Assembly: GCF_001403795.1 (NCBI RefSeq)
Contig: NZ_CXSU01000011.1
Coordinates: 271,258-335,257 of the forward strand
Source: Jannaschia donghaensis
Lineage (GTDB): Bacteria; Pseudomonadota; Alphaproteobacteria; Rhodobacterales; Rhodobacteraceae
DNA length: 64,000 nt
Direction of reading: 5' to 3'
Shown here piece after piece: positions 1 to 64,000 of this stretch. Both the position numbers and the translations under genes were made by a program. How positions within the stretch are numbered: the first letter of the stretch is position 1; every line of letters begins with the position of its first letter. The notes beneath the pieces are model-generated. The model saw only the letters and a list, made by a program, of their open reading frames with translations, searched no databases and had not been told where the DNA came from.

Positions 1-1
1 C

Positions 2-664
2 GACAGCTTTTCCCTGCTGGGCGGGGTGAACTTCGGCATCGAAACCGTGCCGCTGGGATTGACGGTCGCGACGGTCGCGGTGTTCTGGTGGCGCTACCAC
101 GTGCCCTTCGCCATGGCGTTGATGGCAGCGGCGGCGTTCGGAATGCTCCTGTCCGTCCTGGGGGCGGCGTCCGGCAGGTCGGTCACCCTGTCGGAGGTCT
201 TCCTTTTGTCAGCGGATGGTCAGTTCGCCTGGGGCACCTTGATCTTTGGCCTGGCCCTTTTCGCACTGGCGATGCGGTTCGACATGTCCGATCCGCACCG
301 CATGACGCTGCGGTCCGCCAACGGGTTCTGGCTGCATGTCATCGCGGCCCCCGCCATCGTGAACACCGTCGCACTGACCCTGCTGCAATCGGACGGCGGC
401 GCGGCCCTGTCCCTGCTGGTCCTGGTTCTGATCGGGGTCGCGGTCGTGGCGGTGATCATCGACCGACGCTCTTTTCTGATTTCGGCCGTCGGTTATACCG
501 TCGCCATCATCTCCTCTGCGTCGGAGGGGGACACGATCGCCGTTGCAATCCTGATCCTGGGCGTGGGGCTCGTGGGGCTGGGGGCGGGGTGGCAGACAGT
601 GCGCGCGGGTCTGATGGGCGGTGTCCCCGCCCGGTTGCGCCACCGCCTGCCCCCGTCGCGTTAA
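2..664 (+). CDS. Multi-pass membrane protein, 5' end outside the window
   Basis: The frame is open from the first complete codon of the window, so the true start lies upstream. A GTG at 26 is possible, but the frame before it is also open. About 220 residues are visible, with six or seven strongly hydrophobic segments separated by short polar turns and a basic C-terminal tail (RHRLPPSR). This indicates an integral inner-membrane protein. I do not recognise a family. Its stop codon overlaps the stop of the oppositely oriented DM13 gene by four bases, so the two genes converge with no room for a terminator. Substrate or role cannot be inferred. Confidence 0.75.
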   Translation, partial: DSFSLLGGVNFGIETVPLGLTVATVAVFWWRYHVPFAMALMAAAAFGMLLSVLGAASGRSVTLSEVFLLSADGQFAWGTLIFGLALFALAMRFDMSDPHRMTLRSANGFWLHVIAAPAIVNTVALTLLQSDGGAALSLLVLVLIGVAVVAVIIDRRSFLISAVGYTVAIISSASEGDTIAVAILILGVGLVGLGAGWQTVRAGLMGGVPARLRHRLPPSR

Positions 665-1038
665 CCGCCCAACTTGGCCATGCCGAGGGGGACGTTGTAC
701 TGCTCGCACCAGATCCAGACCTCATTGTATTGGCTGGGGTCGATGCCGGCGGGAATGGTGTAGCTCGACGCGCCCGACGTGTTCTTCAACAAACCCATAA
801 GGGTGCTGGCGTCGTATCCGTCGCGGCCCAGCGCGACCTTGGGATCGGGCGCGTTCCCGAAACGGAAATCATCCAGCAGGTTGACCTGATCGCCCGCCAC
901 CTCGGCGGTGCCCGAAATGCCGTAGCGTGCGGCCCCGGTAAAGGTCCCAAGGCGGCCGTGGCCCCCGGCGAAGATGGGAACCGCACTTGCTGCGACAAGG
1001 CCGCCTGCGGTCAGGGACATAAAGGAACGACGGTTCAT
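661..1038 (-). CDS. Exported DM13-domain protein
   Basis: A 125-residue protein with a short export signal (MNRRSF followed by a hydrophobic stretch and an Ala-rich cleavage region near residue 24). The rest is a single DM13 domain: a DDFRFGNAPDP block, a LLKN-x-G-x-SYTIP block, and the C-terminal EVWIWC block with the family's conserved cysteine. DM13 domains are proposed to take part in redox or electron transfer, often beside DOMON or cytochrome modules, none of which is fused here. The ATG at 1038 has GGAGA upstream. An in-frame extension to 1122 adds arginine-rich sequence before the signal and was rejected. It is divergent from hslU and convergent with the membrane gene on its left. Confidence 0.8.
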   Translation of the reverse strand: MNRRSFMSLTAGGLVAASAVPIFAGGHGRLGTFTGAARYGISGTAEVAGDQVNLLDDFRFGNAPDPKVALGRDGYDASTLMGLLKNTSGASSYTIPAGIDPSQYNEVWIWCEQYNVPLGMAKLGG

Positions 1039-1177
1039 GGAATTCTCCGGGTGTGGGCGTCTGATGCAGACTGCGCGACGCCTGCGGTATCTGCATAGCC
1101 CACCCCACGCGCACGTGAGCATCGTTGCGTTTCCGTGAACGGCGCTTAGGTAGGGAGAGACCTATCCGGAGTGCCAC

Positions 1178-2476
1178 ATGACCGACCTGACCCCGCGCGA
1201 GATCGTATCCGAACTCGACCGTTTCATCATCGGGCAAAAGGATGCGAAGCGGGCCGTATCGGTGGCCCTGCGCAACCGTTGGCGGCGCAAGCAGCTGGGC
1301 GACGATCTGCGCGACGAGGTCTATCCCAAGAACATCCTGATGATCGGCCCCACCGGCGTCGGCAAGACCGAGATCAGCCGCCGTCTGGCCAAGCTGGCGC
1401 GCGCGCCGTTCCTGAAGGTCGAGGCGACGAAATTCACCGAAGTCGGATACGTCGGGCGTGACGTCGAACAGATCATCCGCGATCTGGTCGATGCCGCCAT
1501 TGCGATGGTGCGCGAACAAATGCGCGAGGATGTGAAATCCAAGGCCCACGGCGCCGCCGAAGACCGGGTGATCGAAGCGCTGGCCGGGACGGATGCGCGC
1601 GAAGGCACGCGCGAAAGTTTCCGCAAAAAGCTGCGCTCCGGGGAGTTGGACGACAAGATCATCGAACTGGAGGTGGCGGATACCTCGAACCCCATGGGCA
1701 TGGCGATCCCGGGTCAGCCGGGCATGGACCAGATGGCCAACCTTGGCGATCTGTTCGGCAAGATGATGCAGCGCAAGGTCAAGAAGCGGATGACCGTCGC
1801 CGCCTCCTATGAGTTGCTGATCGACGAGGAGGCCGACAATCTGCTGGATGATGAGGCCGTCAAGCGCGAGGCGGTGCGATCGGTGGAGCAGAACGGCATC
1901 GTCTTCATCGACGAGATCGACAAGGTCGCCACCCGAAAGGACGTGCGCGGCGGCGATGTCAGCCGCGAGGGCGTGCAGCGCGACCTGCTGCCGCTGATCG
2001 AAGGCACGGTGGTGTCCACCAAGCATGGCACGGTCAAGACCGATCACATCCTGTTCATCGCCAGCGGGGCGTTCCACATCGCCAAACCGTCGGATCTGCT
2101 GCCAGAATTGCAGGGCCGCCTGCCCATCCGGGTGGAGCTGCGCGCCCTGACCGAGGAGGATTTCGTCCGCATCCTTACAGAGACCGACAATGCGCTGACG
2201 CGGCAGTACACGGCGCTGATGGCGACCGAGAAGGTGACCGTCACCTTCACCGACGAGGGCATTGCCGCTTTGGCGCGTATCGCCGCGCAGGTGAACGAAA
2301 GCGTGGAGAACATCGGCGCGCGCAGACTCTATACGGTGCTGGAGCGTGTGTTCGAGGAGCTGTCCTTCGACGCCCCTGACAAACCGGGCACCGAAGTCAC
2401 CATCGACGCCGCCTTCGTCGAGGCGCAGCTGGGTGAACTCGCGCGGTCCACCGACCTGTCCCGCTACGTGCTCTGA
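1178..2476 (+). CDS. hslU: HslU, ATPase subunit of the HslUV protease
   Basis: 432 residues, the usual length for this family. HslU is the AAA+ unfoldase ring that recognises, unfolds and feeds proteins to the HslV peptidase in the cytoplasm. Visible features: the N-terminal D-x-FIIGQ-x-DAK motif, Walker A GPTGVGKT at residues 57-64, an intermediate (I) domain from about 110 to 230, Walker B VFIDEID near 245, and the C-terminal tail SRYVL that docks into HslV. The ATG has CGGAG nine bases upstream. An interrupted inverted repeat TAGGT-N8-ACCTA (1147-1164) lies just before the start. hslV, normally adjacent, is not present on the left within the window, so it is either further upstream or elsewhere. 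Confidence 0.97.
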
Positions 2477-2480
2477 GGCG

Positions 2481-3731
2481 TTGACGGGCCCCGCCGCCTA
2501 TCTGGGTTTTCTGCGCGAAAACGCGGCGTTTCTGTCGGCCGGCGTTCTGATCTGCTTCACGTCCAGCTATGGTCAGACGTTCTTCATCTCCCTGTTCGCG
2601 GCCGACATCATGCGCGATTTCGATCTCTCGGATGGGGATTGGGGCCTTGTCTACACGGTGGCGACGACCCTTTCAGCCGGGTTGATGGTCTTTGCCGGTG
2701 GCCTGACCGACCGGCTTCGCGTCCGCCAGTTGGCCATGGTCGCGGCTATCGGGCTGGCCCTTGCCTGCCTCTCGATGGCCAGCGTGTCGGGGGCCGCCGC
2801 GCTTACCACGACAGTGCTGGCCCTGCGCCTGTTCGGACAGGGCCTGATGAGCCACATTTCAGCCGTCGCCATGTCGCGTTGGTTCATCGCAACCCGCGGC
2901 AAGGCGCTGTCGATCTCCTCCATGGGGTTCGCCCTGGGGCAGGCCACCCTTCCGATCGTCTTCGTCGCGCTGCTGGCGGTGTTCGACTGGCGCGTGCTGT
3001 GGGTCGGCGCCGCCGGTCTGGTCCTGATGTCGATGCCCGTCACGCTGCGCCTTTTGCGCGCCGAGCGGACGCCGCAGTCGCTGGCCACCGAAGCATCGGC
3101 GGTCGGGATGGACGGTCGGCATTGGACCCGCGGGGCAATGCTGCGGCATTGGCTTTTCTGGATGCTGATCCCCCTACTGTTGGGGCCGCCCGCCTTCGGC
3201 ACCGCGCTGTTCTTCCACCAGGTTCATCTGACGGACGTGAAGGGGTGGGATCTGCTGGACTACGTGGCCTTGATGCCGATCTTCACGATCGTTTCCGTCT
3301 CTGTGACGTTCGCGTCCGGCGCGTTGATCGACCGGTTCGGGACCGGCGTTTTGATCGCGATCTATCTGCTGCCCTTTGCGGCGGCCTTCGTCCTGATCGG
3401 CGCGGCGTCATCGCTTGTCGGGGCGGCGGTCGGACTGATGGTGCTGGGGATCGGGACGGGGGCACAGGCGACGGTGCCGACGGCGTTCTGGGCCGAATAC
3501 TATGGCACGCGGCACCTCGGCTCGCTCAAGGCAATGGCCGTGGCGATCATGGTGCTGGGGTCCGCCATCGGGCCGGGCCTGACCGGACTCCTGATCGACA
3601 AGGGATTCGATTTTCCCGCCCAGATGCCGGCGATCGCCGCGTACTTCCTATTGTCGGCGATCTTGGCGGCGGCGGCGGTTTTACGAGCCAGAAAGGCTCT
3701 AACGCCGCAGATAGACATAATAGGCGCCTGA
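2481..3731 (+). CDS. Major facilitator superfamily transporter
   Basis: 416 residues with about twelve hydrophobic segments and the MFS loop 2-3 region (GGLTDRLRVRQ), as expected for a secondary inner-membrane transporter. The substrate is not recognisable. The only sensible start is TTG at 2481, four bases after the hslU stop. Upstream in-frame codons lie inside hslU and encode proline/serine-rich sequence unlike a transporter N-terminus, while the protein from TTG begins with a short cytoplasmic segment leading to the first membrane helix. Close spacing suggests co-transcription or translational coupling with hslU. The 3' end overlaps the convergent smr gene by 33 bases. Confidence 0.85.
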   Translation: MTGPAAYLGFLRENAAFLSAGVLICFTSSYGQTFFISLFAADIMRDFDLSDGDWGLVYTVATTLSAGLMVFAGGLTDRLRVRQLAMVAAIGLALACLSMASVSGAAALTTTVLALRLFGQGLMSHISAVAMSRWFIATRGKALSISSMGFALGQATLPIVFVALLAVFDWRVLWVGAAGLVLMSMPVTLRLLRAERTPQSLATEASAVGMDGRHWTRGAMLRHWLFWMLIPLLLGPPAFGTALFFHQVHLTDVKGWDLLDYVALMPIFTIVSVSVTFASGALIDRFGTGVLIAIYLLPFAAAFVLIGAASSLVGAAVGLMVLGIGTGAQATVPTAFWAEYYGTRHLGSLKAMAVAIMVLGSAIGPGLTGLLIDKGFDFPAQMPAIAAYFLLSAILAAAAVLRARKALTPQIDIIGA

Positions 3732-4283
3732 TCCCCCGTGGGACCGATGCGCCTCCGTCACCTGCAAAACCAGCGACGACAACGGGGCCAGCCGCAACCA
3801 CTGCGGCACCTGATGTTTCAGCACGCCAAGCCGGGTCGGGATCGGCCCGTGATCTGGCTTTACCTTGCCCTTGCCGGTCACCACAATCACCAGACGCTTA
3901 CCGTCGGCCTGCGCAGACAGGATAAACCGGGTCAACGCGGGATGCGCGACGTCCAGCGTCATGCCGTGCAGGTCCAGCTTGGCTTCGGGCCTCAATTTCC
4001 CCGCCCGCATCCGCTGGTGCGTCTTGGCATCCATCCGAAGGGGTGCCTTGTTCACCTGATCGGAAATCGACGGCATCAGCGCGTGACCGGACGTCTGCGG
4101 TCTGGCCCGACTGCCCATCTCGAAGGGCGCGACATAGCGGGGGCGTTGCGGTTTCGGCATCGGCGACGCACCTGCGGCGGGCGGTTCGGGGTCGGGCCGA
4201 TCCGGATGCAGGGGATCGGCGGTCCGGCGATACCGGGACCACACCTCCCGGTCTTCGGAACTCAGCCCGCGCCGCCGCTTCAT
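3699..4283 (-). CDS. Smr/MutS2-type domain protein
   Basis: 194 residues. The N-terminal hundred residues are polar and proline-rich. The C-terminal half is a Smr domain, with the LDLHG motif at 103-107 and a V-T-G-K-G-K loop at 135-140, followed by a conserved leucine/histidine-rich tail. Stand-alone Smr proteins are linked to nucleic-acid nicking or branched-DNA binding, and in ribosome-rescue contexts to mRNA cleavage. Which role applies here is unknown. The ATG overlaps the mltA stop (ATGA), so it is translationally coupled as the last gene of a Tim44-like/mltA/smr operon. It converges on the MFS gene with a 33-base overlap. Confidence 0.88.
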   Translation of the reverse strand: MKRRRGLSSEDREVWSRYRRTADPLHPDRPDPEPPAAGASPMPKPQRPRYVAPFEMGSRARPQTSGHALMPSISDQVNKAPLRMDAKTHQRMRAGKLRPEAKLDLHGMTLDVAHPALTRFILSAQADGKRLVIVVTGKGKVKPDHGPIPTRLGVLKHQVPQWLRLAPLSSLVLQVTEAHRSHGGSGAYYVYLRR

Positions 4284-5146
4284 CGGCGCACCAAGGGGAC
4301 GAACCGACCTGTCTGATTCAACGCGCCCGCCAAAGCACCCGCCGCCTCCCCCGATCCAAAGAACAGATCGGCCCGCCCGGATCCCCGGATCGCGGATCCG
4401 GTGTCTTGCGCGATGCAAAGCCGGGCGTGTCCCGCCACTTCGACCCAAACGGGAGTGCCAAGCGGCGTATGCGCCGGGTCGACCGCCAGGCTGCGCAAGG
4501 CCGTGACAGGACACAGCGTGCCCATCGGCCCGCCCGACGCGTCGGTTTCGCAAAACATCACATAACTCGGGTTTTCGTTCATCACCGCAATGCCCCGCGC
4601 CACGTCGACGCGCAGCCAGGCCTTCAACGCGTCAGCGGTGATGTCCGACCCGAAGATCCCTCGATCGGTCAGCAGCTTGCCAATCGACACATAGGGCTGT
4701 CCGTTCCGGCCGGCATAGCCCACGCGCATCATCGACCCATCGGTCAGCCGCAGACGACCCGACCCCTGAACCTGAAGGAAGAACCGATCAACCGGATCGC
4801 GAAGCCAAGCAATCTCGTGCCCGATCAAGTCACCCTCGACCCGCGCACGCGGGGTGCTGACCCCATCGGGCGGCAAAGCATGGATGGGGCAAGGAAATTG
4901 GTCGGTCCGCGTGCGTGACGCGTCCAGCTCCGGCTCATAATATCCGGTGAAATGGCCCGTCAGGTCGGCTCCGGGCCGGAAAGTCGTTTCGAACCATGAC
5001 CGCGCATCACCCTGCGGAATGGTCGCGTCGCCAAGGCGCATTGCCGCCATCGCGGCATCCAGATCGTCGGCGTCCCAGCCGTTCAGATCGGCAAACGAAA
5101 GCCGCCCCGGTGCGGGGGCGGCATCTGTCTTGGCCGACGGGGTCAC
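4280..5146 (-). CDS. mltA: MltA-type lytic transglycosylase
   Basis: 288 residues. The MltA fold is recognisable by G-H-F-T-GYYEPEL, the F-Q-V-QGSGR motif, and the C-terminal 3D domain with A-Q-D-T-G-S-A-I-R-G-x-G-R-x-D, which carries the catalytic aspartate. These enzymes cleave the glycan strand of peptidoglycan to give 1,6-anhydro-muropeptides. The start is GTG at 5146, one base after the stop of the Tim44-like gene. Longer readings would run inside that gene. From this GTG there is no signal peptide or lipobox, which is odd because MltA acts in the periplasm. The ATGA overlap with smr couples the two genes. Confidence 0.88.
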   Translation of the reverse strand: MTPSAKTDAAPAPGRLSFADLNGWDADDLDAAMAAMRLGDATIPQGDARSWFETTFRPGADLTGHFTGYYEPELDASRTRTDQFPCPIHALPPDGVSTPRARVEGDLIGHEIAWLRDPVDRFFLQVQGSGRLRLTDGSMMRVGYAGRNGQPYVSIGKLLTDRGIFGSDITADALKAWLRVDVARGIAVMNENPSYVMFCETDASGGPMGTLCPVTALRSLAVDPAHTPLGTPVWVEVAGHARLCIAQDTGSAIRGSGRADLFFGSGEAAGALAGALNQTGRFVPLVRR

Positions 5147-5147
5147 G

Positions 5148-5807
5148 TCACTCGCCCGTGGCGACCAATTTCCAGTTCGGATCGCCGGTGCCCATCTTGC
5201 GCGCAAAGGTCCAGATGTCGCGCTGCTTCTTGATGGCGTTGGCGTCGCCTTCGACGACGGTCCCTTCGGCATCCTTTACCACGCTGGTCAGTTCACAGAC
5301 GAACCGCAGGGTGATCTGCGCGTCACGCGTGTCTTCGTCGAAGGTGGCGTTGCGCACGGTCGTCTCGCGGACACCGATGAAACTTGCGTGGACCTTGAGG
5401 CCCTTGTCTTCCCGATCGGCAACGCCAGACAAGAATGCCTCGTAAACGTCTTCCGACAGGAACGGCTGAACCTCGGCCAGGTCGCCGTTCTCAAAGGCCA
5501 TCAAGATCATTTCGTACGCCTGGCGCGCGCCGCCGACGAACTCGCTGACCGAAAAACCCGGTTCGACCTTCTTCATTGCGGCAAGCGCTTCGGCGTCGTC
5601 GCTGCCTTCGTCGACGAAGTCGGTGATGTCGCGGTCGGGGCCCCCTTCGATCACTTCGAAATCGCGGCGCACGCCATCGCTGTCGGGTACGGGCGTGATC
5701 TGCGGTTTTTCGAACCCGGTGCGCGTTCCCAAAACGTTTTTGAGCTTTAGCACGAGGAACAGGGCAATCCCGGCAAGGACGAGAAGTTGTATCACGGCGT
5801 CGTTCAT
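5148..5807 (-). CDS. Tim44-like domain membrane-anchored protein
   Basis: 219 residues. An N-terminal membrane anchor (residues 4-24, ending LFLVLKLKN) is followed by a charged linker and a C-terminal Tim44-like domain of about 130 residues (E-F-V-G-G-A-R-Q-A-Y onward, ending in W-K-L-V-A-T-G-E). In alphaproteobacteria such proteins (TimA-like) are homologues of the mitochondrial import motor subunit Tim44 and sit on the inner membrane. Their bacterial role is not well defined. The ATG at 5807 follows a GGAGAAAAGG ribosome site. An upstream extension to 5852 was rejected. It is divergent from fxsA and first gene of the Tim44-mltA-smr operon. Confidence 0.88.
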   Translation of the reverse strand: MNDAVIQLLVLAGIALFLVLKLKNVLGTRTGFEKPQITPVPDSDGVRRDFEVIEGGPDRDITDFVDEGSDDAEALAAMKKVEPGFSVSEFVGGARQAYEMILMAFENGDLAEVQPFLSEDVYEAFLSGVADREDKGLKVHASFIGVRETTVRNATFDEDTRDAQITLRFVCELTSVVKDAEGTVVEGDANAIKKQRDIWTFARKMGTGDPNWKLVATGE

Positions 5808-5909
5808 CCTTTTCTCCGGCACGGTCGGGTCTTGGTATCCCGCCTGAGCCACATATGTAAGTCCGAGGGGGCGTCAAGGAAAGGCGAACCGCCGATCGAG
5901 GAGTTCATC

Positions 5910-6377
5910 ATGCCGCTGCTGGCCCTGTTTATCATCGTGCCGATCGTGGAAATCGCCCTGTTCATACAAGTCGGCGGCTTTTTGGGACTTTGGCCGACGC
6001 TGGCAATCGTCATCGTGACCGCCATGGCGGGAACCTATCTGGTAAAGCGTCAGGGCCTGGCGGAGATTGCGCGACTCCAGAACTCCCTGAATACGCTGGA
6101 CAATCCGACGCGACCCTTGGCGCATGGCGCGATGATCCTTGCCTCGGGCCTGCTGTTGCTGACGCCGGGGTTCTTTACCGACGCGGTCGGGTTCCTGTTG
6201 CTGATCCCGCAGGTCCGCGACAAGGTGATGCAGGCCGTGCGAAAGCGCATAAACGTCGAATCCTTTACCGTAGGCCCGCAACAATCCCCCCCGCCGCATC
6301 CCGATGACGACATCGTGGAGGCGGAATACGTCGAGGTTCCACCACAGGACGGTCCTTCGGGCTGGACCCGGCGCTAG
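5910..6377 (+). CDS. fxsA: FxsA family membrane protein
   Basis: 155 residues with the FxsA pattern: N-terminal hydrophobic block L-F-I-I-V-P-I-V-E-I, a second helix around L-W-P-T-L-A-I-V, a third around G-L-L-L-L-T-P-G-F-F-T-D, and a polar C-terminus. FxsA was named in E. coli for suppression of F-exclusion of phage T7. Its normal function in the membrane is unclear. The ATG at 5910 has a strong GAGGAG six bases upstream. The longer reading from 5787 overlaps the divergent Tim44-like start region and was rejected. secB follows 82 bases downstream on the same strand. Confidence 0.9.
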   Translation: MPLLALFIIVPIVEIALFIQVGGFLGLWPTLAIVIVTAMAGTYLVKRQGLAEIARLQNSLNTLDNPTRPLAHGAMILASGLLLLTPGFFTDAVGFLLLIPQVRDKVMQAVRKRINVESFTVGPQQSPPPHPDDDIVEAEYVEVPPQDGPSGWTRR

Positions 6378-6459
6378 CCGTCGTTGGTGCCGTGTTGTGA
6401 CGCGGTGCATCGTCTGTTAGGCGAAATCGACCTTTTTTCAGACCCGAGGACACGACCAC

Positions 6460-6996
6460 ATGGCCGACAAGGACCAGACCACCAAGACCGAGAACGGTGC
6501 CGACACGCCCACGCCGAACGGTGCCGCCCAGCCGCAGCAGATGCCGCAGACACAGGTCCTGGGCCAGTTCATCCGCGATCTGTCGTTCGAGAACGTCGCC
6601 ATCCAAAAGGGCGTGAAGATGGAAGGCCAGCCAGACATCAACGTCCAGGTCGGGCTTGAAGCCAAGAAACGCAGCACCGAAGGCCAATACGAAGTCGCGG
6701 TGAAGTTGAACGTGACGGCCAAGATGAAAGACAACGACGACATCGTCTTCGCGATGGAGCTGGATTACGCTGGCGTCTTCGCGATTTCGAACGTGCCCGA
6801 AAACCAGATGCACCCCTATCTGATGATCGAATGCCCGCGTCTGCTGTTCCCGTTCCTGCGCCGCATCGTCTCGGACGTATCGCGCGATGGGGGGTTCCCG
6901 CCGCTGAACCTCGAGAATATCGATTTCGTGACGCTCTACCGCAACGAGCTGACCCGCCGCGCGCAAAGCGAAGGCGAGGCTACGACACCGTCCTGA
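6460..6996 (+). CDS. secB: SecB, protein-export chaperone
   Basis: 178 residues. A polar, low-complexity N-terminal tail of about 30 residues precedes the SecB fold, recognisable by Y-x-K-D-L-S-F-E-N-like Q-F-I-R-D-L-S-F-E-N and by the conserved block C-P-R-L-L-F-P-F-L-R-R-I-V-S-D, then G-G-F-P-P-L-N-L. The tetrameric SecB keeps preproteins unfolded in the cytoplasm and delivers them to SecA. The gene lies next to dnaQ-coaE-aroE-maf in the arrangement typical of alphaproteobacterial origin-proximal regions. It is followed by a good intrinsic terminator that it shares with the converging dnaQ. Confidence 0.97.
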   Translation: MADKDQTTKTENGADTPTPNGAAQPQQMPQTQVLGQFIRDLSFENVAIQKGVKMEGQPDINVQVGLEAKKRSTEGQYEVAVKLNVTAKMKDNDDIVFAMELDYAGVFAISNVPENQMHPYLMIECPRLLFPFLRRIVSDVSRDGGFPPLNLENIDFVTLYRNELTRRAQSEGEATTPS

Positions 6997-7020
6997 TCAG
7001 ACGACGAACGACATTTCATA

Positions 7021-7051
7021 GAAAACCCGGTGCGACGCGCCGGGTTTTTTC
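7021..7051 (+). terminator. Intrinsic terminator between secB and dnaQ
   Basis: The sequence AAACCCGG...CCGGGTTT forms a GC-rich stem whose inner bases can extend through TGCG/CGCG, followed by a run of six T. It lies 25 bases after the secB stop and ends a few bases before the dnaQ stop. The opposite arm starts with four A, so it may also work weakly for dnaQ from the other strand. Confidence 0.85.
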
Positions 7052-7054
7052 GTG

Positions 7055-7738
7055 TCAGCGCCTTTTCCAAAGGGCTGCGTCGCCAAGTGTGTCCACGAAG
7101 GCGCGATGCGCCGCAGCCTCGGCTTCGGTCACCCGCGATGGCAGCGGCGATGGGCGGGCGCGCGGCTTCCACTCCCCCGACGCCGACTGAACGCCCGCAG
7201 ATTGGCTGACCAGAGACATCGTGGGCTGCCGCCCGCCGATCAACTCCAGATACACTTCTGCCAAGATCTCGGAATCGAGCAGCGCGCCGTGCTTGACCCG
7301 CGCGGTGTTGTCGATGCCGAACCGGCGGCACAGCGCGTCGAGGGACGCGGGCGAGCCGGGAAACTTCGATCGCGCGATGGCCAGTGTGTCGATGGACCGA
7401 TCCATGTGCATGACCGGCAGGCCCATCCACTTCAGCTCCGCATTCAGGAATTTCATGTCAAACGCGGCGTTGTGGATCACCAGCTTGGCGTCGCCGATAA
7501 AGTCGAGGAACGCCTGACCGACCTGCTTGAAGACGGGAAAATCCTTGAGGAAGTCATCGCCCAGCCCGTGCACCTGAAATGCTCCGTCGGGCATGGACCG
7601 TTCGGGGTTGATGTACTGGTGGTATTCCTTGCCGGTGCGCACATGATTGATCAGTTCGATCGCACCGATTTCCACGATGCGGTCGCCGGACTCAGGCTCG
7701 AACCCGGTGGTTTCGGTGTCGAGGACAATTTCCCTCAT
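7055..7738 (-). CDS. dnaQ: DNA polymerase III epsilon subunit (proofreading exonuclease)
   Basis: 227 residues. DEDDh 3'-5' exonuclease: Exo I L-D-T-E-T-T-G near the N-terminus, Exo II H-N-A-A-F-D-M, and Exo III with H-G-A-L-L-D. This subunit proofreads for the replicative polymerase. The C-terminal 45 residues are the less conserved tail that contacts the alpha subunit. The ATG at 7738 overlaps the coaE stop (ATGA), so it is the last gene of the maf-aroE-coaE-dnaQ chain transcribed away from the predicted origin. Confidence 0.96.
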   Translation of the reverse strand: MREIVLDTETTGFEPESGDRIVEIGAIELINHVRTGKEYHQYINPERSMPDGAFQVHGLGDDFLKDFPVFKQVGQAFLDFIGDAKLVIHNAAFDMKFLNAELKWMGLPVMHMDRSIDTLAIARSKFPGSPASLDALCRRFGIDNTARVKHGALLDSEILAEVYLELIGGRQPTMSLVSQSAGVQSASGEWKPRARPSPLPSRVTEAEAAAHRAFVDTLGDAALWKRR

Positions 7739-8307
7739 GTCAGCTCCTCCACGATACGGTCGACGGCGGCACGGGCGGTCTCCATGTCCGTCGTCTCGAT
7801 GATGTAGTCGGCGCGGGCGCGCTTGTCAGCATCGGGCATCTGGCGCGATAGGATCAGATCGACCTCTGACGGTGTCATGGTGCCACGCTCCAAGATCCGC
7901 GCGCGTTGGGTGTCGGCATCGACCGTGACGACGGCGATCCTGTCGCAAGCGTCGGCCGTTCCCGTCTCGAACAAGAGCGGCACGTCCCAGACGACAAGGG
8001 TATCCGCGCGGTTCCGCATCCAGCGCGCACGGTCCGCCGCCACGAGGGGGTGCACGATCGTGTTCAAATCGTCCAGCGCCGTGTCGGGCTGCGCATTGAT
8101 TGCGGCGCGCAGGGCCGCGCGGTCGATCGTGTCACCCTTGCGCACACCGGGAAATCGCGCGGCCACGGGGGCGATCGCCGCCCCGCCGGGCGCATAGAGG
8201 GCATGGACGACCGCATCCGCGTCCCAGACGGCAATGCCCCGATCCCGGAACATCTGCGCCGTCGTGGACTTGCCCATCCCGATCGACCCGGTCAGGCCCA
8301 AAATCAC
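7735..8307 (-). CDS. coaE: Dephospho-CoA kinase
   Basis: 190 residues. CoaE phosphorylates the 3'-hydroxyl of dephospho-CoA in the last step of coenzyme A synthesis. The P-loop G-L-T-G-S-I-G-M-G-K-S starts at residue 3, followed by D-A-D-A-V-V-H, the P-L-L-F-E-T motif near the middle, and a Q-x-x-x-x-x-K-x-x-x-A-D-Y-I-I block near the C-terminus. The start is GTG at 8307, whose last two bases form the aroE stop (GTGA). The upstream in-frame extension lies inside aroE and was rejected. Confidence 0.95.
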   Translation of the reverse strand: MILGLTGSIGMGKSTTAQMFRDRGIAVWDADAVVHALYAPGGAAIAPVAARFPGVRKGDTIDRAALRAAINAQPDTALDDLNTIVHPLVAADRARWMRNRADTLVVWDVPLLFETGTADACDRIAVVTVDADTQRARILERGTMTPSEVDLILSRQMPDADKRARADYIIETTDMETARAAVDRIVEELT

Positions 8308-9122
8308 GCCAAAACCGCCCGTCGCAGCGCATCGTCGACTGTCGGGGTGTGGCCGAACCACCGTTCGAACCCCGGAACGGCCTGATGCAGAAGCATGCCC
8401 AGCCCGTCGGCCACCTTGGCCCCCCGCAGCTGCGCATCGTGCAGCAACGGTGTCGTCAGCGGCGCGTAGACGATGTCAGTGACCGTCGTATCGGGCTGCA
8501 GGCCAGCCAGGTCGAAATGGAGCGGCGGTTGACCCGTCATTCCAAGGCTGGTCGTGTTGATCAACAACCTGTGGTCGGACAGGGCTGCCGGCGCTTCATC
8601 CCAGTCGATCGTCGTGACGCGCCCGTCGAACAGATCGGCCAACGCCGCGGCCCGCGTCGTCGTGCGGTTAGCGATGGTAACCTGCGGCGTTCCCGCATCA
8701 AGCAGCGCAGCGACGATCCCCCGCGCGGCGCCCCCGGCCCCCAGGACGAGGGCGGCAGCGTCGGTGTCCCGGTCAGGAACCTGTTGATCCAGGTTGGCGA
8801 TGAAGCCGAACCCGTCGGTATTGTCGGCCAGAATGCGCCCATCATCCGCAAAGGTCAGCGTGTTGGCGGCCTGCACTGCACGCGCGCGATCCGTCACATC
8901 GTCGGCAAGATGAAACACGGCTTCTTTGTGGGGAATCGTACAGTTGAGACCGCGAAAGCCAAGATCGGGCAGAAGTCGGAGCGTCGCCTGCAGATTTTCG
9001 GGCGTCACGTGCAAAGGCACGTAATGGCCGTCGATGCCGTAGCGATGCAGCCAATGCCCGTGCAGACGTGGCGAGCGGCTTTGCGCAATCGGATCGCCGA
9101 TGACACCTGCCAAGACGGTCAT
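8304..9122 (-). CDS. aroE: Shikimate dehydrogenase
   Basis: 272 residues. AroE reduces 3-dehydroshikimate with NADPH in the shikimate pathway. Visible: the substrate loop S-R-S-P near residue 15, the catalytic lysine in C-T-I-P-H-K-E-A (the family usually has V or I where this protein has C), N-T-D-G with the catalytic aspartate, the nucleotide loop G-A-G-G-A-A-R-G, and N-R-T-T-T-R of the NADP-binding region. It overlaps maf and coaE by four bases on either side, so it is translationally coupled within the same operon. Confidence 0.96.
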   Translation of the reverse strand: MTVLAGVIGDPIAQSRSPRLHGHWLHRYGIDGHYVPLHVTPENLQATLRLLPDLGFRGLNCTIPHKEAVFHLADDVTDRARAVQAANTLTFADDGRILADNTDGFGFIANLDQQVPDRDTDAAALVLGAGGAARGIVAALLDAGTPQVTIANRTTTRAAALADLFDGRVTTIDWDEAPAALSDHRLLINTTSLGMTGQPPLHFDLAGLQPDTTVTDIVYAPLTTPLLHDAQLRGAKVADGLGMLLHQAVPGFERWFGHTPTVDDALRRAVLA

Positions 9123-9700
9123 GTCGCAAGATCCCCGCGATTGGCCAGAAAATCGATCAACGGCAGCAGGGGCAGGCCCAGCACGGCGAAGTAATCTCCC
9201 TCGACCCGGTGGAACAACCGCGCTCCCTCCCCCTCCAGCGTGTAGCTTCCTGCGGAATGCCGGATGACGTCCCAGTTCCGGGCTACGTAATCCTCGATGT
9301 AGGCACGGCTCGACGCGCGCATCGTCATTCGGACCGTTGCGACATGCCGCCAGATCGGCTTGCCGTCTTCGGCCACGACCGCGGCACTGTGCAGACGATG
9401 CGATCCGCCGGTCAGCGCCGTGAGCTGTGCGATGGCCTCTTCCGGCGACGTCGGTTTGGATACCAGCGTCCCATCGTGATCCAATATTTGATCACAGCCC
9501 AGGACCAGCCCGCCGTCGCGGATCCTGAGGGCCTTCAGCTCGGCCAAGGCGTCGGCAATGCTACGCGGGGGATGTCCTTCGGCCAGCAACGCCTCCTTCA
9601 CCATCGCCTCGTCCACGCGCGGGGGGCGTGCCTCGAACGGGATCGCCGCGTTGCGCAGCAGATCCTGACGGGTGCGGGAGGTGGAAGCGAGAATCAGCAT
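9119..9700 (-). CDS. maf: Maf-family nucleotide pyrophosphatase
   Basis: 193 residues. Starts L-I-L-A-S-T-S-R-T-R, the variant of the S-x-S-P-R motif found in this branch, followed by G-C-D-Q and S-K-P-x-S-x-E-E-A, then G-S-Y-x-L-E-G-x-G and a final E-G-D-Y-F-x-V-L-G-L-P-L-x-P-L. Maf proteins hydrolyse non-canonical or modified nucleoside triphosphates to the monophosphate. Older annotation calls them septum-formation proteins. First gene of the leftward chain that begins at the edge of the predicted origin. The ATG at 9700 faces the 405-base spacer that separates it from hemJ. Confidence 0.93.
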   Translation of the reverse strand: MLILASTSRTRQDLLRNAAIPFEARPPRVDEAMVKEALLAEGHPPRSIADALAELKALRIRDGGLVLGCDQILDHDGTLVSKPTSPEEAIAQLTALTGGSHRLHSAAVVAEDGKPIWRHVATVRMTMRASSRAYIEDYVARNWDVIRHSAGSYTLEGEGARLFHRVEGDYFAVLGLPLLPLIDFLANRGDLAT

Positions 9701-10105
9701 GGCACGTGGTTTGGCAACTCTGGGGACAAGGGGGCGAACAACCCGGTGTGAAAACCTGTGACAGGATTGGACCCTGCCGAACCTGAGGACAAGTCGCCGG
9801 TTTTCGGCAGGTCCCGTCGAAGTTTTCCGGCCCGGTCAAAGCGCCGTCGTGGCTGTGGGGCGTATGAGTTGTCGGTGGGTCGTATCGCCATATTCCCCAA
9901 GACGTTCCACAGGCATAGGCCCTGTGCGGGTTCATGTTGACCTGTTTTTCCTCAGACCCCAGGGACGCGGCATCAATCACGACAGCACGCTGTGCAAGGA
10001 TTCAGGAGCAAGATTCTATCCCCGATATCCACGCCCCCTACTATCAACTTCATCCTTTCTTGAATCTTTCTTTAAGATAGGAAGACAGGGAAATGAGGGG
10101 GGCAC
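9701..10105. other. Predicted chromosomal replication origin (oriC) spacer
   Basis: The only gap over 300 bases without a gene. It separates leftward maf-aroE-coaE-dnaQ from rightward hemJ-rho-mnmE-mnmG-rsmG-parAB, the same junction that holds the origin in Caulobacter and Rickettsia relatives. Inside: two reverse DnaA-box-like 9-mers TGGGGACAA (9721) and TGAGGACAA (9784), each 7/9 to TGTGGATAA. There are two adjacent forward candidates, CTATCCCCG (10016, 6/9) and ATATCCACG (10025, 7/9). Three GANTC sites lie at 9999, 10012 and 10062. An AT-rich stretch follows at 10041-10080 (12 of 40 bases are G or C), suitable as an unwinding element. No perfect DnaA box is present, so the assignment rests mainly on synteny. 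Confidence 0.62.
9769..9814. repeat. Imperfect inverted repeat inside the predicted origin
   Basis: GGACCCTGCCGAA (9769-9781) faces TTCGGCAGGTCC (9803-9814): a 12-base match on each arm apart from one extra C on the left, separated by 21 bases. The right-hand DnaA-like 9-mer TGAGGACAA (9784-9792) lies in the loop. There is no T-run and no neighbouring stop codon in the right place for a terminator of maf or hemJ, so a protein-binding or cruciform role at the origin is more likely. Confidence 0.6.
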
Positions 10106-10540
10106 ATGGCCGATCTGTATCTCTGGCTGAAAGCCGGTCACGTGATCTCCGTCATCGCGTGGATGGCTGGAATATTCTACCTGCCAAGGCTGTTCGTCTA
10201 TCACGCGGAACAAGCGGGTACGGTGCCGCAGATGGTCCCGGTGCTGGAGACGATGGAGCGGCGGCTGCTCAAGGCGATCATGACGCCGGCGATGATCGCA
10301 ACATGGGTCTTTGGCCTATCCATCGTGGGGATGGGCGGCATTGACTGGGGCGCGGCCTGGCCGTGGATCAAGGCGGCCTGCGTCGTTGCCATGACCGTCT
10401 TCCACATGTGGTGCGCCGGAGAGCGCAAGCGGCTGGCATGCGGCGAGATGAAGACGGGTCGAACTTATCGGTTGATGAACGAGGTGCCGACGGTGCTGAT
10501 GATCGTCATCGTGATTTCGGTCATCGTGCGGCCCTTCTGA
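10106..10540 (+). CDS. hemJ: HemJ, protoporphyrinogen IX oxidase
   Basis: 144 residues and four membrane segments. HemJ oxidises protoporphyrinogen IX to protoporphyrin IX in the penultimate step of haem synthesis and is the usual form in alphaproteobacteria lacking HemG/HemY. Conserved histidine 12 (K-A-G-H-V-I), the I-A-W-M-A-G-x-F-Y-L-P-R-L block, and the lysine in R-R-L-L-K-x-I-M-x-P-A-M are all present. The ATG follows a strong GAGGGGGG site. First rightward gene after the predicted origin; no other haem gene sits beside it, although hemW lies 7 kb downstream. Confidence 0.93.
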   Translation: MADLYLWLKAGHVISVIAWMAGIFYLPRLFVYHAEQAGTVPQMVPVLETMERRLLKAIMTPAMIATWVFGLSIVGMGGIDWGAAWPWIKAACVVAMTVFHMWCAGERKRLACGEMKTGRTYRLMNEVPTVLMIVIVISVIVRPF

Positions 10541-10674
10541 TTGACTTGCGCGGCCCCTCTGGTTAGGTCCCTGCCACCGATGGATCGTCCTGGTCCGAAA
10601 ATCGGTTTTCGAAATTTCCGACGTGGCCGCACCCCAATGGGTCGATCGGCCTGTCCCCTGCAGAGAGCAGCTCC

Positions 10675-11985
10675 ATGCCCGACGACAATTCACCCGACAA
10701 TGTGCAGCCCGACGGCGCGATGGAACAGCTGAACCTGCGTGACTTGAAGGCGATGTCGCCCAAGGCCCTCGTCGATATGGCTGAAGAGCTTGAGATCGAG
10801 AATGCCTCGACCATGCGCAAAGGGGAGATGATGTTCTCCATCCTGCGCGAGCGGGCGGACGAAGGCTGGGAAATCTCGGGTGAAGGCGTCCTGGAGGTCC
10901 TGCAGGACGGGTTCGGATTCCTACGCTCGCCCGAGGCGAATTATCTGTCGGGGCCTGACGACATCTATGTCTCACCCGAGGTCATTCGCCAGCATTCGCT
11001 GCGCACTGGCGATACGGTAGACGGAATTATCCAAGCCCCTGAAGAGACAGAGAATTACTTCGCCCTGACCAAGGTCACGTCGATCAACTTCGCGGACCCG
11101 GAGATGGCCAAGCACAAGGTCAGCTTCGACAACCTGACGCCGCTGTACCCCGATGACCGCTTCGACATGGAAAGCCAGGATCCGACTGTGAAGGACCGCT
11201 CTGGTCGGATCATCGATCTGGTTGCCCCCATCGGGAAGGGCCAGCGATCCCTGATCGTGGCACCGCCGCGTACGGGTAAGACGGTGCTGTTGCAGAACAT
11301 CGCCAAGTCGATCGAGAACAACCACCCCGATTGCTATCTGATGGTCCTGCTGATCGACGAACGCCCCGAGGAAGTGACCGACATGCAGCGGTCGGTGAAG
11401 GGAGAGGTGGTGTCGTCCACATTTGACGAGCCGCCCACCCGTCACGTCGCCGTCGCCGAGATGGTGATCGAGAAGGCCAAACGTCTGGTAGAGCATAAGC
11501 GGGACGTCGTGATCTTGCTGGACTCGATCACGCGCCTGGGTCGTGCCTACAATACCGTGGTCCCCTCGTCCGGCAAGGTTTTGACCGGCGGTGTCGACGC
11601 AAACGCGTTGCAACGGCCAAAACGGTTTTTCGGTGCCGCCCGGAATATCGAGGAAGGCGGGTCGCTGACCATTATCGCGACGGCCCTGATCGACACGGGC
11701 AGCCGGATGGACGAGGTGATTTTCGAAGAGTTCAAGGGCACCGGTAACAGCGAGATAGTGCTGGACCGCAAGGTTGCCGACAAACGCGTGTTCCCCGCCA
11801 TGGACATCCTGAAGTCCGGGACGCGGAAAGAGGAACTGCTGGTCGATCCCAAGAACTTGCAGAAGACGTTCGTTTTGCGGCGGATCTTGAACCCGATGGG
11901 CACAACCGATGCCGTCGAGTTCCTGATCGGCAAGCTCAAGCAGACGAAGACCAATTCGGATTTCTTCGACTCCATGAATTCCTGA
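10675..11985 (+). CDS. rho: Transcription termination factor Rho
   Basis: 436 residues. Order: Rho N-terminal helical region (N-L-R-D-L-K-x-M-S-P to about residue 60), the cold-shock-like RNA-binding domain with G-F-G-F-L-R-S-P and D-D-I-Y-V-S-P, then the RecA-like motor with Walker A P-P-R-T-G-K-T and Walker [12 protein letters not shown]-loop and R-loop. The hexamer translocates on RNA and dissociates elongation complexes. ATG at 10675 was chosen. ATG at 10720 (M-E-Q-L) is an alternative with no better ribosome site. The 134-base leader after hemJ may hold a promoter or autoregulatory region, but I see no clear element in it. Confidence 0.97.
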
Positions 11986-12001
11986 CCCGGAGGATCACAG
12001 G

Positions 12002-13288
12002 GTGGAGGATACGATCTTTGCCCTGGCCACCGCACAGGGAAAGGCAGGCGTTGCGATTGTCCGGATATCGGGGTCGCGGGCGCTCGATGTTCTTGAAAGT
12101 CTCGGGGCCAAGGCGCCGCCCCCGCGTGGCAGCCGCCTGACGCTTCTGCGAGATGCTGACGGAGAGATCCTGGACCACGCGCTGACACTGTTCTTTGCAG
12201 AGGGGGCGAGTTTCACCGGTGAAAACGTCGTGGAGTTGCACCTGCACGGCAGTGTCGCGGTTGTTCGTGCCGTGCTGCGCACCCTGGGCAACGGCGGCAT
12301 CGCCCGGATGGCGGAGCCGGGGGAATTCACACGCCGGGCGCTGATGAACGGCCAGCTGGACCTGACGCAGGTTCAGGGTCTGGGCGATGTCATCGAGGCT
12401 GAGACGGAAGGCCAGCGCAAACATGCGATGCGCGTCATGGGCGGCGAGGTTGCGGAACGGATCGGCAGATGGCGTCGCGACTTGGTTCGCGCGATCGCCC
12501 TGACGGAAGCGACGATCGATTTTGCCGACGAAGACGTACCGGAGGACGTGTCGCACGAAGTTCGCGCATTGGTGACGAAGACGCGAGATGCGATCGATCA
12601 GGAACTGACAACCGCTGGCGGAGTTGCGCGGCTGAAGTCCGGGTTCGAGGTAGCATTGATCGGCGCGCCAAACGCCGGGAAATCGACGTTACTGAACGCG
12701 CTTACGAAATCCGATGCTGCGATTGTTACAGATGTAGCTGGTACGACTCGCGATATTGTTGAAGTTAGACTTGATATCAATGGGTTACCCGTCACACTAT
12801 TAGACACGGCTGGGTTGCGTGAAACAGATGATAAGGTCGAGAGAATTGGGGTTGAACGGGCTTTGGCACGGGCCACCAGGGCCGACATGCGCATCTTGCT
12901 GTATGAAGATGATATTCCGCCGCTTTGGCCAATTGATAAACATGCCGATGACATGATCGTCCGAACGAAGGGCGACTTATCCGGTGATCACGACGCTATA
13001 AGTGCCCATGATGGTCGCGGGTTGAACGAGCTTCTTGCGAAGATTGGTGAACGGCTTAGTTGCCGCATCGCCGACACGGGGCTGATATCGACGGAACGCG
13101 ATCAGATTGCACTAAGGGCGGCACTGAGCGACTTGGACACCGTTCTTGCAAACCTCGACTTCGATGACCCGGATTTGATTGCGCTGCGCTTGCGGGATGC
13201 CGCTACAAGTTTGCAGGGCATCATTGGTGGGGTTGATGTCGAACAGATATTGGATGAAGTCTTTTCTTCATTCTGTATCGGAAAATAG
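12002..13288 (+). CDS. mnmE: MnmE, tRNA U34 modification GTPase
   Basis: 428 residues, starting at GTG 12002 with CGGAGG upstream (the protein begins M-E-D-T-I-F-A-L-A-T). N-terminal tetrahydrofolate-binding domain to about 115, helical domain, and an inserted G domain with G-A-P-N-A-G-K-S-T, the D-x-A-G-T-T-R-D switch region and D-T-A-G. The terminal C-I-G-K holds the conserved cysteine. MnmE works with MnmG to install the carboxymethylaminomethyl group at the wobble uridine of certain tRNAs. From about 12700, inside the G domain, base composition becomes clearly AT-richer. The stop is two bases from the mnmG start. Confidence 0.97.
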   Translation: MEDTIFALATAQGKAGVAIVRISGSRALDVLESLGAKAPPPRGSRLTLLRDADGEILDHALTLFFAEGASFTGENVVELHLHGSVAVVRAVLRTLGNGGIARMAEPGEFTRRALMNGQLDLTQVQGLGDVIEAETEGQRKHAMRVMGGEVAERIGRWRRDLVRAIALTEATIDFADEDVPEDVSHEVRALVTKTRDAIDQELTTAGGVARLKSGFEVALIGAPNAGKSTLLNALTKSDAAIVTDVAGTTRDIVEVRLDINGLPVTLLDTAGLRETDDKVERIGVERALARATRADMRILLYEDDIPPLWPIDKHADDMIVRTKGDLSGDHDAISAHDGRGLNELLAKIGERLSCRIADTGLISTERDQIALRAALSDLDTVLANLDFDDPDLIALRLRDAATSLQGIIGGVDVEQILDEVFSSFCIGK

Positions 13289-13290
13289 GA

Positions 13291-15171
13291 ATGTTTCACG
13301 TGAAACACAGAGATTTCGATATCGTCATCGTCGGTGCCGGTCACGCGGGCACCGAGGCAGCTCACGCCGCATGTCGAATGGGAGTTAAGGTTGCCTTGGT
13401 GACCTTCCGGCATGGTGATATCGGCGTCATGTCCTGTAACCCGGCAATAGGTGGTCTTGGCAAAGGTCATTTGGTCCGGGAAATTGATGCTCTTGACGGC
13501 ATTATGGGGCGTGTGGCGGACAAAGCAGCGATACAATTCCGGCTTCTCAATCGCCGGAAAGGTCCGGCAGTTCGGGGACCAAGGGTCCAGGCTGATCGCG
13601 CCTTGTACCAAGCTGCGATGCTGGCGGAAATCGAAAGCACCCCGAACCTTTCTGTAATTGAGGGAGAGGTTGTTGATTTGCTTGCCGAGGCAGACGGGCG
13701 CATCACTGGTGTGGCGCTTGCCGATGGGGCAGAGATCCGTGCGGGTGCCACGATATTGACCTCGGGGACCTTCCTGCGAAGCCTGATGCATATCGGCAGC
13801 GAAAAGAGCGTTGGTGGAAGAATGGGGGCAGCCGCCTCCATCAAGCTCGCTGATCGGATCCTTGATCTTGGCCTGCGAATTGGTCGTCTCAAAACGGGAA
13901 CGCCACCCCGGTTGAAAGCCAATTCAATCGACTTCAGTGGTCTTGAACGTCAGGCAGGTGATGCCGATCCAACGTTGTTTTCCTTTCTTCACGACAAGCC
14001 ATTTGCACCGCAAATTTCCTGTTCGATTACACATACAAACGCCGCGACTCACGACGTCATCAGAAACAACCTCGAACGGTCCGCAATGTATGGCGGTATG
14101 ATCGATGGGACGGGCCCGAGATATTGTCCTTCTATCGAAGACAAAGTCGTGCGTTTTGCTGAGAAAGATTCTCACCAAATTTTTCTTGAGCCCGAGGGGC
14201 TCACATCAGATCTTATTTATCCGAATGGCATTTCGACGTCTTTGCCGGCGGATGTTCAGCAAGATTATGTGAATACTATCAAAGGCTTGGAAAAGGCTGA
14301 GATTGTACAGCTGGGCTATGCGATTGAGTACGATTACGTTGATCCTCGGGGCCTCACCTCCGGATTGCAGGTGAGAGGCGTTCCGGGCTTACATCTAGCC
14401 GGACAGATTAATGGAACGACCGGCTACGAGGAGGCGGCGGCCCAAGGCCTCGTTGCTGCTGTAAACGCTGTCCGGTCGATCTGGGGGGAAGATGCCGTCC
14501 ATTTTTCCAGGTCCGAAAGTTACATCGGCGTGATGATCGACGATTTGACGACGCGCGGCGTGACGGAGCCGTACCGTATGTTTACGTCAAGGGCCGAATA
14601 CCGACTGATGTTGCGGGCCGATAATGCGGACACGAGGCTTACCCCGCTGGGAGCTGCGGTTGGTTGCGTAAGCGCTGAACGGCTTACAGAATTCAATCAA
14701 AAGCATGATGCGCTGGCTGCGATGAAAACGCGACTGGAGGCTGTCGATCTTCCAGCTAAGACATTGCGGGAACTTGGGACTGACGTGAAAGAAGATGCTC
14801 AGACGCGCACGGGATACGACGCGCTTCGCCTACAGGACTGCGATGTCGATAAGATAATAGCGTTCGTCCCATCTTTGACGGCGGATCATCGCAGTTTGGT
14901 GGAACGTCTACAGTGTGATGCAATTTATGAATTTTATATCGAAAGGCAGATCCGGGAGGTCGATATGGTCAGGGCAAACGAAGCTTTGACGATCCCCCGT
15001 GACCTTCAATTTTCGTCGATCGGGGGGTTATCGGCGGAGCTGGTGAGCAAGTTTGAGGCCGTGCAGCCCGAAACACTTGCGCAAGCAGCTCGGATCGAGG
15101 GCGTAACACCTGCTGCTGTTGTGAACCTCCTCGCCGCGATCAAGCGTGATAAGCGTCGGGCGGCGTCGTGA
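13291..15171 (+). CDS. mnmG: MnmG, FAD-dependent tRNA U34 modification enzyme
   Basis: 626 residues. FAD-binding loop G-A-G-H-A-G-T-E near residue 15, the C-N-P-A-I-G-G-x-G-K-G-H-L motif, G-T-F-L-R, and the C-terminal helical domain with E-x-x-I-P-R-D-L-x-F-x-x-I-G-G-L-S. Partner of MnmE. The first codons after ATG encode F-H-V-K-H because they contain a perfect parS palindrome, so this N-terminus is shaped by a DNA site as well as by the protein. Only two bases separate it from mnmE, and the stop overlaps the rsmG start (GTGA). Most of the gene is AT-richer than its surroundings: a 60-base line at 14221 has 28 G or C. Confidence 0.97.
   Translation: MFHVKHRDFDIVIVGAGHAGTEAAHAACRMGVKVALVTFRHGDIGVMSCNPAIGGLGKGHLVREIDALDGIMGRVADKAAIQFRLLNRRKGPAVRGPRVQADRALYQAAMLAEIESTPNLSVIEGEVVDLLAEADGRITGVALADGAEIRAGATILTSGTFLRSLMHIGSEKSVGGRMGAAASIKLADRILDLGLRIGRLKTGTPPRLKANSIDFSGLERQAGDADPTLFSFLHDKPFAPQISCSITHTNAATHDVIRNNLERSAMYGGMIDGTGPRYCPSIEDKVVRFAEKDSHQIFLEPEGLTSDLIYPNGISTSLPADVQQDYVNTIKGLEKAEIVQLGYAIEYDYVDPRGLTSGLQVRGVPGLHLAGQINGTTGYEEAAAQGLVAAVNAVRSIWGEDAVHFSRSESYIGVMIDDLTTRGVTEPYRMFTSRAEYRLMLRADNADTRLTPLGAAVGCVSAERLTEFNQKHDALAAMKTRLEAVDLPAKTLRELGTDVKEDAQTRTGYDALRLQDCDVDKIIAFVPSLTADHRSLVERLQCDAIYEFYIERQIREVDMVRANEALTIPRDLQFSSIGGLSAELVSKFEAVQPETLAQAARIEGVTPAAVVNLLAAIKRDKRRAAS
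13292..13307. other. parS centromere site 1
   Basis: TGTTTCACGTGAAACA, a perfect 16-base palindrome identical to the classic chromosomal parS consensus bound by ParB. It begins one base into the mnmG ATG and encodes its first residues. parA and parB lie 2.5 to 4 kb downstream. It sits about 3.2 kb from the predicted origin, within the distance where parS sites are normally found. Confidence 0.95.
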
Positions 15172-15764
15172 CCGAAGATGCAGTACGCGGTGTTTCACGT
15201 GAAACATCCGACCAGCTTTTGCAACTCGTGCAAAAGTGGAACACCAAGATAAACCTAGTGGCTCCATCCACCCTGTCCCAGTTCCACGATAAGCATATCG
15301 TTGACGCGATAGATCTCGTTGCTTGCGCACAGGCAGGTGGGAAATGGTTAGATCTTGGCAGTGGGGGCGGATTCCCCGGCCTTGTTGTTGCCGCTCTGGA
15401 TGGGGGCGTGCGCGACGTGACTTTGATCGAAAGCGATCGGAGAAAATGTGCCTTTCTTGCGACGGCCCGGAGAGAACTTGGATTGACGTGTAATATTCTG
15501 AAGACGCGGATCGAAGACGCCGAATTTCAAAACGCGTCTGTTATAAGCGCGCGCGCCCTCGCCTCCCTTCCGAAATTGCTTGCTTTGTCGACCCCTCATG
15601 TTGCCGATAACGGAGAACTTCTTTTCCTGAAGGGACGTAATTGGCGCGATGAAGATGTAGAAGCGAGACGGTCTTGGGAGTATGATCTGGAAGTGATCGA
15701 TGGAACGGGCAATCACGGGTCCGTCATTCTCAGAATTCGAAATGCAAGGCGGACCGGACGGTGA
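15168..15764 (+). CDS. rsmG: RsmG, 16S rRNA guanine-N7 methyltransferase
   Basis: 198 residues. SAM-dependent methyltransferase of 16S rRNA G527 (formerly GidB). The SAM loop L-D-L-G-S-G-G-G-F-P-G is at about residues 60-70, followed by the acidic V-T-L-I-E-S-D strand end and the S-A-R-A-L-A-S-L motif. Starts at GTG 15168 overlapping the mnmG stop, and its own stop overlaps the parA GTG. Codons 8-13 (ending V-S-R-E-T) contain the second perfect parS palindrome. Composition is still AT-richer than average and returns towards normal in parA. Confidence 0.96.
   Translation: MTEDAVRGVSRETSDQLLQLVQKWNTKINLVAPSTLSQFHDKHIVDAIDLVACAQAGGKWLDLGSGGGFPGLVVAALDGGVRDVTLIESDRRKCAFLATARRELGLTCNILKTRIEDAEFQNASVISARALASLPKLLALSTPHVADNGELLFLKGRNWRDEDVEARRSWEYDLEVIDGTGNHGSVILRIRNARRTGR
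15191..15206. other. parS centromere site 2
   Basis: A second perfect TGTTTCACGTGAAACA, 1.9 kb from the first, in the early codons of rsmG (read as G-V-S-R-E-T). Both copies are identical in all 16 bases. I found no third copy or one-mismatch copy in the window by eye. Confidence 0.95.
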
Positions 15765-16549
15765 GAGCGAAGATCATCAGCATCGCGAACCAAAAGGGTG
15801 GCGTCGGCAAAACCACGACGGCAATCAATCTTGGTGCGGCCCTTGCCATGCGGGGCGAACGCGTTCTCTTGATCGACCTTGATCCACAGGGGAACGCATC
15901 AACCGGGCTTGGTGTATCCAAGGAAACGCGCCACCTAAGCACGTATGACCTTCTCCTACGGGAAGCGACGCCGGTCGAAATCGCGCAGGAAACAGATGTC
16001 GACAATCTCTGGATCATTCCTGCGACCATGGACCTGAGTTCGGCCGATACCGAACTGATGGCCAGCGCCCGGCGCGTTGTCCACTTGCGCAACGCCCTTC
16101 GTCTTAGGGAAGCGCCCTACACCTATATTCTGATCGATTGCCCGCCGTCCCTCAACCTATTGACGGTAAACGCTTTTGTGGCATCAGATACGGTTCTTGT
16201 TCCGTTGCAGGCGGAATTTTTTGCCTTGGAGGGCCTCTCTCAGCTTCTTTTGACGGTCCGGGAAGTGCGGACCACAGCGAATTCCGATCTGCGCTTGGAG
16301 GGCGTGGTGCTGACGATGTTCGACCGCCGCAACAACCTCTGCCTGCAAGTGGAGGAGGACGCGCGCGAAAATCTGGGTGACCTCGTGTTCCAGACGAAGG
16401 TGCCAAGAAACGTGCGGCTTAGCGAAGCACCCAGTTTTGCGATGCCGGTCTTGAACTACGATCCGACATCCCGCGGTGCCATTGCCTATCGCAGTCTTGC
16501 GGCCGAACTTCTTCAACGAAATGATCTTAAGCAGGTGTCCCATGTCTGA
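15761..16549 (+). CDS. parA: ParA, chromosome-partitioning ATPase
   Basis: 262 residues, GTG start in a GTGA overlap with rsmG. Deviant Walker A N-Q-K-G-G-V-G-K-T-T-T at residues 10-20, L-I-D-L-D-P-Q-G-N-A-S-T (A' motif), and L-I-D-C-P-P-S-L (Walker B region). ParA binds DNA non-specifically as an ATP dimer, and ParB-parS complexes stimulate its ATPase so that the duplicated origins are moved apart. Adjacent parB and the two parS sites complete a full chromosomal ParABS system. Confidence 0.97.
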   Translation: MRAKIISIANQKGGVGKTTTAINLGAALAMRGERVLLIDLDPQGNASTGLGVSKETRHLSTYDLLLREATPVEIAQETDVDNLWIIPATMDLSSADTELMASARRVVHLRNALRLREAPYTYILIDCPPSLNLLTVNAFVASDTVLVPLQAEFFALEGLSQLLLTVREVRTTANSDLRLEGVVLTMFDRRNNLCLQVEEDARENLGDLVFQTKVPRNVRLSEAPSFAMPVLNYDPTSRGAIAYRSLAAELLQRNDLKQVSHV

Positions 16550-17438
16550 CGCTCCCCCGAAGCGCGCGATGCGCCGCGGTCTTTCCGCCTTGATGGCAGA
16601 CGTCGGTGTGTCACCGACGGATCTGGGTACCAGCGTCGCACCTGATCAGCAGATCCCGATCGAACGGATCCGGCCGAACCCCGATCAGCCGCGCAGAACC
16701 TTCAACGAGGATGACCTCTCCGATTTGGCCGCCTCGATCTCGCAGAAGGGGATCATTCAGCCGCTGATCGTGCGTCCCGATCCGGGTATGCCGGGCCAGT
16801 ATCAGATTGTTGCAGGTGAGCGCCGGTGGCGGGCTGCGCAGCGGGCCGGCCTGCATGAGGTACCGGTCGTGCACCGCGAATTGGACGATACCGAAGTCCT
16901 TGAAATCGCAATTATCGAGAACATTCAGCGGGCCGATCTGAATGCGATAGAAGAGGCTTTGGGCTTTCGACAGTTGATGGACCGGTTCGGCCATACGCAA
17001 GAACAGCTCAGCACCGTTCTTGGCAAATCCCGAAGCCATGTCGCTAACCTGATGCGTCTGCTAAAGCTGCCGGATGCAGTGCAGGAAATGTTGCGACAGG
17101 GAACCCTGTCAGCAGGGCATGCACGCGCCCTGATCAACGCACCGGACCCGGTGTCGCTGGCCAAGCGCGTGGTGTCCGCCGGCCTTTCGGTCAGGGAAAC
17201 GGAGCGGCTTGCCAAGTCGGCGAGCGATCCAACGTCGACGAAGACCGCGTCGCCGCGCAGCTCCAAAGGCGAAAAGGATGCAGACACACGCGCCTTGGAA
17301 GGTGACCTGACGGCTGCGCTTGGGATGCTGGTCTTGATCGATCACGCGCCCAACGGCGAAGGTGGGCAGGTGTCCGTGCGCTACAAGTCGCTCGACGATC
17401 TGGACCGTCTTTGCCAGGCTCTCTCGTCAGGGCGTTGA
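16542..17438 (+). CDS. parB: ParB, centromere-binding CTPase
   Basis: 298 residues. ATG at 16542 overlaps the end of parA by eight bases and follows GCAGGTG. The N-terminal basic R-R-G-L-S-A-L-M peptide is the usual ParA-contacting region. The CTP-binding core has I-x-P-N-P-x-Q-P-R-x-x-F and G-E-R-R-W-R-A-A near residues 90-98. A helix-turn-helix (T-Q-E-Q-L-S-T-V-L-G-K-S-R-S-H-V-A-N) binds parS, and a C-terminal dimerisation region follows a polar linker. ParB loads at parS and spreads as a CTP-dependent clamp. Ends convergent with hemW with a 12-base overlap. Confidence 0.97.
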   Translation: MSDAPPKRAMRRGLSALMADVGVSPTDLGTSVAPDQQIPIERIRPNPDQPRRTFNEDDLSDLAASISQKGIIQPLIVRPDPGMPGQYQIVAGERRWRAAQRAGLHEVPVVHRELDDTEVLEIAIIENIQRADLNAIEEALGFRQLMDRFGHTQEQLSTVLGKSRSHVANLMRLLKLPDAVQEMLRQGTLSAGHARALINAPDPVSLAKRVVSAGLSVRETERLAKSASDPTSTKTASPRSSKGEKDADTRALEGDLTAALGMLVLIDHAPNGEGGQVSVRYKSLDDLDRLCQALSSGR

Positions 17439-18587
17439 CGGCGACAGTTCGACCAGGACGGCATTGAGCAGCAAACTCCCGGCGTCGGTGGCGCGAAGCG
17501 TATCGGCGTCCATTTCGACGAAGCCCTGCTCCACCATCCGGCCCAGGCCCCCATCGTCCAGATGACCACCGGCCCTGAAATATCGGTCCAAGTCCAAGCC
17601 GCTGTTCAGACGCAGTCCCATCAGCAGCATCTCGTCTGCCACTTCCGTCCGGGGCAGGATCGTGTCACCGATCGTGCCGGTTCCGGCTTTTGCGACACGA
17701 TCCAGCCAAGCTGCGGGAAACTTCGCTGCTTCAGTTGCATGCCGTCCGTCGGGCAAGGTCAACCGCCCGTGCGCACCAGGGCCCACACCAACCCAATCGC
17801 CGCCACACCAATAGATCTGATTGTGCCGGGATTCCGCGCCCGGGGCCGCATGGTTCGACGTCTCGTAACGGGGCAAGCCGGCCGCATTGGTCAGGTCTTG
17901 GGTTATGTGCCACAGATCGACGGACCGATCTTCGTCTGGCAGACCAGCCAAACCACCTTGGGCATGACGCCGGCCGAACGCAGTCCCATCCTCGATCGTC
18001 AACTGGTAGAGCGATAGATGCTCGCCCGCGAAGTCCAGGGCGTGCAGAAGCTCCGCTTCCCAATCCGCCGGCGATTGGTCCTGCCGGGCATAGATCAGGT
18101 CGCAGGACACGCGATCCACCAGCGTTCGTGCAAGATCGAACGCGGCCCGCCCCTCCGATGCGGTGTGCAGGCGCCCCAATCGTTTCAGGTCTTGATCATT
18201 CAATGCCTGAAGACCGACGGAGAAGCGGTTCACACCGCCGTCGACGTATCCCGCGAACCGTGCCGCATCCGCCGAAGTGGGATTGGCTTCCAACGTTACT
18301 TCCATGTCGTTGGCGGCCGTCCAACGCGTTCGGGCCTTGTCGATGATCGCGGCGACCGTATCGGGTGGCATCATCGACGGTGTGCCACCGCCGAAGAAGA
18401 TCGACGTCAGGACGCGCGGTCCGGTTCGATCGGCCCAATGGTCGATGTCCGACAGGAGCGCCGCTTTCCATCGCTCCTGATCGACGGCATCGGAGACATG
18501 GCTGTTGAAATCGCAATAGGGACATTTCGCGGCGCAAAACGGCCAGTGGACATAAAGGCCGAAGCCCGCCTCCTGCCAGTTTTCCAT
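17427..18587 (-). CDS. hemW: HemW, haem chaperone of the radical SAM superfamily
   Basis: 386 residues. Radical SAM cluster C-A-A-K-C-P-Y-C-D-F-N near residue 20, F-F-G-G-G-T-P-S, E-A-N-P, and R-F-S-V-G-L-Q. The extra residues around the cluster match HemW, which transfers haem, rather than the oxygen-independent coproporphyrinogen oxidase HemN for which it is often mistaken. ATG at 18587 shares a base with the ridA stop (TGATG) and is six bases from GGGG. A GTG at 18590 is an alternative start. Last gene of the leftward rph-rdgB-ridA-hemW chain. Confidence 0.93.
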   Translation of the reverse strand: MENWQEAGFGLYVHWPFCAAKCPYCDFNSHVSDAVDQERWKAALLSDIDHWADRTGPRVLTSIFFGGGTPSMMPPDTVAAIIDKARTRWTAANDMEVTLEANPTSADAARFAGYVDGGVNRFSVGLQALNDQDLKRLGRLHTASEGRAAFDLARTLVDRVSCDLIYARQDQSPADWEAELLHALDFAGEHLSLYQLTIEDGTAFGRRHAQGGLAGLPDEDRSVDLWHITQDLTNAAGLPRYETSNHAAPGAESRHNQIYWCGGDWVGVGPGAHGRLTLPDGRHATEAAKFPAAWLDRVAKAGTGTIGDTILPRTEVADEMLLMGLRLNSGLDLDRYFRAGGHLDDGGLGRMVEQGFVEMDADTLRATDAGSLLLNAVLVELSPSTP

Positions 18588-18970
18588 CACATGCCCCGAA
18601 AGGCCGTAACCTCGACCTCATAAAGCATTTCGGCTTTCATCGGTCCCGCGATAACCATGGTCGCGGCAGGGCGGATCGCGCCAAGATTGCGTTCAAGCAC
18701 CGGCAGCAGGTCATCGACCAGGGATCGGTCCGACACCAGGTGTGTCACGCGGACGATGTCCGTCATCGCGAAGCCCGCCTCCTCCAGCACGCTGGCGAGC
18801 GTGGTGAAACAATTGCCGGCCTGCGCGGTGATGCCGTCCGGCAGAATCATCGTGGCGTAATCATAGCCTGTGATGCCCGAGACGAAGCACCAGTCGCCTT
18901 GAACCACGGCACGGGAATATCCCGCCTGTGCTTCGAACGGCGACCCGGTGGAGATCAATCGTCGCGTCAT
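18587..18970 (-). CDS. Rid-family (YjgF/RidA) protein
   Basis: 127 residues, the size of the single-domain Rid fold. F-V-S-G-I-T-G near the middle and I-R-P-A-A-T-M-V near the end contain the family landmarks, including the arginine that binds the substrate carboxylate. RidA hydrolyses reactive enamine/imine intermediates from PLP enzymes. Other Rid groups have different or unknown substrates, and the group here is not certain. ATGA overlap with rdgB and TGATG overlap with hemW place it firmly inside the operon. Confidence 0.88.
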   Translation of the reverse strand: MTRRLISTGSPFEAQAGYSRAVVQGDWCFVSGITGYDYATMILPDGITAQAGNCFTTLASVLEEAGFAMTDIVRVTHLVSDRSLVDDLLPVLERNLGAIRPAATMVIAGPMKAEMLYEVEVTAFRGM

Positions 18971-19581
18971 TTCGCTGCCTTGAAACAAGCCGACATCTTG
19001 CGCAACGCATCGGCCCGGTGACTGATCGCGTTCTTCTGGTCCGTGGGCATTTCAGCAAACGTCAGGTCGTGCCCGTCGGGCTGGAACATCGGGTCGTATC
19101 CATGCCCCGTCTCGCCGCGCATCGGCCACACCAGCCGCCCCCGAACCCGTCCCTCGAACACCTCCTCGTGGCCATCCGGCCAGAGCAGCAGAAGGGTCGC
19201 GCAGAAGGATGCCGTGCGGGGCTGGGCGGCGTCGCGGACCTCCAATTCCGACCAGGCGCGCGTCATCGCCATCGTGAAATCGCGGCCGTTCCCGGTTTCG
19301 GCCCAATCGGCGGTGTGGACCCCCGGCGCGCCGTCCAAACCATCGATCATGATCCCGGAATCGTCGGCCAGCGCCGGCAGGCCGGTCGCGTCGACCGCCG
19401 CACGCGCCTTGATCCGGGCGTTGCCGACGAAGGTGGCCTCTGTTTCGTCAGGCTCGGGAAGGTCGAAGTCGCGGTTCGACCGGCAGGTGATGCCAAGGGG
19501 GCCGAGCAGCGCCTCGAACTCGGCCAGTTTGCCAAGGTTGTGCGTCGCGATCAGCAGCTCGTCCCCCTCGAACCGTCTCAT
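18967..19581 (-). CDS. rdgB: RdgB, dITP/XTP pyrophosphatase
   Basis: 204 residues. Ham1/RdgB family: N-terminal A-T-H-N-x-G-K (nucleotide-binding), A-D-D-S-G with catalytic acidic residues, G-H-G-Y-D-P-M-F, and the C-terminal I-S-H-R-A-x-A-L. Removes non-canonical purine triphosphates (dITP, XTP) before they enter DNA or RNA. ATG at 19581 overlaps the rph stop. The long upstream extension lies inside rph and was rejected. The rph-rdgB pair is a widely conserved arrangement. Confidence 0.96.
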
Positions 19582-20291
19582 GCGGTCGCGGCCTTCTGCG
19601 CGGCGACCAATTCGCCCACGCCCTTTTCGGCCAAGGCCATCAGCTCCGCAAATTGATCCTTGGAAAAGGTCGCGCCCTCTGCGCTGGCCTGCAATTCGAT
19701 CATCTGGCCCGCGCCAGTCATCACGAAGTTGCCGTCCGTTCCGGCCTCCGAATCCTCGGGGTAGTCCAGGTCCAGTACCGATTGCCCGGCATAGATGCCG
19801 CAGCTGACGGCCGCGACGTGATCCAGGATCGGGTCGGTCGTGATGTCGCCTGCCTTCAGCAGCTTGTTGACCGCCAGGCGCAATGCGACCCAACCGCCGG
19901 TGATCGACGCGCAGCGGGTTCCGCCGTCGGCCTGGATCACGTCGCAGTCGACGGTGATCTGCCGTTCGCCCATCGCCTGCCGGTCGATTCCCGCGCGCAG
20001 GGACCGCCCGATCAGACGCTGAATCTCCTGCGTGCGGCCCGATTGCTTGCCGGCGGCGGATTCGCGGCGCATCCGCGACGTCGTGGCGCGGGGCAGCATG
20101 CCGTATTCAGCCGTGACCCAGCCTTGGCCCGTGTTGCGCAGGAAGGGGGGCACACGCTCCTCCAGCGATGCGGTGCACAGGACGTGGGTGTTGCCGCAGC
20201 GGATCATACAGGATCCTTCGGCGTGCATCGTTACGTCTGTTTCGATGGAAATGTCGCGCATTTGGTCAAGCGCTCGGCCGGAAGGTCGCAT
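19578..20291 (-). CDS. rph: RNase PH
   Basis: 237 residues, standard length. Phosphorolytic 3'-5' exoribonuclease that trims tRNA 3' ends. The N-terminal [18 protein letters not shown], the R[13 protein letters not shown] block, and [14 protein letters not shown] are all present. Divergent from hrcA across 109 bases, so it opens the leftward operon. Confidence 0.97.
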
Positions 20292-20400
20292 GGAATTCTC
20301 CTGTCACGTGGTCGCCTTCGACATGAACCCGGACCGTCGACCGTGCAACCCCCCGGCCTGCGGGGACGACATGATTGACCCCGGCCCCATGGTTGCATAG

Positions 20401-21492
20401 ATGCCAGACGCCCCCACCGGATGTATCATGAACGACAACGCCCAAATTCTGGCCGAAATGAACGACCGCTCCCGCGAGGTGTTTCGCCGGGTGGTGGAAG
20501 GGTATCTGGGCACGGGCGATCCGGTCGGCAGTCGTACGCTGACGCGTTCAATGTCCGAAAAGGTATCGGCGGCGACGATCCGCAACGTCATGCAGGATCT
20601 GGAGTTCATGGGTCTGCTGGCCGCACCCCACATCAGCGCCGGCCGCATTCCGACGCAGGCAGGGCTGCGCATGTTCGTCGATGGTCTGCTGGAGGCGCAG
20701 CTGGGCGACGACGACCGGGACCGCATCGAGGCGACCGTCGGGTCGTCCGAGGATGACGTGACCGCGATGATGGACCGGGTGGGAAGCGCGCTGTCCGGTA
20801 TTACCCAAGGGGCGTCCCTGGTGCTGGCCCCCAAGCGTGAAGCGCCGATCAAGCACATCGAATTCGTATCGCTGGCCGCCGACCGTGCGCTGGTCGTTCT
20901 GGTCTTCGCCGACGGGCACGTGGAAAACCGCGTGTTCGTCCCGCCGCCCGGCCAGACCCCGAGTTCGATGCGCGAAGCGGCGAACCTGCTGAACGCGCTG
21001 ATCGAGGGGCGAACGATTTCAGACCTCCAAGGTCTGATGCAAAAGGAAGTGTCGGAGCGCCGGCAAGAAATCGACACCCTGGCCCACGACCTGATCGAAA
21101 AGGGTCTGGCCGCTTGGGAAAATGTGGGGGAGCGGTCGGAGCGGCTGATCGTTCGGGGCCGCTCTCATCTTCTGGAACAGGGCGGCGACGCCGCGCAACT
21201 CGACCGGATCCGCACGCTTTTCGACGACTTGGAGCGCAAGCGCGACATCGCGGAGTTCCTGTCGCTGACCGAAGACGGCGAGGGGGTGCGCATCTTCATC
21301 GGATCGGAGAACAAACTCTTCTCACTTTCCGGTTCATCTCTGGTGGTTTCCCCCTATATGAACGCGGATCGCAAAATCGTGGGCGCGGTCGGCGTGATCG
21401 GCCCCACCCGTCTCAACTACGGTCGGATCGTTCCGATCGTCGACTACACCGCTCAGTTGGTGGGTCGGATGCTGTCCGCCCCCAAACGCTAA
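20401..21492 (+). CDS. hrcA: HrcA, heat-inducible transcription repressor
   Basis: 363 residues. N-terminal winged helix (R-E-V-F-R-R-V-V-E-x-Y-L-x-T-G-D-P-V-G-S-R-T-L and S-A-A-T-I-R-N-V-M-Q-D-L-E), then H-x-S-A-G-R-I-P-T, a GAF-like core and a C-terminal ligand-responsive region (V-G-V-I-G-P-T-R-L-N-Y). HrcA binds CIRCE operators, usually at groESL. No CIRCE copy is seen in this window. ATG at 20401 was kept. ATG at 20428 (M-N-D-N) is an equally plausible start. The ribosome sites of both are weak. A TTGACC hexamer at 20373-20378 may be part of its promoter. grpE follows after 16 bases. Confidence 0.95.
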   Translation: MPDAPTGCIMNDNAQILAEMNDRSREVFRRVVEGYLGTGDPVGSRTLTRSMSEKVSAATIRNVMQDLEFMGLLAAPHISAGRIPTQAGLRMFVDGLLEAQLGDDDRDRIEATVGSSEDDVTAMMDRVGSALSGITQGASLVLAPKREAPIKHIEFVSLAADRALVVLVFADGHVENRVFVPPPGQTPSSMREAANLLNALIEGRTISDLQGLMQKEVSERRQEIDTLAHDLIEKGLAAWENVGERSERLIVRGRSHLLEQGGDAAQLDRIRTLFDDLERKRDIAEFLSLTEDGEGVRIFIGSENKLFSLSGSSLVVSPYMNADRKIVGAVGVIGPTRLNYGRIVPIVDYTAQLVGRMLSAPKR

Positions 21493-21508
21493 AATACAGA
21501 GGTTTCAT

Positions 21509-22081
21509 ATGGCCGACCCCAAGGACGATGGGTTTCTCGACGATCCTGAAATGCTGGAGGACGAGGAGTTCGACCTCGACGCCGCAATGGAGGAAGACCC
21601 CGACGCGACGCCGAAATCGGGCCGCGCCGCGATGGACGCGATCATCGCGGAACGTGACGAGATGCGGGACCGCCTGATGCGGTCGCTGGCCGAGGCCGAA
21701 AACGTCCGCAAGCGCGCCGCGCGCGAACGGATCGAAGGCGAGCAGTTTGGCGGATCCAAACTGGCCCGCGACATGCTGCCCGTCTATGACAACCTTCGCC
21801 GCGCGCTGGATGCCGCGGGCGAGGAAAGCGACGGCGTGATCGAGGGCGTCAAACTGACGCTCAAGGAGATTTTGAACGTCTTCAACAAGCACGGCGTCAC
21901 GCTGATCGCACCCGAATTGGGCGACAAGTTCGACCCGCAGGTCCATCAGGCGATGTTCGAAGCCCCCCTGCCCGGCACCAAGGCCGGCGAGATCATTCAG
22001 GTCGCCGCCGAAGGGTTCATGCTGCACGACCGGCTGCTGCGTCCCGCGCAGGTCGGTGTCAGCTCCACGCCGGCGTCCTGA
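21509..22081 (+). CDS. grpE: GrpE, nucleotide exchange factor for DnaK
   Basis: 190 residues. A very acidic N-terminal region (residues 1-35) leads to a long coiled-coil helix (E-R-D-E-M-R-D-R-L-M-R-S-L-A-E-A-E-N-V-R-K-R) and the C-terminal beta domain with H-Q-A-M-F-E-A and A-x-V-G-V-S. Dimer that releases ADP from DnaK. It is downstream of hrcA in one operon, with dnaK-dnaJ 6 to 9 kb away in the same window. Its stop is two bases from the convergent mutS stop. Confidence 0.96.
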   Translation: MADPKDDGFLDDPEMLEDEEFDLDAAMEEDPDATPKSGRAAMDAIIAERDEMRDRLMRSLAEAENVRKRAARERIEGEQFGGSKLARDMLPVYDNLRRALDAAGEESDGVIEGVKLTLKEILNVFNKHGVTLIAPELGDKFDPQVHQAMFEAPLPGTKAGEIIQVAAEGFMLHDRLLRPAQVGVSSTPAS

Positions 22082-22083
22082 CG

Positions 22084-24687
22084 CTAGGACCCGCTCAGGG
22101 TTTTCAGCTCATAGATCAGCTCCAACGCCTGTTTCGGCGTCAGTTCGTCTGGAAGAATATCGCGCAGTCGTTCGTCGGCTGCGCTTTCTTTTTGCTGCAG
22201 GGCCACAGGAACCGGCGTGGCTGAAAACAGCGGTAGGTCGTCGATCATCGCCTTCGGCTTGGTACCGCCCTCCCGTTCGCCCGCCTCCAATGCCTCCAGC
22301 ACGGCGCGCGCGCGGGCGACCACGGCCGTCGGCAGGCCGGCCAGTTTGGCGACCTGCACGCCGTAGGACCGATCCGCGGCCCCGTCCCGCACTTCGTGCA
22401 GGAAGATCACGTCGCCGTCCCATTCCCGCACGGCCACGGTCGCGTTTTCCACGCCGGCCAGTTTGGCCGACAGGGCGGTCATCTCGTGGTAATGTGTCGC
22501 GAACAGCGCGCGGCAGCGGTTCACGTCGTGCAAGTGCTCCAAGGTCGCCCAGGCGATGCTGAGACCGTCATAGGTGGCCGTCCCGCGCCCGATCTCGTCC
22601 AGGATGACGAAGCTGCGCTCATCCGCTTGGTTCAGGATCGCGGCCGTTTCAACCATTTCCACCATGAACGTCGATCGCCCCCGGGCCAGATCGTCGGACG
22701 CGCCGACCCGACTGAAAAGCTGGCTGACGATGCCGATATGCGCGGCCTCTGCCGGGACGAAGCTGCCCATCTGGGCCAGGACCGCGATCAGGGCGTTCTG
22801 GCGCAGCCATGTCGATTTACCGGCCATGTTCGGACCCGTCAGCAGGCGGATCGCAGCCCCTTCTTCCGCGCTAAGCTGTGTATCGTTGGCCACGAAGGGC
22901 GCGCCGTCTTTCTTGAGCGCGCGCTCTACCACCGGATGGCGACCCGCCGTGACGGTGAACGCGCGGCTGTCGTCGACCTTGGGCCGGGCCCACCCCTCGC
23001 CCCGCGCCAGATCGGCCAGAGCCGTCGCGACGTCCAGTTCGGCCAAGGCGCGCGCGGCGGCGAAGATCGGATCGGATGCAGCCAGGACCGCCGCGCGAAG
23101 CGTGCCGAAGATCCGCTCTTCGATTGCCTGCGCGCGGCCGCCGGCATTCAGGATCTTCGTCTCCAACTCCGACAGATCCAAGGTCGTGAACCGCACCTGA
23201 TTGGCAGTGGTTTGACGATGGATGAACCGGTCGTCCGCCCGCATCTTGTCGGCGTGGGTCGCGGTGGTTTCGATGAAATATCCCAGCACATTGTTGTGCT
23301 TGATTTTGAGCGACGCGATCCCCGTCGCTTCGGCGTAGTCCCTCTGCATCCCCGCGATCACGCCACGCCCCTCGTCCCGAAGGGTTCGTGCTTCGTCCAA
23401 CTCGTCGTCATAGCCTGCCGCGATGACCCCCCCGTCGCGCAGCATCAGCGGTGGGTCCGCCACAAGCGCACGATCCAGCAAGGCAGACAGATCGTCCTGC
23501 CCGACCAGATCGCTGATATCGAGGGGCAGATTGGTGTCTGACAGACGTGAAAACAGCGCATTCGCGGACGTCAGGCCGTCGCGAACGGCCGTTAGGTCGC
23601 GCGGTCCCCCCCGCTCCAGCGACAGGCGCGACAAGGCACGGTCCATGTCGGGCGCGCGGCGCAGATCCCGCCGGATATCACCCGAGACCGTGTCGTTGGA
23701 CACCGACCAATCCACGGCATCCAGGCGCGCGCGGATGACGTCGATCTGCGTGGACGGGGCCGACAGCCGCCGTTCAAGACGCCGCCCGCCGCCCGCCGTC
23801 ACCGTGCGGTCGATCGCCCAGAGCAACGAGCCGTCGCGCCCGCCCGCGGCACCGCGCGTCAGTTCCAGGTTGCGCCGGGTGGCCCCGTCGATCGCCATGA
23901 GGGCCGATGCCGGTTCCCGCTTGGGCGGGCGCATCAGCGGCAATTTCCCCCGCTGGGTGATCTCGATGTATTCGATCAGCGCGCCCATCGCGCCCAGTTC
24001 GGCGCGGTCGAAGGACCCGAACGCATCCAGCGACCCGACGCCGAACAGATCCTGCAATCGCCCTTGTGCAGAGCCTGAGTCGAAGGCGCTGCGCCCCAAC
24101 GGCGATACGGCGGCCCCCTGCTCCGTCACGATGTCCTCGACACCCGACCCTTCGGCCAGAATGACCTCGGACACGCCGATCCGGGCAAGGTCGGGACCAA
24201 GCCGTACCCGCGGGCACCCCGACACATGGAACGCCCCGGTGGAGATGTCGGCCCAGGCCAGCGCGCCCTGCCCCCGAACGTCGCACCACGCAGCCAGGTA
24301 ATTATGCGCCCGCGCATCCAACAGCGTGTCTTCGGTCAGGGTGCCGGGCGTGACCAGGCGCACGATCCCGCGCGCGACGACCGATTTCGAGCCGCGTTTC
24401 TTTGCCTCCTCCGGGGCTTCCAACTGCTCGGCGACGGCCACGCGAAATCCCTTGCGGATCAGCGTCATCAAGTAGTTTTCGGCCGAATGGACCGGCACGC
24501 CGCACATGGCGATATCTTGGTCCAGATGCTTGCCGCGTTTGGTCAGCGCGATGTCCAGCGCCGCCGACGCCGCCACGGCATCGTCGAAGAACAGCTCGTA
24601 GAAGTCGCCCATCCGGTAGAACAGCAAAGCCTCGGGGGCTTCGGCCTTGATCTGTAGATATTGGGCCATCATCGGCGTGACGGACAT
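22084..24687 (-). CDS. mutS: MutS, DNA mismatch recognition protein
   Basis: 867 residues. Domains in order: mismatch-binding domain I with the F-Y-x-M-G-D-F-Y-E-L motif near residue 30 (the phenylalanine and glutamate contact the mismatch), connector, lever/clamp core, and the ABC-type ATPase with G-P-N-M-A-G-K-S-T, D-E-I-G-R-G-T and A-T-H-Y-H-E, then a short C-terminal dimerisation helix. Starts mismatch repair with MutL. ATG at 24687 follows GGGGGG. A longer reading to 24732 was rejected. Divergent from maeB across 82 bases. Confidence 0.97.
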   Translation of the reverse strand: MSVTPMMAQYLQIKAEAPEALLFYRMGDFYELFFDDAVAASAALDIALTKRGKHLDQDIAMCGVPVHSAENYLMTLIRKGFRVAVAEQLEAPEEAKKRGSKSVVARGIVRLVTPGTLTEDTLLDARAHNYLAAWCDVRGQGALAWADISTGAFHVSGCPRVRLGPDLARIGVSEVILAEGSGVEDIVTEQGAAVSPLGRSAFDSGSAQGRLQDLFGVGSLDAFGSFDRAELGAMGALIEYIEITQRGKLPLMRPPKREPASALMAIDGATRRNLELTRGAAGGRDGSLLWAIDRTVTAGGGRRLERRLSAPSTQIDVIRARLDAVDWSVSNDTVSGDIRRDLRRAPDMDRALSRLSLERGGPRDLTAVRDGLTSANALFSRLSDTNLPLDISDLVGQDDLSALLDRALVADPPLMLRDGGVIAAGYDDELDEARTLRDEGRGVIAGMQRDYAEATGIASLKIKHNNVLGYFIETTATHADKMRADDRFIHRQTTANQVRFTTLDLSELETKILNAGGRAQAIEERIFGTLRAAVLAASDPIFAAARALAELDVATALADLARGEGWARPKVDDSRAFTVTAGRHPVVERALKKDGAPFVANDTQLSAEEGAAIRLLTGPNMAGKSTWLRQNALIAVLAQMGSFVPAEAAHIGIVSQLFSRVGASDDLARGRSTFMVEMVETAAILNQADERSFVILDEIGRGTATYDGLSIAWATLEHLHDVNRCRALFATHYHEMTALSAKLAGVENATVAVREWDGDVIFLHEVRDGAADRSYGVQVAKLAGLPTAVVARARAVLEALEAGEREGGTKPKAMIDDLPLFSATPVPVALQQKESAADERLRDILPDELTPKQALELIYELKTLSGS

Positions 24688-24769
24688 GAAACCCCCCGGT
24701 GTTCGCGCGGGCACCCTATCGCCGTCCGGCACCGCCCGCTACACCATCTGAACGCTGGGGAGGACTGAC

Positions 24770-27031
24770 ATGACTGGACGCAACAAGATCACCGACGCAG
24801 AGGCGCTGGCCTATCATCTGGAACCCCGACCGGGAAAGATCGAGATCAACGCCTCGACCGCGATGGCGACGCAGCGCGACCTGTCGCTGGCCTATTCCCC
24901 CGGCGTCGCCGTCCCCTGCGAGGCGATCGCCGCCGACCCGGCGCTGGCCTACGATTACACGACCAAGGGCAATCTGGTCGCCGTCATTTCCAACGGCACC
25001 GCCGTCCTTGGCCTCGGCAATCTGGGCGCGCTCGCATCCAAGCCGGTGATGGAGGGCAAAGCCGTTCTCTTCAAACGGTTCGCCGACGTGAATTCCATCG
25101 ACATCGAGCTGGACACCGAAGATGTCGACGCCTTCGTCGCGGCCGTCAAGCTGATGGGGCCGTCGTTCGGCGGCATCAACCTGGAGGATATCAAGGCCCC
25201 CGAGTGTTTCATGATCGAAAGCCAGCTGAAGGAGGCGATGGACATCCCCGTCTTCCACGACGACCAGCATGGCACCGCCGTCATCTGTGCGGCCGGTCTG
25301 ATCAACGCGCTGCACATTTCCGGCAAGAAGATCGAGGATGTGAAGATCGTCCTGAACGGTGCCGGGGCCGCCGGGATTGCTTGCCTGGAACTGCTCAAGA
25401 CCATGGGGGCGCGGCACGACAACTGCGTGATGTGCGACACCAAAGGCGTGATCTACCAGGGCCGGACCGAGGGGATGAACCAATGGAAGTCGGCCCATGC
25501 GGTCAAGACCGACCTGCGCACGCTGGCGGACGCGATGAAGGGTGCAGATGTCTTTCTGGGCGTGTCGGCCAAGGGCGCGGTGACGCCTGAAATGGTCTCT
25601 GACATGGCTGAAAACCCGGTGATCTTCGCCATGGCGAATCCCGATCCCGAGATCACGCCAGAGGAAGCGCATGAGGTGCGGGCCGATGCCATCGTCGCGA
25701 CCGGGCGTTCGGATTACCCCAACCAGGTGAACAACGTCCTGGGCTTTCCCTATCTGTTCCGCGGCGCGCTCGACATCCATGCTCGGGCCATCAACGACGA
25801 AATGAAGATCGCCTGCGCCGAGGCATTGGCCGAACTTGCGCGCGAAGACGTGCCGGACGAGGTGGCGGTCGCTTACGGGCGTAAATTGTCCTTTGGCAGG
25901 GATTATATCATCCCCACGCCGTTCGACCCCCGTTTGATCCACGTGATCCCGCCGGCCGTCGCCAAAGCGGGCATGGACACCGGCGTCGCGCGTCGACCGA
26001 TCGTCGATATGCAAGGTTACGCCAACGGCTTGGCCGCGCGCATGGACCCGACGGCAAGCATCGTGCAGGGCATTTCCGCCCGTGCGCGTCAGGCGCAGGC
26101 CCGCATGATTTTCGCGGAAGGCGATGACCCGCGCGTGTTGCGCGCCGCCGTCGCCTATCAGCGGGGCGGGTACGGCAAGGCATTGGTCGTCGGGCGCGAC
26201 GATGATGTGAAGGCCAAGCTGGAGGCGGCGGGACTGGCTGACGCCACGCGGGAGTTGGAGGTCGTCAATGCCGCCAATACGCGCCATCTGGACCAGTATA
26301 AATCCTACCTCTACAATCGGTTGCAGCGGCAGGGGTATGACCAGCAGGACGTGCACCGCCTGGCATCGCGGGACCGGCATGTTTTCGCGGCCCTGATGCT
26401 GGCGCACGAGCACGGCGACGGATTGGTCACCGGGGCGACGCGGAAGTCGGCCCATGCCATGCGCCTTCTGGACCATGTGTTCGACATTCAGACCAACAAG
26501 GATGCCGTCGGGATCACGGCCTTGCTGCACCGCGGTCGTATCGTCCTGATCGGCGACACGCTGGTTCACGAATGGCCCGAGGAAGAGGATCTGGCGACCA
26601 TCGCGGAGGCCGGCGCGCGTGTCGCCCGTGGTCTGGGGATGGAGCCGCGCGTGGCTTTCGTCAGCTTTTCGACGTTTGGATATCCGGTGTCCGAACGGGC
26701 CGAGAAGATGCGCCACGCTCCGGATGCTCTGAAGGCGCGCGGCGTTGATTTCGAATACGAGGGCGAAATGACGGTCGATGTCGCGCTCAACTCCGAAGCG
26801 GCGGCGCAATACCCGTTCTCGCGGTTGAGCGGCCCTGCAAATGTACTGGTCGTGCCGGCCCGCCACTCCGCCTCGATCTCTGTCAAATTGATGCAGGAAA
26901 TGGCCGGGGCGACCGTGATTGGGCCAATTCTGACCGGAATCGACCATCCGGTTCAGATCGCCTCGACCAGCTCCACCTCGTCGGACGTGATGAACATGGC
27001 GCTTCTGGCGGCGTGCCGGATCGGCGGTTAA
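24770..27031 (+). CDS. maeB: NADP-dependent malic enzyme with phosphotransacetylase-like domain
   Basis: 753 residues, the length of the hybrid MaeB/TME type. Residues 1-430 are the malic enzyme part: Y-S-P-G-V-A-x-P-C, V-L-G-L-G-N-L-G, F-H-D-D-Q-H-G-T-A, the nucleotide loop G-A-G-A-A-G-I-A, and A-N-P-D-P-E. The last 320 residues resemble phosphotransacetylase (M-I-F-A-E-G-D-D-P-R-V-L-R-A-A) but in these hybrids act as a regulatory or structural domain. Converts malate to pyruvate with CO2 and NADPH. GGGAGGAC precedes the ATG. Single gene with its own promoter region. Confidence 0.95.
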   Translation: MTGRNKITDAEALAYHLEPRPGKIEINASTAMATQRDLSLAYSPGVAVPCEAIAADPALAYDYTTKGNLVAVISNGTAVLGLGNLGALASKPVMEGKAVLFKRFADVNSIDIELDTEDVDAFVAAVKLMGPSFGGINLEDIKAPECFMIESQLKEAMDIPVFHDDQHGTAVICAAGLINALHISGKKIEDVKIVLNGAGAAGIACLELLKTMGARHDNCVMCDTKGVIYQGRTEGMNQWKSAHAVKTDLRTLADAMKGADVFLGVSAKGAVTPEMVSDMAENPVIFAMANPDPEITPEEAHEVRADAIVATGRSDYPNQVNNVLGFPYLFRGALDIHARAINDEMKIACAEALAELAREDVPDEVAVAYGRKLSFGRDYIIPTPFDPRLIHVIPPAVAKAGMDTGVARRPIVDMQGYANGLAARMDPTASIVQGISARARQAQARMIFAEGDDPRVLRAAVAYQRGGYGKALVVGRDDDVKAKLEAAGLADATRELEVVNAANTRHLDQYKSYLYNRLQRQGYDQQDVHRLASRDRHVFAALMLAHEHGDGLVTGATRKSAHAMRLLDHVFDIQTNKDAVGITALLHRGRIVLIGDTLVHEWPEEEDLATIAEAGARVARGLGMEPRVAFVSFSTFGYPVSERAEKMRHAPDALKARGVDFEYEGEMTVDVALNSEAAAQYPFSRLSGPANVLVVPARHSASISVKLMQEMAGATVIGPILTGIDHPVQIASTSSTSSDVMNMALLAACRIGG

Positions 27032-27132
27032 TCGTCAAATTCTGAAAATGCTGCAACTGCATTGTTTTCTTCTGCAGTGCAGCATAGCTTCGAGGAAAGC
27101 CCGCCGACATCGGCGCGGCAGGAGGCAGACCG

Positions 27133-28104
27133 ATGACAGAGATGACTCGAATCTTGGACCTCGTCCGGTCCGGCAAACTGACCGAGGCGACCGAGAGCAT
27201 TCAGCGCAACCTGCGCGGTGATGCACCCGACCCCGCCGATCGTCCGATGCGCGACGTCACACCGACTGCCCGTGCCCTGCCCGGTCCGGGCACCGGAAAA
27301 GCTGGCAAGGCGACCCGCCCCAAACGCAACCGGGCGGCTGGCGCGGCGATGACCCGCCATGACGGCGCGGTCCCCTATCGGATCTTCACGCCGCACACGC
27401 CGGCGACGGACACCCCGCTGATCGTGATGCTTCATGGCTGCACGCAGACCCCCGAAGACTTCGCAGCCGGCACACGGATGAACGTCGCCGCCGATGCGAT
27501 CGGAGCACACGTTCTGTGGCCGGAACAGGTGCGTGCGGCCAACATGAACGGCTGCTGGAATTGGTTCGAACCCAGCCATCAAGGTCGATCCGGAGAGGCC
27601 GCAGCCATTGTCGCAACCGTCGCCGACACCCTTTCGCGGATCGGTGGCGGGCGGCGCGTGTGCGTCGCGGGTTTGTCCGCCGGAGGGGCGATGTCCGCGA
27701 TTTTGGGCGCGCGGTATCCAGATGTATTCGCTGCCGTGGGCATTCATTCCGGCCTGCCTGTCGGGTCCGCCCGCGACGTGACAAGTGCATTCGGGGCGAT
27801 GCGGTCGGGCGGTCAAGGCACTGCGGACGTGCAGACACCGCTGATCGCATTTCACGGAATGGCGGACCGCACGGTCGATCCGCGCAATGCCCTGCCGTTT
27901 GTGCCGCGCGACCCTGCGGCGGTGCGGACGGAGGTCATGTCGGGGGGGCGTCGCTGCACCGTTATCCGCGCCCCCGGCGCGGAGGTTTGGGAGGTTGATG
28001 GCCTGGGCCATGCATGGTCGGGCGGCGATGCGCGTGGCAGTTTCGCCGATCCGAAAGGCCCGGACGCATCGGCGGAAATGCTGCGGTTCTTCACCGAACT
28101 TTAA
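27133..28104 (+). CDS. PHB-depolymerase-type esterase (alpha/beta hydrolase)
   Basis: 323 residues. A charged 70-residue N-terminal region rich in Arg, Pro and Ala precedes an esterase domain with L-H-G-C-T-Q-T-P near residue 97, the nucleophile elbow G-L-S-A-G-G-A-M, F-H-G-M-A-D (acid region) and G-L-G-H-A-W-S-G-G (catalytic histidine). This is the LpqC/poly(3-hydroxybutyrate) depolymerase esterase family. The cytoplasm-like N-terminus has no signal peptide, which argues against an extracellular polymer degrader. Substrate is unknown. ATG at 27133 is preceded by GGAGGCAGACCG. Followed by a strong terminator. Confidence 0.85.
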   Translation: MTEMTRILDLVRSGKLTEATESIQRNLRGDAPDPADRPMRDVTPTARALPGPGTGKAGKATRPKRNRAAGAAMTRHDGAVPYRIFTPHTPATDTPLIVMLHGCTQTPEDFAAGTRMNVAADAIGAHVLWPEQVRAANMNGCWNWFEPSHQGRSGEAAAIVATVADTLSRIGGGRRVCVAGLSAGGAMSAILGARYPDVFAAVGIHSGLPVGSARDVTSAFGAMRSGGQGTADVQTPLIAFHGMADRTVDPRNALPFVPRDPAAVRTEVMSGGRRCTVIRAPGAEVWEVDGLGHAWSGGDARGSFADPKGPDASAEMLRFFTEL

Positions 28105-28117
28105 CCGCCTGAAACGA

Positions 28118-28144
28118 AAAGGGCACCCGGTCTGGGTGCCCTTT
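28118..28144. terminator. Bidirectional intrinsic terminator between the esterase gene and dnaJ
   Basis: AAAGGGCACCC (28118-28128), loop GGTCT, GGGTGCCCTTT (28134-28144): an 11-base perfect stem whose ends supply A-runs and T-runs on both strands. It lies 13 bases after the esterase stop and 7 bases beyond the dnaJ stop. Confidence 0.9.
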
Positions 28145-28151
28145 AATCACG

Positions 28152-29309
28152 TCACTGGGTCATGCCGTCCCAGAAACCTTTGACCTTTCGAAAGAAAGTG
28201 TCGCCCTGCGGGTTGTTGTCGGCATCGATCTTGTCGAACTCCCGCAACAGCTCTTTCTGGCGACTGGTCAGGTTCACCGGCGTCTCGATAGCCAATTCGA
28301 TCATCATGTCGCCGGTCGCCCCACCGCGCAGGGCGGGCATCCCCTTGCCCCGCAGACGCATCTGGCGACCGGTCTGAGATCCGCCGGGCACTTTCACCCG
28401 CGACCGTCCGCCGTCGATGGTCGGCACCTCGACTTCTCCGCCCAAGGCGGCCGTCGTCATGGACACGGGCACCGCGCAATAGAGGTTGATCGAGTCACGC
28501 TCGAAGATCGGATGGGTCTCCACTTCGATGAAGATGTACAGATCGCCGGTCGGACCACCGCGCAGCCCCGCCTCGCCTTCGCCTGACAGACGAATTCGCG
28601 TGCCGGTTTCGACGCCTGCCGGGATGTTGACCGACAGTTGCCGTTCCTTTTCGACGCGACCGCCGCCGCCACAGGTCTGGCACGGGTTCTTGATGATCTG
28701 CCCTGCCCCCGAACAGGTCGGACAGGCGCGTTCGACGGTGAAGAAACCTTGCTGCGCGCGCACCTTACCCATACCAGAACAGGTCGGGCAGGTCGCGGGT
28801 TCGGATGCGCCTTCGGTGCCCTTCCCCTCGCAGGTGCCGCATTGAACGGCCGTCGGCACGGTTATGGATTTCTGCTGACCGGCATAAGCCTCTTCCAGCG
28901 TGATGCGCATGTTATAGCGCAGGTCGGATCCGCGCGTCGCACGGCGTCCACCGCTGCGCCCGCCGCCGGGCTGACCGCCCATGAAGTCGCCGAACAGATC
29001 CTCGAACACGTCCGAGAAGGCACTGGCGAAATCGCCCTGCCCGCCCTGTGGTCGCCGCGGCCCACCGCCGCCGCCCATTCCGCCCTCGAAGGCGGCATGG
29101 CCGAAGCGGTCGTACGCCGCCTTTTTCTCGGCGTCCTTCAGGACGTCGTAGGCCTCGTTGGCCTCTTTGAACTGGGCTTCGGCATTCGGGTTGTCGGAGT
29201 TGCGGTCGGGGTGCAACTCCTTCGCCTTTCCGCGAAAGGCCTTCTTTATCTCGTCCGCGCTGGCACCCTTCGCGACGCCGAGCGTCTCGTAGTAATCACG
29301 TTTCGCCAT
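28152..29309 (-). CDS. dnaJ: DnaJ, Hsp40 co-chaperone
   Basis: 385 residues. J domain with the H-P-D-R motif near residue 33, Gly/Phe-rich linker (residues 75-120), a cysteine-rich zinc domain with four repeats ([32 protein letters not shown]), then two beta-barrel substrate domains. Full type I DnaJ. It stimulates DnaK ATPase and delivers clients. Downstream of dnaK on the same strand, separated by 62 bases containing a hairpin. Confidence 0.97.
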
Positions 29310-29329
29310 TATTCACACTCCAACGCAAA

Positions 29330-29352
29330 GACCGGCCCACAGGGGGCCGGTC
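29330..29352 (-). terminator. Hairpin between dnaK and dnaJ
   Basis: GACCGGCCC (29330-29338), loop of five, GGGCCGGTC (29344-29352): nine perfect GC-rich pairs. In the dnaK-to-dnaJ direction it is followed only by TTTGCG, so it is a weak terminator or attenuator that would lower dnaJ relative to dnaK, or an mRNA-stabilising hairpin. Confidence 0.55.
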
Positions 29353-29371
29353 CCGTTGTTCAACGCTAGGC

Positions 29372-31291
29372 TCAGGCCCGCTTCTCGTCGTCCAGATCTT
29401 CGAAGTCGGCATCGACGATACCGTCGTCGTCGCCTTCCTTCGCAGGTCCATCCGTCGGATCGACATCGTTCGCGCCGCCCTCGGCTTCAGCGGAGGCCTT
29501 GTAGATCGCCTCGCCCAAACGCATCGCGGCTTCCTGAACGTTCTGGATGCCGGACTTGATCTTGCCCGCGTCCTCCGTCTCCATCGCCTCTTCCAGCGCG
29601 GTGACGGCGAACTCGATGGCTTCGACGGTTGACGGGTCGACTTTCTCGCCATGCTCTTCCAGCGACTTCTTGGTCGAATGGACAAGGCTCTCGGCTTGGT
29701 TCTTGGCTTCCACCAGCTCGCGACGGCCCTTGTCGGCTTCGGCATTCGCCTCGGCGTCCTTGACCATTTGTTCGATATCCTCGTCCGACAGGCCGCCCGA
29801 CGCCTGGATCGTGATCTGCTGTTCCTTGCCGGTGCCCTTGTCCTTAGCACCCACCGACACGATGCCGTTGGCGTCGATGTCGAAGGTCACTTCGATCTGG
29901 GGCATGCCGCGCGGGCTGGGCGGGATGTCTTCGAGGTTGAACTGACCGAGCATCTTGTTGTCGGATGCCATTTCCCGCTCGCCCTGGAACACGCGGATCG
30001 TCACGGCGTTCTGATTGTCCTCGGCGGTGGAGAAGACCTGCGCCTTCTTCGTCGGGATCGTCGTGTTGCGATCGATCAGGCGGGTGAACACGCCGCCCAG
30101 CGTCTCGATGCCCAGGGACAGGGGCGTCACGTCGAGCAGGACCACGTCCTTGACGTCGCCTTGCAGAACGCCGGCCTGAATGGCCGCACCCAGCGCCACG
30201 ACCTCATCGGGGTTCACGCCTTTGTGGGGCTCTTTCCCGAAGAACTTGGTCACTTCTTCCACGACCTTGGGCATCCGGGTCATGCCGCCGACCAGAACGA
30301 CTTCGTCGATCTCGTTCGCGGTGATGCCGGCGTCCTTGAGCGCGTCCTTGCAGGGCTTGATCGAGGCTTTGATCAGGTCATTGACCAGCGACTCCAGCTT
30401 GGCACGGGTCAGTTTCGTGACCAGGTGCAGCGGCTGACCATTGGTGCCCATCGAGATGAAGGGCTGGTTGATTTCGGTCTGGTTAGCCGAGGACAGTTCG
30501 ATCTTGGCCTTCTCCGCCGCCTCTTTCAGGCGCTGAAGGGCCATCTTGTCCTGCGTCAGGTCGGCCCCGTGCTCCTTTTTGAACTCCTCGGCGAGGTAGT
30601 TCACGATGCGCATGTCGAAGTCTTCGCCACCCAGGAAGGTGTCGCCGTTGGTCGACTTCACCTCGAACAGGCCGTCGTCGATTTCCAGGATCGTGACGTC
30701 GAAGGTACCGCCGCCAAGGTCATAGACGGCGATGGTGCGCGTCTCTTTCTTGTCGAGACCGTAGGCCAGGGCGGCTGCCGTCGGCTCGTTGATGATGCGC
30801 AGCACTTCCAGACCGGCGATCTTGCCGGCGTCCTTGGTGGCCTGACGCTGGGCGTCGTTGAAATACGCCGGGACCGTGATGACGGCCTGCGTGACTTCTT
30901 CACCCAGATAGCTCTCGGCGGTTTCCTTCATCTTCTGCAGGATCAGGGCGGAGACCTGGCTGGGCGAATACTTCTCGCCGCGCACCTCGACCCAAGCGTC
31001 GCCGTTGCCGGAGACGATGTTGAAGGGGAGATTCTTTTTATCCTTGTTCAGATGTTCGTCATCGAACCGGCGACCGATCAGGCGCTTGACGCCGAAGACC
31101 GTGTTTTCCGGGTTCGTGACGGCCTGCCGCTTGGCGGCCTGTCCGACGAGTTTTTCATCTTCGGTGTAGCCGACGATGGAGGGGGTAGTGCGGGCACCTT
31201 CCGCGTTCTCGATCACGCGGGGCTGCGACCCGTCCATGATGGCAACGCAGGAGTTGGTGGTTCCGAGGTCGATACCAATGACTTTTGCCAT
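29372..31291 (-). CDS. dnaK: DnaK, Hsp70 chaperone
   Basis: 639 residues. Begins [14 protein letters not shown], with [16 protein letters not shown], the [14 protein letters not shown] linker and start of the substrate-binding domain, and an acidic tail ending in E-D-L-D-D. Central ATP-driven chaperone with DnaJ and GrpE. The gene reads leftward. A 163-base gap separates it from the divergent alkB, and I could not identify a convincing heat-shock (RpoH) promoter or CIRCE element there. Confidence 0.98.
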
Positions 31292-31454
31292 TTCGAATGG
31301 TCCTTTCTAGGCGATATGCTCGAACAGGGGCCCATATCGGCGCCCCGGTCCTCATCCCAGGTTCAAAACGATGCGGGCCGGACGTGCCGTTCCGCGGATC
31401 ACGGGGTATATAAGGAGGGGGTTTTGGGGTCGCAAGGACGTGAAGGGGACGAAT

Positions 31455-32066
31455 TTGACTGAACTGCCGTGGCGGGACGTTCGGGGCGTGCGAGTCTTCG
31501 ACGGATTCCTGACCTCTGCGCAGCAGGCGGACATGGTGACCGACGTCCGTGCCATCGTCCGCGCCGCGCCGCTTATACAGCCCGTCACGCCGCGCGGGCA
31601 GCCGCTTTCGGTGCGGATGACATCTGCCGGATCGCATGGCTGGATCACGGATCGGCAGGGGTACCGTTATGCGCCGGCCCATCCGTCGGGTGCCGCTTGG
31701 CCCCCGATCCCCGAAAGCATCCGCGCGGTCTGGGCCGCGGTCGCCCCGCAGGCCCGTGCACCCGAAAGCTGTCTGGTGAATTGGTACGGGCCGGCTGCGC
31801 GGATGGGGATGCATGTCGACCGGGACGAGGCCGATCCGTCGCAGCCCGTCATCTCGATTTCCCTGGGGGACGACGCGCTGTTCCGCATCGGCAATGCGGC
31901 ACGCGGCGGCACGACCGAAAGCCTTTGGCTGCGATCCGGCGACGTTCTGATGCTGAGTGGGACGGCGCGTCTTCTGCACCACGGTGTCGATCGGATCGCG
32001 CCGGGCACGTCGACTTTGCTGGACGCGCCGGGGCGGATCAACCTGACGCTACGGGTCGTAACCTGA
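31455..32066 (+). CDS. alkB: AlkB-type 2-oxoglutarate/Fe(II) dioxygenase
   Basis: 203 residues from TTG 31455, which has AGGGG at a good distance. A GTG at 31440 is possible. The longer ATG reading adds an arginine-rich stretch unlike the family. Visible: V-T-P-R-G-Q-P-x-S-V-R-M-T-S-A-G, the iron ligands H-V-D-R-D-E and the later histidine in L-L-H-H-G-V-D, and the 2-oxoglutarate-binding R-I-N-L-T-L-R. These enzymes oxidatively remove methyl groups from 1-methyladenine and 3-methylcytosine in DNA or RNA. Divergent from dnaK. Ends seven bases from the next convergent gene. Confidence 0.92.
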   Translation: MTELPWRDVRGVRVFDGFLTSAQQADMVTDVRAIVRAAPLIQPVTPRGQPLSVRMTSAGSHGWITDRQGYRYAPAHPSGAAWPPIPESIRAVWAAVAPQARAPESCLVNWYGPAARMGMHVDRDEADPSQPVISISLGDDALFRIGNAARGGTTESLWLRSGDVLMLSGTARLLHHGVDRIAPGTSTLLDAPGRINLTLRVVT

Positions 32067-32073
32067 GCGTGGA

Positions 32074-32676
32074 TCACCGGGTCAGCGTGCAGCACCCGGT
32101 ATAGACCCCGCGATCGCCGTTGATCAGGTCGATCCTGAACCCGGCCTCCCGATCCGACATTCCATCCGAACAGGTCTGGCGCGACAGGATGCCGTGGATC
32201 GGACCATTGTCGCTTTGCGCCACGATGCCCCAAGGGTCGCGACGGCCCGCCGCGCGCGTCATCGTCAGGGGGGTGATGCCGATCACCTCGTCCGGGGTGC
32301 TGAGCGACAAAGCCTGGACCGGGTCGAGCGACCAGAACGGTTCGGCCCCATAACAGACGGAGAGGGCCGGCGGCACGTCCCAGCCCTGCCCGTCCTGCCG
32401 GGTCAGAAAGCGCATTGCGGTCCAACCCGTGCCTTCGTCGATGTTCGTCAGGCCCCAATCGCCACTCTCGCTCAGGCGAACAATCTCCACGCCGGTCGCA
32501 TCGTGGCGCAACTCGCCCAAGACGCGGGCCGTCGCACGGGGCGACGCGCGCAGGTTCAGGGCGTCATTCGCCGCGACACCCACCACATCGTAGAGCGCGG
32601 GCAGGGGATCGTCCTGCGCCATCACGGCCCCCGACAGGCACGACAGCACGAAGACCCAGGCGACACCCCTTCTCAT
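32074..32676 (-). CDS. Secreted SH3-like domain protein with a conserved C-terminal domain
   Basis: 200 residues. Signal peptide with cleavage after about residue 21 (A-V-M-A-Q). Residues 25-85 form a bacterial SH3-like module (L-N-L-R-A-S-P-R-A-T-A-R-V-L-G, then W-G-L-T and G-W-T-A-M-R-F-L). The rest (Y-G-A-E-P-F-W-S-L onward, with paired cysteines near the end) resembles a domain of unknown function found in periplasmic proteins. It may bind cell-wall components, but the role is unknown. ATGA overlap with the upstream ABC permease indicates co-translation, so it may belong to the envelope export context. Confidence 0.8.
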   Translation of the reverse strand: MRRGVAWVFVLSCLSGAVMAQDDPLPALYDVVGVAANDALNLRASPRATARVLGELRHDATGVEIVRLSESGDWGLTNIDEGTGWTAMRFLTRQDGQGWDVPPALSVCYGAEPFWSLDPVQALSLSTPDEVIGITPLTMTRAAGRRDPWGIVAQSDNGPIHGILSRQTCSDGMSDREAGFRIDLINGDRGVYTGCCTLTR

Positions 32677-33494
32677 CGTCCGGCGAACCACGACGCGGAG
32701 GTGTTCTTGCGGGTATAGAATTCGCCCATCATCCCGATCATCAACGCGACGATTCCGATCATCAGCGGATATTGCCAGTTCGTGTAATGCGGATTGTAAT
32801 TCACAAAGGCATAGCCGCGCGACTGATCGATCGCATGAAACAGCGGATTCCAGTCGAAGAAAGCGATCATCGTGGAGGGCATCGTGTTGGCGACGAACAT
32901 CTTGCCGGAGGCGATCATGTTCACCCGGCTGTAGATCGAGTTCACGATCTGCACAAAATTTGGGGCCCAGGGCTTCAGCGCAAGCAAAACCATGCCGATG
33001 GCTGCGCCGGTGAACCAGGCGATCATGAACATCGCAAAAGCCGCGCCGGGGTTCTGAATCTCGATCGGATGCCAGGCGACGTGGACGCCGAACAGGATCA
33101 GCACGACCGACAGGAACTGGATGTAGAGCGAGCCGAGCGCCGCCGACAGGATAGCGATGGCGGTGTTCATCGGCGCGTGCTTCATCATCGGTGACGCCGG
33201 GCCTTCGGCCCCAACCAGGGCACCCATCGCCTTGATATGCGTCATGAAAAGGAAGATGCCCGACATGATGTAGAGGATGAAATCCCCCCGGATCGCGGCA
33301 CCGCGCAGGCCCAGAACCGAAAACATCACGACGAAGGCCCCGATGAAAATGACCGATTGCAGGACGTTCATCAGCAGGGCCTGAAGACCCGTCGAATGCC
33401 CCTTGCGGATGTTTCGGACGGTCGAATGGAAGACCAGCTCCGCCAGGGTGAAGGCGCGGGTCAGTCCGGTGTCGCGTCGCTCTACCCTGAACAT
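32673..33494 (-). CDS. ABC-2 type polysaccharide export permease (KpsM-like)
   Basis: 273 residues with six membrane segments and the A-F-x-L-A-E-L-x-x-x-x-x-V-R start and D-W-N-P-L-F-H-x-I-D-Q-x-R-G-Y block typical of capsule/polysaccharide exporter permeases. Such a permease pairs with an ATPase (KpsT-like) to export a glycan across the inner membrane. ATG at 33494 has GGAG upstream; extensions to 33542 are not needed. No ATPase gene lies in the window. Its neighbours cysQ, galU and glycosyltransferases on the other side of a 92-base divergent gap support a role in export of the cluster product, but this is inference. Confidence 0.88.
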   Translation of the reverse strand: MFRVERRDTGLTRAFTLAELVFHSTVRNIRKGHSTGLQALLMNVLQSVIFIGAFVVMFSVLGLRGAAIRGDFILYIMSGIFLFMTHIKAMGALVGAEGPASPMMKHAPMNTAIAILSAALGSLYIQFLSVVLILFGVHVAWHPIEIQNPGAAFAMFMIAWFTGAAIGMVLLALKPWAPNFVQIVNSIYSRVNMIASGKMFVANTMPSTMIAFFDWNPLFHAIDQSRGYAFVNYNPHYTNWQYPLMIGIVALMIGMMGEFYTRKNTSASWFAGR

Positions 33495-33586
33495 GCGCTT
33501 GTTTCTCCATTGGACGCTTGCCTCAAAGGCAACTGATACCATAAGCGTGCCCCCGAACCGAGGGCTTCTATCAAGGGATAATAGGT

Positions 33587-34384
33587 ATGGATTTCGACAA
33601 AATGATGGTGATCCTCCGCAGATTGTCTCTCGAAGCGGGCGACAAGATCATGGAAATCTATGCCTCACCCGATTTCGAAGTGAAATCGAAGTCCGATCAA
33701 AGCCCCGTGACCGAAGCCGACGAAGCTGCCGATGCGTTGATTTCAGACGGATTGCGTGCCGCTTTCCCGGACGCCGCCATCGTCACGGAGGAGCAGTCCG
33801 ACACCCACGATCTGGACGTCAGCACGTTCTTCATCGTCGATCCGCTGGATGGTACCAAGGAATTCGTCCAGCGACGCGGCGATTTCACCGTCAACATCGC
33901 CTGGGTCGAAGACGGCGTTCCGGTGCGTGGTGTGGTCTATGCCCCCGCCAAGGAGCGTCTGTTCTGGACGCAGGCCGATGGCACCACAGTCGAAGAAGCG
34001 GGCCCCTTCGACAAGGACACCCCCGGCAAGCTTACCCCGATCAAAGTGTCCACGCCCGACAATTCCGCACTTCTGGTGGTGGCCAGCAAGTCGCACCGCG
34101 ATGCGGCGACGGACGCCTATATCAACAAGTACGACGTGTCGGACATGAAGTCCGCCGGGTCGTCGCTCAAGTTCTGCCTGGTCGCCACCGGCGAGGCCGA
34201 TCTTTATCCCCGGCTGGGCCGGACGATGGAATGGGATACCGCCGCCGGACATGCGGTGCTGTCGGGGGCGGGTGGACAGGTCGTGCGCTTCGACGATCAC
34301 GCGCCGCTGGCCTATGGCAAGCCGATCTTTGAAAACCCGTTTTTCATCGCGCTGGCACCAGGCGTGACGCTCAAGGCGGGCTGA
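33587..34384 (+). CDS. cysQ: CysQ-type 3'(2'),5'-bisphosphate nucleotidase
   Basis: 265 residues. Inositol monophosphatase fold with the metal and substrate motif D-P-L-D-G-T-K-E-F near residue 85, E-E at about 65 (V-T-E-E-Q-S), and the C-terminal W-D-T-A-A-G-H-A-V-L. CysQ hydrolyses 3'-phosphoadenosine-5'-phosphate (PAP) to AMP. PAP is the product of sulfate reduction and of PAPS-dependent sulfotransferases. It opens the rightward cluster that ends with a sulfotransferase gene, so PAP recycling fits the context. Confidence 0.94.
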   Translation: MDFDKMMVILRRLSLEAGDKIMEIYASPDFEVKSKSDQSPVTEADEAADALISDGLRAAFPDAAIVTEEQSDTHDLDVSTFFIVDPLDGTKEFVQRRGDFTVNIAWVEDGVPVRGVVYAPAKERLFWTQADGTTVEEAGPFDKDTPGKLTPIKVSTPDNSALLVVASKSHRDAATDAYINKYDVSDMKSAGSSLKFCLVATGEADLYPRLGRTMEWDTAAGHAVLSGAGGQVVRFDDHAPLAYGKPIFENPFFIALAPGVTLKAG

Positions 34385-34458
34385 CCGCCAAACTCCTGTC
34401 GCAATTAGGTGGCAGGGAGGCCGGCGAACGCCGGAATGGACGTTTGAAGGGCAAGATT

Positions 34459-35340
34459 ATGAACAGAACAGTCACCAAGGCGATCTTTCCGGTCGCGGGC
34501 ATGGGCACCCGGTTCCTGCCGGCGACGAAGTCGGTCCCCAAGGAGATCATGACGCTGGTCGACCGCCCGCTGATCCAATACGCGATCGACGAAGCGCGCG
34601 CCGCCGGTATCAAGGAGTTCATCTTCGTGACCTCGCGCGGCAAGTCCGCGCTCGAGGATTACTTCGACGATGCCCCCGTGCTGGAGCAGGAACTGCTCAA
34701 GAAGAACAAGACCGAGCTTCTGGAAGTGCTTCGCAGCACGACGATGGATTCCGGTCAGATCGCCTATGTCCGACAGCATCGCCCCCGCGGACTTGGCCAT
34801 GCCGTCGCCTGTGCGCGCCGTTTGATCCACGACGAGCCCTTTGCCGTGATCCTGCCCGACGACGTGATCGCCGCCGACAAACCCTGCCTGGCCCAGATGG
34901 TCGAAGCTTATGCGGAAACCGGCGGCAGCATGGTCGCCGCGATGGAAGTCGCGCCGGATCGCACATCGTCCTATGGCATCCTCGATGTCGAAACGACCGA
35001 CGGTCAGGCCCTCAAGGTGCGCGGCATGGTCGAAAAGCCCGAAGCGGGGACCGCGCCGTCCAACCTGGCCGTGATCGGCCGTTACATCCTCAGCCCCCGC
35101 GTGATGAAGCATCTGGGCGGTCTGGCCGCCGGAGCCGGGGGCGAGATTCAGTTGACCGACGCGATCGCCCGCGAAGTGGGCGGCGACGGCGTGCACGGCT
35201 TCCGGTTCGAAGGGCAGCGGTTCGACTGCGGGTCGAAGGCCGGGTTCCTGCAGGCGACGGTCGCCTTCGGTCTGGACCGGCCCGATCTGCGAGACGAGCT
35301 GATGGCGTTCATCTCGACGCTCGGCCTGAGTAAGACCTAG
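34459..35340 (+). CDS. galU: UTP-glucose-1-phosphate uridylyltransferase (GalU)
   Basis: 293 residues. N-terminal K-A-I-F-P-V-A-G-M-G-T-R-F-L-P-A-T-K-S nucleotidyltransferase signature, V-D-R-P-L-I-Q-Y, and L-P-D-D-V-I (metal-binding aspartate region), then the G-R-Y-I-L and Q-L-T-D-A-I conserved strands. Makes UDP-glucose for exopolysaccharide, LPS and glycan synthesis. ATG at 34459 has GAAGG upstream. A TTG at 34444 is possible. A short CCGGCG-AA-CGCCGG palindrome lies in the leader at 34421-34434. The next gene begins six bases after its stop. Confidence 0.96.
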   Translation: MNRTVTKAIFPVAGMGTRFLPATKSVPKEIMTLVDRPLIQYAIDEARAAGIKEFIFVTSRGKSALEDYFDDAPVLEQELLKKNKTELLEVLRSTTMDSGQIAYVRQHRPRGLGHAVACARRLIHDEPFAVILPDDVIAADKPCLAQMVEAYAETGGSMVAAMEVAPDRTSSYGILDVETTDGQALKVRGMVEKPEAGTAPSNLAVIGRYILSPRVMKHLGGLAAGAGGEIQLTDAIAREVGGDGVHGFRFEGQRFDCGSKAGFLQATVAFGLDRPDLRDELMAFISTLGLSKT

Positions 35341-35346
35341 GGCCGG

Positions 35347-36369
35347 ATGGCGGCGGCCTCGGACCTCTGGGCCGCCTACAGCCTGCGGTGGAGACGAAGG
35401 GGTCTTCTGGCGCGATCGTTTGCCAGGCACCGGCACCTGACACCCATCTTCGACCGCATGGCCGATGTGGCGAAAGATGCGATCCTGTGCTTTTCGACGA
35501 TCCGCAACGAGATGGGTCGCCTGCCGCACTTCCTCGATCACCATCGCGCGCTGGGGGTCGATCACTTCCTGATGGTCGACAACGCCAGTGACGACGGCAC
35601 GATGGATTTCCTGACGGCGCAGCGCGACGTCTCGGTCTGGTCGACATCCCACAGCTACAAGGCGTCGCGCTTCGGCGTCGATTGGTTGACGGCCCTGATG
35701 ATGCGCCATGGCCATGGCCGCTGGTGCCTGACCCTCGATGCGGACGAGCTTTTCGTCTATGCTCACCACGACCTGCGCGACCTGCATGCGCTGACCGATT
35801 GGCTGGATATTACGGATCGGCCGTCGATGGGCGCGTTGATGCTGGATCTGTATCCGCGTGGGCCGCTTGGCCGGACCGGATCAAAGACCGAAACAGACCC
35901 TATATCGACGATACCGTACTTCGATGCGGGCAATTACGTGATGATCCGGCAGCCCCGTCTGGAAAACCTGTGGGTTCAGGGGGGACCGCGGGCGCGCACG
36001 TTCTTCCACGCCGACCCGCGCCGCGCACCGACCTTGTCGAAGGTACCGCTGGTCCGCTGGAACCGGCGCTATGCCTATGTCAGTTCCACCCATTCGCTGC
36101 TGCCGCGCGGCCTCAACCATGTCTATCGCACCGACGGGGTCGAAGCGCCGACGGGTGTTCTGCTGCACACCAAGTTTCTTCCCGAAATCGTTTCCAAATC
36201 GGTGGAAGAAAAGCGCCGTCGTCAGCATTTCGAAAACTCTGATTTGTATGAAGGCTACTATGACGCTCTCATCGACGACCCGATTCTGTGGTGCGACCGG
36301 TCGACGAGGTATCACGGCTGGCGGCAGTTGGAGGCGCTGGGCCTGATGTCGCGCGGAGGGTGGGACTGA
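35347..36369 (+). CDS. Glycosyltransferase family 2-type protein, copy 1
   Basis: 340 residues. A basic N-terminus is followed at about residue 46 by I-L-C-F-S-T-I-R-N-E and L-M-V-D-N-A-S-D-D-G-T, the core of the Glyco_tranf_2_4 (GT2-like) fold, then L-T-L-D-A-D-E-L-F as the probable DXD-type metal-binding site. C-terminal R-G-G-W-D. It is clearly related along its length to the second copy (36500-37510), so the two arose by tandem duplication. Substrate unknown. The gene begins directly after galU and its stop overlaps the ATG of a small open frame (TGATG). Confidence 0.88.
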   Translation: MAAASDLWAAYSLRWRRRGLLARSFARHRHLTPIFDRMADVAKDAILCFSTIRNEMGRLPHFLDHHRALGVDHFLMVDNASDDGTMDFLTAQRDVSVWSTSHSYKASRFGVDWLTALMMRHGHGRWCLTLDADELFVYAHHDLRDLHALTDWLDITDRPSMGALMLDLYPRGPLGRTGSKTETDPISTIPYFDAGNYVMIRQPRLENLWVQGGPRARTFFHADPRRAPTLSKVPLVRWNRRYAYVSSTHSLLPRGLNHVYRTDGVEAPTGVLLHTKFLPEIVSKSVEEKRRRQHFENSDLYEGYYDALIDDPILWCDRSTRYHGWRQLEALGLMSRGGWD

Positions 36370-36509
36370 TGGTCGGACCGTTGCCCAATGGTGGCAGGCT
36401 GCAATCGGTCGCTCGGTCGATGATTGCATCGTTACCGGAAACAATGCTGAAAGGCGGCACGGTTTTGTATGTTGATACCAAGAGGGCAAGCGTAGCGGGA
36501 TGGGACTGA
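36369..36509 (+). CDS. Small open frame bridging the two glycosyltransferase genes
   Basis: 46 codons, starting at an ATG that shares one base with the copy 1 stop codon and ending ten bases inside copy 2. Sequence has no recognised motif (M-V-G-P-L-P-N-G-G ... V-A-G-W-D). The ends of copy 1 (G-G-W-D) and of this frame (A-G-W-D) both lie in a repeated T-G-G-G-A-C-T-G-A-T context, so the frame may be a remnant of the duplication junction rather than a functional peptide. Kept at low confidence because of the overlapping start and stop. Confidence 0.25.
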   Translation: MVGPLPNGGRLQSVARSMIASLPETMLKGGTVLYVDTKRASVAGWD

Positions 36510-37510
36510 TATCGTCCTATAGGATGCGTTTGCGCCGCCGGTACTGGCGGGTTCGCGCGTTCCGTCGGCGCCGGCAATTGTCAGTCGTGCGCGATCGCAC
36601 GCGCGATATTCGGCCCGGTGCGATCCTGTCGTTTTCCACCATGCGAAACGAACGGACCCGCCTTCCCTATTTCCTCGACTACTATCGCAAGATGGGGGTG
36701 GAGCAATTTCTGATCGTCGACAACGGCAGCGACGACGGCACCCGCGACTATCTCGCTGATCAGCCCGACGTCTCGGTCTGGACGACCAATGGCAGCTACG
36801 CCAAGTCGGCATTCGGCGTCGACTGGCTCAATTGGCTGATGCGGCAGCACGCCCATCGCCACTGGTGCCTGACGGTCGATGTCGATGAATTCCTCGTCTA
36901 TCCGTTTTGCGACACAAGGCCCCTGCGCGCATTGACCGACTGGCTGGACGCATCGCAGATTCGCAGCTTCGGGTCCATGCTGCTCGACATGTATCCCAAG
37001 GGACCATTGGGCGCGCAGCCTTATCACGAGGGGCAGAACCCCTTCGACATCGCCGCCTGGTTCGACAGCGCAAATTACATGTTTCAGCTTAATCCGACCT
37101 ATGGAAACCTCTGGATCCAAGGCGGGGTCCGCGCGCGCGCTTTTTTCGGCGATACTCCGAAGAAGGCACCGGCGCTCAACAAGGTGCCCCTCGTCAAATG
37201 GCGCAAGGAATTCGTCTATGTCAGTTCCACGCATGCGCTGCTGCCCCGCGGTTTGAACCTGACCTACGATGCAGAAGGCGGGGAGAAGACGACCGGCGTC
37301 CTGCTCCATGCGAAATTCCTAAGCCTTTTCGTCGATCGCGCGGCCGAGGAGGCGACGCGCTCCGAACATTACCGCGACGGTGACGAATACAGGACCTATG
37401 CCGGCGGAATCGACGTCAACGCGGACCTTTGGTGCAAATGGTCCGAACGCTACATCAACTGGCGACAGCTGGAGATTTTGGGCCTGATTTCAAAGGGGAA
37501 CTGGGCATGA
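36500..37510 (+). CDS. Glycosyltransferase family 2-type protein, copy 2
   Basis: 336 residues. Aligns along its length with copy 1: I-L-S-F-S-T-M-R-N-E, F-L-I-V-D-N-G-S-D-D-G-T, L-T-V-D-V-D-E-F-L at the metal site, L-D-M-Y-P-K-G-P-L-G, Y-V-S-S-T-H and a matching C-terminus. ATG at 36500 was chosen. ATG at 36524 (M-R-L-R-R) is an alternative. N-terminal 30 residues are unusually rich in arginine. Its stop overlaps the ATG of the GT14 gene (ATGA), so translation is coupled. Likely adds a sugar to a glycan made by this cluster. Specificity unknown. Confidence 0.88.
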   Translation: MGLISSYRMRLRRRYWRVRAFRRRRQLSVVRDRTRDIRPGAILSFSTMRNERTRLPYFLDYYRKMGVEQFLIVDNGSDDGTRDYLADQPDVSVWTTNGSYAKSAFGVDWLNWLMRQHAHRHWCLTVDVDEFLVYPFCDTRPLRALTDWLDASQIRSFGSMLLDMYPKGPLGAQPYHEGQNPFDIAAWFDSANYMFQLNPTYGNLWIQGGVRARAFFGDTPKKAPALNKVPLVKWRKEFVYVSSTHALLPRGLNLTYDAEGGEKTTGVLLHAKFLSLFVDRAAEEATRSEHYRDGDEYRTYAGGIDVNADLWCKWSERYINWRQLEILGLISKGNWA

Positions 37511-39153
37511 CGCTGGGCTTCGTGCTGCTGGTGCACACCGCCTTCGACCGGGCCGAGCAGGTGGCGCGCTACTTCGCGCTCAACGACTGTCCGGTGGTGA
37601 TCCATGTCGATGGCAAGGTCAGGCAACGCACGTTCCGCGACTTTCGGGCACGCTTCAAGGACGAGCCCAAGATCCGGTTTTGTCGGCGCAGTCGCGTGGA
37701 ATGGGGAAAATGGTCCCTGGTGCGCGCAACACAGGTCGCGTCCGAGCGGCTGCTATCGCTGTTTCCCGACGTGCGCCACGTCTTTCTGGCCTCCGGATCC
37801 TGTCTGCCGCTGCGGCCCGTGGCCGAATTGCGCGATTACCTGTCGACCCATTCCGAAACCGATTTCATCGAAAGCGTCACGACCGATCAGGTGACATGGA
37901 CAGTCGACGGGTTGGAGGCGGAGCGCTTTACTCTGCGGTTCCCGTTTTCGTGGCGCAAGAACCGGCGCCTTTTCGATTTTTACGTTCGGTTCCAGCGCCG
38001 TATCGGCCTGACACGGCGCATCCCCGAGGGCGTGTCGCCCCACCTTGGAAGCCAGTGGTGGTGCCTGACCCGGCGCACGCTCGAGTCGATCCTGCAGGCC
38101 CCTGACCGGGTTCAGATCGACGCGTATTTCTCCCGCGTGTGGATCCCGGACGAAAGCTATTTCCAGTCCCTCGCGCGGCGCTTTTCGACCACGATCGAGA
38201 GTCGGTCCCTGACCCTGTCCAAGTTCGATATCCAAGGCAAACCGCACATCTTCTACGACGATCATCAGCCCTTGCTGGAACGGTCGGATTGCTTCGTCGC
38301 GCGCAAGATCTGGCCGCGGGCCGACCGTCTTTATCAGACGTTTCTCGACGACACGCGCCCCCAAGCGCGGCGTTCGGAGCCCAATCCGGGCAAGATCGAC
38401 CGCGTCTTCTCCAAGGCGAATGAACGACGGGGGCAGGGCCGGCGCGGCCTATACTCCCAAGCGCGGTTCCCGGCGCCGGGCTTGGAAAACGGTCTGACCT
38501 GCGCACGTTACAACGTGTTCAGTGGCCTGGAGGATCTGTTCGAGGATTTTCAACCCTGGCTTGCCAGACGGTTGGGTGGCCGGGTTCACGGTCACCTCTA
38601 CCATCCCGACCGGGCGCAGTTCGCGGGCGGGGAAACGGTGATGAACGGCTGCATCTCCGACAGTGCCAGCCTGCGCGATTATCGACCTGAACAATTCCTC
38701 ACCAACCTGATGTGGTCGACCCGTGGGGAGCGTCAGAGCTTTTTCTTCGGGCCGAACGACCGCCCGGAAATCGGTCCTTTCATGGCGCGCGATCCCAACG
38801 CGACGCTGGTCATCGTTACTGGGGCCTGGGCCGTTCCGCTGCATACATCGAACGCCGAATTCGAAGAGGTAAAGGCCGAGGCCGCGCGGTTGCAGCGCGC
38901 GGAGCTGGCATTTCTGCGCGAACTGCGGCTGCCGGGGACGGCGGCCCGACTGCATCTTTGGAACCTGGCCGATTTCATCGCGCAGCCGGTGGAGAAAATC
39001 CAGAATTTCATGCAGGAAATCACCGGCCCCAGTCCGCAGCGTTTGACCGAACTGCCCCCCATGCGCGACCTGAGCGGATTTCCGGCATTCCTGCAGAAAC
39101 TGCGCAATGCCGGCATGAAACCGCAGGTGATGGGGGACTTCGATGGCCGATAG
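37507..39153 (+). CDS. GT14 beta-1,6-N-acetylglucosaminyltransferase-like protein with C-terminal extension
   Basis: 548 residues. The first 260 resemble the core-2/I-branching (GT14) domain: L-V-H-T-A-F-D-R, I-H-V-D-G-K, a F-L-A-S-G-S-C-L-P motif, G-S-Q-W-W-C-L, and W-I-P-D-E-S-Y-F-Q-S with the acidic catalytic region. The C-terminal 240 residues (from Y-N-V-F-S-G-L-E-D-L-F) match the DUF5927-type extension that accompanies this domain in related bacteria. Its function is not known. Family members transfer N-acetylglucosamine in beta-1,6 linkage to make branches, but the acceptor here is unknown. Overlaps both neighbours. Confidence 0.85.
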   Translation: MTLGFVLLVHTAFDRAEQVARYFALNDCPVVIHVDGKVRQRTFRDFRARFKDEPKIRFCRRSRVEWGKWSLVRATQVASERLLSLFPDVRHVFLASGSCLPLRPVAELRDYLSTHSETDFIESVTTDQVTWTVDGLEAERFTLRFPFSWRKNRRLFDFYVRFQRRIGLTRRIPEGVSPHLGSQWWCLTRRTLESILQAPDRVQIDAYFSRVWIPDESYFQSLARRFSTTIESRSLTLSKFDIQGKPHIFYDDHQPLLERSDCFVARKIWPRADRLYQTFLDDTRPQARRSEPNPGKIDRVFSKANERRGQGRRGLYSQARFPAPGLENGLTCARYNVFSGLEDLFEDFQPWLARRLGGRVHGHLYHPDRAQFAGGETVMNGCISDSASLRDYRPEQFLTNLMWSTRGERQSFFFGPNDRPEIGPFMARDPNATLVIVTGAWAVPLHTSNAEFEEVKAEAARLQRAELAFLRELRLPGTAARLHLWNLADFIAQPVEKIQNFMQEITGPSPQRLTELPPMRDLSGFPAFLQKLRNAGMKPQVMGDFDGR

Positions 39154-40519
39154 GTTCGATGCCTTCGTCGTCTTCGCCGAAATGCGGACAGGCTCCAACC
39201 ATCTGGAGGAATCGCTCAACACCCTGGCGGACGTCAGCAGCCACGGGGAAGTGTTCAACCCCGTCTTTCTGGGCGCGCACAACCGGACCGAATTGTTCGG
39301 TATCGACATGTCCATGCGGGAGGCGGATCCGATGCCGTTGTTGCGCGCGATCGTCGCGCAGCCGGGTCTGAGCGGCTTTCGGTTCTTTCACGATCACGAC
39401 CCGCGCGTTCTGGATGCGGTGCTGGACGATCCGCGCATCGGCAAGGTGATCCTGACCCGCAATCCCCTCGACAGCTATGTCTCGCTGGCGATCGCGTCGC
39501 TGACGGGGCAATGGCGGCTGACCAATCCCAAGATGGCGAAGGCGGCGAAGGCGACGTTCGTGGGCGCGGATTTCGACGCGCTGCTGGAGCGTCAGCGGAT
39601 ATTTCGCGACCGGGTGCAGCGGCAGATGCAGATGTCGGGCCAATCGGCGTTCTGGATCGCCTACGACGATATCGCCGACCTCGATGTGCTCAACGGTCTG
39701 GCGGCGTTCCTTGGGTCCGAGGATCGGTTGACCGAGGTTCCTGACAAACTCAAGCGCCAGAACCCCGGCGAGGTCGAGGAGAAGCTGGAGAACCCCGAGG
39801 ATATGCGGGCGCATCTGGCCACGCTCGACCCGTTCGTGGTGTCCCGGTCGGTCAATTCAGAACCCCTGCGCGGCCCCGCCGTGCCGACATTTCTGGCCGC
39901 CGCCGCCAGCCCCCTTCTGGCGCTTCCGATCCCCGGCGGGCTGGACGGCGCGCTGCGTGATTGGCTGACCGAACTGGATGATGCCGCCCCGTCGGACGGG
40001 ATGACGCAAAAGGAGCTGCGGCCCTGGATGCGCAAGGCGAAGGGCTTCATCAGCTTCGCGATTGTGCGACACCCATTGGCGCGGGCGCACGATGCCTTTC
40101 AGGTGATGATGACCGGCACGGGGGCCCAGGCGAACACTTTGCGCCGCATTCTGGCGAACCAGCACGCCGTCGATCTGGAAGGCGATGCTGGCCTGGCATT
40201 TCTGGGGTTCCTGAATTTCCTCAGGGCCAACCTCAATGGCCAGTCATCCCTGCCTGTCGCCCCCGAATGGGCGACGCAATCGGCGGTGTTGGCTGGCATG
40301 GCGCAGGCCGTCCTGCCCCAGCGCCTGATTAGGGAAGGGGAGGCGCAGGCGGAGCTGGACCGGCTTGCCGCATTGGCGGGCAAGGACGCGCCGACCCTGC
40401 GATTGCCGGGGCGCGCCGCTTTGGATGCGATTCTGAGCGAAGAAATCGACGACGCCTGCATGCAGGCATACCGCCGCGACTACCTCGCTTTCGGGTTCAG
40501 GAAGTGGAGAAACAGCTGA
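39143..40519 (+). CDS. Sulfotransferase, possibly with two related halves
   Basis: 458 residues. N-terminal 5'-phosphosulfate loop E-M-R-T-G-S-N-H-L at residues 13-21, and L-T-R-N-P-L-D-S-Y-V-S at about 103-113 as the 3'-phosphate contact. This is the Stf0/sulfotransferase fold using PAPS as donor. The C-terminal half (from about residue 285) has a second F-A-I-V-R-H-P-L-A-R-A-H-D-A-F motif like the 3'-phosphate region of another sulfotransferase type, but without an obvious second P-loop. It may be a fused or degenerate second domain. With cysQ upstream it completes a sulfate-transfer logic. The 11-base overlap with the GT14 gene shows tight coupling. Confidence 0.82.
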   Translation: MADRFDAFVVFAEMRTGSNHLEESLNTLADVSSHGEVFNPVFLGAHNRTELFGIDMSMREADPMPLLRAIVAQPGLSGFRFFHDHDPRVLDAVLDDPRIGKVILTRNPLDSYVSLAIASLTGQWRLTNPKMAKAAKATFVGADFDALLERQRIFRDRVQRQMQMSGQSAFWIAYDDIADLDVLNGLAAFLGSEDRLTEVPDKLKRQNPGEVEEKLENPEDMRAHLATLDPFVVSRSVNSEPLRGPAVPTFLAAAASPLLALPIPGGLDGALRDWLTELDDAAPSDGMTQKELRPWMRKAKGFISFAIVRHPLARAHDAFQVMMTGTGAQANTLRRILANQHAVDLEGDAGLAFLGFLNFLRANLNGQSSLPVAPEWATQSAVLAGMAQAVLPQRLIREGEAQAELDRLAALAGKDAPTLRLPGRAALDAILSEEIDDACMQAYRRDYLAFGFRKWRNS

Positions 40520-40521
40520 CG

Positions 40522-40986
40522 TCAGGCGGCGACGGACGACGGCGCTTCGGTCAGAATGGTGTAAAGGATCGCGGGGTCGCCATTGGCGCGCAGCTTGGCG
40601 CAGACAGACGCATCGCGCAGCGTTCGGGACACCAGCGCCAGCGCCTTGAGATGCGCGACGCCGGCACCTTCGGGCGCGAACAAGCCGAACACGAGATCGA
40701 CGGGCTTGCGATCGCTCGAATCGAAATCCAGCGGCGTTTCCAGGCGCATGAACACGCCATGCACCTTGTCCAGACCGGGCAGACGGGAATGGGGCAGGGC
40801 GACGCCGCCGCCCACCCCCGTTGTGCCCAACGCCTCCCGCTCCTGCAGGGCGGCGAAAGCGGCATCGTAGTCGAGGCCATGCAGCTTCTGCGCGACGTCC
40901 GCGAGGTCGCAGAACAGCCGCTTCTTGCTGGACGCCTTCGGCAATACCTTAACGGCCCCGGGGGCCAGGATTTCGCTCAACTGCAT
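40522..40986 (-). CDS. ptsN: PtsN, PTS-Ntr EIIA domain protein
   Basis: 154 residues. The phosphohistidine motif V-A-L-P-H-S-R-L is near residue 66, followed by the domain's D-x-V-F-G-L-F and H-L-K-A-L-A conserved strands. PtsN receives phosphate from the PTS-Ntr pathway (PtsP-PtsO) and regulates, rather than transports. Encoded on the strand opposite the sulfotransferase, whose stop is two bases away. hpf is 32 bases upstream on the same strand, as in many proteobacteria. Confidence 0.94.
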   Translation of the reverse strand: MQLSEILAPGAVKVLPKASSKKRLFCDLADVAQKLHGLDYDAAFAALQEREALGTTGVGGGVALPHSRLPGLDKVHGVFMRLETPLDFDSSDRKPVDLVFGLFAPEGAGVAHLKALALVSRTLRDASVCAKLRANGDPAILYTILTEAPSSVAA

Positions 40987-41018
40987 TGCTCGTCCTCGTT
41001 GATGCCGTCGTTGCGGCT

Positions 41019-41588
41019 TCAGGTACTGATGGCGGGGTCTATCCAGCCGACGTTTCCGTCTTCGCGTCTGTAGACCACGTTCACGCCGCCGCCCTTTTCG
41101 TTCTTGAAGACCAGCACGGGGGCGCTGGCCAACTCCATCTGCATGACCGCTTCGCCCACGGACAGGGATGGGATCTTGGTTTCCATCTCGGCCACGATGA
41201 CGGGAGCCAAGCTGTCGGGTTCGTCTTCGGTCGCTTCTGCGGCGAGGATATAAGAGGAGCCTCCGGAAAGTTCAACCGGCTGGCTCCGCTCCTGGTGGTG
41301 GTTCTTCAATCGGCGCTTGTAACGGCGCAGCTGCTTGTCCATTTTTTCGCCGCAGGCGTCGAAAGCGGCATAGATTTCAGTGGCTTTCGCCTTGGCCTGC
41401 GCCGTCAGACCGGTCGACAGGTGAACCGTGGATTCGCAGGTGAATTCATGCGCGGATTTGGAAAATACGATGTTCGCGTCCGTCGGCCGCTGGGCGTACT
41501 TGTCGATGACGGCACCGAGTTCCGTCTTCACGTGTGTCTGCAGGGCTTCGCCGATGTCGATCTGTTTTCCCGTGATCTGGTAGCGCAT
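41019..41588 (-). CDS. hpf: Long-form ribosome hibernation factor (Hpf)
   Basis: 189 residues. N-terminal sigma-54 modulation/S30-like domain (R-Y-Q-I-T-G-K-Q-I-D-I-G-E-A-L, then the basic helix K-Q-L-R-R-Y-K-R-R-L-K-N-H-H) and a C-terminal dimerisation domain with V-I-V-A-E and N-V-V-Y-R-R-E-D-G-N-V-G-W-I-D-P. Long Hpf joins two ribosomes into inactive 100S particles in stationary phase or starvation. ATG at 41588 has GGAGGAATC. The 23-residue upstream extension was rejected. ptsN follows 32 bases downstream. Confidence 0.95.
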   Translation of the reverse strand: MRYQITGKQIDIGEALQTHVKTELGAVIDKYAQRPTDANIVFSKSAHEFTCESTVHLSTGLTAQAKAKATEIYAAFDACGEKMDKQLRRYKRRLKNHHQERSQPVELSGGSSYILAAEATEDEPDSLAPVIVAEMETKIPSLSVGEAVMQMELASAPVLVFKNEKGGGVNVVYRREDGNVGWIDPAIST

Positions 41589-41754
41589 GATTCCTCCATC
41601 TCTGCGTTTCGGAGTCTGGGGCCGCGGCCCGGTCCGACAGGTCGGGCGGGGTCGCAAGGCAGGGCTCCGTCATCCGAGTGGGCGCTTTGGCGCGACGTCT
41701 GTCAATCTTGAAAACACATGGCTTTTGCCCCAAGGGCGCGCGCCGAACGCGATG

Positions 41755-42504
41755 TTAGCGCGAAAACCCCTCGCCCAGATAGACGCGCCGGACATTGTCG
41801 TTGGCGACCACTTCGTCCGGGCTGCCCGACATCAGGACGCCGCCGTCGTGCAGGATGTATGCGCGGTCGACGATCTCCAGCGTTTCGCGGACGTTGTGGT
41901 CGGTGATGAGCACGCCGATCCCGCGCGATTTCAGTTCCACGACAAGGCCGCGGATGTCGCCCACGGCGATCGGATCGACACCGGCAAAGGGTTCGTCCAG
42001 CAGCAGGTAGCGGGGATTTGCCGCCAGGCAGCGCGCGATCTCCACGCGCCGCCGCTCTCCGCCGGAAAGCGCCAGGGCCGAAGCGCGGCGCAGATGCTCG
42101 ATGTTGAAATCGCCCAGCAGTTCCTCCAACCGTTCCCGCCGGCGGTGGCGCTTGGGTTCGGCCACTTCCAGAATGGCGAGGATGTTCTGCTCCACCGTCA
42201 TGCCCCGGAAGATCGACATCTCTTGCGGCAGATAGCCGATCCCGGCCTTGGCGCGGCGGTACATCGGCAGCCAGGTCACATCCGTCCCGTCCAGGCTGAC
42301 CGACCCGCCGTCGGGCGTGACCAGGCCTGCGATGCAGTAGAAGGTGGTGGTCTTGCCCGATCCGTTCGGCCCCAGAAGGGCGACGACCTCTCCGCGGGCC
42401 AAATCCATCGACACATCGCGGATGACGGGCCGCTTCTTATAGGATTTGCGCAGATTGCGGATGCGCAGCCCCCCTTCGCCTTCGGTGACGGACAGCGTGC
42501 TCAC
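41755..42504 (-). CDS. lptB: LptB, LPS export ATPase
   Basis: 249 residues. ABC ATPase: Walker A G-P-N-G-S-G-K-T-T, Q-loop Y-L-P-Q-E, signature L-S-G-G-E-R-R-R-V-E-I-A-R, Walker B Y-L-L-L-D-E-P-F-A-G-V-D-P, H-loop T-D-H-N-V-R. LptB powers LPS extraction with LptFG. GTG start in a GTGA overlap with the lptA stop. rpoN, often between lptB and hpf, is absent here. The 166 bases to hpf hold no frame that I can support. Confidence 0.96.
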   Translation of the reverse strand: MSTLSVTEGEGGLRIRNLRKSYKKRPVIRDVSMDLARGEVVALLGPNGSGKTTTFYCIAGLVTPDGGSVSLDGTDVTWLPMYRRAKAGIGYLPQEMSIFRGMTVEQNILAILEVAEPKRHRRRERLEELLGDFNIEHLRRASALALSGGERRRVEIARCLAANPRYLLLDEPFAGVDPIAVGDIRGLVVELKSRGIGVLITDHNVRETLEIVDRAYILHDGGVLMSGSPDEVVANDNVRRVYLGEGFSR

Positions 42505-42974
42505 GGTTGCAGCGTGGTCCGCACGCGGCCCGTGACGGTGCCGGCCCCGGAGTCGAGGTTTACCACCAACCGATCCCCCGCCAGCGTATTGCCGTCTTGC
42601 GTGACGACGACATCGCCGGTCAGCAAGATGTCGGACGACCCGAGCGTATAGACGGCCTCCTGCCCCTCGGCGGCGTCATCGCCCGCCACGATCAGGACGT
42701 CGCCGCTGGCGTTCAGCCGTTCGATCGACCGCGCCCCGTCCGAGGTGGCATATTCGACGGTGACGCGTCCGGCTGACAGCCGAAGCTCCCCCTGGGCGAT
42801 CACGACGTTGCCGGTCAGGACGGCACGGCCGGTGGCCTGATCGATCTCCAGATTGTCGGCGGCGACCTCCACCGGGGCGGAGCTGTCGAAATCGCCTTGG
42901 CCGAAGCCGACGTCGGACGTCTGCGCGACTGCCGGGACGGCAAGAAAAACGAGGGCAAGGGCACGCAGAAACAT
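42501..42974 (-). CDS. lptA: LptA, periplasmic LPS transport bridge protein
   Basis: 157 residues. Signal peptide (M-F-L-R-A-L-A-L-V ... V-A-Q) and an OstA-type beta-jellyroll (A-D-N-L-E-I-D-Q-A-T-G-x-A-x-L-T-G-N-V and I-L-L-T-G-D-V-V-V-T-Q-D-G-N). LptA forms the oligomeric bridge carrying LPS between inner and outer membranes. ATG at 42974 was chosen. A GTG six bases earlier is possible. Overlaps the lptB start by four bases; lptC lies 13 bases upstream. Confidence 0.94.
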   Translation of the reverse strand: MFLRALALVFLAVPAVAQTSDVGFGQGDFDSSAPVEVAADNLEIDQATGRAVLTGNVVIAQGELRLSAGRVTVEYATSDGARSIERLNASGDVLIVAGDDAAEGQEAVYTLGSSDILLTGDVVVTQDGNTLAGDRLVVNLDSGAGTVTGRVRTTLQP

Positions 42975-42987
42975 CGTCACATCCAGA

Positions 42988-43599
42988 TCAGCTTGGAGGG
43001 GTGTATAGCAGGTCGACGCCATTCGTGAACAGCAGCCGCGCCGCGCCGTCGCCGTCCTCCGTCAACGCCATGGATCCGGCGCGCAGGGTGCCCAGCGGCC
43101 CGTCGCCGGTCACTTCGCCCGGCGACGTGATCGACAGCACAGCAAGCGACCCTTCAAGGCGTTCAGTCCGCAATTCGTACCCCGTGGAGGTTTCGATGCG
43201 GACGTCGCCCGTCAGGACGATCGCCCGATCGGCCGTGTCGACGTCGCCCGCATCCGACACGATGGTCGCGCGCCCACCGTCCATGTCGTCGAGCACGAGG
43301 CGCAGCGCCTCGGCCGACATGCGCCGGGGATCGGTCGCATCGGGCCGCGCCATGCGCGCCGACAGATCGAACGACGTACGCCCCTGCGAGACGCCGGCGA
43401 AGCGCGGCATCGTTAGCTGCTGATCGCGGGCGCGCATCGACACGTCGACTTCGGCATAGGGGATGGCGTCGTCCGGGTTCACCTTGCGCGCCACCAGGAA
43501 CAGCGTCGACAGAAGCATCAGCGCAAGCACCGGCAAAACCAGCGTCGCCAACCGGACGATCCGGGTGCGCAGGGGATTGATCGGACCGCGTGTCGCCAT
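42988..43599 (-). CDS. lptC: LptC, LPS export system inner-membrane protein
   Basis: 203 residues. One N-terminal membrane helix (residues 16-36) and a periplasmic region with the LptC beta-jellyroll pattern (G-R-T-S-F-D-L-S-A-R-M-A and D-V-D-T-A-D-R-A-I-V-L-T-G-D-V-R-I-E-T-S-T-G). Takes LPS from LptBFG and hands it to LptA. ATG at 43599 was chosen with AGG upstream. A GTG at 43608 is an alternative. First gene of lptC-lptA-lptB. rnd is 28 bases upstream. Confidence 0.93.
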   Translation of the reverse strand: MATRGPINPLRTRIVRLATLVLPVLALMLLSTLFLVARKVNPDDAIPYAEVDVSMRARDQQLTMPRFAGVSQGRTSFDLSARMARPDATDPRRMSAEALRLVLDDMDGGRATIVSDAGDVDTADRAIVLTGDVRIETSTGYELRTERLEGSLAVLSITSPGEVTGDGPLGTLRAGSMALTEDGDGAARLLFTNGVDLLYTPPS

Positions 43600-43627
43600 G
43601 GCAAACACCTAAGCGTCTCGCCTGTGT

Positions 43628-44257
43628 TTAGGAATGGGCGAAGATGTCGGTTTCCGGATAGCCGATCAGGTCCAGTTTGGCGCGGGTCGGCAGGAAGTCG
43701 AAACAGGCCTGCGCGATCTCGGTCCGGTCCTCGCGCGCCAGCAGTCCGTCCATGACCTCTTTCAGGCGGTGCAGGTAGAACACGTCGGAGGCGGCGTACT
43801 GCTGCTGCGCGGGCGTCAGCTCGGCGGCCCCCCAATCGGAGGTCTGCTGCATCTTGGAGATATCCTCCTGCAGCAATTCGTGCAGCAGCGCTTTCAAACC
43901 ATGCCGGTCGGTATAGGTGCGGATCAGGCGAGACGCGATCTTGGAGCACCAGACCGGCTGCGCCAGCGCGCCGAACGTGTGATACATCGCCGCGATGTCG
44001 AAGCGCCCGTAATGGAACAGTTTCAGGACCGCAGCGTCGTTCACCATCCGACACAGGTTCGGCGCGTCCGTCTGACCCTTGGCGATCTGCACCAGATGCG
44101 CGGTGCCGTCGCCCGACGACAGCTGGACCAGACACAGACGGTCGCGGTGCGGGTTCAGGCCCATCGTCTCGCAGTCGATGGCGACCGTCGGCCCCAGGTC
44201 CAGCCCGTCGGGCAGATCGCCCTTGTGCAACGTGATCTTATCCATGGCGATGGTCAT
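43628..44257 (-). CDS. rnd: Ribonuclease D-type 3'-5' exonuclease
   Basis: 209 residues, the short RNase D form usual in alphaproteobacteria (no HRDC domain). DEDDy exonuclease: A-I-D-C-E-T-M-G (Exo I), Y-G-R-F-D (Exo II region), and Y-A-A-S-D-V-F-Y-L (Exo III with tyrosine). Trims RNA 3' ends. ATG at 44257. A second ATG at 44245 is possible. Lies directly downstream of the tRNA-Leu terminator, on the same strand. Confidence 0.92.
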   Translation of the reverse strand: MTIAMDKITLHKGDLPDGLDLGPTVAIDCETMGLNPHRDRLCLVQLSSGDGTAHLVQIAKGQTDAPNLCRMVNDAAVLKLFHYGRFDIAAMYHTFGALAQPVWCSKIASRLIRTYTDRHGLKALLHELLQEDISKMQQTSDWGAAELTPAQQQYAASDVFYLHRLKEVMDGLLAREDRTEIAQACFDFLPTRAKLDLIGYPETDIFAHS

Positions 44258-44284
44258 GCGGTGTCCCCGGAATCGAGCCTTTGT

Positions 44285-44334
44285 AACAAGAACGCCCGGC
44301 GGCCCTGAGACAGGCGCGCCGGGCGTTTCTTGTT
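44285..44334 (-). terminator. Terminator downstream of tRNA-Leu
   Basis: A long imperfect hairpin: AACAAGAA(C)GCCCGGC on the left pairs with GCCGGGCGTTTCTTGTT on the right (both written on the plus strand). On the minus strand the tRNA gene ends ten bases before it. The A/T-rich outer arms give a T-rich 3' end. The rnd ATG follows about 28 bases later, so it may also act as a leader structure for rnd. Confidence 0.75.
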
Positions 44335-44343
44335 GGTAGACCG

Positions 44344-44430
<87 letters not shown>

Positions 44431-44556
44431 ATCCACGGTGCGCGGTGGGTATCTCCGGCTCGGAACGGTGTCAATCGCCCCGCTTCATAAAATCACAAGT
44501 CTTGCCCGCGCGGGTCACGGGCGGTATCGCAGCCCTGAAAAGCAGGAGTGCCTTCC

Positions 44557-45540
44557 ATGCAGAAGCTCGTCACCATTTTCGGCGGTTCCGGTTTCGTCGG
44601 CCGCTATATCGCGCGCCGCATGGCCAAGCAGGGTTGGCGCGTCCGCGTGGCCTGCCGCCGCCCGAATGAGGCGGTGTTCGTGCGCATGTACGGGGCCGTC
44701 GGGCAGGTAGAGCCTGTGTTCGCCAATATCCGCGACGACGCCAGCGTGGCCGCCGCCCTGTCGGGGGCCGATGCCGTGGTCAACTGCGTCGGTGTGCTGG
44801 CACAATCGGGCAAGAACACCTTCGACACGCTGCAAGCCGAGGGGGCCACGCGCATCGCCCGTCTTGCCGCCGCCGAAGGTATCGCGAACATGGTCCAGAT
44901 CAGTGCCATCGGTGCCGATGCCGAAAGCCGCAGCGATTATGCCCGCACCAAGGCCGAGGGCGAGGCGGGCGTGATGGAGCATCAGCCCAACGCGGTGATC
45001 CTGCGACCCTCGCTGGTTTTCGGGCCGGAGGACCAGTTCTTCAACCGCTTCGCCGGCATGGCGCGTCTGGCCCCGGTCCTGCCGGTGGTGGGACCGAACA
45101 CCAAGTTTCAGCCGGTCTATGTCGACGATGTCGCCGCTGCCGCCGAAAAGGCCGTGATCGGCCAGGCGCAGCCCGGCATCCACGAATTGGGCGGACCGGA
45201 CGTCGATACCTTCCGTGAGTTGATGCAGACGATGCTGCGGGTCATCCGCCGTCGCGCGTTAATCGTGACAGTGCCGTTCTTCGTGGCGCGCACCATGGCC
45301 TTCGTGCTGGACTGGGTGCAAAAGCTGTCGTTCGGCATCGTGCACAACGGCACATTGACCCGCGATCAGGTGCGCAACCTTGCGCGCGACAACGTGGTCA
45401 CCGGTCAATACCCCGGTTTTGACGTGCTGGGCATCGTGCCCTCCACGATGGAGACGGTGCTGCCCGAATATCTGTGGCGGTTCCGTCCGTCGGGGCAGTA
45501 TTCCGACATCAAGGACAGCGCCAAGAACATGAAGACCTGA
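44557..45540 (+). CDS. NDUFA9-like NAD(P)-binding protein (complex I-associated family)
   Basis: 327 residues. Rossmann loop G-G-S-G-F-V-G-R near residue 9, N-C-V-G-V-L-A-Q, Y-A-R-T-K-A-E-G-E (in place of the classical Y-x-x-x-K), R-P-S-L-V-F-G-P-E-D and F-Q-P-V-Y-V-D-D-V-A. Atypical short-chain dehydrogenase family to which the mitochondrial complex I subunit NDUFA9 belongs. The bacterial function is not settled. ATG at 44557 follows AGGAG. An upstream GTG was rejected. Sits between the divergent tRNA and the MATE gene. Confidence 0.88.
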   Translation: MQKLVTIFGGSGFVGRYIARRMAKQGWRVRVACRRPNEAVFVRMYGAVGQVEPVFANIRDDASVAAALSGADAVVNCVGVLAQSGKNTFDTLQAEGATRIARLAAAEGIANMVQISAIGADAESRSDYARTKAEGEAGVMEHQPNAVILRPSLVFGPEDQFFNRFAGMARLAPVLPVVGPNTKFQPVYVDDVAAAAEKAVIGQAQPGIHELGGPDVDTFRELMQTMLRVIRRRALIVTVPFFVARTMAFVLDWVQKLSFGIVHNGTLTRDQVRNLARDNVVTGQYPGFDVLGIVPSTMETVLPEYLWRFRPSGQYSDIKDSAKNMKT

Positions 45541-45589
45541 CGGGCCGCGCGATCGTCCTACGTCCCGGCATCGGTGCAAGGGGACGACC

Positions 45590-46972
45590 ATGGCCAAGAA
45601 CACGCGCGATCTTACCGAAGGGCCTGTCTGGAAGGGCATTGCCATTCTGTCGGGTCCGATGATGCTGGGTATCCTGGCGGTCATTTCCACCGGGTTGGTG
45701 GACGCCTATTTCCTGGCCAAGGTATCGCCCGAGGCGTTGGCCGCCGTGGGCTTCGTCTATCCGGTAACGACCGCGATCTCCTCCTTGTCGATCGGGCTGT
45801 CGGCCGGGGCGGGTGCGATCATCAGTCAGGCTTTGGGACGCAAGGAATCCGATGACGACGTGACGCGACGGGGTCTGCATTCGCTGGGCATCGGGATGAT
45901 CCTCGCCGCGATCGCGGCGTTGCTCTTCTTTCTGCTCGACGGGCCGCTTTTCAGCGTTTTGGGTGCCGATCCGGACGTGCTGGAGGCGGCGCTGCGCTAT
46001 ACCCCGCTTTGGTGCCTGTCATTCCCGTTCCTCGTTTCGATGATGCTGATCAACTCGGTGTTTCGCGCTCACGGCAGCGGTATCGCCTCGGCCGGGATCA
46101 TGGTCTTTTCGGCGGTGGTGAACGTTGCGACGACGCCGCTGTTCATCCTGGGGTGGGGCCCGGTGCCGGAAATGGGGATCGCCGGGGCCGCGATGGGCAC
46201 GCTGGTGGCGATGGTGTCGGCCAGCATTCTGGCCGCAGCGCTGGCCCTGCGGTCGGGCCTGTTGCAGCCCTGTTCGAACCCCATGGCGGACCTGTGGCGC
46301 AACGCCCGGACCATCGCGTCCATCGGCGGTCCGGCGGCCACGTCGAACGCGATCAATCCGGCGGGTATGGCGCTTGTCACGGCTGCCGTCGCAACGGTCG
46401 GATCGGCGGCCGTGGGGGGGTTCGGGGCCGCCACGCGGGTGGAATCGCTGGTGTCCGTTCCCATGCTGGCCCTTTCGGCCGGGATCGGCCCCGTCGTGGG
46501 CCAGAACTGGGGTGCGGACAAACGGGACCGCGCGCGCGAGGCGTTGCGCCTGTGCCTGATGTTCTCGGTCGGCTATGGCCTGTTCATCGCGGTGATGCTG
46601 ACGCTTTTCGCGGACCCCATCGCCAGCGCGTTCGGGGCCAGCGAAGACAGCACACAGGCGGCCGCATCCTATTTGCGCGTCGTGGGCTGGTCGCTGTTCG
46701 GGTTCGGGATGCTGGTGACGGGGAACGCGGCACTCAACGCGATTTCGAAGGCCAGCCATTCGATGACGCTGTCGGTGGCGCGGGTGTTGGCGATTTATGT
46801 GCCCCTGGCCTGGCTGGGCGTGACGCTGTTCGGGTATTCCGGCATTCTGGGCGCGGCGGTCGTCGCCAACGTCTTTGGGGCCTGGGCGATTCTGGTGGCC
46901 GCGCGGGCGACCGATCTGCTGGCGCTGGACGTGGCGCCGATCAGCGTGCCGGCGCGGGTCATTCCCGGCTAG
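45590..46972 (+). CDS. MATE family efflux transporter
   Basis: 460 residues, twelve hydrophobic segments in two halves. Both halves carry the MATE landmark (S-T-G-L-V-D-A-Y-F-L and related I-I-S-Q-A-L-G-R, then A-A-T-R-V-E-S-L and P-V-V-G-Q-N-W-G-A). Antiporter that exports drugs or metabolites using Na+ or H+. The ATG at 45590 has AAGGGGA upstream. Ends with a four-base overlap of its stop with the convergent uppP stop. Specificity cannot be told. Confidence 0.92.
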   Translation: MAKNTRDLTEGPVWKGIAILSGPMMLGILAVISTGLVDAYFLAKVSPEALAAVGFVYPVTTAISSLSIGLSAGAGAIISQALGRKESDDDVTRRGLHSLGIGMILAAIAALLFFLLDGPLFSVLGADPDVLEAALRYTPLWCLSFPFLVSMMLINSVFRAHGSGIASAGIMVFSAVVNVATTPLFILGWGPVPEMGIAGAAMGTLVAMVSASILAAALALRSGLLQPCSNPMADLWRNARTIASIGGPAATSNAINPAGMALVTAAVATVGSAAVGGFGAATRVESLVSVPMLALSAGIGPVVGQNWGADKRDRAREALRLCLMFSVGYGLFIAVMLTLFADPIASAFGASEDSTQAAASYLRVVGWSLFGFGMLVTGNAALNAISKASHSMTLSVARVLAIYVPLAWLGVTLFGYSGILGAAVVANVFGAWAILVAARATDLLALDVAPISVPARVIPG

Positions 46973-47769
46973 AGATAGACCCAGCCCAGCAGGAACGCGC
47001 CCAGCATCATGCGATAGACGACATAGGGCGTGAAGCTGACCGACCGCAGCAGCCGCATCATCAGCGCAAGCGCCGCAAGTGCCGCGACGAACGCCATCAG
47101 CGCGGCGATGCCGGCATCGCGTAACAATTGCCCGTCGGTCTGGCCGAACACATCGAGTGACAGAAGCGCGCCGGAGGCCAGGATCGTCGGGATCGACATG
47201 AGCATCGCGATCCGCGCCGCGTCTTCGCGCCCGTACCCCATGGCGCGCGCGCCTGTGATGCAGATGCCCGACCGGGATGTGCCGGGGATCAGGGCAATGG
47301 CCTGCCAGAGCCCGAATTTCAGGGCCTGACCGGGCGTCCAGTCGCCCAGGTCGCGGGTCTGCGTTCCCCGTTTGTCGAACCACCAGAGCAGGGCCCCGAA
47401 CAGGACCGTGGCCCAGCCGATCACCTCCACCGAACGCAGCAAATCGGCGGTGCCGGTGACCTTCAGGACCAATCCGGCGAGGACGACCGGGACGGTCGCG
47501 ATGGCCAGGCCGGCGGCCAGTCTTTCATCCGGACCCCAGCGCTTGCGGAACAGCCCCGCCGTTCCCGACAGGGCGCGGGCGACGTCGGCGCGGAAGTAGA
47601 GCACGACCGCGCCCAGCGTGCCGATATGAAGCGCGACGTCGAGGGCGACGCCCTGATCTGCGATGCCGGTCAACCGCGGGACGAGGATGAGATGGGCCGA
47701 GGAGGAGACGGGAAGAAATTCCGTCACGCCCTGCACCAGCGCCAGGAGGATGAGATGCCAGAGGGCCAT
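46969..47769 (-). CDS. uppP: UppP, undecaprenyl-diphosphate phosphatase
   Basis: 266 residues, eight predicted membrane helices. The two BacA/UppP catalytic blocks are present: Q-G-V-T-E-F-L-P-V-S-S-S-A-H near residue 14, and P-G-T-S-R-S-G-I near 165. Dephosphorylates undecaprenyl diphosphate to recycle the lipid carrier used for peptidoglycan and surface glycans. Divergent from gltD across 216 bases. Confidence 0.95.
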   Translation of the reverse strand: MALWHLILLALVQGVTEFLPVSSSAHLILVPRLTGIADQGVALDVALHIGTLGAVVLYFRADVARALSGTAGLFRKRWGPDERLAAGLAIATVPVVLAGLVLKVTGTADLLRSVEVIGWATVLFGALLWWFDKRGTQTRDLGDWTPGQALKFGLWQAIALIPGTSRSGICITGARAMGYGREDAARIAMLMSIPTILASGALLSLDVFGQTDGQLLRDAGIAALMAFVAALAALALMMRLLRSVSFTPYVVYRMMLGAFLLGWVYL

Positions 47770-47913
47770 GCGGATTGCCTGATTCGCGGTCTTTCGCGCA
47801 GCATGGAGCAGGGGGTGCGGCGGGGGAAGGCGGCAGAAAGAACCGAATCGGACCTTTATTTGGCGATTTGCCGCATGATCGGGGCGAGGTCAGGTTGAAA
47901 AAGGTACATTTAG

Positions 47914-47928
47914 GTCAGCAATGCTGAC
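47914..47928. promoter_or_regulatory. Operator-like palindrome upstream of gltD
   Basis: GTCAGC-AAT-GCTGAC, a perfect 6-3-6 palindrome preceded by G and followed by TTTC. Centre is 65 bases before the gltD ATG. The same arms occur upstream of the hydrolase-gltB pair (49522-49536), which suggests a shared regulator of the glutamate synthase genes. A TTGAAA at 47895 could be a -35 element, which would place the palindrome in or near the -10 region. Confidence 0.55.
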
Positions 47929-47985
47929 TTTCCATTCTCACGAAGATCGCGTAATCGGTAACTTCGATCACGCAGGAGGAATTCA

Positions 47986-49452
47986 ATGTCCGGCAACAAG
48001 ATGCTTCAGTTCGTCACCGTCGAGCGTAAGACGCCCGAAAAGCGGACGGCCGATGTGCGCACGGAAGACTTCGGCGAGATCTACCGTGAATTTGCCGCCG
48101 AACGCGCGGCCGAGCAAGCGGGCCGCTGCTCTCAATGCGGTGTGCCGTATTGCCAGACCCATTGCCCGCTGCACAACAACATCCCCGACTGGCTGCGCCT
48201 GGTCGCCGAAGGGCGCCTGCAGGAGGCCTATGAGGTCAGCCAGGCCACCAATACGTTCCCCGAGATCTGCGGCCGGATCTGCCCGCAGGACCGGTTGTGC
48301 GAAGGCAATTGCGTCATCGAGCAGTCGGGCCACGGCACCGTCACCATCGGCGCGGTCGAGAAATACATCACCGACACCGCGTTCGAGAACGGCTGGGTGC
48401 CGACGATCAAGCCGCGCCGGGAGCGTACGGAAAGCGTCGGCATCATCGGGGCCGGTCCCGGCGGTCTGGCGGCGGCGGACATGCTGCGCCGGGCGGGCGT
48501 TCAGGTCACGGTCTATGATCGCTACGACCGTGCGGGCGGCCTGCTGACCTATGGGATTCCCGGCTTCAAGCTGGAGAAGGACGTGGTCATGCGGCGCAAC
48601 GATCAATTGGCCGAGGGCGGTGTGGAGTTCGTGCTGAATTGCGAGGTCGGGCGCGACATCACTTTCGACGAGATTCGGCAGAAGCATAACGCCGTCATCG
48701 TTGCGACCGGCGTGTACAAGACCCGCGATCTAGGTGGCAAGAACGCCGATGCGCGGGGTGTCGTGAACGCCATCGACTATCTGACCGTCAGCAATCGCAA
48801 GAGCTTTGGCGACGATGTGCCGGCGTTCGACGACGGATCGCTGAACGCCGAAGGCAAGCGCGTCGTCGTCATCGGCGGTGGCGACACAGCCATGGACTGC
48901 GTGCGCACCGCGATCCGGCAGGGCGCCATCAGCGTGAAGTGCCTGTATCGCCGCGACAAGGCCAACATGCCCGGATCGCAGCGCGAGGTGCAGAATGCCG
49001 AAGAAGAGGGCGTGGAATTTGTCTGGCTGACCGCGCCCGCTGGGTTTGAGGCAGGCCTGCAGGAGGCGATGGAGGGCGGCGTGGCCGTGTCCGGCGTCAA
49101 TGTGCAGAAGATGCGCCTGGGCGAGCCGGATGCCACGGGGCGCCAGGCGCCCGAACTGATCGAAGGCGCGGATTATGTCGAGAAGGCCGACCTGGTGGTG
49201 AAGGCCCTTGGGTTCGAGCCCGAAGAGCTTCCGACGCTGTGGGACAAGCCCGATCTGCAAGTCACGCGCTGGGGCACGATCAAGGCCGATTTCCGCACGC
49301 ATGAGACGCCGCTGGAAGGTGTCTATGCCGTGGGCGACATCGTGCGGGGCGCGTCGCTGGTGGTCTGGGCCATCCGCGACGGGCGGGAGGCGGCAGAGGC
49401 CATTCTGGAGAAGATGACGGTCGCCGATGCCCCCGTGATCGCCGCCGAATAG
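47986..49452 (+). CDS. gltD: Glutamate synthase small subunit GltD
   Basis: 488 residues. N-terminal cysteine-rich [4Fe-4S] region (C-S-Q-C-G-V-P-Y-C-x-x-x-C-P near residue 48 and C-G-R-I-C-P-Q-D-R-L-C-E-G-x-C near 95), FAD loop G-A-G-P-G-G-L-A-A-A, NADPH loop G-G-G-D-T-A-M-D-C, and C-terminal G-D-I-V-R-G-A-S-L-V-V-W. Passes electrons from NADPH to the large subunit, where glutamine and 2-oxoglutarate give two glutamates. ATG follows AGGAGGA. The order is gltD, hydrolase, gltB, all rightward. Confidence 0.96.
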   Translation: MSGNKMLQFVTVERKTPEKRTADVRTEDFGEIYREFAAERAAEQAGRCSQCGVPYCQTHCPLHNNIPDWLRLVAEGRLQEAYEVSQATNTFPEICGRICPQDRLCEGNCVIEQSGHGTVTIGAVEKYITDTAFENGWVPTIKPRRERTESVGIIGAGPGGLAAADMLRRAGVQVTVYDRYDRAGGLLTYGIPGFKLEKDVVMRRNDQLAEGGVEFVLNCEVGRDITFDEIRQKHNAVIVATGVYKTRDLGGKNADARGVVNAIDYLTVSNRKSFGDDVPAFDDGSLNAEGKRVVVIGGGDTAMDCVRTAIRQGAISVKCLYRRDKANMPGSQREVQNAEEEGVEFVWLTAPAGFEAGLQEAMEGGVAVSGVNVQKMRLGEPDATGRQAPELIEGADYVEKADLVVKALGFEPEELPTLWDKPDLQVTRWGTIKADFRTHETPLEGVYAVGDIVRGASLVVWAIRDGREAAEAILEKMTVADAPVIAAE

Positions 49453-49521
49453 GCCGGAATTCCACGTATGACCAACGGGTGATCTACGGGTGATCCAGGG
49501 AATACTCATTCAAATTGACGG

Positions 49522-49536
49522 GTCAGCGCTGCTGAC
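49522..49536. promoter_or_regulatory. Operator-like palindrome upstream of the hydrolase-gltB pair
   Basis: GTCAGC-GCT-GCTGAC, preceded by GG and followed by GTTTC, centred 34 bases before the ATG of the hydrolase gene. Both arms match the gltD palindrome exactly; only the three central bases differ. It overlaps the end of a TTGACG hexamer region (49515-49520), a plausible -35 box, so binding there would be expected to affect transcription start. Confidence 0.55.
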
Positions 49537-49562
49537 GTTTCTGACGGGTTAACGATATCGCA

Positions 49563-50312
49563 ATGGCTCTGACCATCGACACCGTTCTGGAAGATCGCGA
49601 CCTGACGCTGCGCTGGCTGCCGGGTAGTGCGCGGCGCATGGTCGTAGTGTTCACGGGGCGCGGAGCCGGGTTCGGTGGCGCGCCGCTGGACGAATTCGCA
49701 GGTTCGGCCGCGCGCCGGGGCGAAAACAACGTCCTGTTCGTGACCGACCGGCGCGGCAGCTGGTATTCCGCGCCAGGGCTTTGGTCGAAGGCGGTGCGCC
49801 TGATCCGGTATCTGCGCCGGTCGGAAGGCATCGAAGAGGTCGTGAGTTTGGGCAATTCGATGGGCGGCTACGGCGCGCTTTTGCTGCCGCAGGAAATGCG
49901 GGTGCGCCGCGCCATCGCGTTTTCGCCGCAGCTGACGCTGGACCGGGACCTGACCGACGACGGACGCTGGCCCGATGTCATGAAGCGCTATGGCTGGATG
50001 CCCGCGCGCAACGTCGGCGAAACCTTCGGCGCGACGCGCACGCAGTATTACCTGACCGCCGGGAAGGCCTGTCGGGAGGATCTGGATCAGCTGGATTTCG
50101 CGCCCGATCTGCAGCGCGTGCACCGCTGGACCCTGCCGGCGGCCCGGCACAATGTCGCGGGACGGTTGAAGGACGCCGGCCTGCTTTACGATGTGATCGG
50201 TGCGATCATCCGGGGCCGAAAGGCCCGCGTCGAAACCCTGTACCAACGCTATGCCGAAGCGGCCGATGCGCCGCGCGGCCCCGCAATCCCCGTTGAAGGA
50301 GAAACCCGATGA
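49563..50312 (+). CDS. Alpha/beta hydrolase-like protein inside the gltD-gltB locus
   Basis: 249 residues. A serine nucleophile elbow G-N-S-M-G-G-Y-G-A is near residue 98, preceded by the strand V-V-S-L. P-A-A-R-H-N-V-A near residue 195 may provide the histidine. Resembles small esterase or thioesterase-like folds, also similar to the hydrolase region of glycan-related proteins. No exact family is recognised. The protein has no signal peptide. Its stop overlaps the gltB ATG (ATGA), so it is translated with gltB, although nothing known in glutamate synthase needs a hydrolase. Confidence 0.78.
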   Translation: MALTIDTVLEDRDLTLRWLPGSARRMVVVFTGRGAGFGGAPLDEFAGSAARRGENNVLFVTDRRGSWYSAPGLWSKAVRLIRYLRRSEGIEEVVSLGNSMGGYGALLLPQEMRVRRAIAFSPQLTLDRDLTDDGRWPDVMKRYGWMPARNVGETFGATRTQYYLTAGKACREDLDQLDFAPDLQRVHRWTLPAARHNVAGRLKDAGLLYDVIGAIIRGRKARVETLYQRYAEAADAPRGPAIPVEGETR

Positions 50313-53300
50313 CCCATTATTTCAGCGACTGGGAACGCACCGAGCTGTCCCGCCGCCAAGACCTCGACGGCACGAGCCTGTACCACGAGGACAGCGAGCA
50401 TGCGTCCTGCGGTGTAGGCCTGATCGTCGATATTTCGGGCAAGCGGTCGCGCAAGGTGGTCGACGCGGCAATCTCGGCGCTGGGGGCCATCTGGCACCGC
50501 GGCGCGGTCGATGCCGACGGGAAGACCGGTGACGGCGCGGGCATCCACGTGCAGATCCCGGTCGAGTTCTTCCGCGACCAGATCCGTCGCACCGGCCACG
50601 AGCCGCACGAGGGCAAGCGCATCGCCGTGGGCCAGGTGTTCCTGCCGCGCGACAACTTCAGCGCGCAGGAAAGCTGCCGGACCATCGTGGAGACCGAGGT
50701 CCTGCGGATGGGGTATTACATCTATGGCTGGCGGCACGTGCCCGTCGACATCACCTGCCTGGGCGAGAAGGCCAATGCGACCCGCCCCGAAATCGAGCAG
50801 ATCCTGATTTCCAACGTCAAAGGCGTCGACGAGGATACGTTCGAGCGGGAGCTGTACGTCATCCGTCGCCGGATCGAGAAGGCGGCCATCGCGGCGCAGA
50901 TCAACGGGCTGTACCTGGCGTCGCTGTCGTGCCGGGGCGTGATCTACAAGGGGATGATGCTGGCGCAGGATGTGTCGGAATTCTATCCCGACCTGCAGGA
51001 CGAGCGGTTCGAGAGCGCCTTCGCGATCTATCACCAGCGGTATTCGACCAACACCTTCCCGCAATGGTGGCTGGCGCAGCCGTTCCGGATGCTGGCGCAC
51101 AACGGAGAGATCAACACCCTCAAGGGCAACGTCAACTGGATGAAAAGCCACGAGATCCGCATGGCGTCTTCAGCGTTCGGCGACATGGCCGAGGACATCA
51201 AGCCGATCGTGCCGCAGGGGGCGAGCGATTCCGCCGCGCTGGATTCCGTGTTCGAGGTGATGGTGCGCGCGGGCCGGTCGGCGCCGATGGCGAAGACGAT
51301 GCTGGTGCCCGAATCGTGGTCGCAATCGGCGGTGGAGCTGCCGGATGCCTGGCGCGATATGTACGCCTATTGCAACGCGGTGATGGAGCCGTGGGACGGG
51401 CCGGCCGCGTTGGCGATGACCGACGGGCGCTGGGTCTGTGCGGGGCTGGACCGGAACGGATTGCGGCCCATGCGCTATACCCTGACCGGCGATGGCCTGC
51501 TGATCGCGGGGTCAGAGGCGGGAATGGTTGCCGTGGATGAGAGCACGGTCGTCGAGAAGGGCGCGTTGGGCCCCGGCCAGATGATCGCGGTCGACATGGA
51601 GAAGGGCGTCCTGTTCCACGATACCGAGATCAAGGACAAGCTGGCCCGCGCGCTGCCGTTCGGCGATTGGGTCCAGAAGATCACCGATCTGGGCGACATC
51701 ACCAAGGGCGTGCCCGAAGTGGCGGTCCATTCGGGTGCGGAGTTGCGCGAACGTCAGGTCGCGGCCGGATATTCCATCGAGGAATTGGAGCAGATCCTGG
51801 CCCCGATGGCCGAGGACGGGAAGGAAGCGCTGGCGTCGATGGGCGACGACACGCCGTCGGCGGTGCTGTCCGAGAAGTACCGCCCGCTGAGCCACTTCTT
51901 CCGCCAGGCGTTCAGCCAGGTGACCAACCCGCCGATCGACAGTTTGCGTGAGTTTCGGGTGATGAGCCTGAAGACGCGGTTCGGGAACCTGAAGAACGTG
52001 CTGGACGAGGATTCGTCCCAGACCGAGATCCTGGAGCTGCCGTCCCCGTTCGTCGGGAACGCGCAGTTCCAGGCGATGTTCGACCATTTCGCGGAATCGG
52101 TCGTGACCATCGATTGCACCTTCCCAGCCGGTACGCCTCATGGTGCGCTGCGCGAGGGGTTGGAGCGGATTCGGGCCGAGGCCGAGGATGCGGTGCGTTC
52201 GGGCGCGGGGCACATCGTCCTGACCGACCGGATGCAGGACGCCGACAAGGTGCCGATGCCGATGATCTTGGCGACCAGCGCGGTGCATTCGTGGCTGACG
52301 CGTAAGGGGCTGCGGACCTTCTGTTCGATCAACGTACGTTCGGCCGAGTGTATCGATCCGCATTACTTCGCCGTGCTGATCGGCTGCGGCGCGACCACGG
52401 TGAACGCCTATCTGGCGCAGGATTCGCTGGCCGACCGGATCGGGAAGGGCCTGCTGGATTGCGATCTGGACGAGGCGGTGAACCGCTATCGCAAGGCGAT
52501 CGACGCGGGCCTGCTGAAGATCATGGCGAAGATGGGGATTTCGGTCATCTCGTCCTATCGCGGCGGTCTGAACTTCGAGGCTGTGGGCCTGTCACGGGCG
52601 ATGTGCGCGGAATATTTCCCCGGCATGCTGAGCCGGATTTCCGGCATCGGGACCAACGGCATCCAGAAGAAGCTGGAGGCGGTGCATGGCGCGGCCTATC
52701 ACGGGGCGTCGAATGTCCTGCCGATCGGCGGGTTCTACAAGGCGCGGCGGTCGGGCGAGAAGCATGCCTGGGAAGCGCAGACGATGCACATGTTGCAGGC
52801 CGCCTGCGACCGGGGGTCGTTCGAGCTGTGGAAGCAGTTCAGCCATGCGATGCAGTCGAACCCGCCGATCCATCTGCGCGATCTGCTGGCGATCAAGCCG
52901 ATGGGCAAGTCGATCCCCATCGAGGAGGTCGAGAGCATCACGTCGATCCGCAAGCGGTTCGTGACGCCGGGCATGTCGCTGGGGGCGCTGTCGCCCGAGG
53001 CGCACAAGCTGCTGAACGTCGCGATGAACCGGATTGGGGCCAAGTCGGATTCGGGTGAGGGCGGGGAAGACCCGGCCCACTTCGTGCCCGAGCCCAATGG
53101 CGACAACCCGTCGGCCAAGATCAAGCAGGTCGCGTCCGGGCGCTTTGGCGTGACGGCGGAATACCTGAACCACTGCGAAGAGCTTGAGATCAAGGTCGCG
53201 CAGGGGGCCAAGCCCGGCGAGGGCGGTCAGCTGCCCGGCATGAAGGTCACCGATCTGATCGCGCGGCTGCGTCATTCGACCAAGGGCGTAACGCTGATTT

Positions 53301-54847
53301 CGCCGCCGCCGCACCACGATATCTACTCCATCGAGGATCTGGCGCAGTTGATCTACGACCTCAAGCAGATCAATCCGCGCTGCAAGGTGACGGTGAAGCT
53401 GGTGGCGTCGAGCGGCGTCGGGACCATCGCCGCCGGTGTCGCCAAGGCCAAGGCCGACGTGATCCTGATTTCGGGGCACAACGGTGGCACCGGGGCCAGC
53501 CCTGCGACGTCGATCAAATACGCCGGTCTGCCGTGGGAGATGGGCCTGACCGAGGCGCATCAGGTCCTGGCCATGAATAAGCTGCGCGAGCGGGTGACGC
53601 TGCGCACGGATGGCGGGCTGCGCACCGGGCGCGACATCGTCATGGCGGCGATGATGGGAGCCGAAGAATACGGCATCGGGACGGCCGCGCTCATCTCCAT
53701 GGGGTGCATCATGGTGCGCCAGTGCCAGTCGAACACCTGCCCCGTCGGGGTCTGCACGCAGAACCCCGAATTGCGCGCCAAGTTCACCGGCACGGCCGAC
53801 AAGGTGGTCAACTTGATCACCTTCTATGCCCAGGAAGTGCGGGAGATTCTGGCGGAGATCGGGGCCAAGTCTCTGGACGATATCATCGGGCGCGCGGATC
53901 TGTTGACGCAGGTGTCCCGCGGGTCGGCGCATCTGGACGATCTGGATCTCAACCCGCTGCTGATCACTGTGGATGGGGCAGATCGGATTACCTATGATCG
54001 GAACAAGCCGCGCAATGCGGTGCCCGACACGCTGGACGCGCAGATCGTGCAGGATGCCCAGCGGTTCCTGAACGATGGAGAGAAGATGCAGCTGCAATAT
54101 GCGGTGCAGAACACTCACCGCACCGTCGGCACGCGGATTTCCAGCCATGTGGTCAGCAAGTTCGGGATGCGCAATTCGCTGCAACCCGATCACCTGACGG
54201 TCAAGTTGCAGGGATCGGCGGGGCAAAGCCTTGGCGCGTTCCTGTCGCCGGGCCTGAAGCTGGAAGTGTCGGGCGATGCCAACGATTATGTCGGCAAGGG
54301 TCTGTCTGGTGGCACGATCGTCGTGCGCCCGGCCATGGCCAGCCCGCTGAAGGCGGACGAGAATACGATCATCGGCAACACCGTCTTGTACGGCGCGACC
54401 GACGGGTTCCTGTTCGCCGCCGGCCGCGCCGGGGAGCGGTTCGCGGTGCGCAACTCGGGCGCGTCCGTGGTGATCGAGGGCTGCGGATCGAACGGCTGCG
54501 AATACATGACCGGCGGGGTCGCCGTGATCCTGGGGTCGATCGGTGCGAACTTCGGGGCGGGCATGACCGGCGGGATGGCGTATCTGTATGATCCCGACGG
54601 GGCGGCGGCCCAGTTGATGAACATGGAGACGCTGGTCACCTGCCCGGTTGCGCATCCCCATTGGGAAACCCAGCTGCGCAGCCTGATCGAGCGGCACGCG
54701 GACGAGACGAAGTCCAAGAAGGCGCAGAAGATCCTGTCGGATTGGGAGCGGGAGAAGGCCAGCTTCCTTCAGATCTGTCCCAAGGAAATGCTGATCCACA
54801 TTCCCGCGCCCTTGTCCGAAGATGCGGACGCGATTCCGGCGGAATAG
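50309..54847 (+). CDS. gltB: Glutamate synthase large subunit GltB
   Basis: 1512 residues. The glutaminase domain starts after removal of a short propeptide at the cysteine in H-A-S-C-G-V-G (residue 34). Then the central domain, the FMN-binding synthase domain (G-E-G-G-E-D-P, S-G-H-N-G-G-T-G-A-S-P), the 3Fe-4S cluster cysteines in C-I-M-V-R-Q-C-Q-S-N-T-C-P-V-G-V-C, and the C-terminal GXGXG beta-helix. Hydrolyses glutamine, channels ammonia and reduces 2-iminoglutarate to glutamate. The C-terminus is followed by a strong terminator, so the cluster ends here. Confidence 0.97.
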   Translation: MTHYFSDWERTELSRRQDLDGTSLYHEDSEHASCGVGLIVDISGKRSRKVVDAAISALGAIWHRGAVDADGKTGDGAGIHVQIPVEFFRDQIRRTGHEPHEGKRIAVGQVFLPRDNFSAQESCRTIVETEVLRMGYYIYGWRHVPVDITCLGEKANATRPEIEQILISNVKGVDEDTFERELYVIRRRIEKAAIAAQINGLYLASLSCRGVIYKGMMLAQDVSEFYPDLQDERFESAFAIYHQRYSTNTFPQWWLAQPFRMLAHNGEINTLKGNVNWMKSHEIRMASSAFGDMAEDIKPIVPQGASDSAALDSVFEVMVRAGRSAPMAKTMLVPESWSQSAVELPDAWRDMYAYCNAVMEPWDGPAALAMTDGRWVCAGLDRNGLRPMRYTLTGDGLLIAGSEAGMVAVDESTVVEKGALGPGQMIAVDMEKGVLFHDTEIKDKLARALPFGDWVQKITDLGDITKGVPEVAVHSGAELRERQVAAGYSIEELEQILAPMAEDGKEALASMGDDTPSAVLSEKYRPLSHFFRQAFSQVTNPPIDSLREFRVMSLKTRFGNLKNVLDEDSSQTEILELPSPFVGNAQFQAMFDHFAESVVTIDCTFPAGTPHGALREGLERIRAEAEDAVRSGAGHIVLTDRMQDADKVPMPMILATSAVHSWLTRKGLRTFCSINVRSAECIDPHYFAVLIGCGATTVNAYLAQDSLADRIGKGLLDCDLDEAVNRYRKAIDAGLLKIMAKMGISVISSYRGGLNFEAVGLSRAMCAEYFPGMLSRISGIGTNGIQKKLEAVHGAAYHGASNVLPIGGFYKARRSGEKHAWEAQTMHMLQAACDRGSFELWKQFSHAMQSNPPIHLRDLLAIKPMGKSIPIEEVESITSIRKRFVTPGMSLGALSPEAHKLLNVAMNRIGAKSDSGEGGEDPAHFVPEPNGDNPSAKIKQVASGRFGVTAEYLNHCEELEIKVAQGAKPGEGGQLPGMKVTDLIARLRHSTKGVTLISPPPHHDIYSIEDLAQLIYDLKQINPRCKVTVKLVASSGVGTIAAGVAKAKADVILISGHNGGTGASPATSIKYAGLPWEMGLTEAHQVLAMNKLRERVTLRTDGGLRTGRDIVMAAMMGAEEYGIGTAALISMGCIMVRQCQSNTCPVGVCTQNPELRAKFTGTADKVVNLITFYAQEVREILAEIGAKSLDDIIGRADLLTQVSRGSAHLDDLDLNPLLITVDGADRITYDRNKPRNAVPDTLDAQIVQDAQRFLNDGEKMQLQYAVQNTHRTVGTRISSHVVSKFGMRNSLQPDHLTVKLQGSAGQSLGAFLSPGLKLEVSGDANDYVGKGLSGGTIVVRPAMASPLKADENTIIGNTVLYGATDGFLFAAGRAGERFAVRNSGASVVIEGCGSNGCEYMTGGVAVILGSIGANFGAGMTGGMAYLYDPDGAAAQLMNMETLVTCPVAHPHWETQLRSLIERHADETKSKKAQKILSDWEREKASFLQICPKEMLIHIPAPLSEDADAIPAE

Positions 54848-54868
54848 TCCCCGATCGGTGACGCTTTG

Positions 54869-54899
54869 CCCCGTCCGCCCCCCGGCGGGCGGGGTTTTT
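54869..54899 (+). terminator. Intrinsic terminator after gltB
   Basis: CCCCGTCCGCC pairs with GGCGGGCGGGG (one G-U pair) around a loop of four C, followed by five T. It begins 22 bases after the gltB stop and separates glutamate synthase from mtgA. Confidence 0.9.
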
Positions 54900-54934
54900 C
54901 TTGACCTTGTCCCGCCGGCCCGGTTGGAGGGGCC

Positions 54935-55672
54935 ATGGCGAAAGCACCTGCGAAAAAGAAGACCCCCGCGCGCAAGCGTGCCCCTGCGAAACCCGCGACC
55001 GGGCCGGTTCGCCGCGTCCTGCGGTGGGCCGTGCGGGCCGCTCTGTGGTCTGCTGTGGCTTTGGTGGTCTGGGTTCTGGCGTATCGCTGGATCGATCCGC
55101 CGACGACGCCGTATATCTGGTCTGAATCGGGGCGTCTGGGCGGGGTGGAACGGGTGTGGGTCGATATCGACGACATCGCGCCGGTGATGGCGCGGTCGGC
55201 CGTCGCGGCGGAGGATGCGAATTTCTGCAACCACTGGGGGTTCGACGTCGCCGCCATCCGCGAAGCGATCGAAGCGGGGGCGACCCGCGGCGCGTCGACC
55301 ATCAGCCAACAAGTCGTGAAGAACGCGTTTCTGTGGCAGGGGCGCAGCTGGTTCCGCAAGGCACTGGAAGCGGGGCTCACCCCCTTGATGGAGACGCTGT
55401 GGCCCAAACGGCGGATCATCGAAGTCTATCTGAACGTGGCCGAGTTCGGCCAAGGCGTGTTTGGCGTGCAGGCCGCGGCGCGCACGTATTTCGGTGTCGA
55501 TGCGGCGGATCTGTCGGATCGGCAGGCGGCGGCGCTGGCGTCGGTGTTGCCCAACCCCAAGGACCGCAATGCGGCCAGTCTGACCCAGGCGTTGCAGCGG
55601 AAAGCCGCCCGTGTGCGCGATGGGGCCGCCACGATCCGATCCGACGGCCGTTCGGCGTGCTTCGAGAGTTGA
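54935..55672 (+). CDS. mtgA: MtgA, monofunctional peptidoglycan glycosyltransferase
   Basis: 245 residues. A very basic Lys/Ala/Pro-rich cytoplasmic N-terminus (residues 2-25), one membrane helix (about 30-50), then the GT51 domain: A-E-D-A-N-F (catalytic glutamate), [27 protein letters not shown]. Polymerises lipid II into glycan strands without a transpeptidase domain. Preceded by GGAGGGGCC. Close gst and queG genes downstream run in the same direction. Confidence 0.95.
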
Positions 55673-55703
55673 AAAGCATCTGCGGAGCGGGCATTCCCGA
55701 AGC

Positions 55704-56369
55704 ATGATCCAGCTCTATCACTTCGCCCTGTCGCCGTTCTGCCGGAAGGTCCGCCTCGTGCTGGCCGAAAAGAAGCTGGAGGTGGAGCTGATCGACGAAC
55801 GCTATTGGGAGGCGTCGTCCGAGTTTCTGCGCCGCAACGCCGCCGGCAAGGTGCCGGTCCTGCGGATCGACGGGCTGACCCTGTCGGATTCGGGGGCGAT
55901 TTGCGAATACCTGGAAGAAACCAACCCGGACAACCCGATGATGCCCCGCGATCCGGCTGCCCGCGCCGAAGTGCGGCGTCTGGTGGCGTGGTTCGACGAC
56001 AAGTTCCATCAGGAGGTGACGTCCAAGCTGGTCTATGAGCGGGTCAACAAAAAGCTGACGCGCGCGGGCTATCCGGACGGGGCGAACGTGAAGAACGGGG
56101 TCAAGGCGATCAAGTTCCACCTGGATTACATGGGCTGGCTGCTGGACCGGAACCGCTGGCTGGCGGGGACGGATCTGACGGTCGCGGATTTCGCGGCTGC
56201 CGCGCATCTGTCGTGCCTGGATTATTCGTCTGACGTCGATTGGAACCGCAACGCGGCCGTGCGCGACTGGTACGCCAAGATCAAATCGCGGCCTGCGTTC
56301 CGGTCGATTCTGGCGGATGTGGTGCCGGGGTTCCGCCCGGCCAAGCATTACGCCGACCTGGATTTTTGA
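55704..56369 (+). CDS. Glutathione S-transferase family protein
   Basis: 221 residues. N-terminal thioredoxin-like domain ([13 protein letters not shown], then G-K-V-P-V-L and D-S-G-A-I-C-E-Y-L) with a serine/cysteine near residue 8 to 11 as possible catalytic residue, and a helical C-terminal domain with the D-L-T-V-A-D-F-A-A motif. General detoxification or isomerase enzyme. Exact class not assigned. ATG at 55704 chosen. The longer reading from 55611 lies partly in mtgA. Its stop overlaps the queG TTG. Confidence 0.9.
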
Positions 56370-57382
56370 GCCTGCGCGACAGATTGGACGCGGAGGCGCG
56401 GGCGGCGGGTTTCGTGTCAGTCGGGGTGTGTCGCCCCGGTGCGATTGCGGATGCGCCGGCGCGATTGAAGACATTTCTGGATCAGGGCCACCACGGTCAA
56501 ATGGCCTGGATGGCGGAGCGGACGGCCTGGCGCGGCGATCCGACGGCGCTGTGGCCCGCGGCGCGGTCGGTGGTGATGCTGGCCCATTCCTATGCGCCCG
56601 AGCATGATCCGCTGGACGATCTGGAAAAGCCCGCGCACGGGGCGTTGTCGGTCTATGCCCAGGGGCGCGATTATCACGACGTGGTCAAGAAGGCCCTGAA
56701 ACGGGTTGCGCGCTGGATGGTGGCGGAGGCGGATTGCGAGGTGAAGGTCTTCGTCGATACGGCGCCCGTGATGGAGAAACCGCTGGCGCAGGCGGCGGGG
56801 ATCGGGTGGCAGGGCAAGCACACGAACTTGCTGTCGCGGGACTTCGGGAACTGGGTGTTTCTGGGGGCGATCTTCACCACGCTGGACCTGCCCCCGGACG
56901 CGGCGGAAGGGGAGCATTGCGGATCGTGCCGCAAATGTCTGGACGTCTGTCCGACGGATGCGTTTCCGGCGCCGTTTCGTTTGGATGCGCGGCGCTGCAT
57001 TTCCTACCTCACGATCGAACATCGCGGGCCGGTCGACCCGGAATTGCGCGGCAAGATGGGCAACCGGATCTATGGCTGTGACGATTGCCTGGCGGTCTGC
57101 CCGTGGAACAAGTTCGCGGTGCAGGCGTCCGACATCCGCTACCACGGCCCGCACCGCGCGCCTGCCTTGGCCGACCTGGCGGTTCTGAATGACGCCGACT
57201 TCCGCACAGTGTTTGCAGGGTCGCCCATCAAGCGGATCGGCCGGGACCGGATGGTGCGCAACGTCTGCTATGCAATTGGAAATTCGGGGCAGGAACGGCT
57301 TCGTCCGGTCGTGCAGGATCTGTGTGAAGATGCGGATGAGGCCGTCGCCGATGCGGCGCGCTGGGCGGTGGAGCGATTATGA
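56366..57382 (+). CDS. queG: QueG, epoxyqueuosine reductase
   Basis: 338 residues. Two [4Fe-4S] motifs, [12 protein letters not shown] and [13 protein letters not shown], follow a cobalamin-binding N-terminal domain with [11 protein letters not shown]. Last step in queuosine synthesis, reducing epoxyqueuosine in tRNA. Start is TTG at 56366, overlapping the gst stop (TTGA). The protein then begins [10 protein letters not shown] as in the family. The 42-residue extension to 56240 is inside gst and rejected. Stop overlaps the next ATG. Confidence 0.93.
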
Positions 57383-58257
57383 AGACGTTGCTGAGTTTCG
57401 GACACGGCTATTCGGCGCGCGCGCTGGCACCGCTGCTGCTGGCGAAGGGCTGGCGCGTCATCGGAACGACCCGGTCCGACGAAAAAGCGGAAGCCCTGCG
57501 CGCCGAAGGGGTGGAGCCGGTGATCTTCGGCGCGCCGCTGGACGACGCGCTGGCGCAGGCGACGCATGTTCTGACTTCGGCCGGGCCAGGGGACGACGGC
57601 GATCCGGTGCTGAACACCTATCTGCCCGCGCTGGAAGCGCATCTGGGGTCGAAGGTCTGGGTCGGATATCTGTCGACGACGGGCGTTTACGGCGATCACG
57701 GCGGGGCCTGGGTCGACGAGAGGACGCCGCTGACGCCGAGTACGCGACGGGGCCGGTGGCGCGTGGAGGCGGAGGCCGCCTGGCAGGCCCTGGCCGCGCG
57801 GACGGGTGCGCCGCTGCATGTCTTTCGGTTGGCGGGGATCTATGGGCCGGGGCGCGGGCCGTTCGCGAAGGTGCGGGCCGGAACGGCGCGGCGAATCGTG
57901 AAGCCCGGGCAAGTCTTCAGCCGCATCCACGTCGAGGATATCGCGCAGGTCGTGGCGGCAAGTATCGCGCGGGGTGGCGCGGGCACCGTCTATAACGTCT
58001 GTGATGACGACCCGGCCCCGCCGCAGGATGTCATCGGCTATGCCGCGACGCTTCTGGGTCTGCCGTTGCCGCCCGAGGAAGATTTCGAAGCGGCGGAGAT
58101 GACGCCGATGGCGCGCAGCTTCTACGCCGAATCCAAGCGGGTGCGGAACGACCGGATCAAGACCGATCTTGGGGTGGCGTTGCGTTTTCCCGACTACCGC
58201 GCCGGGCTGGTCGATCTGTTGCAGCGGGACGACGGGGCGACGATCCGCGACGATTGA
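57379..58257 (+). CDS. SDR family NAD(P)-binding protein
   Basis: 292 residues. N-terminal Rossmann loop G-H-G-Y-S-A-R-A near residue 8 in place of the classical G-x-x-G-x-x-G, [19 protein letters not shown] and R-I-H-V-E-D-I-A as in extended (epimerase-like) SDR enzymes of the YeeZ type. The family's usual catalytic Y-x-x-x-K is not seen at the expected place (T-R-R-G-R-W-R-V-E follows), so activity is uncertain. ATGA overlap with queG indicates an operon gst-queG-SDR. Confidence 0.85.
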
Positions 58258-58326
58258 CCCTTTTGCGGGAGCGCTTTCTTGCGGTAGGATGGCCCGAGGA
58301 CAGTGCAACGCAGAGTGCAGGCAGAC

Positions 58327-58833
58327 ATGGACATCTATACCCGTCGGGGCGCGCTTGCGCTCTCGCTCGGCTCCGCGGCGTTCGCCATGGGGTGTGGCAG
58401 CAAATTCGTCAGCTATCGCGGGCCCGAGGTCACGCGTGTCGAAATCCAGAAATCGAACCGGGCGATGTACCTGTTTCACCACAACGTGCTGCTGGAGCCG
58501 TATCAGGTGCAATTGGGCTTCACCGCCGCCGGTCCCAAGCAGTTCGAAGGCGACGGCAAGACGCCTGAAGGCCGCTATCACATCGACCGGCGGAACCCCG
58601 ATTCAGCGTTCTTTCTGTCCATCGGTATCGATTATCCCAACGCCGAGGATCGTGCCTTTGCCGCCGCCGCAGGCAAGCCGCCGGGCGGCGACATCTTCAT
58701 CCACGGTTGGGGCGACGAGCGGCGGGGCCGCAGTTCGGATTGGACGGCGGGCTGCGTGGCGGTGACGAACCGCGAGATGAAGCTGGTCTATGCGATGGTG
58801 CGCAACGGCACGCCGGTCGACATCTTCGCCTGA
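58327..58833 (+). CDS. L,D-transpeptidase (YkuD) family protein 1
   Basis: 168 residues. N-terminal T-R-R-G-A-L-A-L-S-L export segment of Tat-like type, ending near A-F-A-M-G-C (a weak lipobox). YkuD catalytic motif: H-G-W-G-D near residue 138 and the D-W-T-A-G-C-V-A-V motif with the nucleophile cysteine. Such enzymes cross-link peptidoglycan or attach proteins to it. Small size and the E-G-R-Y-H-I-D motif are typical of single-domain members. ATG at 58327; GTG at 58303 rejected. Convergent with the CAP gene. Confidence 0.88.
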   Translation: MDIYTRRGALALSLGSAAFAMGCGSKFVSYRGPEVTRVEIQKSNRAMYLFHHNVLLEPYQVQLGFTAAGPKQFEGDGKTPEGRYHIDRRNPDSAFFLSIGIDYPNAEDRAFAAAAGKPPGGDIFIHGWGDERRGRSSDWTAGCVAVTNREMKLVYAMVRNGTPVDIFA

Positions 58834-58841
58834 TGCGGGAG

Positions 58842-58862
58842 ACCGGGCCGATGTGGCCCGGT
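58842..58862. terminator. Hairpin between convergent YkuD and CAP genes
   Basis: ACCGGGCC (58842-58849), loop GATGT and two bases, GGCCCGGT (58855-58862): an eight-base GC stem located 9 bases after the YkuD stop and 7 bases before the CAP stop. No T-run follows, so it is only a possible terminator shared by both genes. Confidence 0.4.
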
Positions 58863-58869
58863 GCGCGTG

Positions 58870-59379
58870 TCAGGTTCCGACGTTGAGCGTGTACCAGATC
58901 TTGCCGTTGGATTCCTGAAAGAACCCGAACCCCATGCGGCGGCCCTGCGGGTCCAGCAGAACACGGCGGGGCCCAGGGTCCTGAAGCCAGGCGGCCACGG
59001 TCTCCAGCTCCGTCTCGTAGGTTTCCGACAGGGTTTCGCCCAGCAGTTGACCGTCGAACCCGACGCGCTGCGCCCGGTCGATCGGGGAGGAGCCGTCGGA
59101 CCCGAAGTGCCAGGGCCGGTTTTGCAACGACATGTCACGCGCATGCGTCTCGGCGGCCGCCGACAACTTGCTGTCGAGTTCGAGCGGCGCGACGCCGGCC
59201 CCCTGCCGCAGCGCGTTGACGGCGTCGAGCGCGCGGAACGGCAGGCGACGGGCGTCCGCGTTGGAGATTCGGTAGAGTTTCGGCAGCGGCCGGCCATCGG
59301 GTCCGAGCGCCGGAGGCGGCGGCGTACAGGCGGCCAAAGCGGCGGACCCCAGAATAAGCAGGGCAAAACGGCGGTTCAT
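58870..59379 (-). CDS. CAP-domain (SCP/PR1-like) lipoprotein
   Basis: 169 residues. Lipoprotein signal with lipobox L-A-A-C (cysteine near residue 18) then P-P-P-P. The body is a CAP domain: N-A-L-R-Q-G-A-G-V-A-P-L-E-L-D-x-K-L, H-A-R-D-M, H-F-G-S-D-G, G-E-T-L-S-E and the end W-Y-T-L-N-V-G-T. CAP proteins in bacteria are secreted and of mostly unknown function. The start is ATG 59379. The apparent upstream TTG gives M-P-M-N and is not needed. Placed between two YkuD proteins. Confidence 0.87.
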   Translation of the reverse strand: MNRRFALLILGSAALAACTPPPPALGPDGRPLPKLYRISNADARRLPFRALDAVNALRQGAGVAPLELDSKLSAAAETHARDMSLQNRPWHFGSDGSSPIDRAQRVGFDGQLLGETLSETYETELETVAAWLQDPGPRRVLLDPQGRRMGFGFFQESNGKIWYTLNVGT

Positions 59380-59584
59380 CGGCAAATCCCCAAGGGTCTT
59401 TCAAGTTTCGGCGTGACTATAACGGAGCAGACGACGACGCAAATGTTCCCGGTGCAAGAGTTTGGGCGAAACTTCGCGTGGTGTTGCCAGTTTCATTTGC
59501 AGAATGACATATTTGTTCATACCGACTCGCGTCACGGACGGGTTTCGCGATACTTGATACGCGGATCACAGACAGGAGATTTCA

Positions 59585-60172
59585 ATGCGCAGCCTTGATC
59601 GCCGTGCCTTTCTCGCCACCGGGACAGCGGCCGCGTCCCTGCTGGCCGCGCCCGCCATTGGACAGACCTTGCCCGACACCGTGCAGACGCGGGCCGACCT
59701 GTCGTCGACGACGCGGCGCAACACCTCCAGTTTCCGGGCGCTGAACTGGCAGGAGTATTTCTCCAACCTTCGCAATGGCGCCATCCTGGTCGATATCGAC
59801 AGTCGCGCCCTGCATATGTGGGAAGAATCGGGCAATTATCACCTGTATCCGTCGTCTGTCCCGCAGTCCGAAGAACTGACCCGCAAGGGCCGGACCCGCG
59901 TCGTGCAGAAGGTCGTCGGCCCCACGTGGCGCCCGACGCCGAACATGCGCCGCCGCAATCCCGACTGGCCCGCCGTTGTCGGACCCGGCCCGGACAATCC
60001 GCTGGGGACGCACGCCCTTTATCTGTCGTGGACGTACTACCGGATCCACGGCACGCACGACACGCGCAAGATCGGACGGCGGTCGTCGTCGGGTTGCATC
60101 GGCCTCTATAACGAGCACATCGCTCAGGTTTTCGGGATGTCGCAGGTCGGGACGCAGGTGTTGCTTATTTGA
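59585..60172 (+). CDS. L,D-transpeptidase (YkuD) family protein 2
   Basis: 195 residues. Tat-type signal (D-R-R-A-F-L-A-T-G ... A-I-G-Q) followed by a YkuD domain: H-G-T-H-D-T-R-K-I-G-R-R-S-S-S-G-C-I-G-L with the catalytic histidine and cysteine. N-P-D-W-P-A-V-V and N-P-L-G-T-H-A-L-Y-L are typical. Cross-links or modifies peptidoglycan in the periplasm. ATG follows AGGAGA. The 199-base upstream gap is comparatively AT-rich and probably contains its promoter. Confidence 0.92.
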   Translation: MRSLDRRAFLATGTAAASLLAAPAIGQTLPDTVQTRADLSSTTRRNTSSFRALNWQEYFSNLRNGAILVDIDSRALHMWEESGNYHLYPSSVPQSEELTRKGRTRVVQKVVGPTWRPTPNMRRRNPDWPAVVGPGPDNPLGTHALYLSWTYYRIHGTHDTRKIGRRSSSGCIGLYNEHIAQVFGMSQVGTQVLLI

Positions 60173-60324
60173 CGAAGCCGCCTCCAAAGCAGGGACGGGG
60201 GGTGCGACCCGGCGTTGCCAAGCCCTGTCATAGCTGCTTAACGAGTCGCACGAGGTACAGTCTTGGGTGCCATATGGTGTGGCAACTGTCGCCTCACCGA
60301 TGGCGTATCTTGGAGGATACTACT

Positions 60325-60504
60325 ATGAAAAAACTCGCTCTCGCAGCCGCTCTGTCGGTCGCTTCCACCGCCGCTTTCGCCGGTAACATCGTTCCGGCCC
60401 CGGTCGAGCCCGTCGTCATCGTCGAGGACACCTCGTCCTCGTCGGCCGGCATCATCGTTCCGATCCTGGCGATCATCCTGCTGGCCGCCGCTGCTTCGGA
60501 CTGA
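60325..60504 (+). CDS. Small signal-peptide membrane protein of unknown function
   Basis: 59 residues: a signal peptide (M-K-K-L-A-L-A-A-A ... A-F-A) then acidic residues, a serine run, and a C-terminal hydrophobic segment (A-G-I-I-V-P-I-L-A-I-I-L-L-A-A-A-A-S-D). Such short proteins occur in Rhodobacteraceae and are usually annotated only as hypothetical. Start ATG 60325. GGAGG (60312-60316) lies within a small hairpin GTATC-TTGGAG-GATAC, so ribosome access could be controlled by its folding. A longer reading from 60169 was rejected. Followed by a strong terminator. Confidence 0.75.
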   Translation: MKKLALAAALSVASTAAFAGNIVPAPVEPVVIVEDTSSSSAGIIVPILAIILLAAAASD

Positions 60505-60541
60505 TCCGAAGACAGCGACGGAACCACATGGTTCTAGGAGA

Positions 60542-60567
60542 ACGCGTCCCTTCGGGGGCGCGTTTTT
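60542..60567 (+). terminator. Intrinsic terminator after the small membrane protein
   Basis: ACGCGTCCC (60542-60550), loop TTCG, GGGGCGCGT (60555-60563), then T-run to 60567. Nine pairs (one G-U) with the very stable UUCG-type tetraloop, 38 bases after the stop codon. Confidence 0.92.
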
Positions 60568-60704
60568 CGTTTGCGGCGATTTTCGTGTCCTCGTGAGATC
60601 AACGCGCAAAAAAGGACCCCCGAACCCGACACGCGGGAACGAGGGTCAAGTTGCGACCCCCGGACATTGGACAGGGATCGCAGGCGGTAACCGGAACGCG
60701 AAGA

Positions 60705-61862
<1,158 letters not shown>

Positions 61863-61923
61863 TCAACATGACGGGCGCGTCATTAACCGTCCATGGACGG
61901 CTTGCGGCAAGAATAAGGCAGGG

Positions 61924-62556
61924 TCAGGAACACAATATCTTGCGTATCGGTGCGAAGGACCGCCGATGATGTTGTGTCACGCCGTGTTTCAATAGGCCGT
62001 CTTGGTGGGACCGGGTACCATAGCCCGCGTTCGTCTCCCAGCCGTAGCCGGGATGCTGTTGCGCCAGCGACACCATGCCTTGATCCCGCCTTGTTTTGGC
62101 CAGAACCGATGCCGCCGCGATGGACAATGATCGGCCATCGCCCTTGATCAGAAGCTCGTGGGAACAATCGACCCAGGCGGGGCAATCGTTGCCGTCGATC
62201 AACAGATGGTCGGGCGGATGGGACAGCGCGGCGACCGCACGGCGCATCGCAAGATGCGTGGCCTGCCGAATATTGAGCGTGTCTATCTCCTCCACGCTCG
62301 CCTCACCGAATCCAACATCGCAGCAGGCCAGCAAAAGGGGGACAAGCGCCTCTCGTCGTGCGGCCGTCAGTTTCTTGGAATCGTTCAGTCCCGCTGGGGC
62401 GTCGCCGGTCAGGCGCGCGGCACAGGCCACGACCGGTCCGGCCCAGGGACCGCGCCCCACTTCGTCCAGTCCGACGACGAAACGCGCCCCCCGGTCACGG
62501 GCGGCGCGTTCATGGGCGTCATCAGGGAGCAGGGCCGGCGGTGTTCTGTGCACCAC
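61924..62556 (-). CDS. rnhB: RNase HII
   Basis: 210 residues. G-L-D-E-V-G-R-G-P-W-A-G-P near residue 30, the catalytic D in L-N-D-S-K-K-L-T, and L-L-I-D-G-N as third acidic site. Removes ribonucleotides from DNA and cleaves RNA-DNA hybrids. Starts at GTG 62556 (next codon also GTG). The N-terminal 20 residues vary in the family, so the start is not certain. Same strand as ccrM, upstream of it. Confidence 0.92.
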   Translation of the reverse strand: MVHRTPPALLPDDAHERAARDRGARFVVGLDEVGRGPWAGPVVACAARLTGDAPAGLNDSKKLTAARREALVPLLLACCDVGFGEASVEEIDTLNIRQATHLAMRRAVAALSHPPDHLLIDGNDCPAWVDCSHELLIKGDGRSLSIAAASVLAKTRRDQGMVSLAQQHPGYGWETNAGYGTRSHQDGLLKHGVTQHHRRSFAPIRKILCS

Positions 62557-62598
62557 GCGACCCTGCCCCCGCTCCGGCGGGACGTCAACGCGGGGGCG

Positions 62599-63102
62599 TC
62601 AACGTCGTGCGGTGCGGGAGGTCCAACCCGCGCGGCGCATGCAGCGGGCATCATAGAGGTTCCGGGTACCGCGATCGGTGCGGATCTGGGTGATGCACTG
62701 CGGTGGCAGGCTGCCGGGGCGGGCGACGGTGCGCTGCATGCAGCGCGCGCCGTATCCGCGGACCGGGCCGCGGCGGGTATCGAACGTGCGGTAGCAATTG
62801 GCGGGCAGGACACGGACCTGCCGGTCGTCCCGTCGGTCGCGCCCCGTCCACACGGGCCGACCGTCGCGATCCCGGCGCAACGGGGCGGCGCGCCGCTCCT
62901 CCCGCCGGTCGTCACGCTTGTCGGCCTGACGCTTGAGCAAATAGAGCGCGGCCAAACCCCCGATGACCGCCACTGCGGCCCGCCCGTTTCCATCGCGCAC
63001 GTGACTGTGTGCATAGCCCTGTTCATGCGCAATCGCGGGTGCGGTCAGCGTCGGCAGGGCGAATGCGGCGGTCAGCGCGGCGGCAAGGATGGTGCGGAAC
63101 AT
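62599..63102 (-). CDS. Secreted or membrane-anchored arginine-rich protein of unknown function
   Basis: 167 residues. Signal peptide (M-F-R-T-I-L-A-A-A-L ... A-I-A-H), a short hydrophobic segment about residues 43-57 (A-V-A-V-I-G-G-L-A-A-L-Y-L-L), then a highly charged Arg/Asp-rich linker and a cysteine-containing end (C-Y-R-T-F-D-T-R and Y-D-A-R-C-M-R-R). No family recognised. ATG at 63102 follows AGGAG. Cysteine pairs suggest disulfides and an oxidising location. Divergent from the next gene. Confidence 0.7.
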   Translation of the reverse strand: MFRTILAAALTAAFALPTLTAPAIAHEQGYAHSHVRDGNGRAAVAVIGGLAALYLLKRQADKRDDRREERRAAPLRRDRDGRPVWTGRDRRDDRQVRVLPANCYRTFDTRRGPVRGYGARCMQRTVARPGSLPPQCITQIRTDRGTRNLYDARCMRRAGWTSRTARR

Positions 63103-63240
63103 CGGTGAACTCCTGTGGCAGTCGTGGGGTCAGGGCACCTTGTCCGCCGGGGTGCCCGCCGCTCAATGACCGGGGAGTGTCATGGAATAACCCGGTATGG
63201 GTCATTGCCTGACGCGGGGACCTGGCCCATGAAGGAAGAC

Positions 63241-63519
63241 ATGAAACACGCACTTCCTTTCATGCTGGCGCTGATGCTGGCCGGGCCCGCTTCGGCGGCC
63301 TGTTATGCCGACTACAAGGCCAAGCAGGACAACCCGCTTCAGTTGCATTACGGCATAATCGAAATCCCGCAATCCGCCTGCGACCCTTCGTCGGCGGCGG
63401 ATGAATTGCGCAGCCGCCTTGGCGACGGCTGGCAATTGTTGCAGGTGATGTCGGTCTTCGGTGACGAAGGACTCGAACAAAGGAAAGCAAGTGCCGGCGA
63501 TTACTTCCTCCGTTACTGA
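63241..63519 (+). CDS. Small exported protein of unknown function
   Basis: 92 residues. Signal peptide (M-K-H-A-L-P-F-M-L-A-L-M-L-A-G-P-A-S-A-A) then C-Y-A-D-Y-K-A-K-Q-D-N-P-L-x-L-H-Y-G, a core W-Q-L-L-Q-V-M-S-V-F and an end Q-R-K-A-S-A-G-D-Y-F-L-R-Y. I recall similar proteins only as unnamed hypotheticals in Rhodobacteraceae. ATG at 63241 is preceded by AAGGAAG; the ATG at 63229 is an alternative. The next gene overlaps its 3' end by 29 bases. Confidence 0.78.
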   Translation: MKHALPFMLALMLAGPASAACYADYKAKQDNPLQLHYGIIEIPQSACDPSSAADELRSRLGDGWQLLQVMSVFGDEGLEQRKASAGDYFLRY

Positions 63520-64000
63520 AACGCGCGCCGCCTCGGCCAAGGTCGTCGGCCTGGGGATCGCGGCGATCGTCGTGATTCTGGCGGCGGCGGCGCTGTTCCT
63601 GTTCGTGACGCTGCCCGACGGCAACGCGTTCAACGCGCGGGTGGAACGGTTGTTCATCGAATCGGACCTGACCAGCCGGGCGGAAATCGGCCTGCTGGAG
63701 ATCCTGGCGCAGTCCGGGACGGCGTTTGCGGATGTGCTGGTAAGTTACCGAACGGTCATCTTTGTCCTTCTGGTTTTTGCCACCGCGCTTTTGATCGCGT
63801 GCATGGTGCTGCTTCTGGCGATCGTGACGCTGAACCGTCGCATGGGAGAGATCGAGCGGTCGGGAATTCAGGTGACCTCTTTGATCCTGGCGCGGGCTGA
63901 AAACGCGGTGATGCTCAACGATATCGAGCTGAAGCTGACGGATGCCGCGATGGAAACGCTGGCGGTGCTGGCCGAGGCGCGGCTGGACGGTGACATGCTG
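63491..64000 (+). CDS. Membrane protein running off the right edge
   Basis: GTG start at 63491 with AGGAAA five bases upstream; the frame is open for all 170 codons to the window end and has no stop. Two hydrophobic helices are seen: about residues 20-40 (G-I-A-A-I-V-V-I-L-A-A-A-A-L-F-L-F) and 89-112 (V-I-F-V-L-L-V-F-A-T-A-L-L-I-A), with a region between them that is mostly polar and a helical, acidic stretch after the second (N-R-R-M-G-E-I-E-R-S ... L-A-R-A-E-N-A-V). Family unknown. Overlap with the preceding small gene (29 bases) implies co-translation. Confidence 0.75.
   Translation, partial: MPAITSSVTETRAASAKVVGLGIAAIVVILAAAALFLFVTLPDGNAFNARVERLFIESDLTSRAEIGLLEILAQSGTAFADVLVSYRTVIFVLLVFATALLIACMVLLLAIVTLNRRMGEIERSGIQVTSLILARAENAVMLNDIELKLTDAAMETLAVLAEARLDGDML

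Follow-up and report, generated by a model that had tools for sequence, protein, structure and literature searches.

Rhodobacter sphaeroides belongs to the same broader bacterial group as Jannaschia donghaensis, the organism considered here, and in many bacteria the gene dnaA adjoins the replication origin. The oriC1 of R. sphaeroides was located by GC skew, and its boxes were checked with Ori-Finder (PMC6315104). In the portion drawn on here, one study finds dnaA conserved close to ori in three orders, Rhodobacterales being included by elimination, on a scale of twentieths of the ori–ter axis (PMC8116508). The origin of the Caulobacter/Rickettsia type (Cori) is described as being flanked by hemE and COG1806 and as containing CtrA sites (PMC1914354, in the part used here). 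At the level of the origin sequence itself, the published rule for the basal unwinding system (BUS) of bacterial origins requires a DnaA box that deviates at no more than two positions, a gap of up to 16 bp and three or more triplets of the form 3'-NAN-5' (PMC8287927, likewise in part).

The locus compared here with these systems lies in the window, that is, the whole 64-kb stretch of DNA that was analysed, taken from a draft genome of 3.48 Mb in 13 contigs. An initial annotation placed the chromosome origin between maf and hemJ, on the grounds that the spacer was the sole gene-free stretch of more than 300 bases and that genes ran away from it on both sides. Both points hold: the gap at 9701–10105 (C11:280958–281362) measures 405 bp and is the longest internal one in the window, the next (44258–44556) having 299 bp, and Pfam and NCBIfam agree on the identities of the flanking genes, whose strands point outwards. 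To the left, on the minus strand, lie dnaQ, coaE, aroE and maf (Pfam and NCBIfam support), and to the right, on the plus strand, hemJ, rho, mnmE, mnmG, rsmG, parA and parB (Pfam throughout, NCBIfam for all but parB). The gaps come from a rough gene caller, a codon model whose training set was 15 genes of the window and for which the window end at 63520–64000 is ambiguous; of the two open reading frames extending into the spacer, one scores −28 and the other +5.7, the calling threshold being 8. Elsewhere, at 5832–6410, reading frames overlap on opposite strands, the caller favouring that on the plus strand and the minus-strand frame (178 aa) having no Pfam match at 1e-5.

The proposal of an origin at this place is supported by position, sampled GC skew, conservation, a conserved core recognised by a sequence model (R1, below) and nearby parS-like sites, and the maf–hemJ gap is very probably where replication of the chromosome starts. 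The whole explanation, in which the spacer would be the oriC of the main chromosome, with DnaA loading on weak boxes, segregation by ParABS and descent from a Cori-type origin, is given a probability of about 0.93. The spacer and its DnaA-like sites are as follows.

9701–10105, no strand: candidate chromosome origin (oriC), the maf–hemJ spacer; longest internal gap, position conserved in relatives, sampled GC skew
9721–9729, minus strand: DnaA-like box, 7/9, within the aligned TGtg...AAC motif of 16 same-genus spacers
9784–9792, minus strand: DnaA-like box, 7/9 (TTGTCCTCA), in the GaGGAcAA block of the same-genus consensus
9946–9954, plus strand: DnaA-like box, 7/9 (TTTTCCTCA), with TTATCCCCA or TTATCCACC at the same place in some relatives
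10016–10024, plus strand: first of two adjacent DnaA-like boxes, 6/9; ATCCCCG is identical in 16 of 16 aligned same-genus spacers
10025–10033, plus strand: second box of the adjacent pair, 7/9 (ATATCCACG), from the motif scan and same-genus alignment

In all, the spacer holds four sites at 7/9 and seven at 6/9, that at 10016 being among the seven, and none at 8/9 or 9/9. The 9-mers of the initial annotation (7/9 at 9721, 9784 and 10025; 6/9 at 10016) are all recovered, together with a further 7/9 site at 9946, and its statement that the spacer lacks a perfect box stands, the best score being 7/9. Shuffled versions of the spacer contain a mean of 0.82 sites at 7/9 and reach four or more in 6 of 500 cases. 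The box count alone is, however, weak evidence, since four 7/9 sites occur in at least one further 405-bp segment of the window, whose start is near 15.8 kb; such clusters were sought within the window and in the 8 kb around dnaA. Inside parA, the region 15821–16280 carries four 7/9 DnaA-like sites per 405 bp.

Among the 86 unique spacers of relatives and the window (below), 220 boxes that differ from TTATCCACA at no more than one position are present in 36,765 bp, which amounts to 5.98 per kb; the remainder of the loci has 0.145 per kb (a 41-fold difference) and shuffles have 0.28 per kb. Of the 86 spacers, 78 have at least one such box. There is one twist in Jannaschia, namely that the consensus DnaA box is missing from all 16 same-genus spacers, that of the window included (perfect boxes 0/16), while nine of the 16 have a box with one mismatch. 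The DnaA of the genome carries GGRDHTTV in its DNA-binding domain, which we take to be the usual DnaA signature, and therefore a changed box specificity is not indicated. The origin seems to use only weak DnaA sites. Among other elements, a long inverted repeat had been listed as an origin feature; repeats are indeed present (13-nt arms at 85%, 9750/9793; 9-nt perfect arms, 9773/9803; two further 10-nt pairs at 90%), but 'long' overstates arms of just 9–13 nt, and the feature was dropped. Enrichment of GANTC was likewise set aside, the spacer having three copies but the mean over spacers being 1.44 versus 1.95 in shuffles, and a terminator-like site at 9926–9945 is close to chance (one found, 0.5 expected).

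The final ~90 bp before hemJ can be aligned family-wide: ATCCCC or ATCCAC is followed by a box and a GC-rich gap, and then by CCTAC, CATCATC and a T-rich tract. Within this part, a core of about 70 bp is defined by two adjacent DnaA boxes, the GC-rich gap, trinucleotides and the T-rich tract, in fixed orientation, and in the window it comprises the following.

10017–10080, plus strand: conserved origin core of boxes, GC-rich gap, trinucleotides and pyrimidine tract; best match in the genome to model R1, E 4.5e-7
10049–10057, plus strand: three DnaA-trio-like triplets (TTC ATC CTT), 15 bp after the box at 10025–10033, fitting the published BUS rule
10041–10080, no strand: AT-rich tract, likely the unwinding element, with an aligned T-rich tract in relatives

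The AT-rich tract had already been remarked upon, and its composition (28/40 A/T) bears this out; it lies beside the boxes, as an unwinding region of an oriC would. R1 is a sequence-only model of 72 positions, for which 51 of the 70 spacers carrying no Jannaschia label served as training set; its runner-up in the genome reaches only E 0.48. In a survey of 198 genomes of the family (one per genus, possibly including genomes of the training sequences) 144 have a match at E ≤ 0.01 (two matches in three of these), such that the core signature, without recourse to read depth, points to a single site in the majority of the family's draft genomes; under stricter filters, 54 of the 198 have no match at this level. 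hemJ was placed in 26 family genomes, hand-picked as complete, strong or weak cases, of which 23 have an R1 match and three (G064, G034, G084) have none. The best match lies 34–61 bp upstream of hemJ in 21 of the 23, the exceptions being G112, at about 1.07 kb upstream, and G072, which has no good hemJ match.

The BUS rule describes the spacer once (box 10025–10033, 15 bp, TTC ATC CTT), and applies to 72 of the 86 spacers on either strand and to 50 of the 86 when the match must face hemJ within the last 130 bp; in the controls it applies to 276 of 3523 windows of equal length from other parts of the loci and to 15.5 of 86 mononucleotide shuffles. On its own the rule is lax, since ten matches occur in the whole window and four of the 16 same-genus spacers (L025, L032, L033, L053) have no hemJ-facing match in the last 130 bp. 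In common with the published pattern (PMC8287927), the spacer has a two-mismatch box, a 15-bp gap, three NTN triplets and tandem boxes; unlike it, the number of triplets is the minimum and the gap is near the 16-bp limit, whereas the peak given in the part of that work used here is 10–13 bp. The core fits the pattern, minimally, and strand separation dependent on DnaA and the trios is predicted here.

Relatives were gathered by HemJ, by which the closest in the named collection are Jannaschia, giving 20 genomes of the genus (the present one included) and 80 named loci, from which L037–L043 (weak, with no match to any of eight query genes) and L110 (which begins just before hemJ) were dropped. 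hemJ with a divergent maf or aroE is found in 16 genus loci, including that of the window, and in 79 named loci, and the spacer set amounts to 96 including the window, 86 of them unique. A lack of conservation in relatives had been named at the outset as an argument against the origin; the spacer is found to be conserved, with a length of 376–459 bp where maf adjoins.

Conservation also bears on the alternative that the spacer does no more than provide promoters for the divergent genes maf and hemJ, its sites resembling DnaA boxes serving DnaA-regulated transcription. DnaA does also regulate transcription, and the divergent gene pair must have promoters in this spacer, but such an explanation is very unlikely. 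A scan for sigma-70-like promoters found none in the spacer, the skew prefers the spacer to dnaA (below), and the spacer persists where either gene is missing from its side. The arrangement maf–gap–rho is retained in all four genus mates that lack an orthologous hemJ (G001, G005, G012, G015), with gaps of about 437–510 bp, and therefore the spacer is not simply the hemJ promoter; moreover, in seven unique loci in which maf was not found, all labelled Paracoccus, it persists as an aroE–hemJ gap of 499–539 bp. R1 detects the core in the maf–rho gap of three of the four genus mates. In that of G005 it gives no match up to E 0.5 and the core is recognised by eye only, the sole genome-wide match (E 0.009) being at another place, in a part of a contig that lacks these genes. 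Among the genes searched, aroE is the left neighbour in the Paracoccus-labelled loci L066, L081, L088, L091, L095, L106 and L114; L177, L179, L180 and L199 represent four same-genus genomes that lack an orthologous hemJ next to the origin; and in L082, L096 and L115 about 1 kb separates hemJ from rho, as against 100–250 bp in most loci.

With regard to GC skew, dnaA lies at 646 kb of C11, 365 kb from the spacer, and, being on the same contig, the two origin candidates can be compared. All profiles derive from samples and resolve tens of kb, with permutation tests covering G006, G014 and G015. On the contig of the window (eighteen 20-kb samples, to 760 kb of 948 kb, plus the window) the skew is negative in five of six samples up to 220 kb, mixed between 240 and 480 kb (up to +0.087 at the right end of the window) and positive in seven of seven from 500 kb on. 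The change-point score is 0.520 at the spacer versus 0.176 at dnaA, the best interval being 210–250 kb (0.543), 30–70 kb left of the spacer. For G006 (a single contig, 20 samples) the respective scores are 0.377 and 0.181, with 27 of 2000 permutations reaching the spacer value anywhere, and for G014 (20 samples, reaching 2.72 Mb on a contig of 3.54 Mb) 0.292 and 0.006, with 9 of 2000. Best positions in these two relatives (1.675–1.710 Mb, spacer at 1.633 Mb; 0.625–0.710 Mb, spacer at 0.602 Mb) are some 20–110 kb off the spacer. In G015 (16 samples) the scores of 0.238 and 0.120 are not significant, 694 of 2000 permutations reaching that of the spacer, and the best position is at 0.315–0.385 Mb, the spacer being at 0.61 Mb. 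A switch of skew, as looked for at an oriC, is therefore seen on the contig of the window and in G006 and G014, and the spacer outscores dnaA in four of four genomes, clearly so in two relatives and without significance in one. The initial annotation had regarded a skew minimum elsewhere, for example at dnaA, as evidence against its proposal; the sampled skew, at its resolution of tens of kb, prefers the spacer.

That resolution, and best positions lying 20–110 kb off, would suit an origin outside the spacer but within tens of kb of it, such as one close to parAB or to the left of maf; this too is highly improbable, given that R1 has no second significant match in the genome and that related cores sit in the COG1806–hemE gap of other families. 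An origin at dnaA, which the frequent adjacency of dnaA to origins and the study mentioned at the outset would favour, is the least probable of the alternatives, the skew score at dnaA being below that of the spacer in all four genomes and the 400 bp upstream of dnaA holding no DnaA-like site at 7/9 or better.

The reading of the spacer itself as the origin raises its relation to Cori. The strict Cori definition does not cover it, since COG1806 was not found in the genome by a class-wide search that located it in 29 of 58 genomes, and hemE is at 944 kb of C11, 663 kb from the spacer. Unlike the Cori type, moreover, the spacer has no exact CtrA site TTAA-N7-TTAA, a site present in 8 of the 86 spacers when exact copies are counted. 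In place of flanking hemE and COG1806, it is the orthologous junction that is kept. Flanks were compared for 20 of the 29 COG1806 loci, all from other alphaproteobacterial families: maf is on one side of COG1806 in 20 of 20 (with more than 1 kb between in L204 and L207), and on the other side hemE comes first among the searched genes in 19 of 20, with hemJ (19/20) and rho (18/20) beyond. The suggestion that the Caulobacter and Rickettsia origin lies at the corresponding junction agrees with this, the division of maf-aroE-coaE-dnaQ from hemJ-rho being shared with most of the 20 loci.

A related core with the same facing is also shared, in 8 of the 20 loci. At E ≤ 0.05 all eight R1 matches, compared by hand, fall in the COG1806–hemE gap and face hemE, the other 12 loci having no match at this threshold; of four weaker matches (up to E 0.5), those in L212 and L216 are in the gap and face hemE, whereas of the two in L203 one falls within COG1806 itself and the other is in the gap but on the opposite strand. 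The maf–COG1806–hemE–hemJ synteny, together with R1 matches in that gap, points to the spacer as a descendant of a Cori-type origin. By gene order, it is the positional descendant of the COG1806–hemE origin, and probably its descendant in sequence as well. Weak DnaA boxes, as reviewed for Caulobacter (PMC4468827, in part), are a further likeness. The origin of J. donghaensis, in other words, looks like a stripped-down descendant of the Caulobacter-type origin, and probably works like Cori although it falls outside the strict definition.

As an element, then, the spacer is of an ordinary and essential kind, in surroundings that have been rearranged. More tentatively, and a little short of an even chance, a single core of about 70 bp may have been inherited across the Alphaproteobacteria, staying fixed while COG1806, hemE and sometimes hemJ or maf left its side, and may work in Jannaschia through low-affinity boxes only, with no consensus DnaA box. 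A literature search found no description of this origin among the matches listed, supplementary files being outside its scope, and no priority is claimed. Several independent lines place the Jannaschia origin away from dnaA, and two questions become open to test: whether weak DnaA boxes are enough for an origin to function, and whether the Jannaschia lineage lacks CtrA control of the origin.

As to mechanism, DnaA would load on several weak boxes dispersed through the spacer, as well as on the pair of adjoining boxes at 10016–10033, and then extend as a filament along the trinucleotide strand, beginning at about 10049 and running in the direction of hemJ; the AT-rich tract would then open and admit the helicase, and forks would depart from the spacer in both directions. 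ParB bound to parS at 13.3 and 15.2 kb would, with ParA, separate the new origins. The site would descend from the COG1806–hemE origin, in a lineage with COG1806 missing and hemE elsewhere. The elements concerned in segregation are these.

13292–13307, no strand: perfect parS-like 16-mer at the start of mnmG, 3.2 kb from the spacer
15191–15206, no strand: perfect parS-like 16-mer near the start of rsmG, 5.1 kb from the spacer
15761–16549, plus strand: parA (Pfam, NCBIfam)
16476–17438, plus strand: parB, reading frame as listed, the real start being perhaps further in, near 16569

Both 16-mers were scored against what we take to be the parS consensus. By chance, 0.08 parS-like sites are expected at up to two mismatches, and two exact ones are observed, placed near parAB and the candidate origin as in a ParABS system. 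Over 12001–17000 (mnmE-mnmG-rsmG-parA) the GC content dips to 0.54–0.57, compared with ~0.61–0.67 in most of the window.
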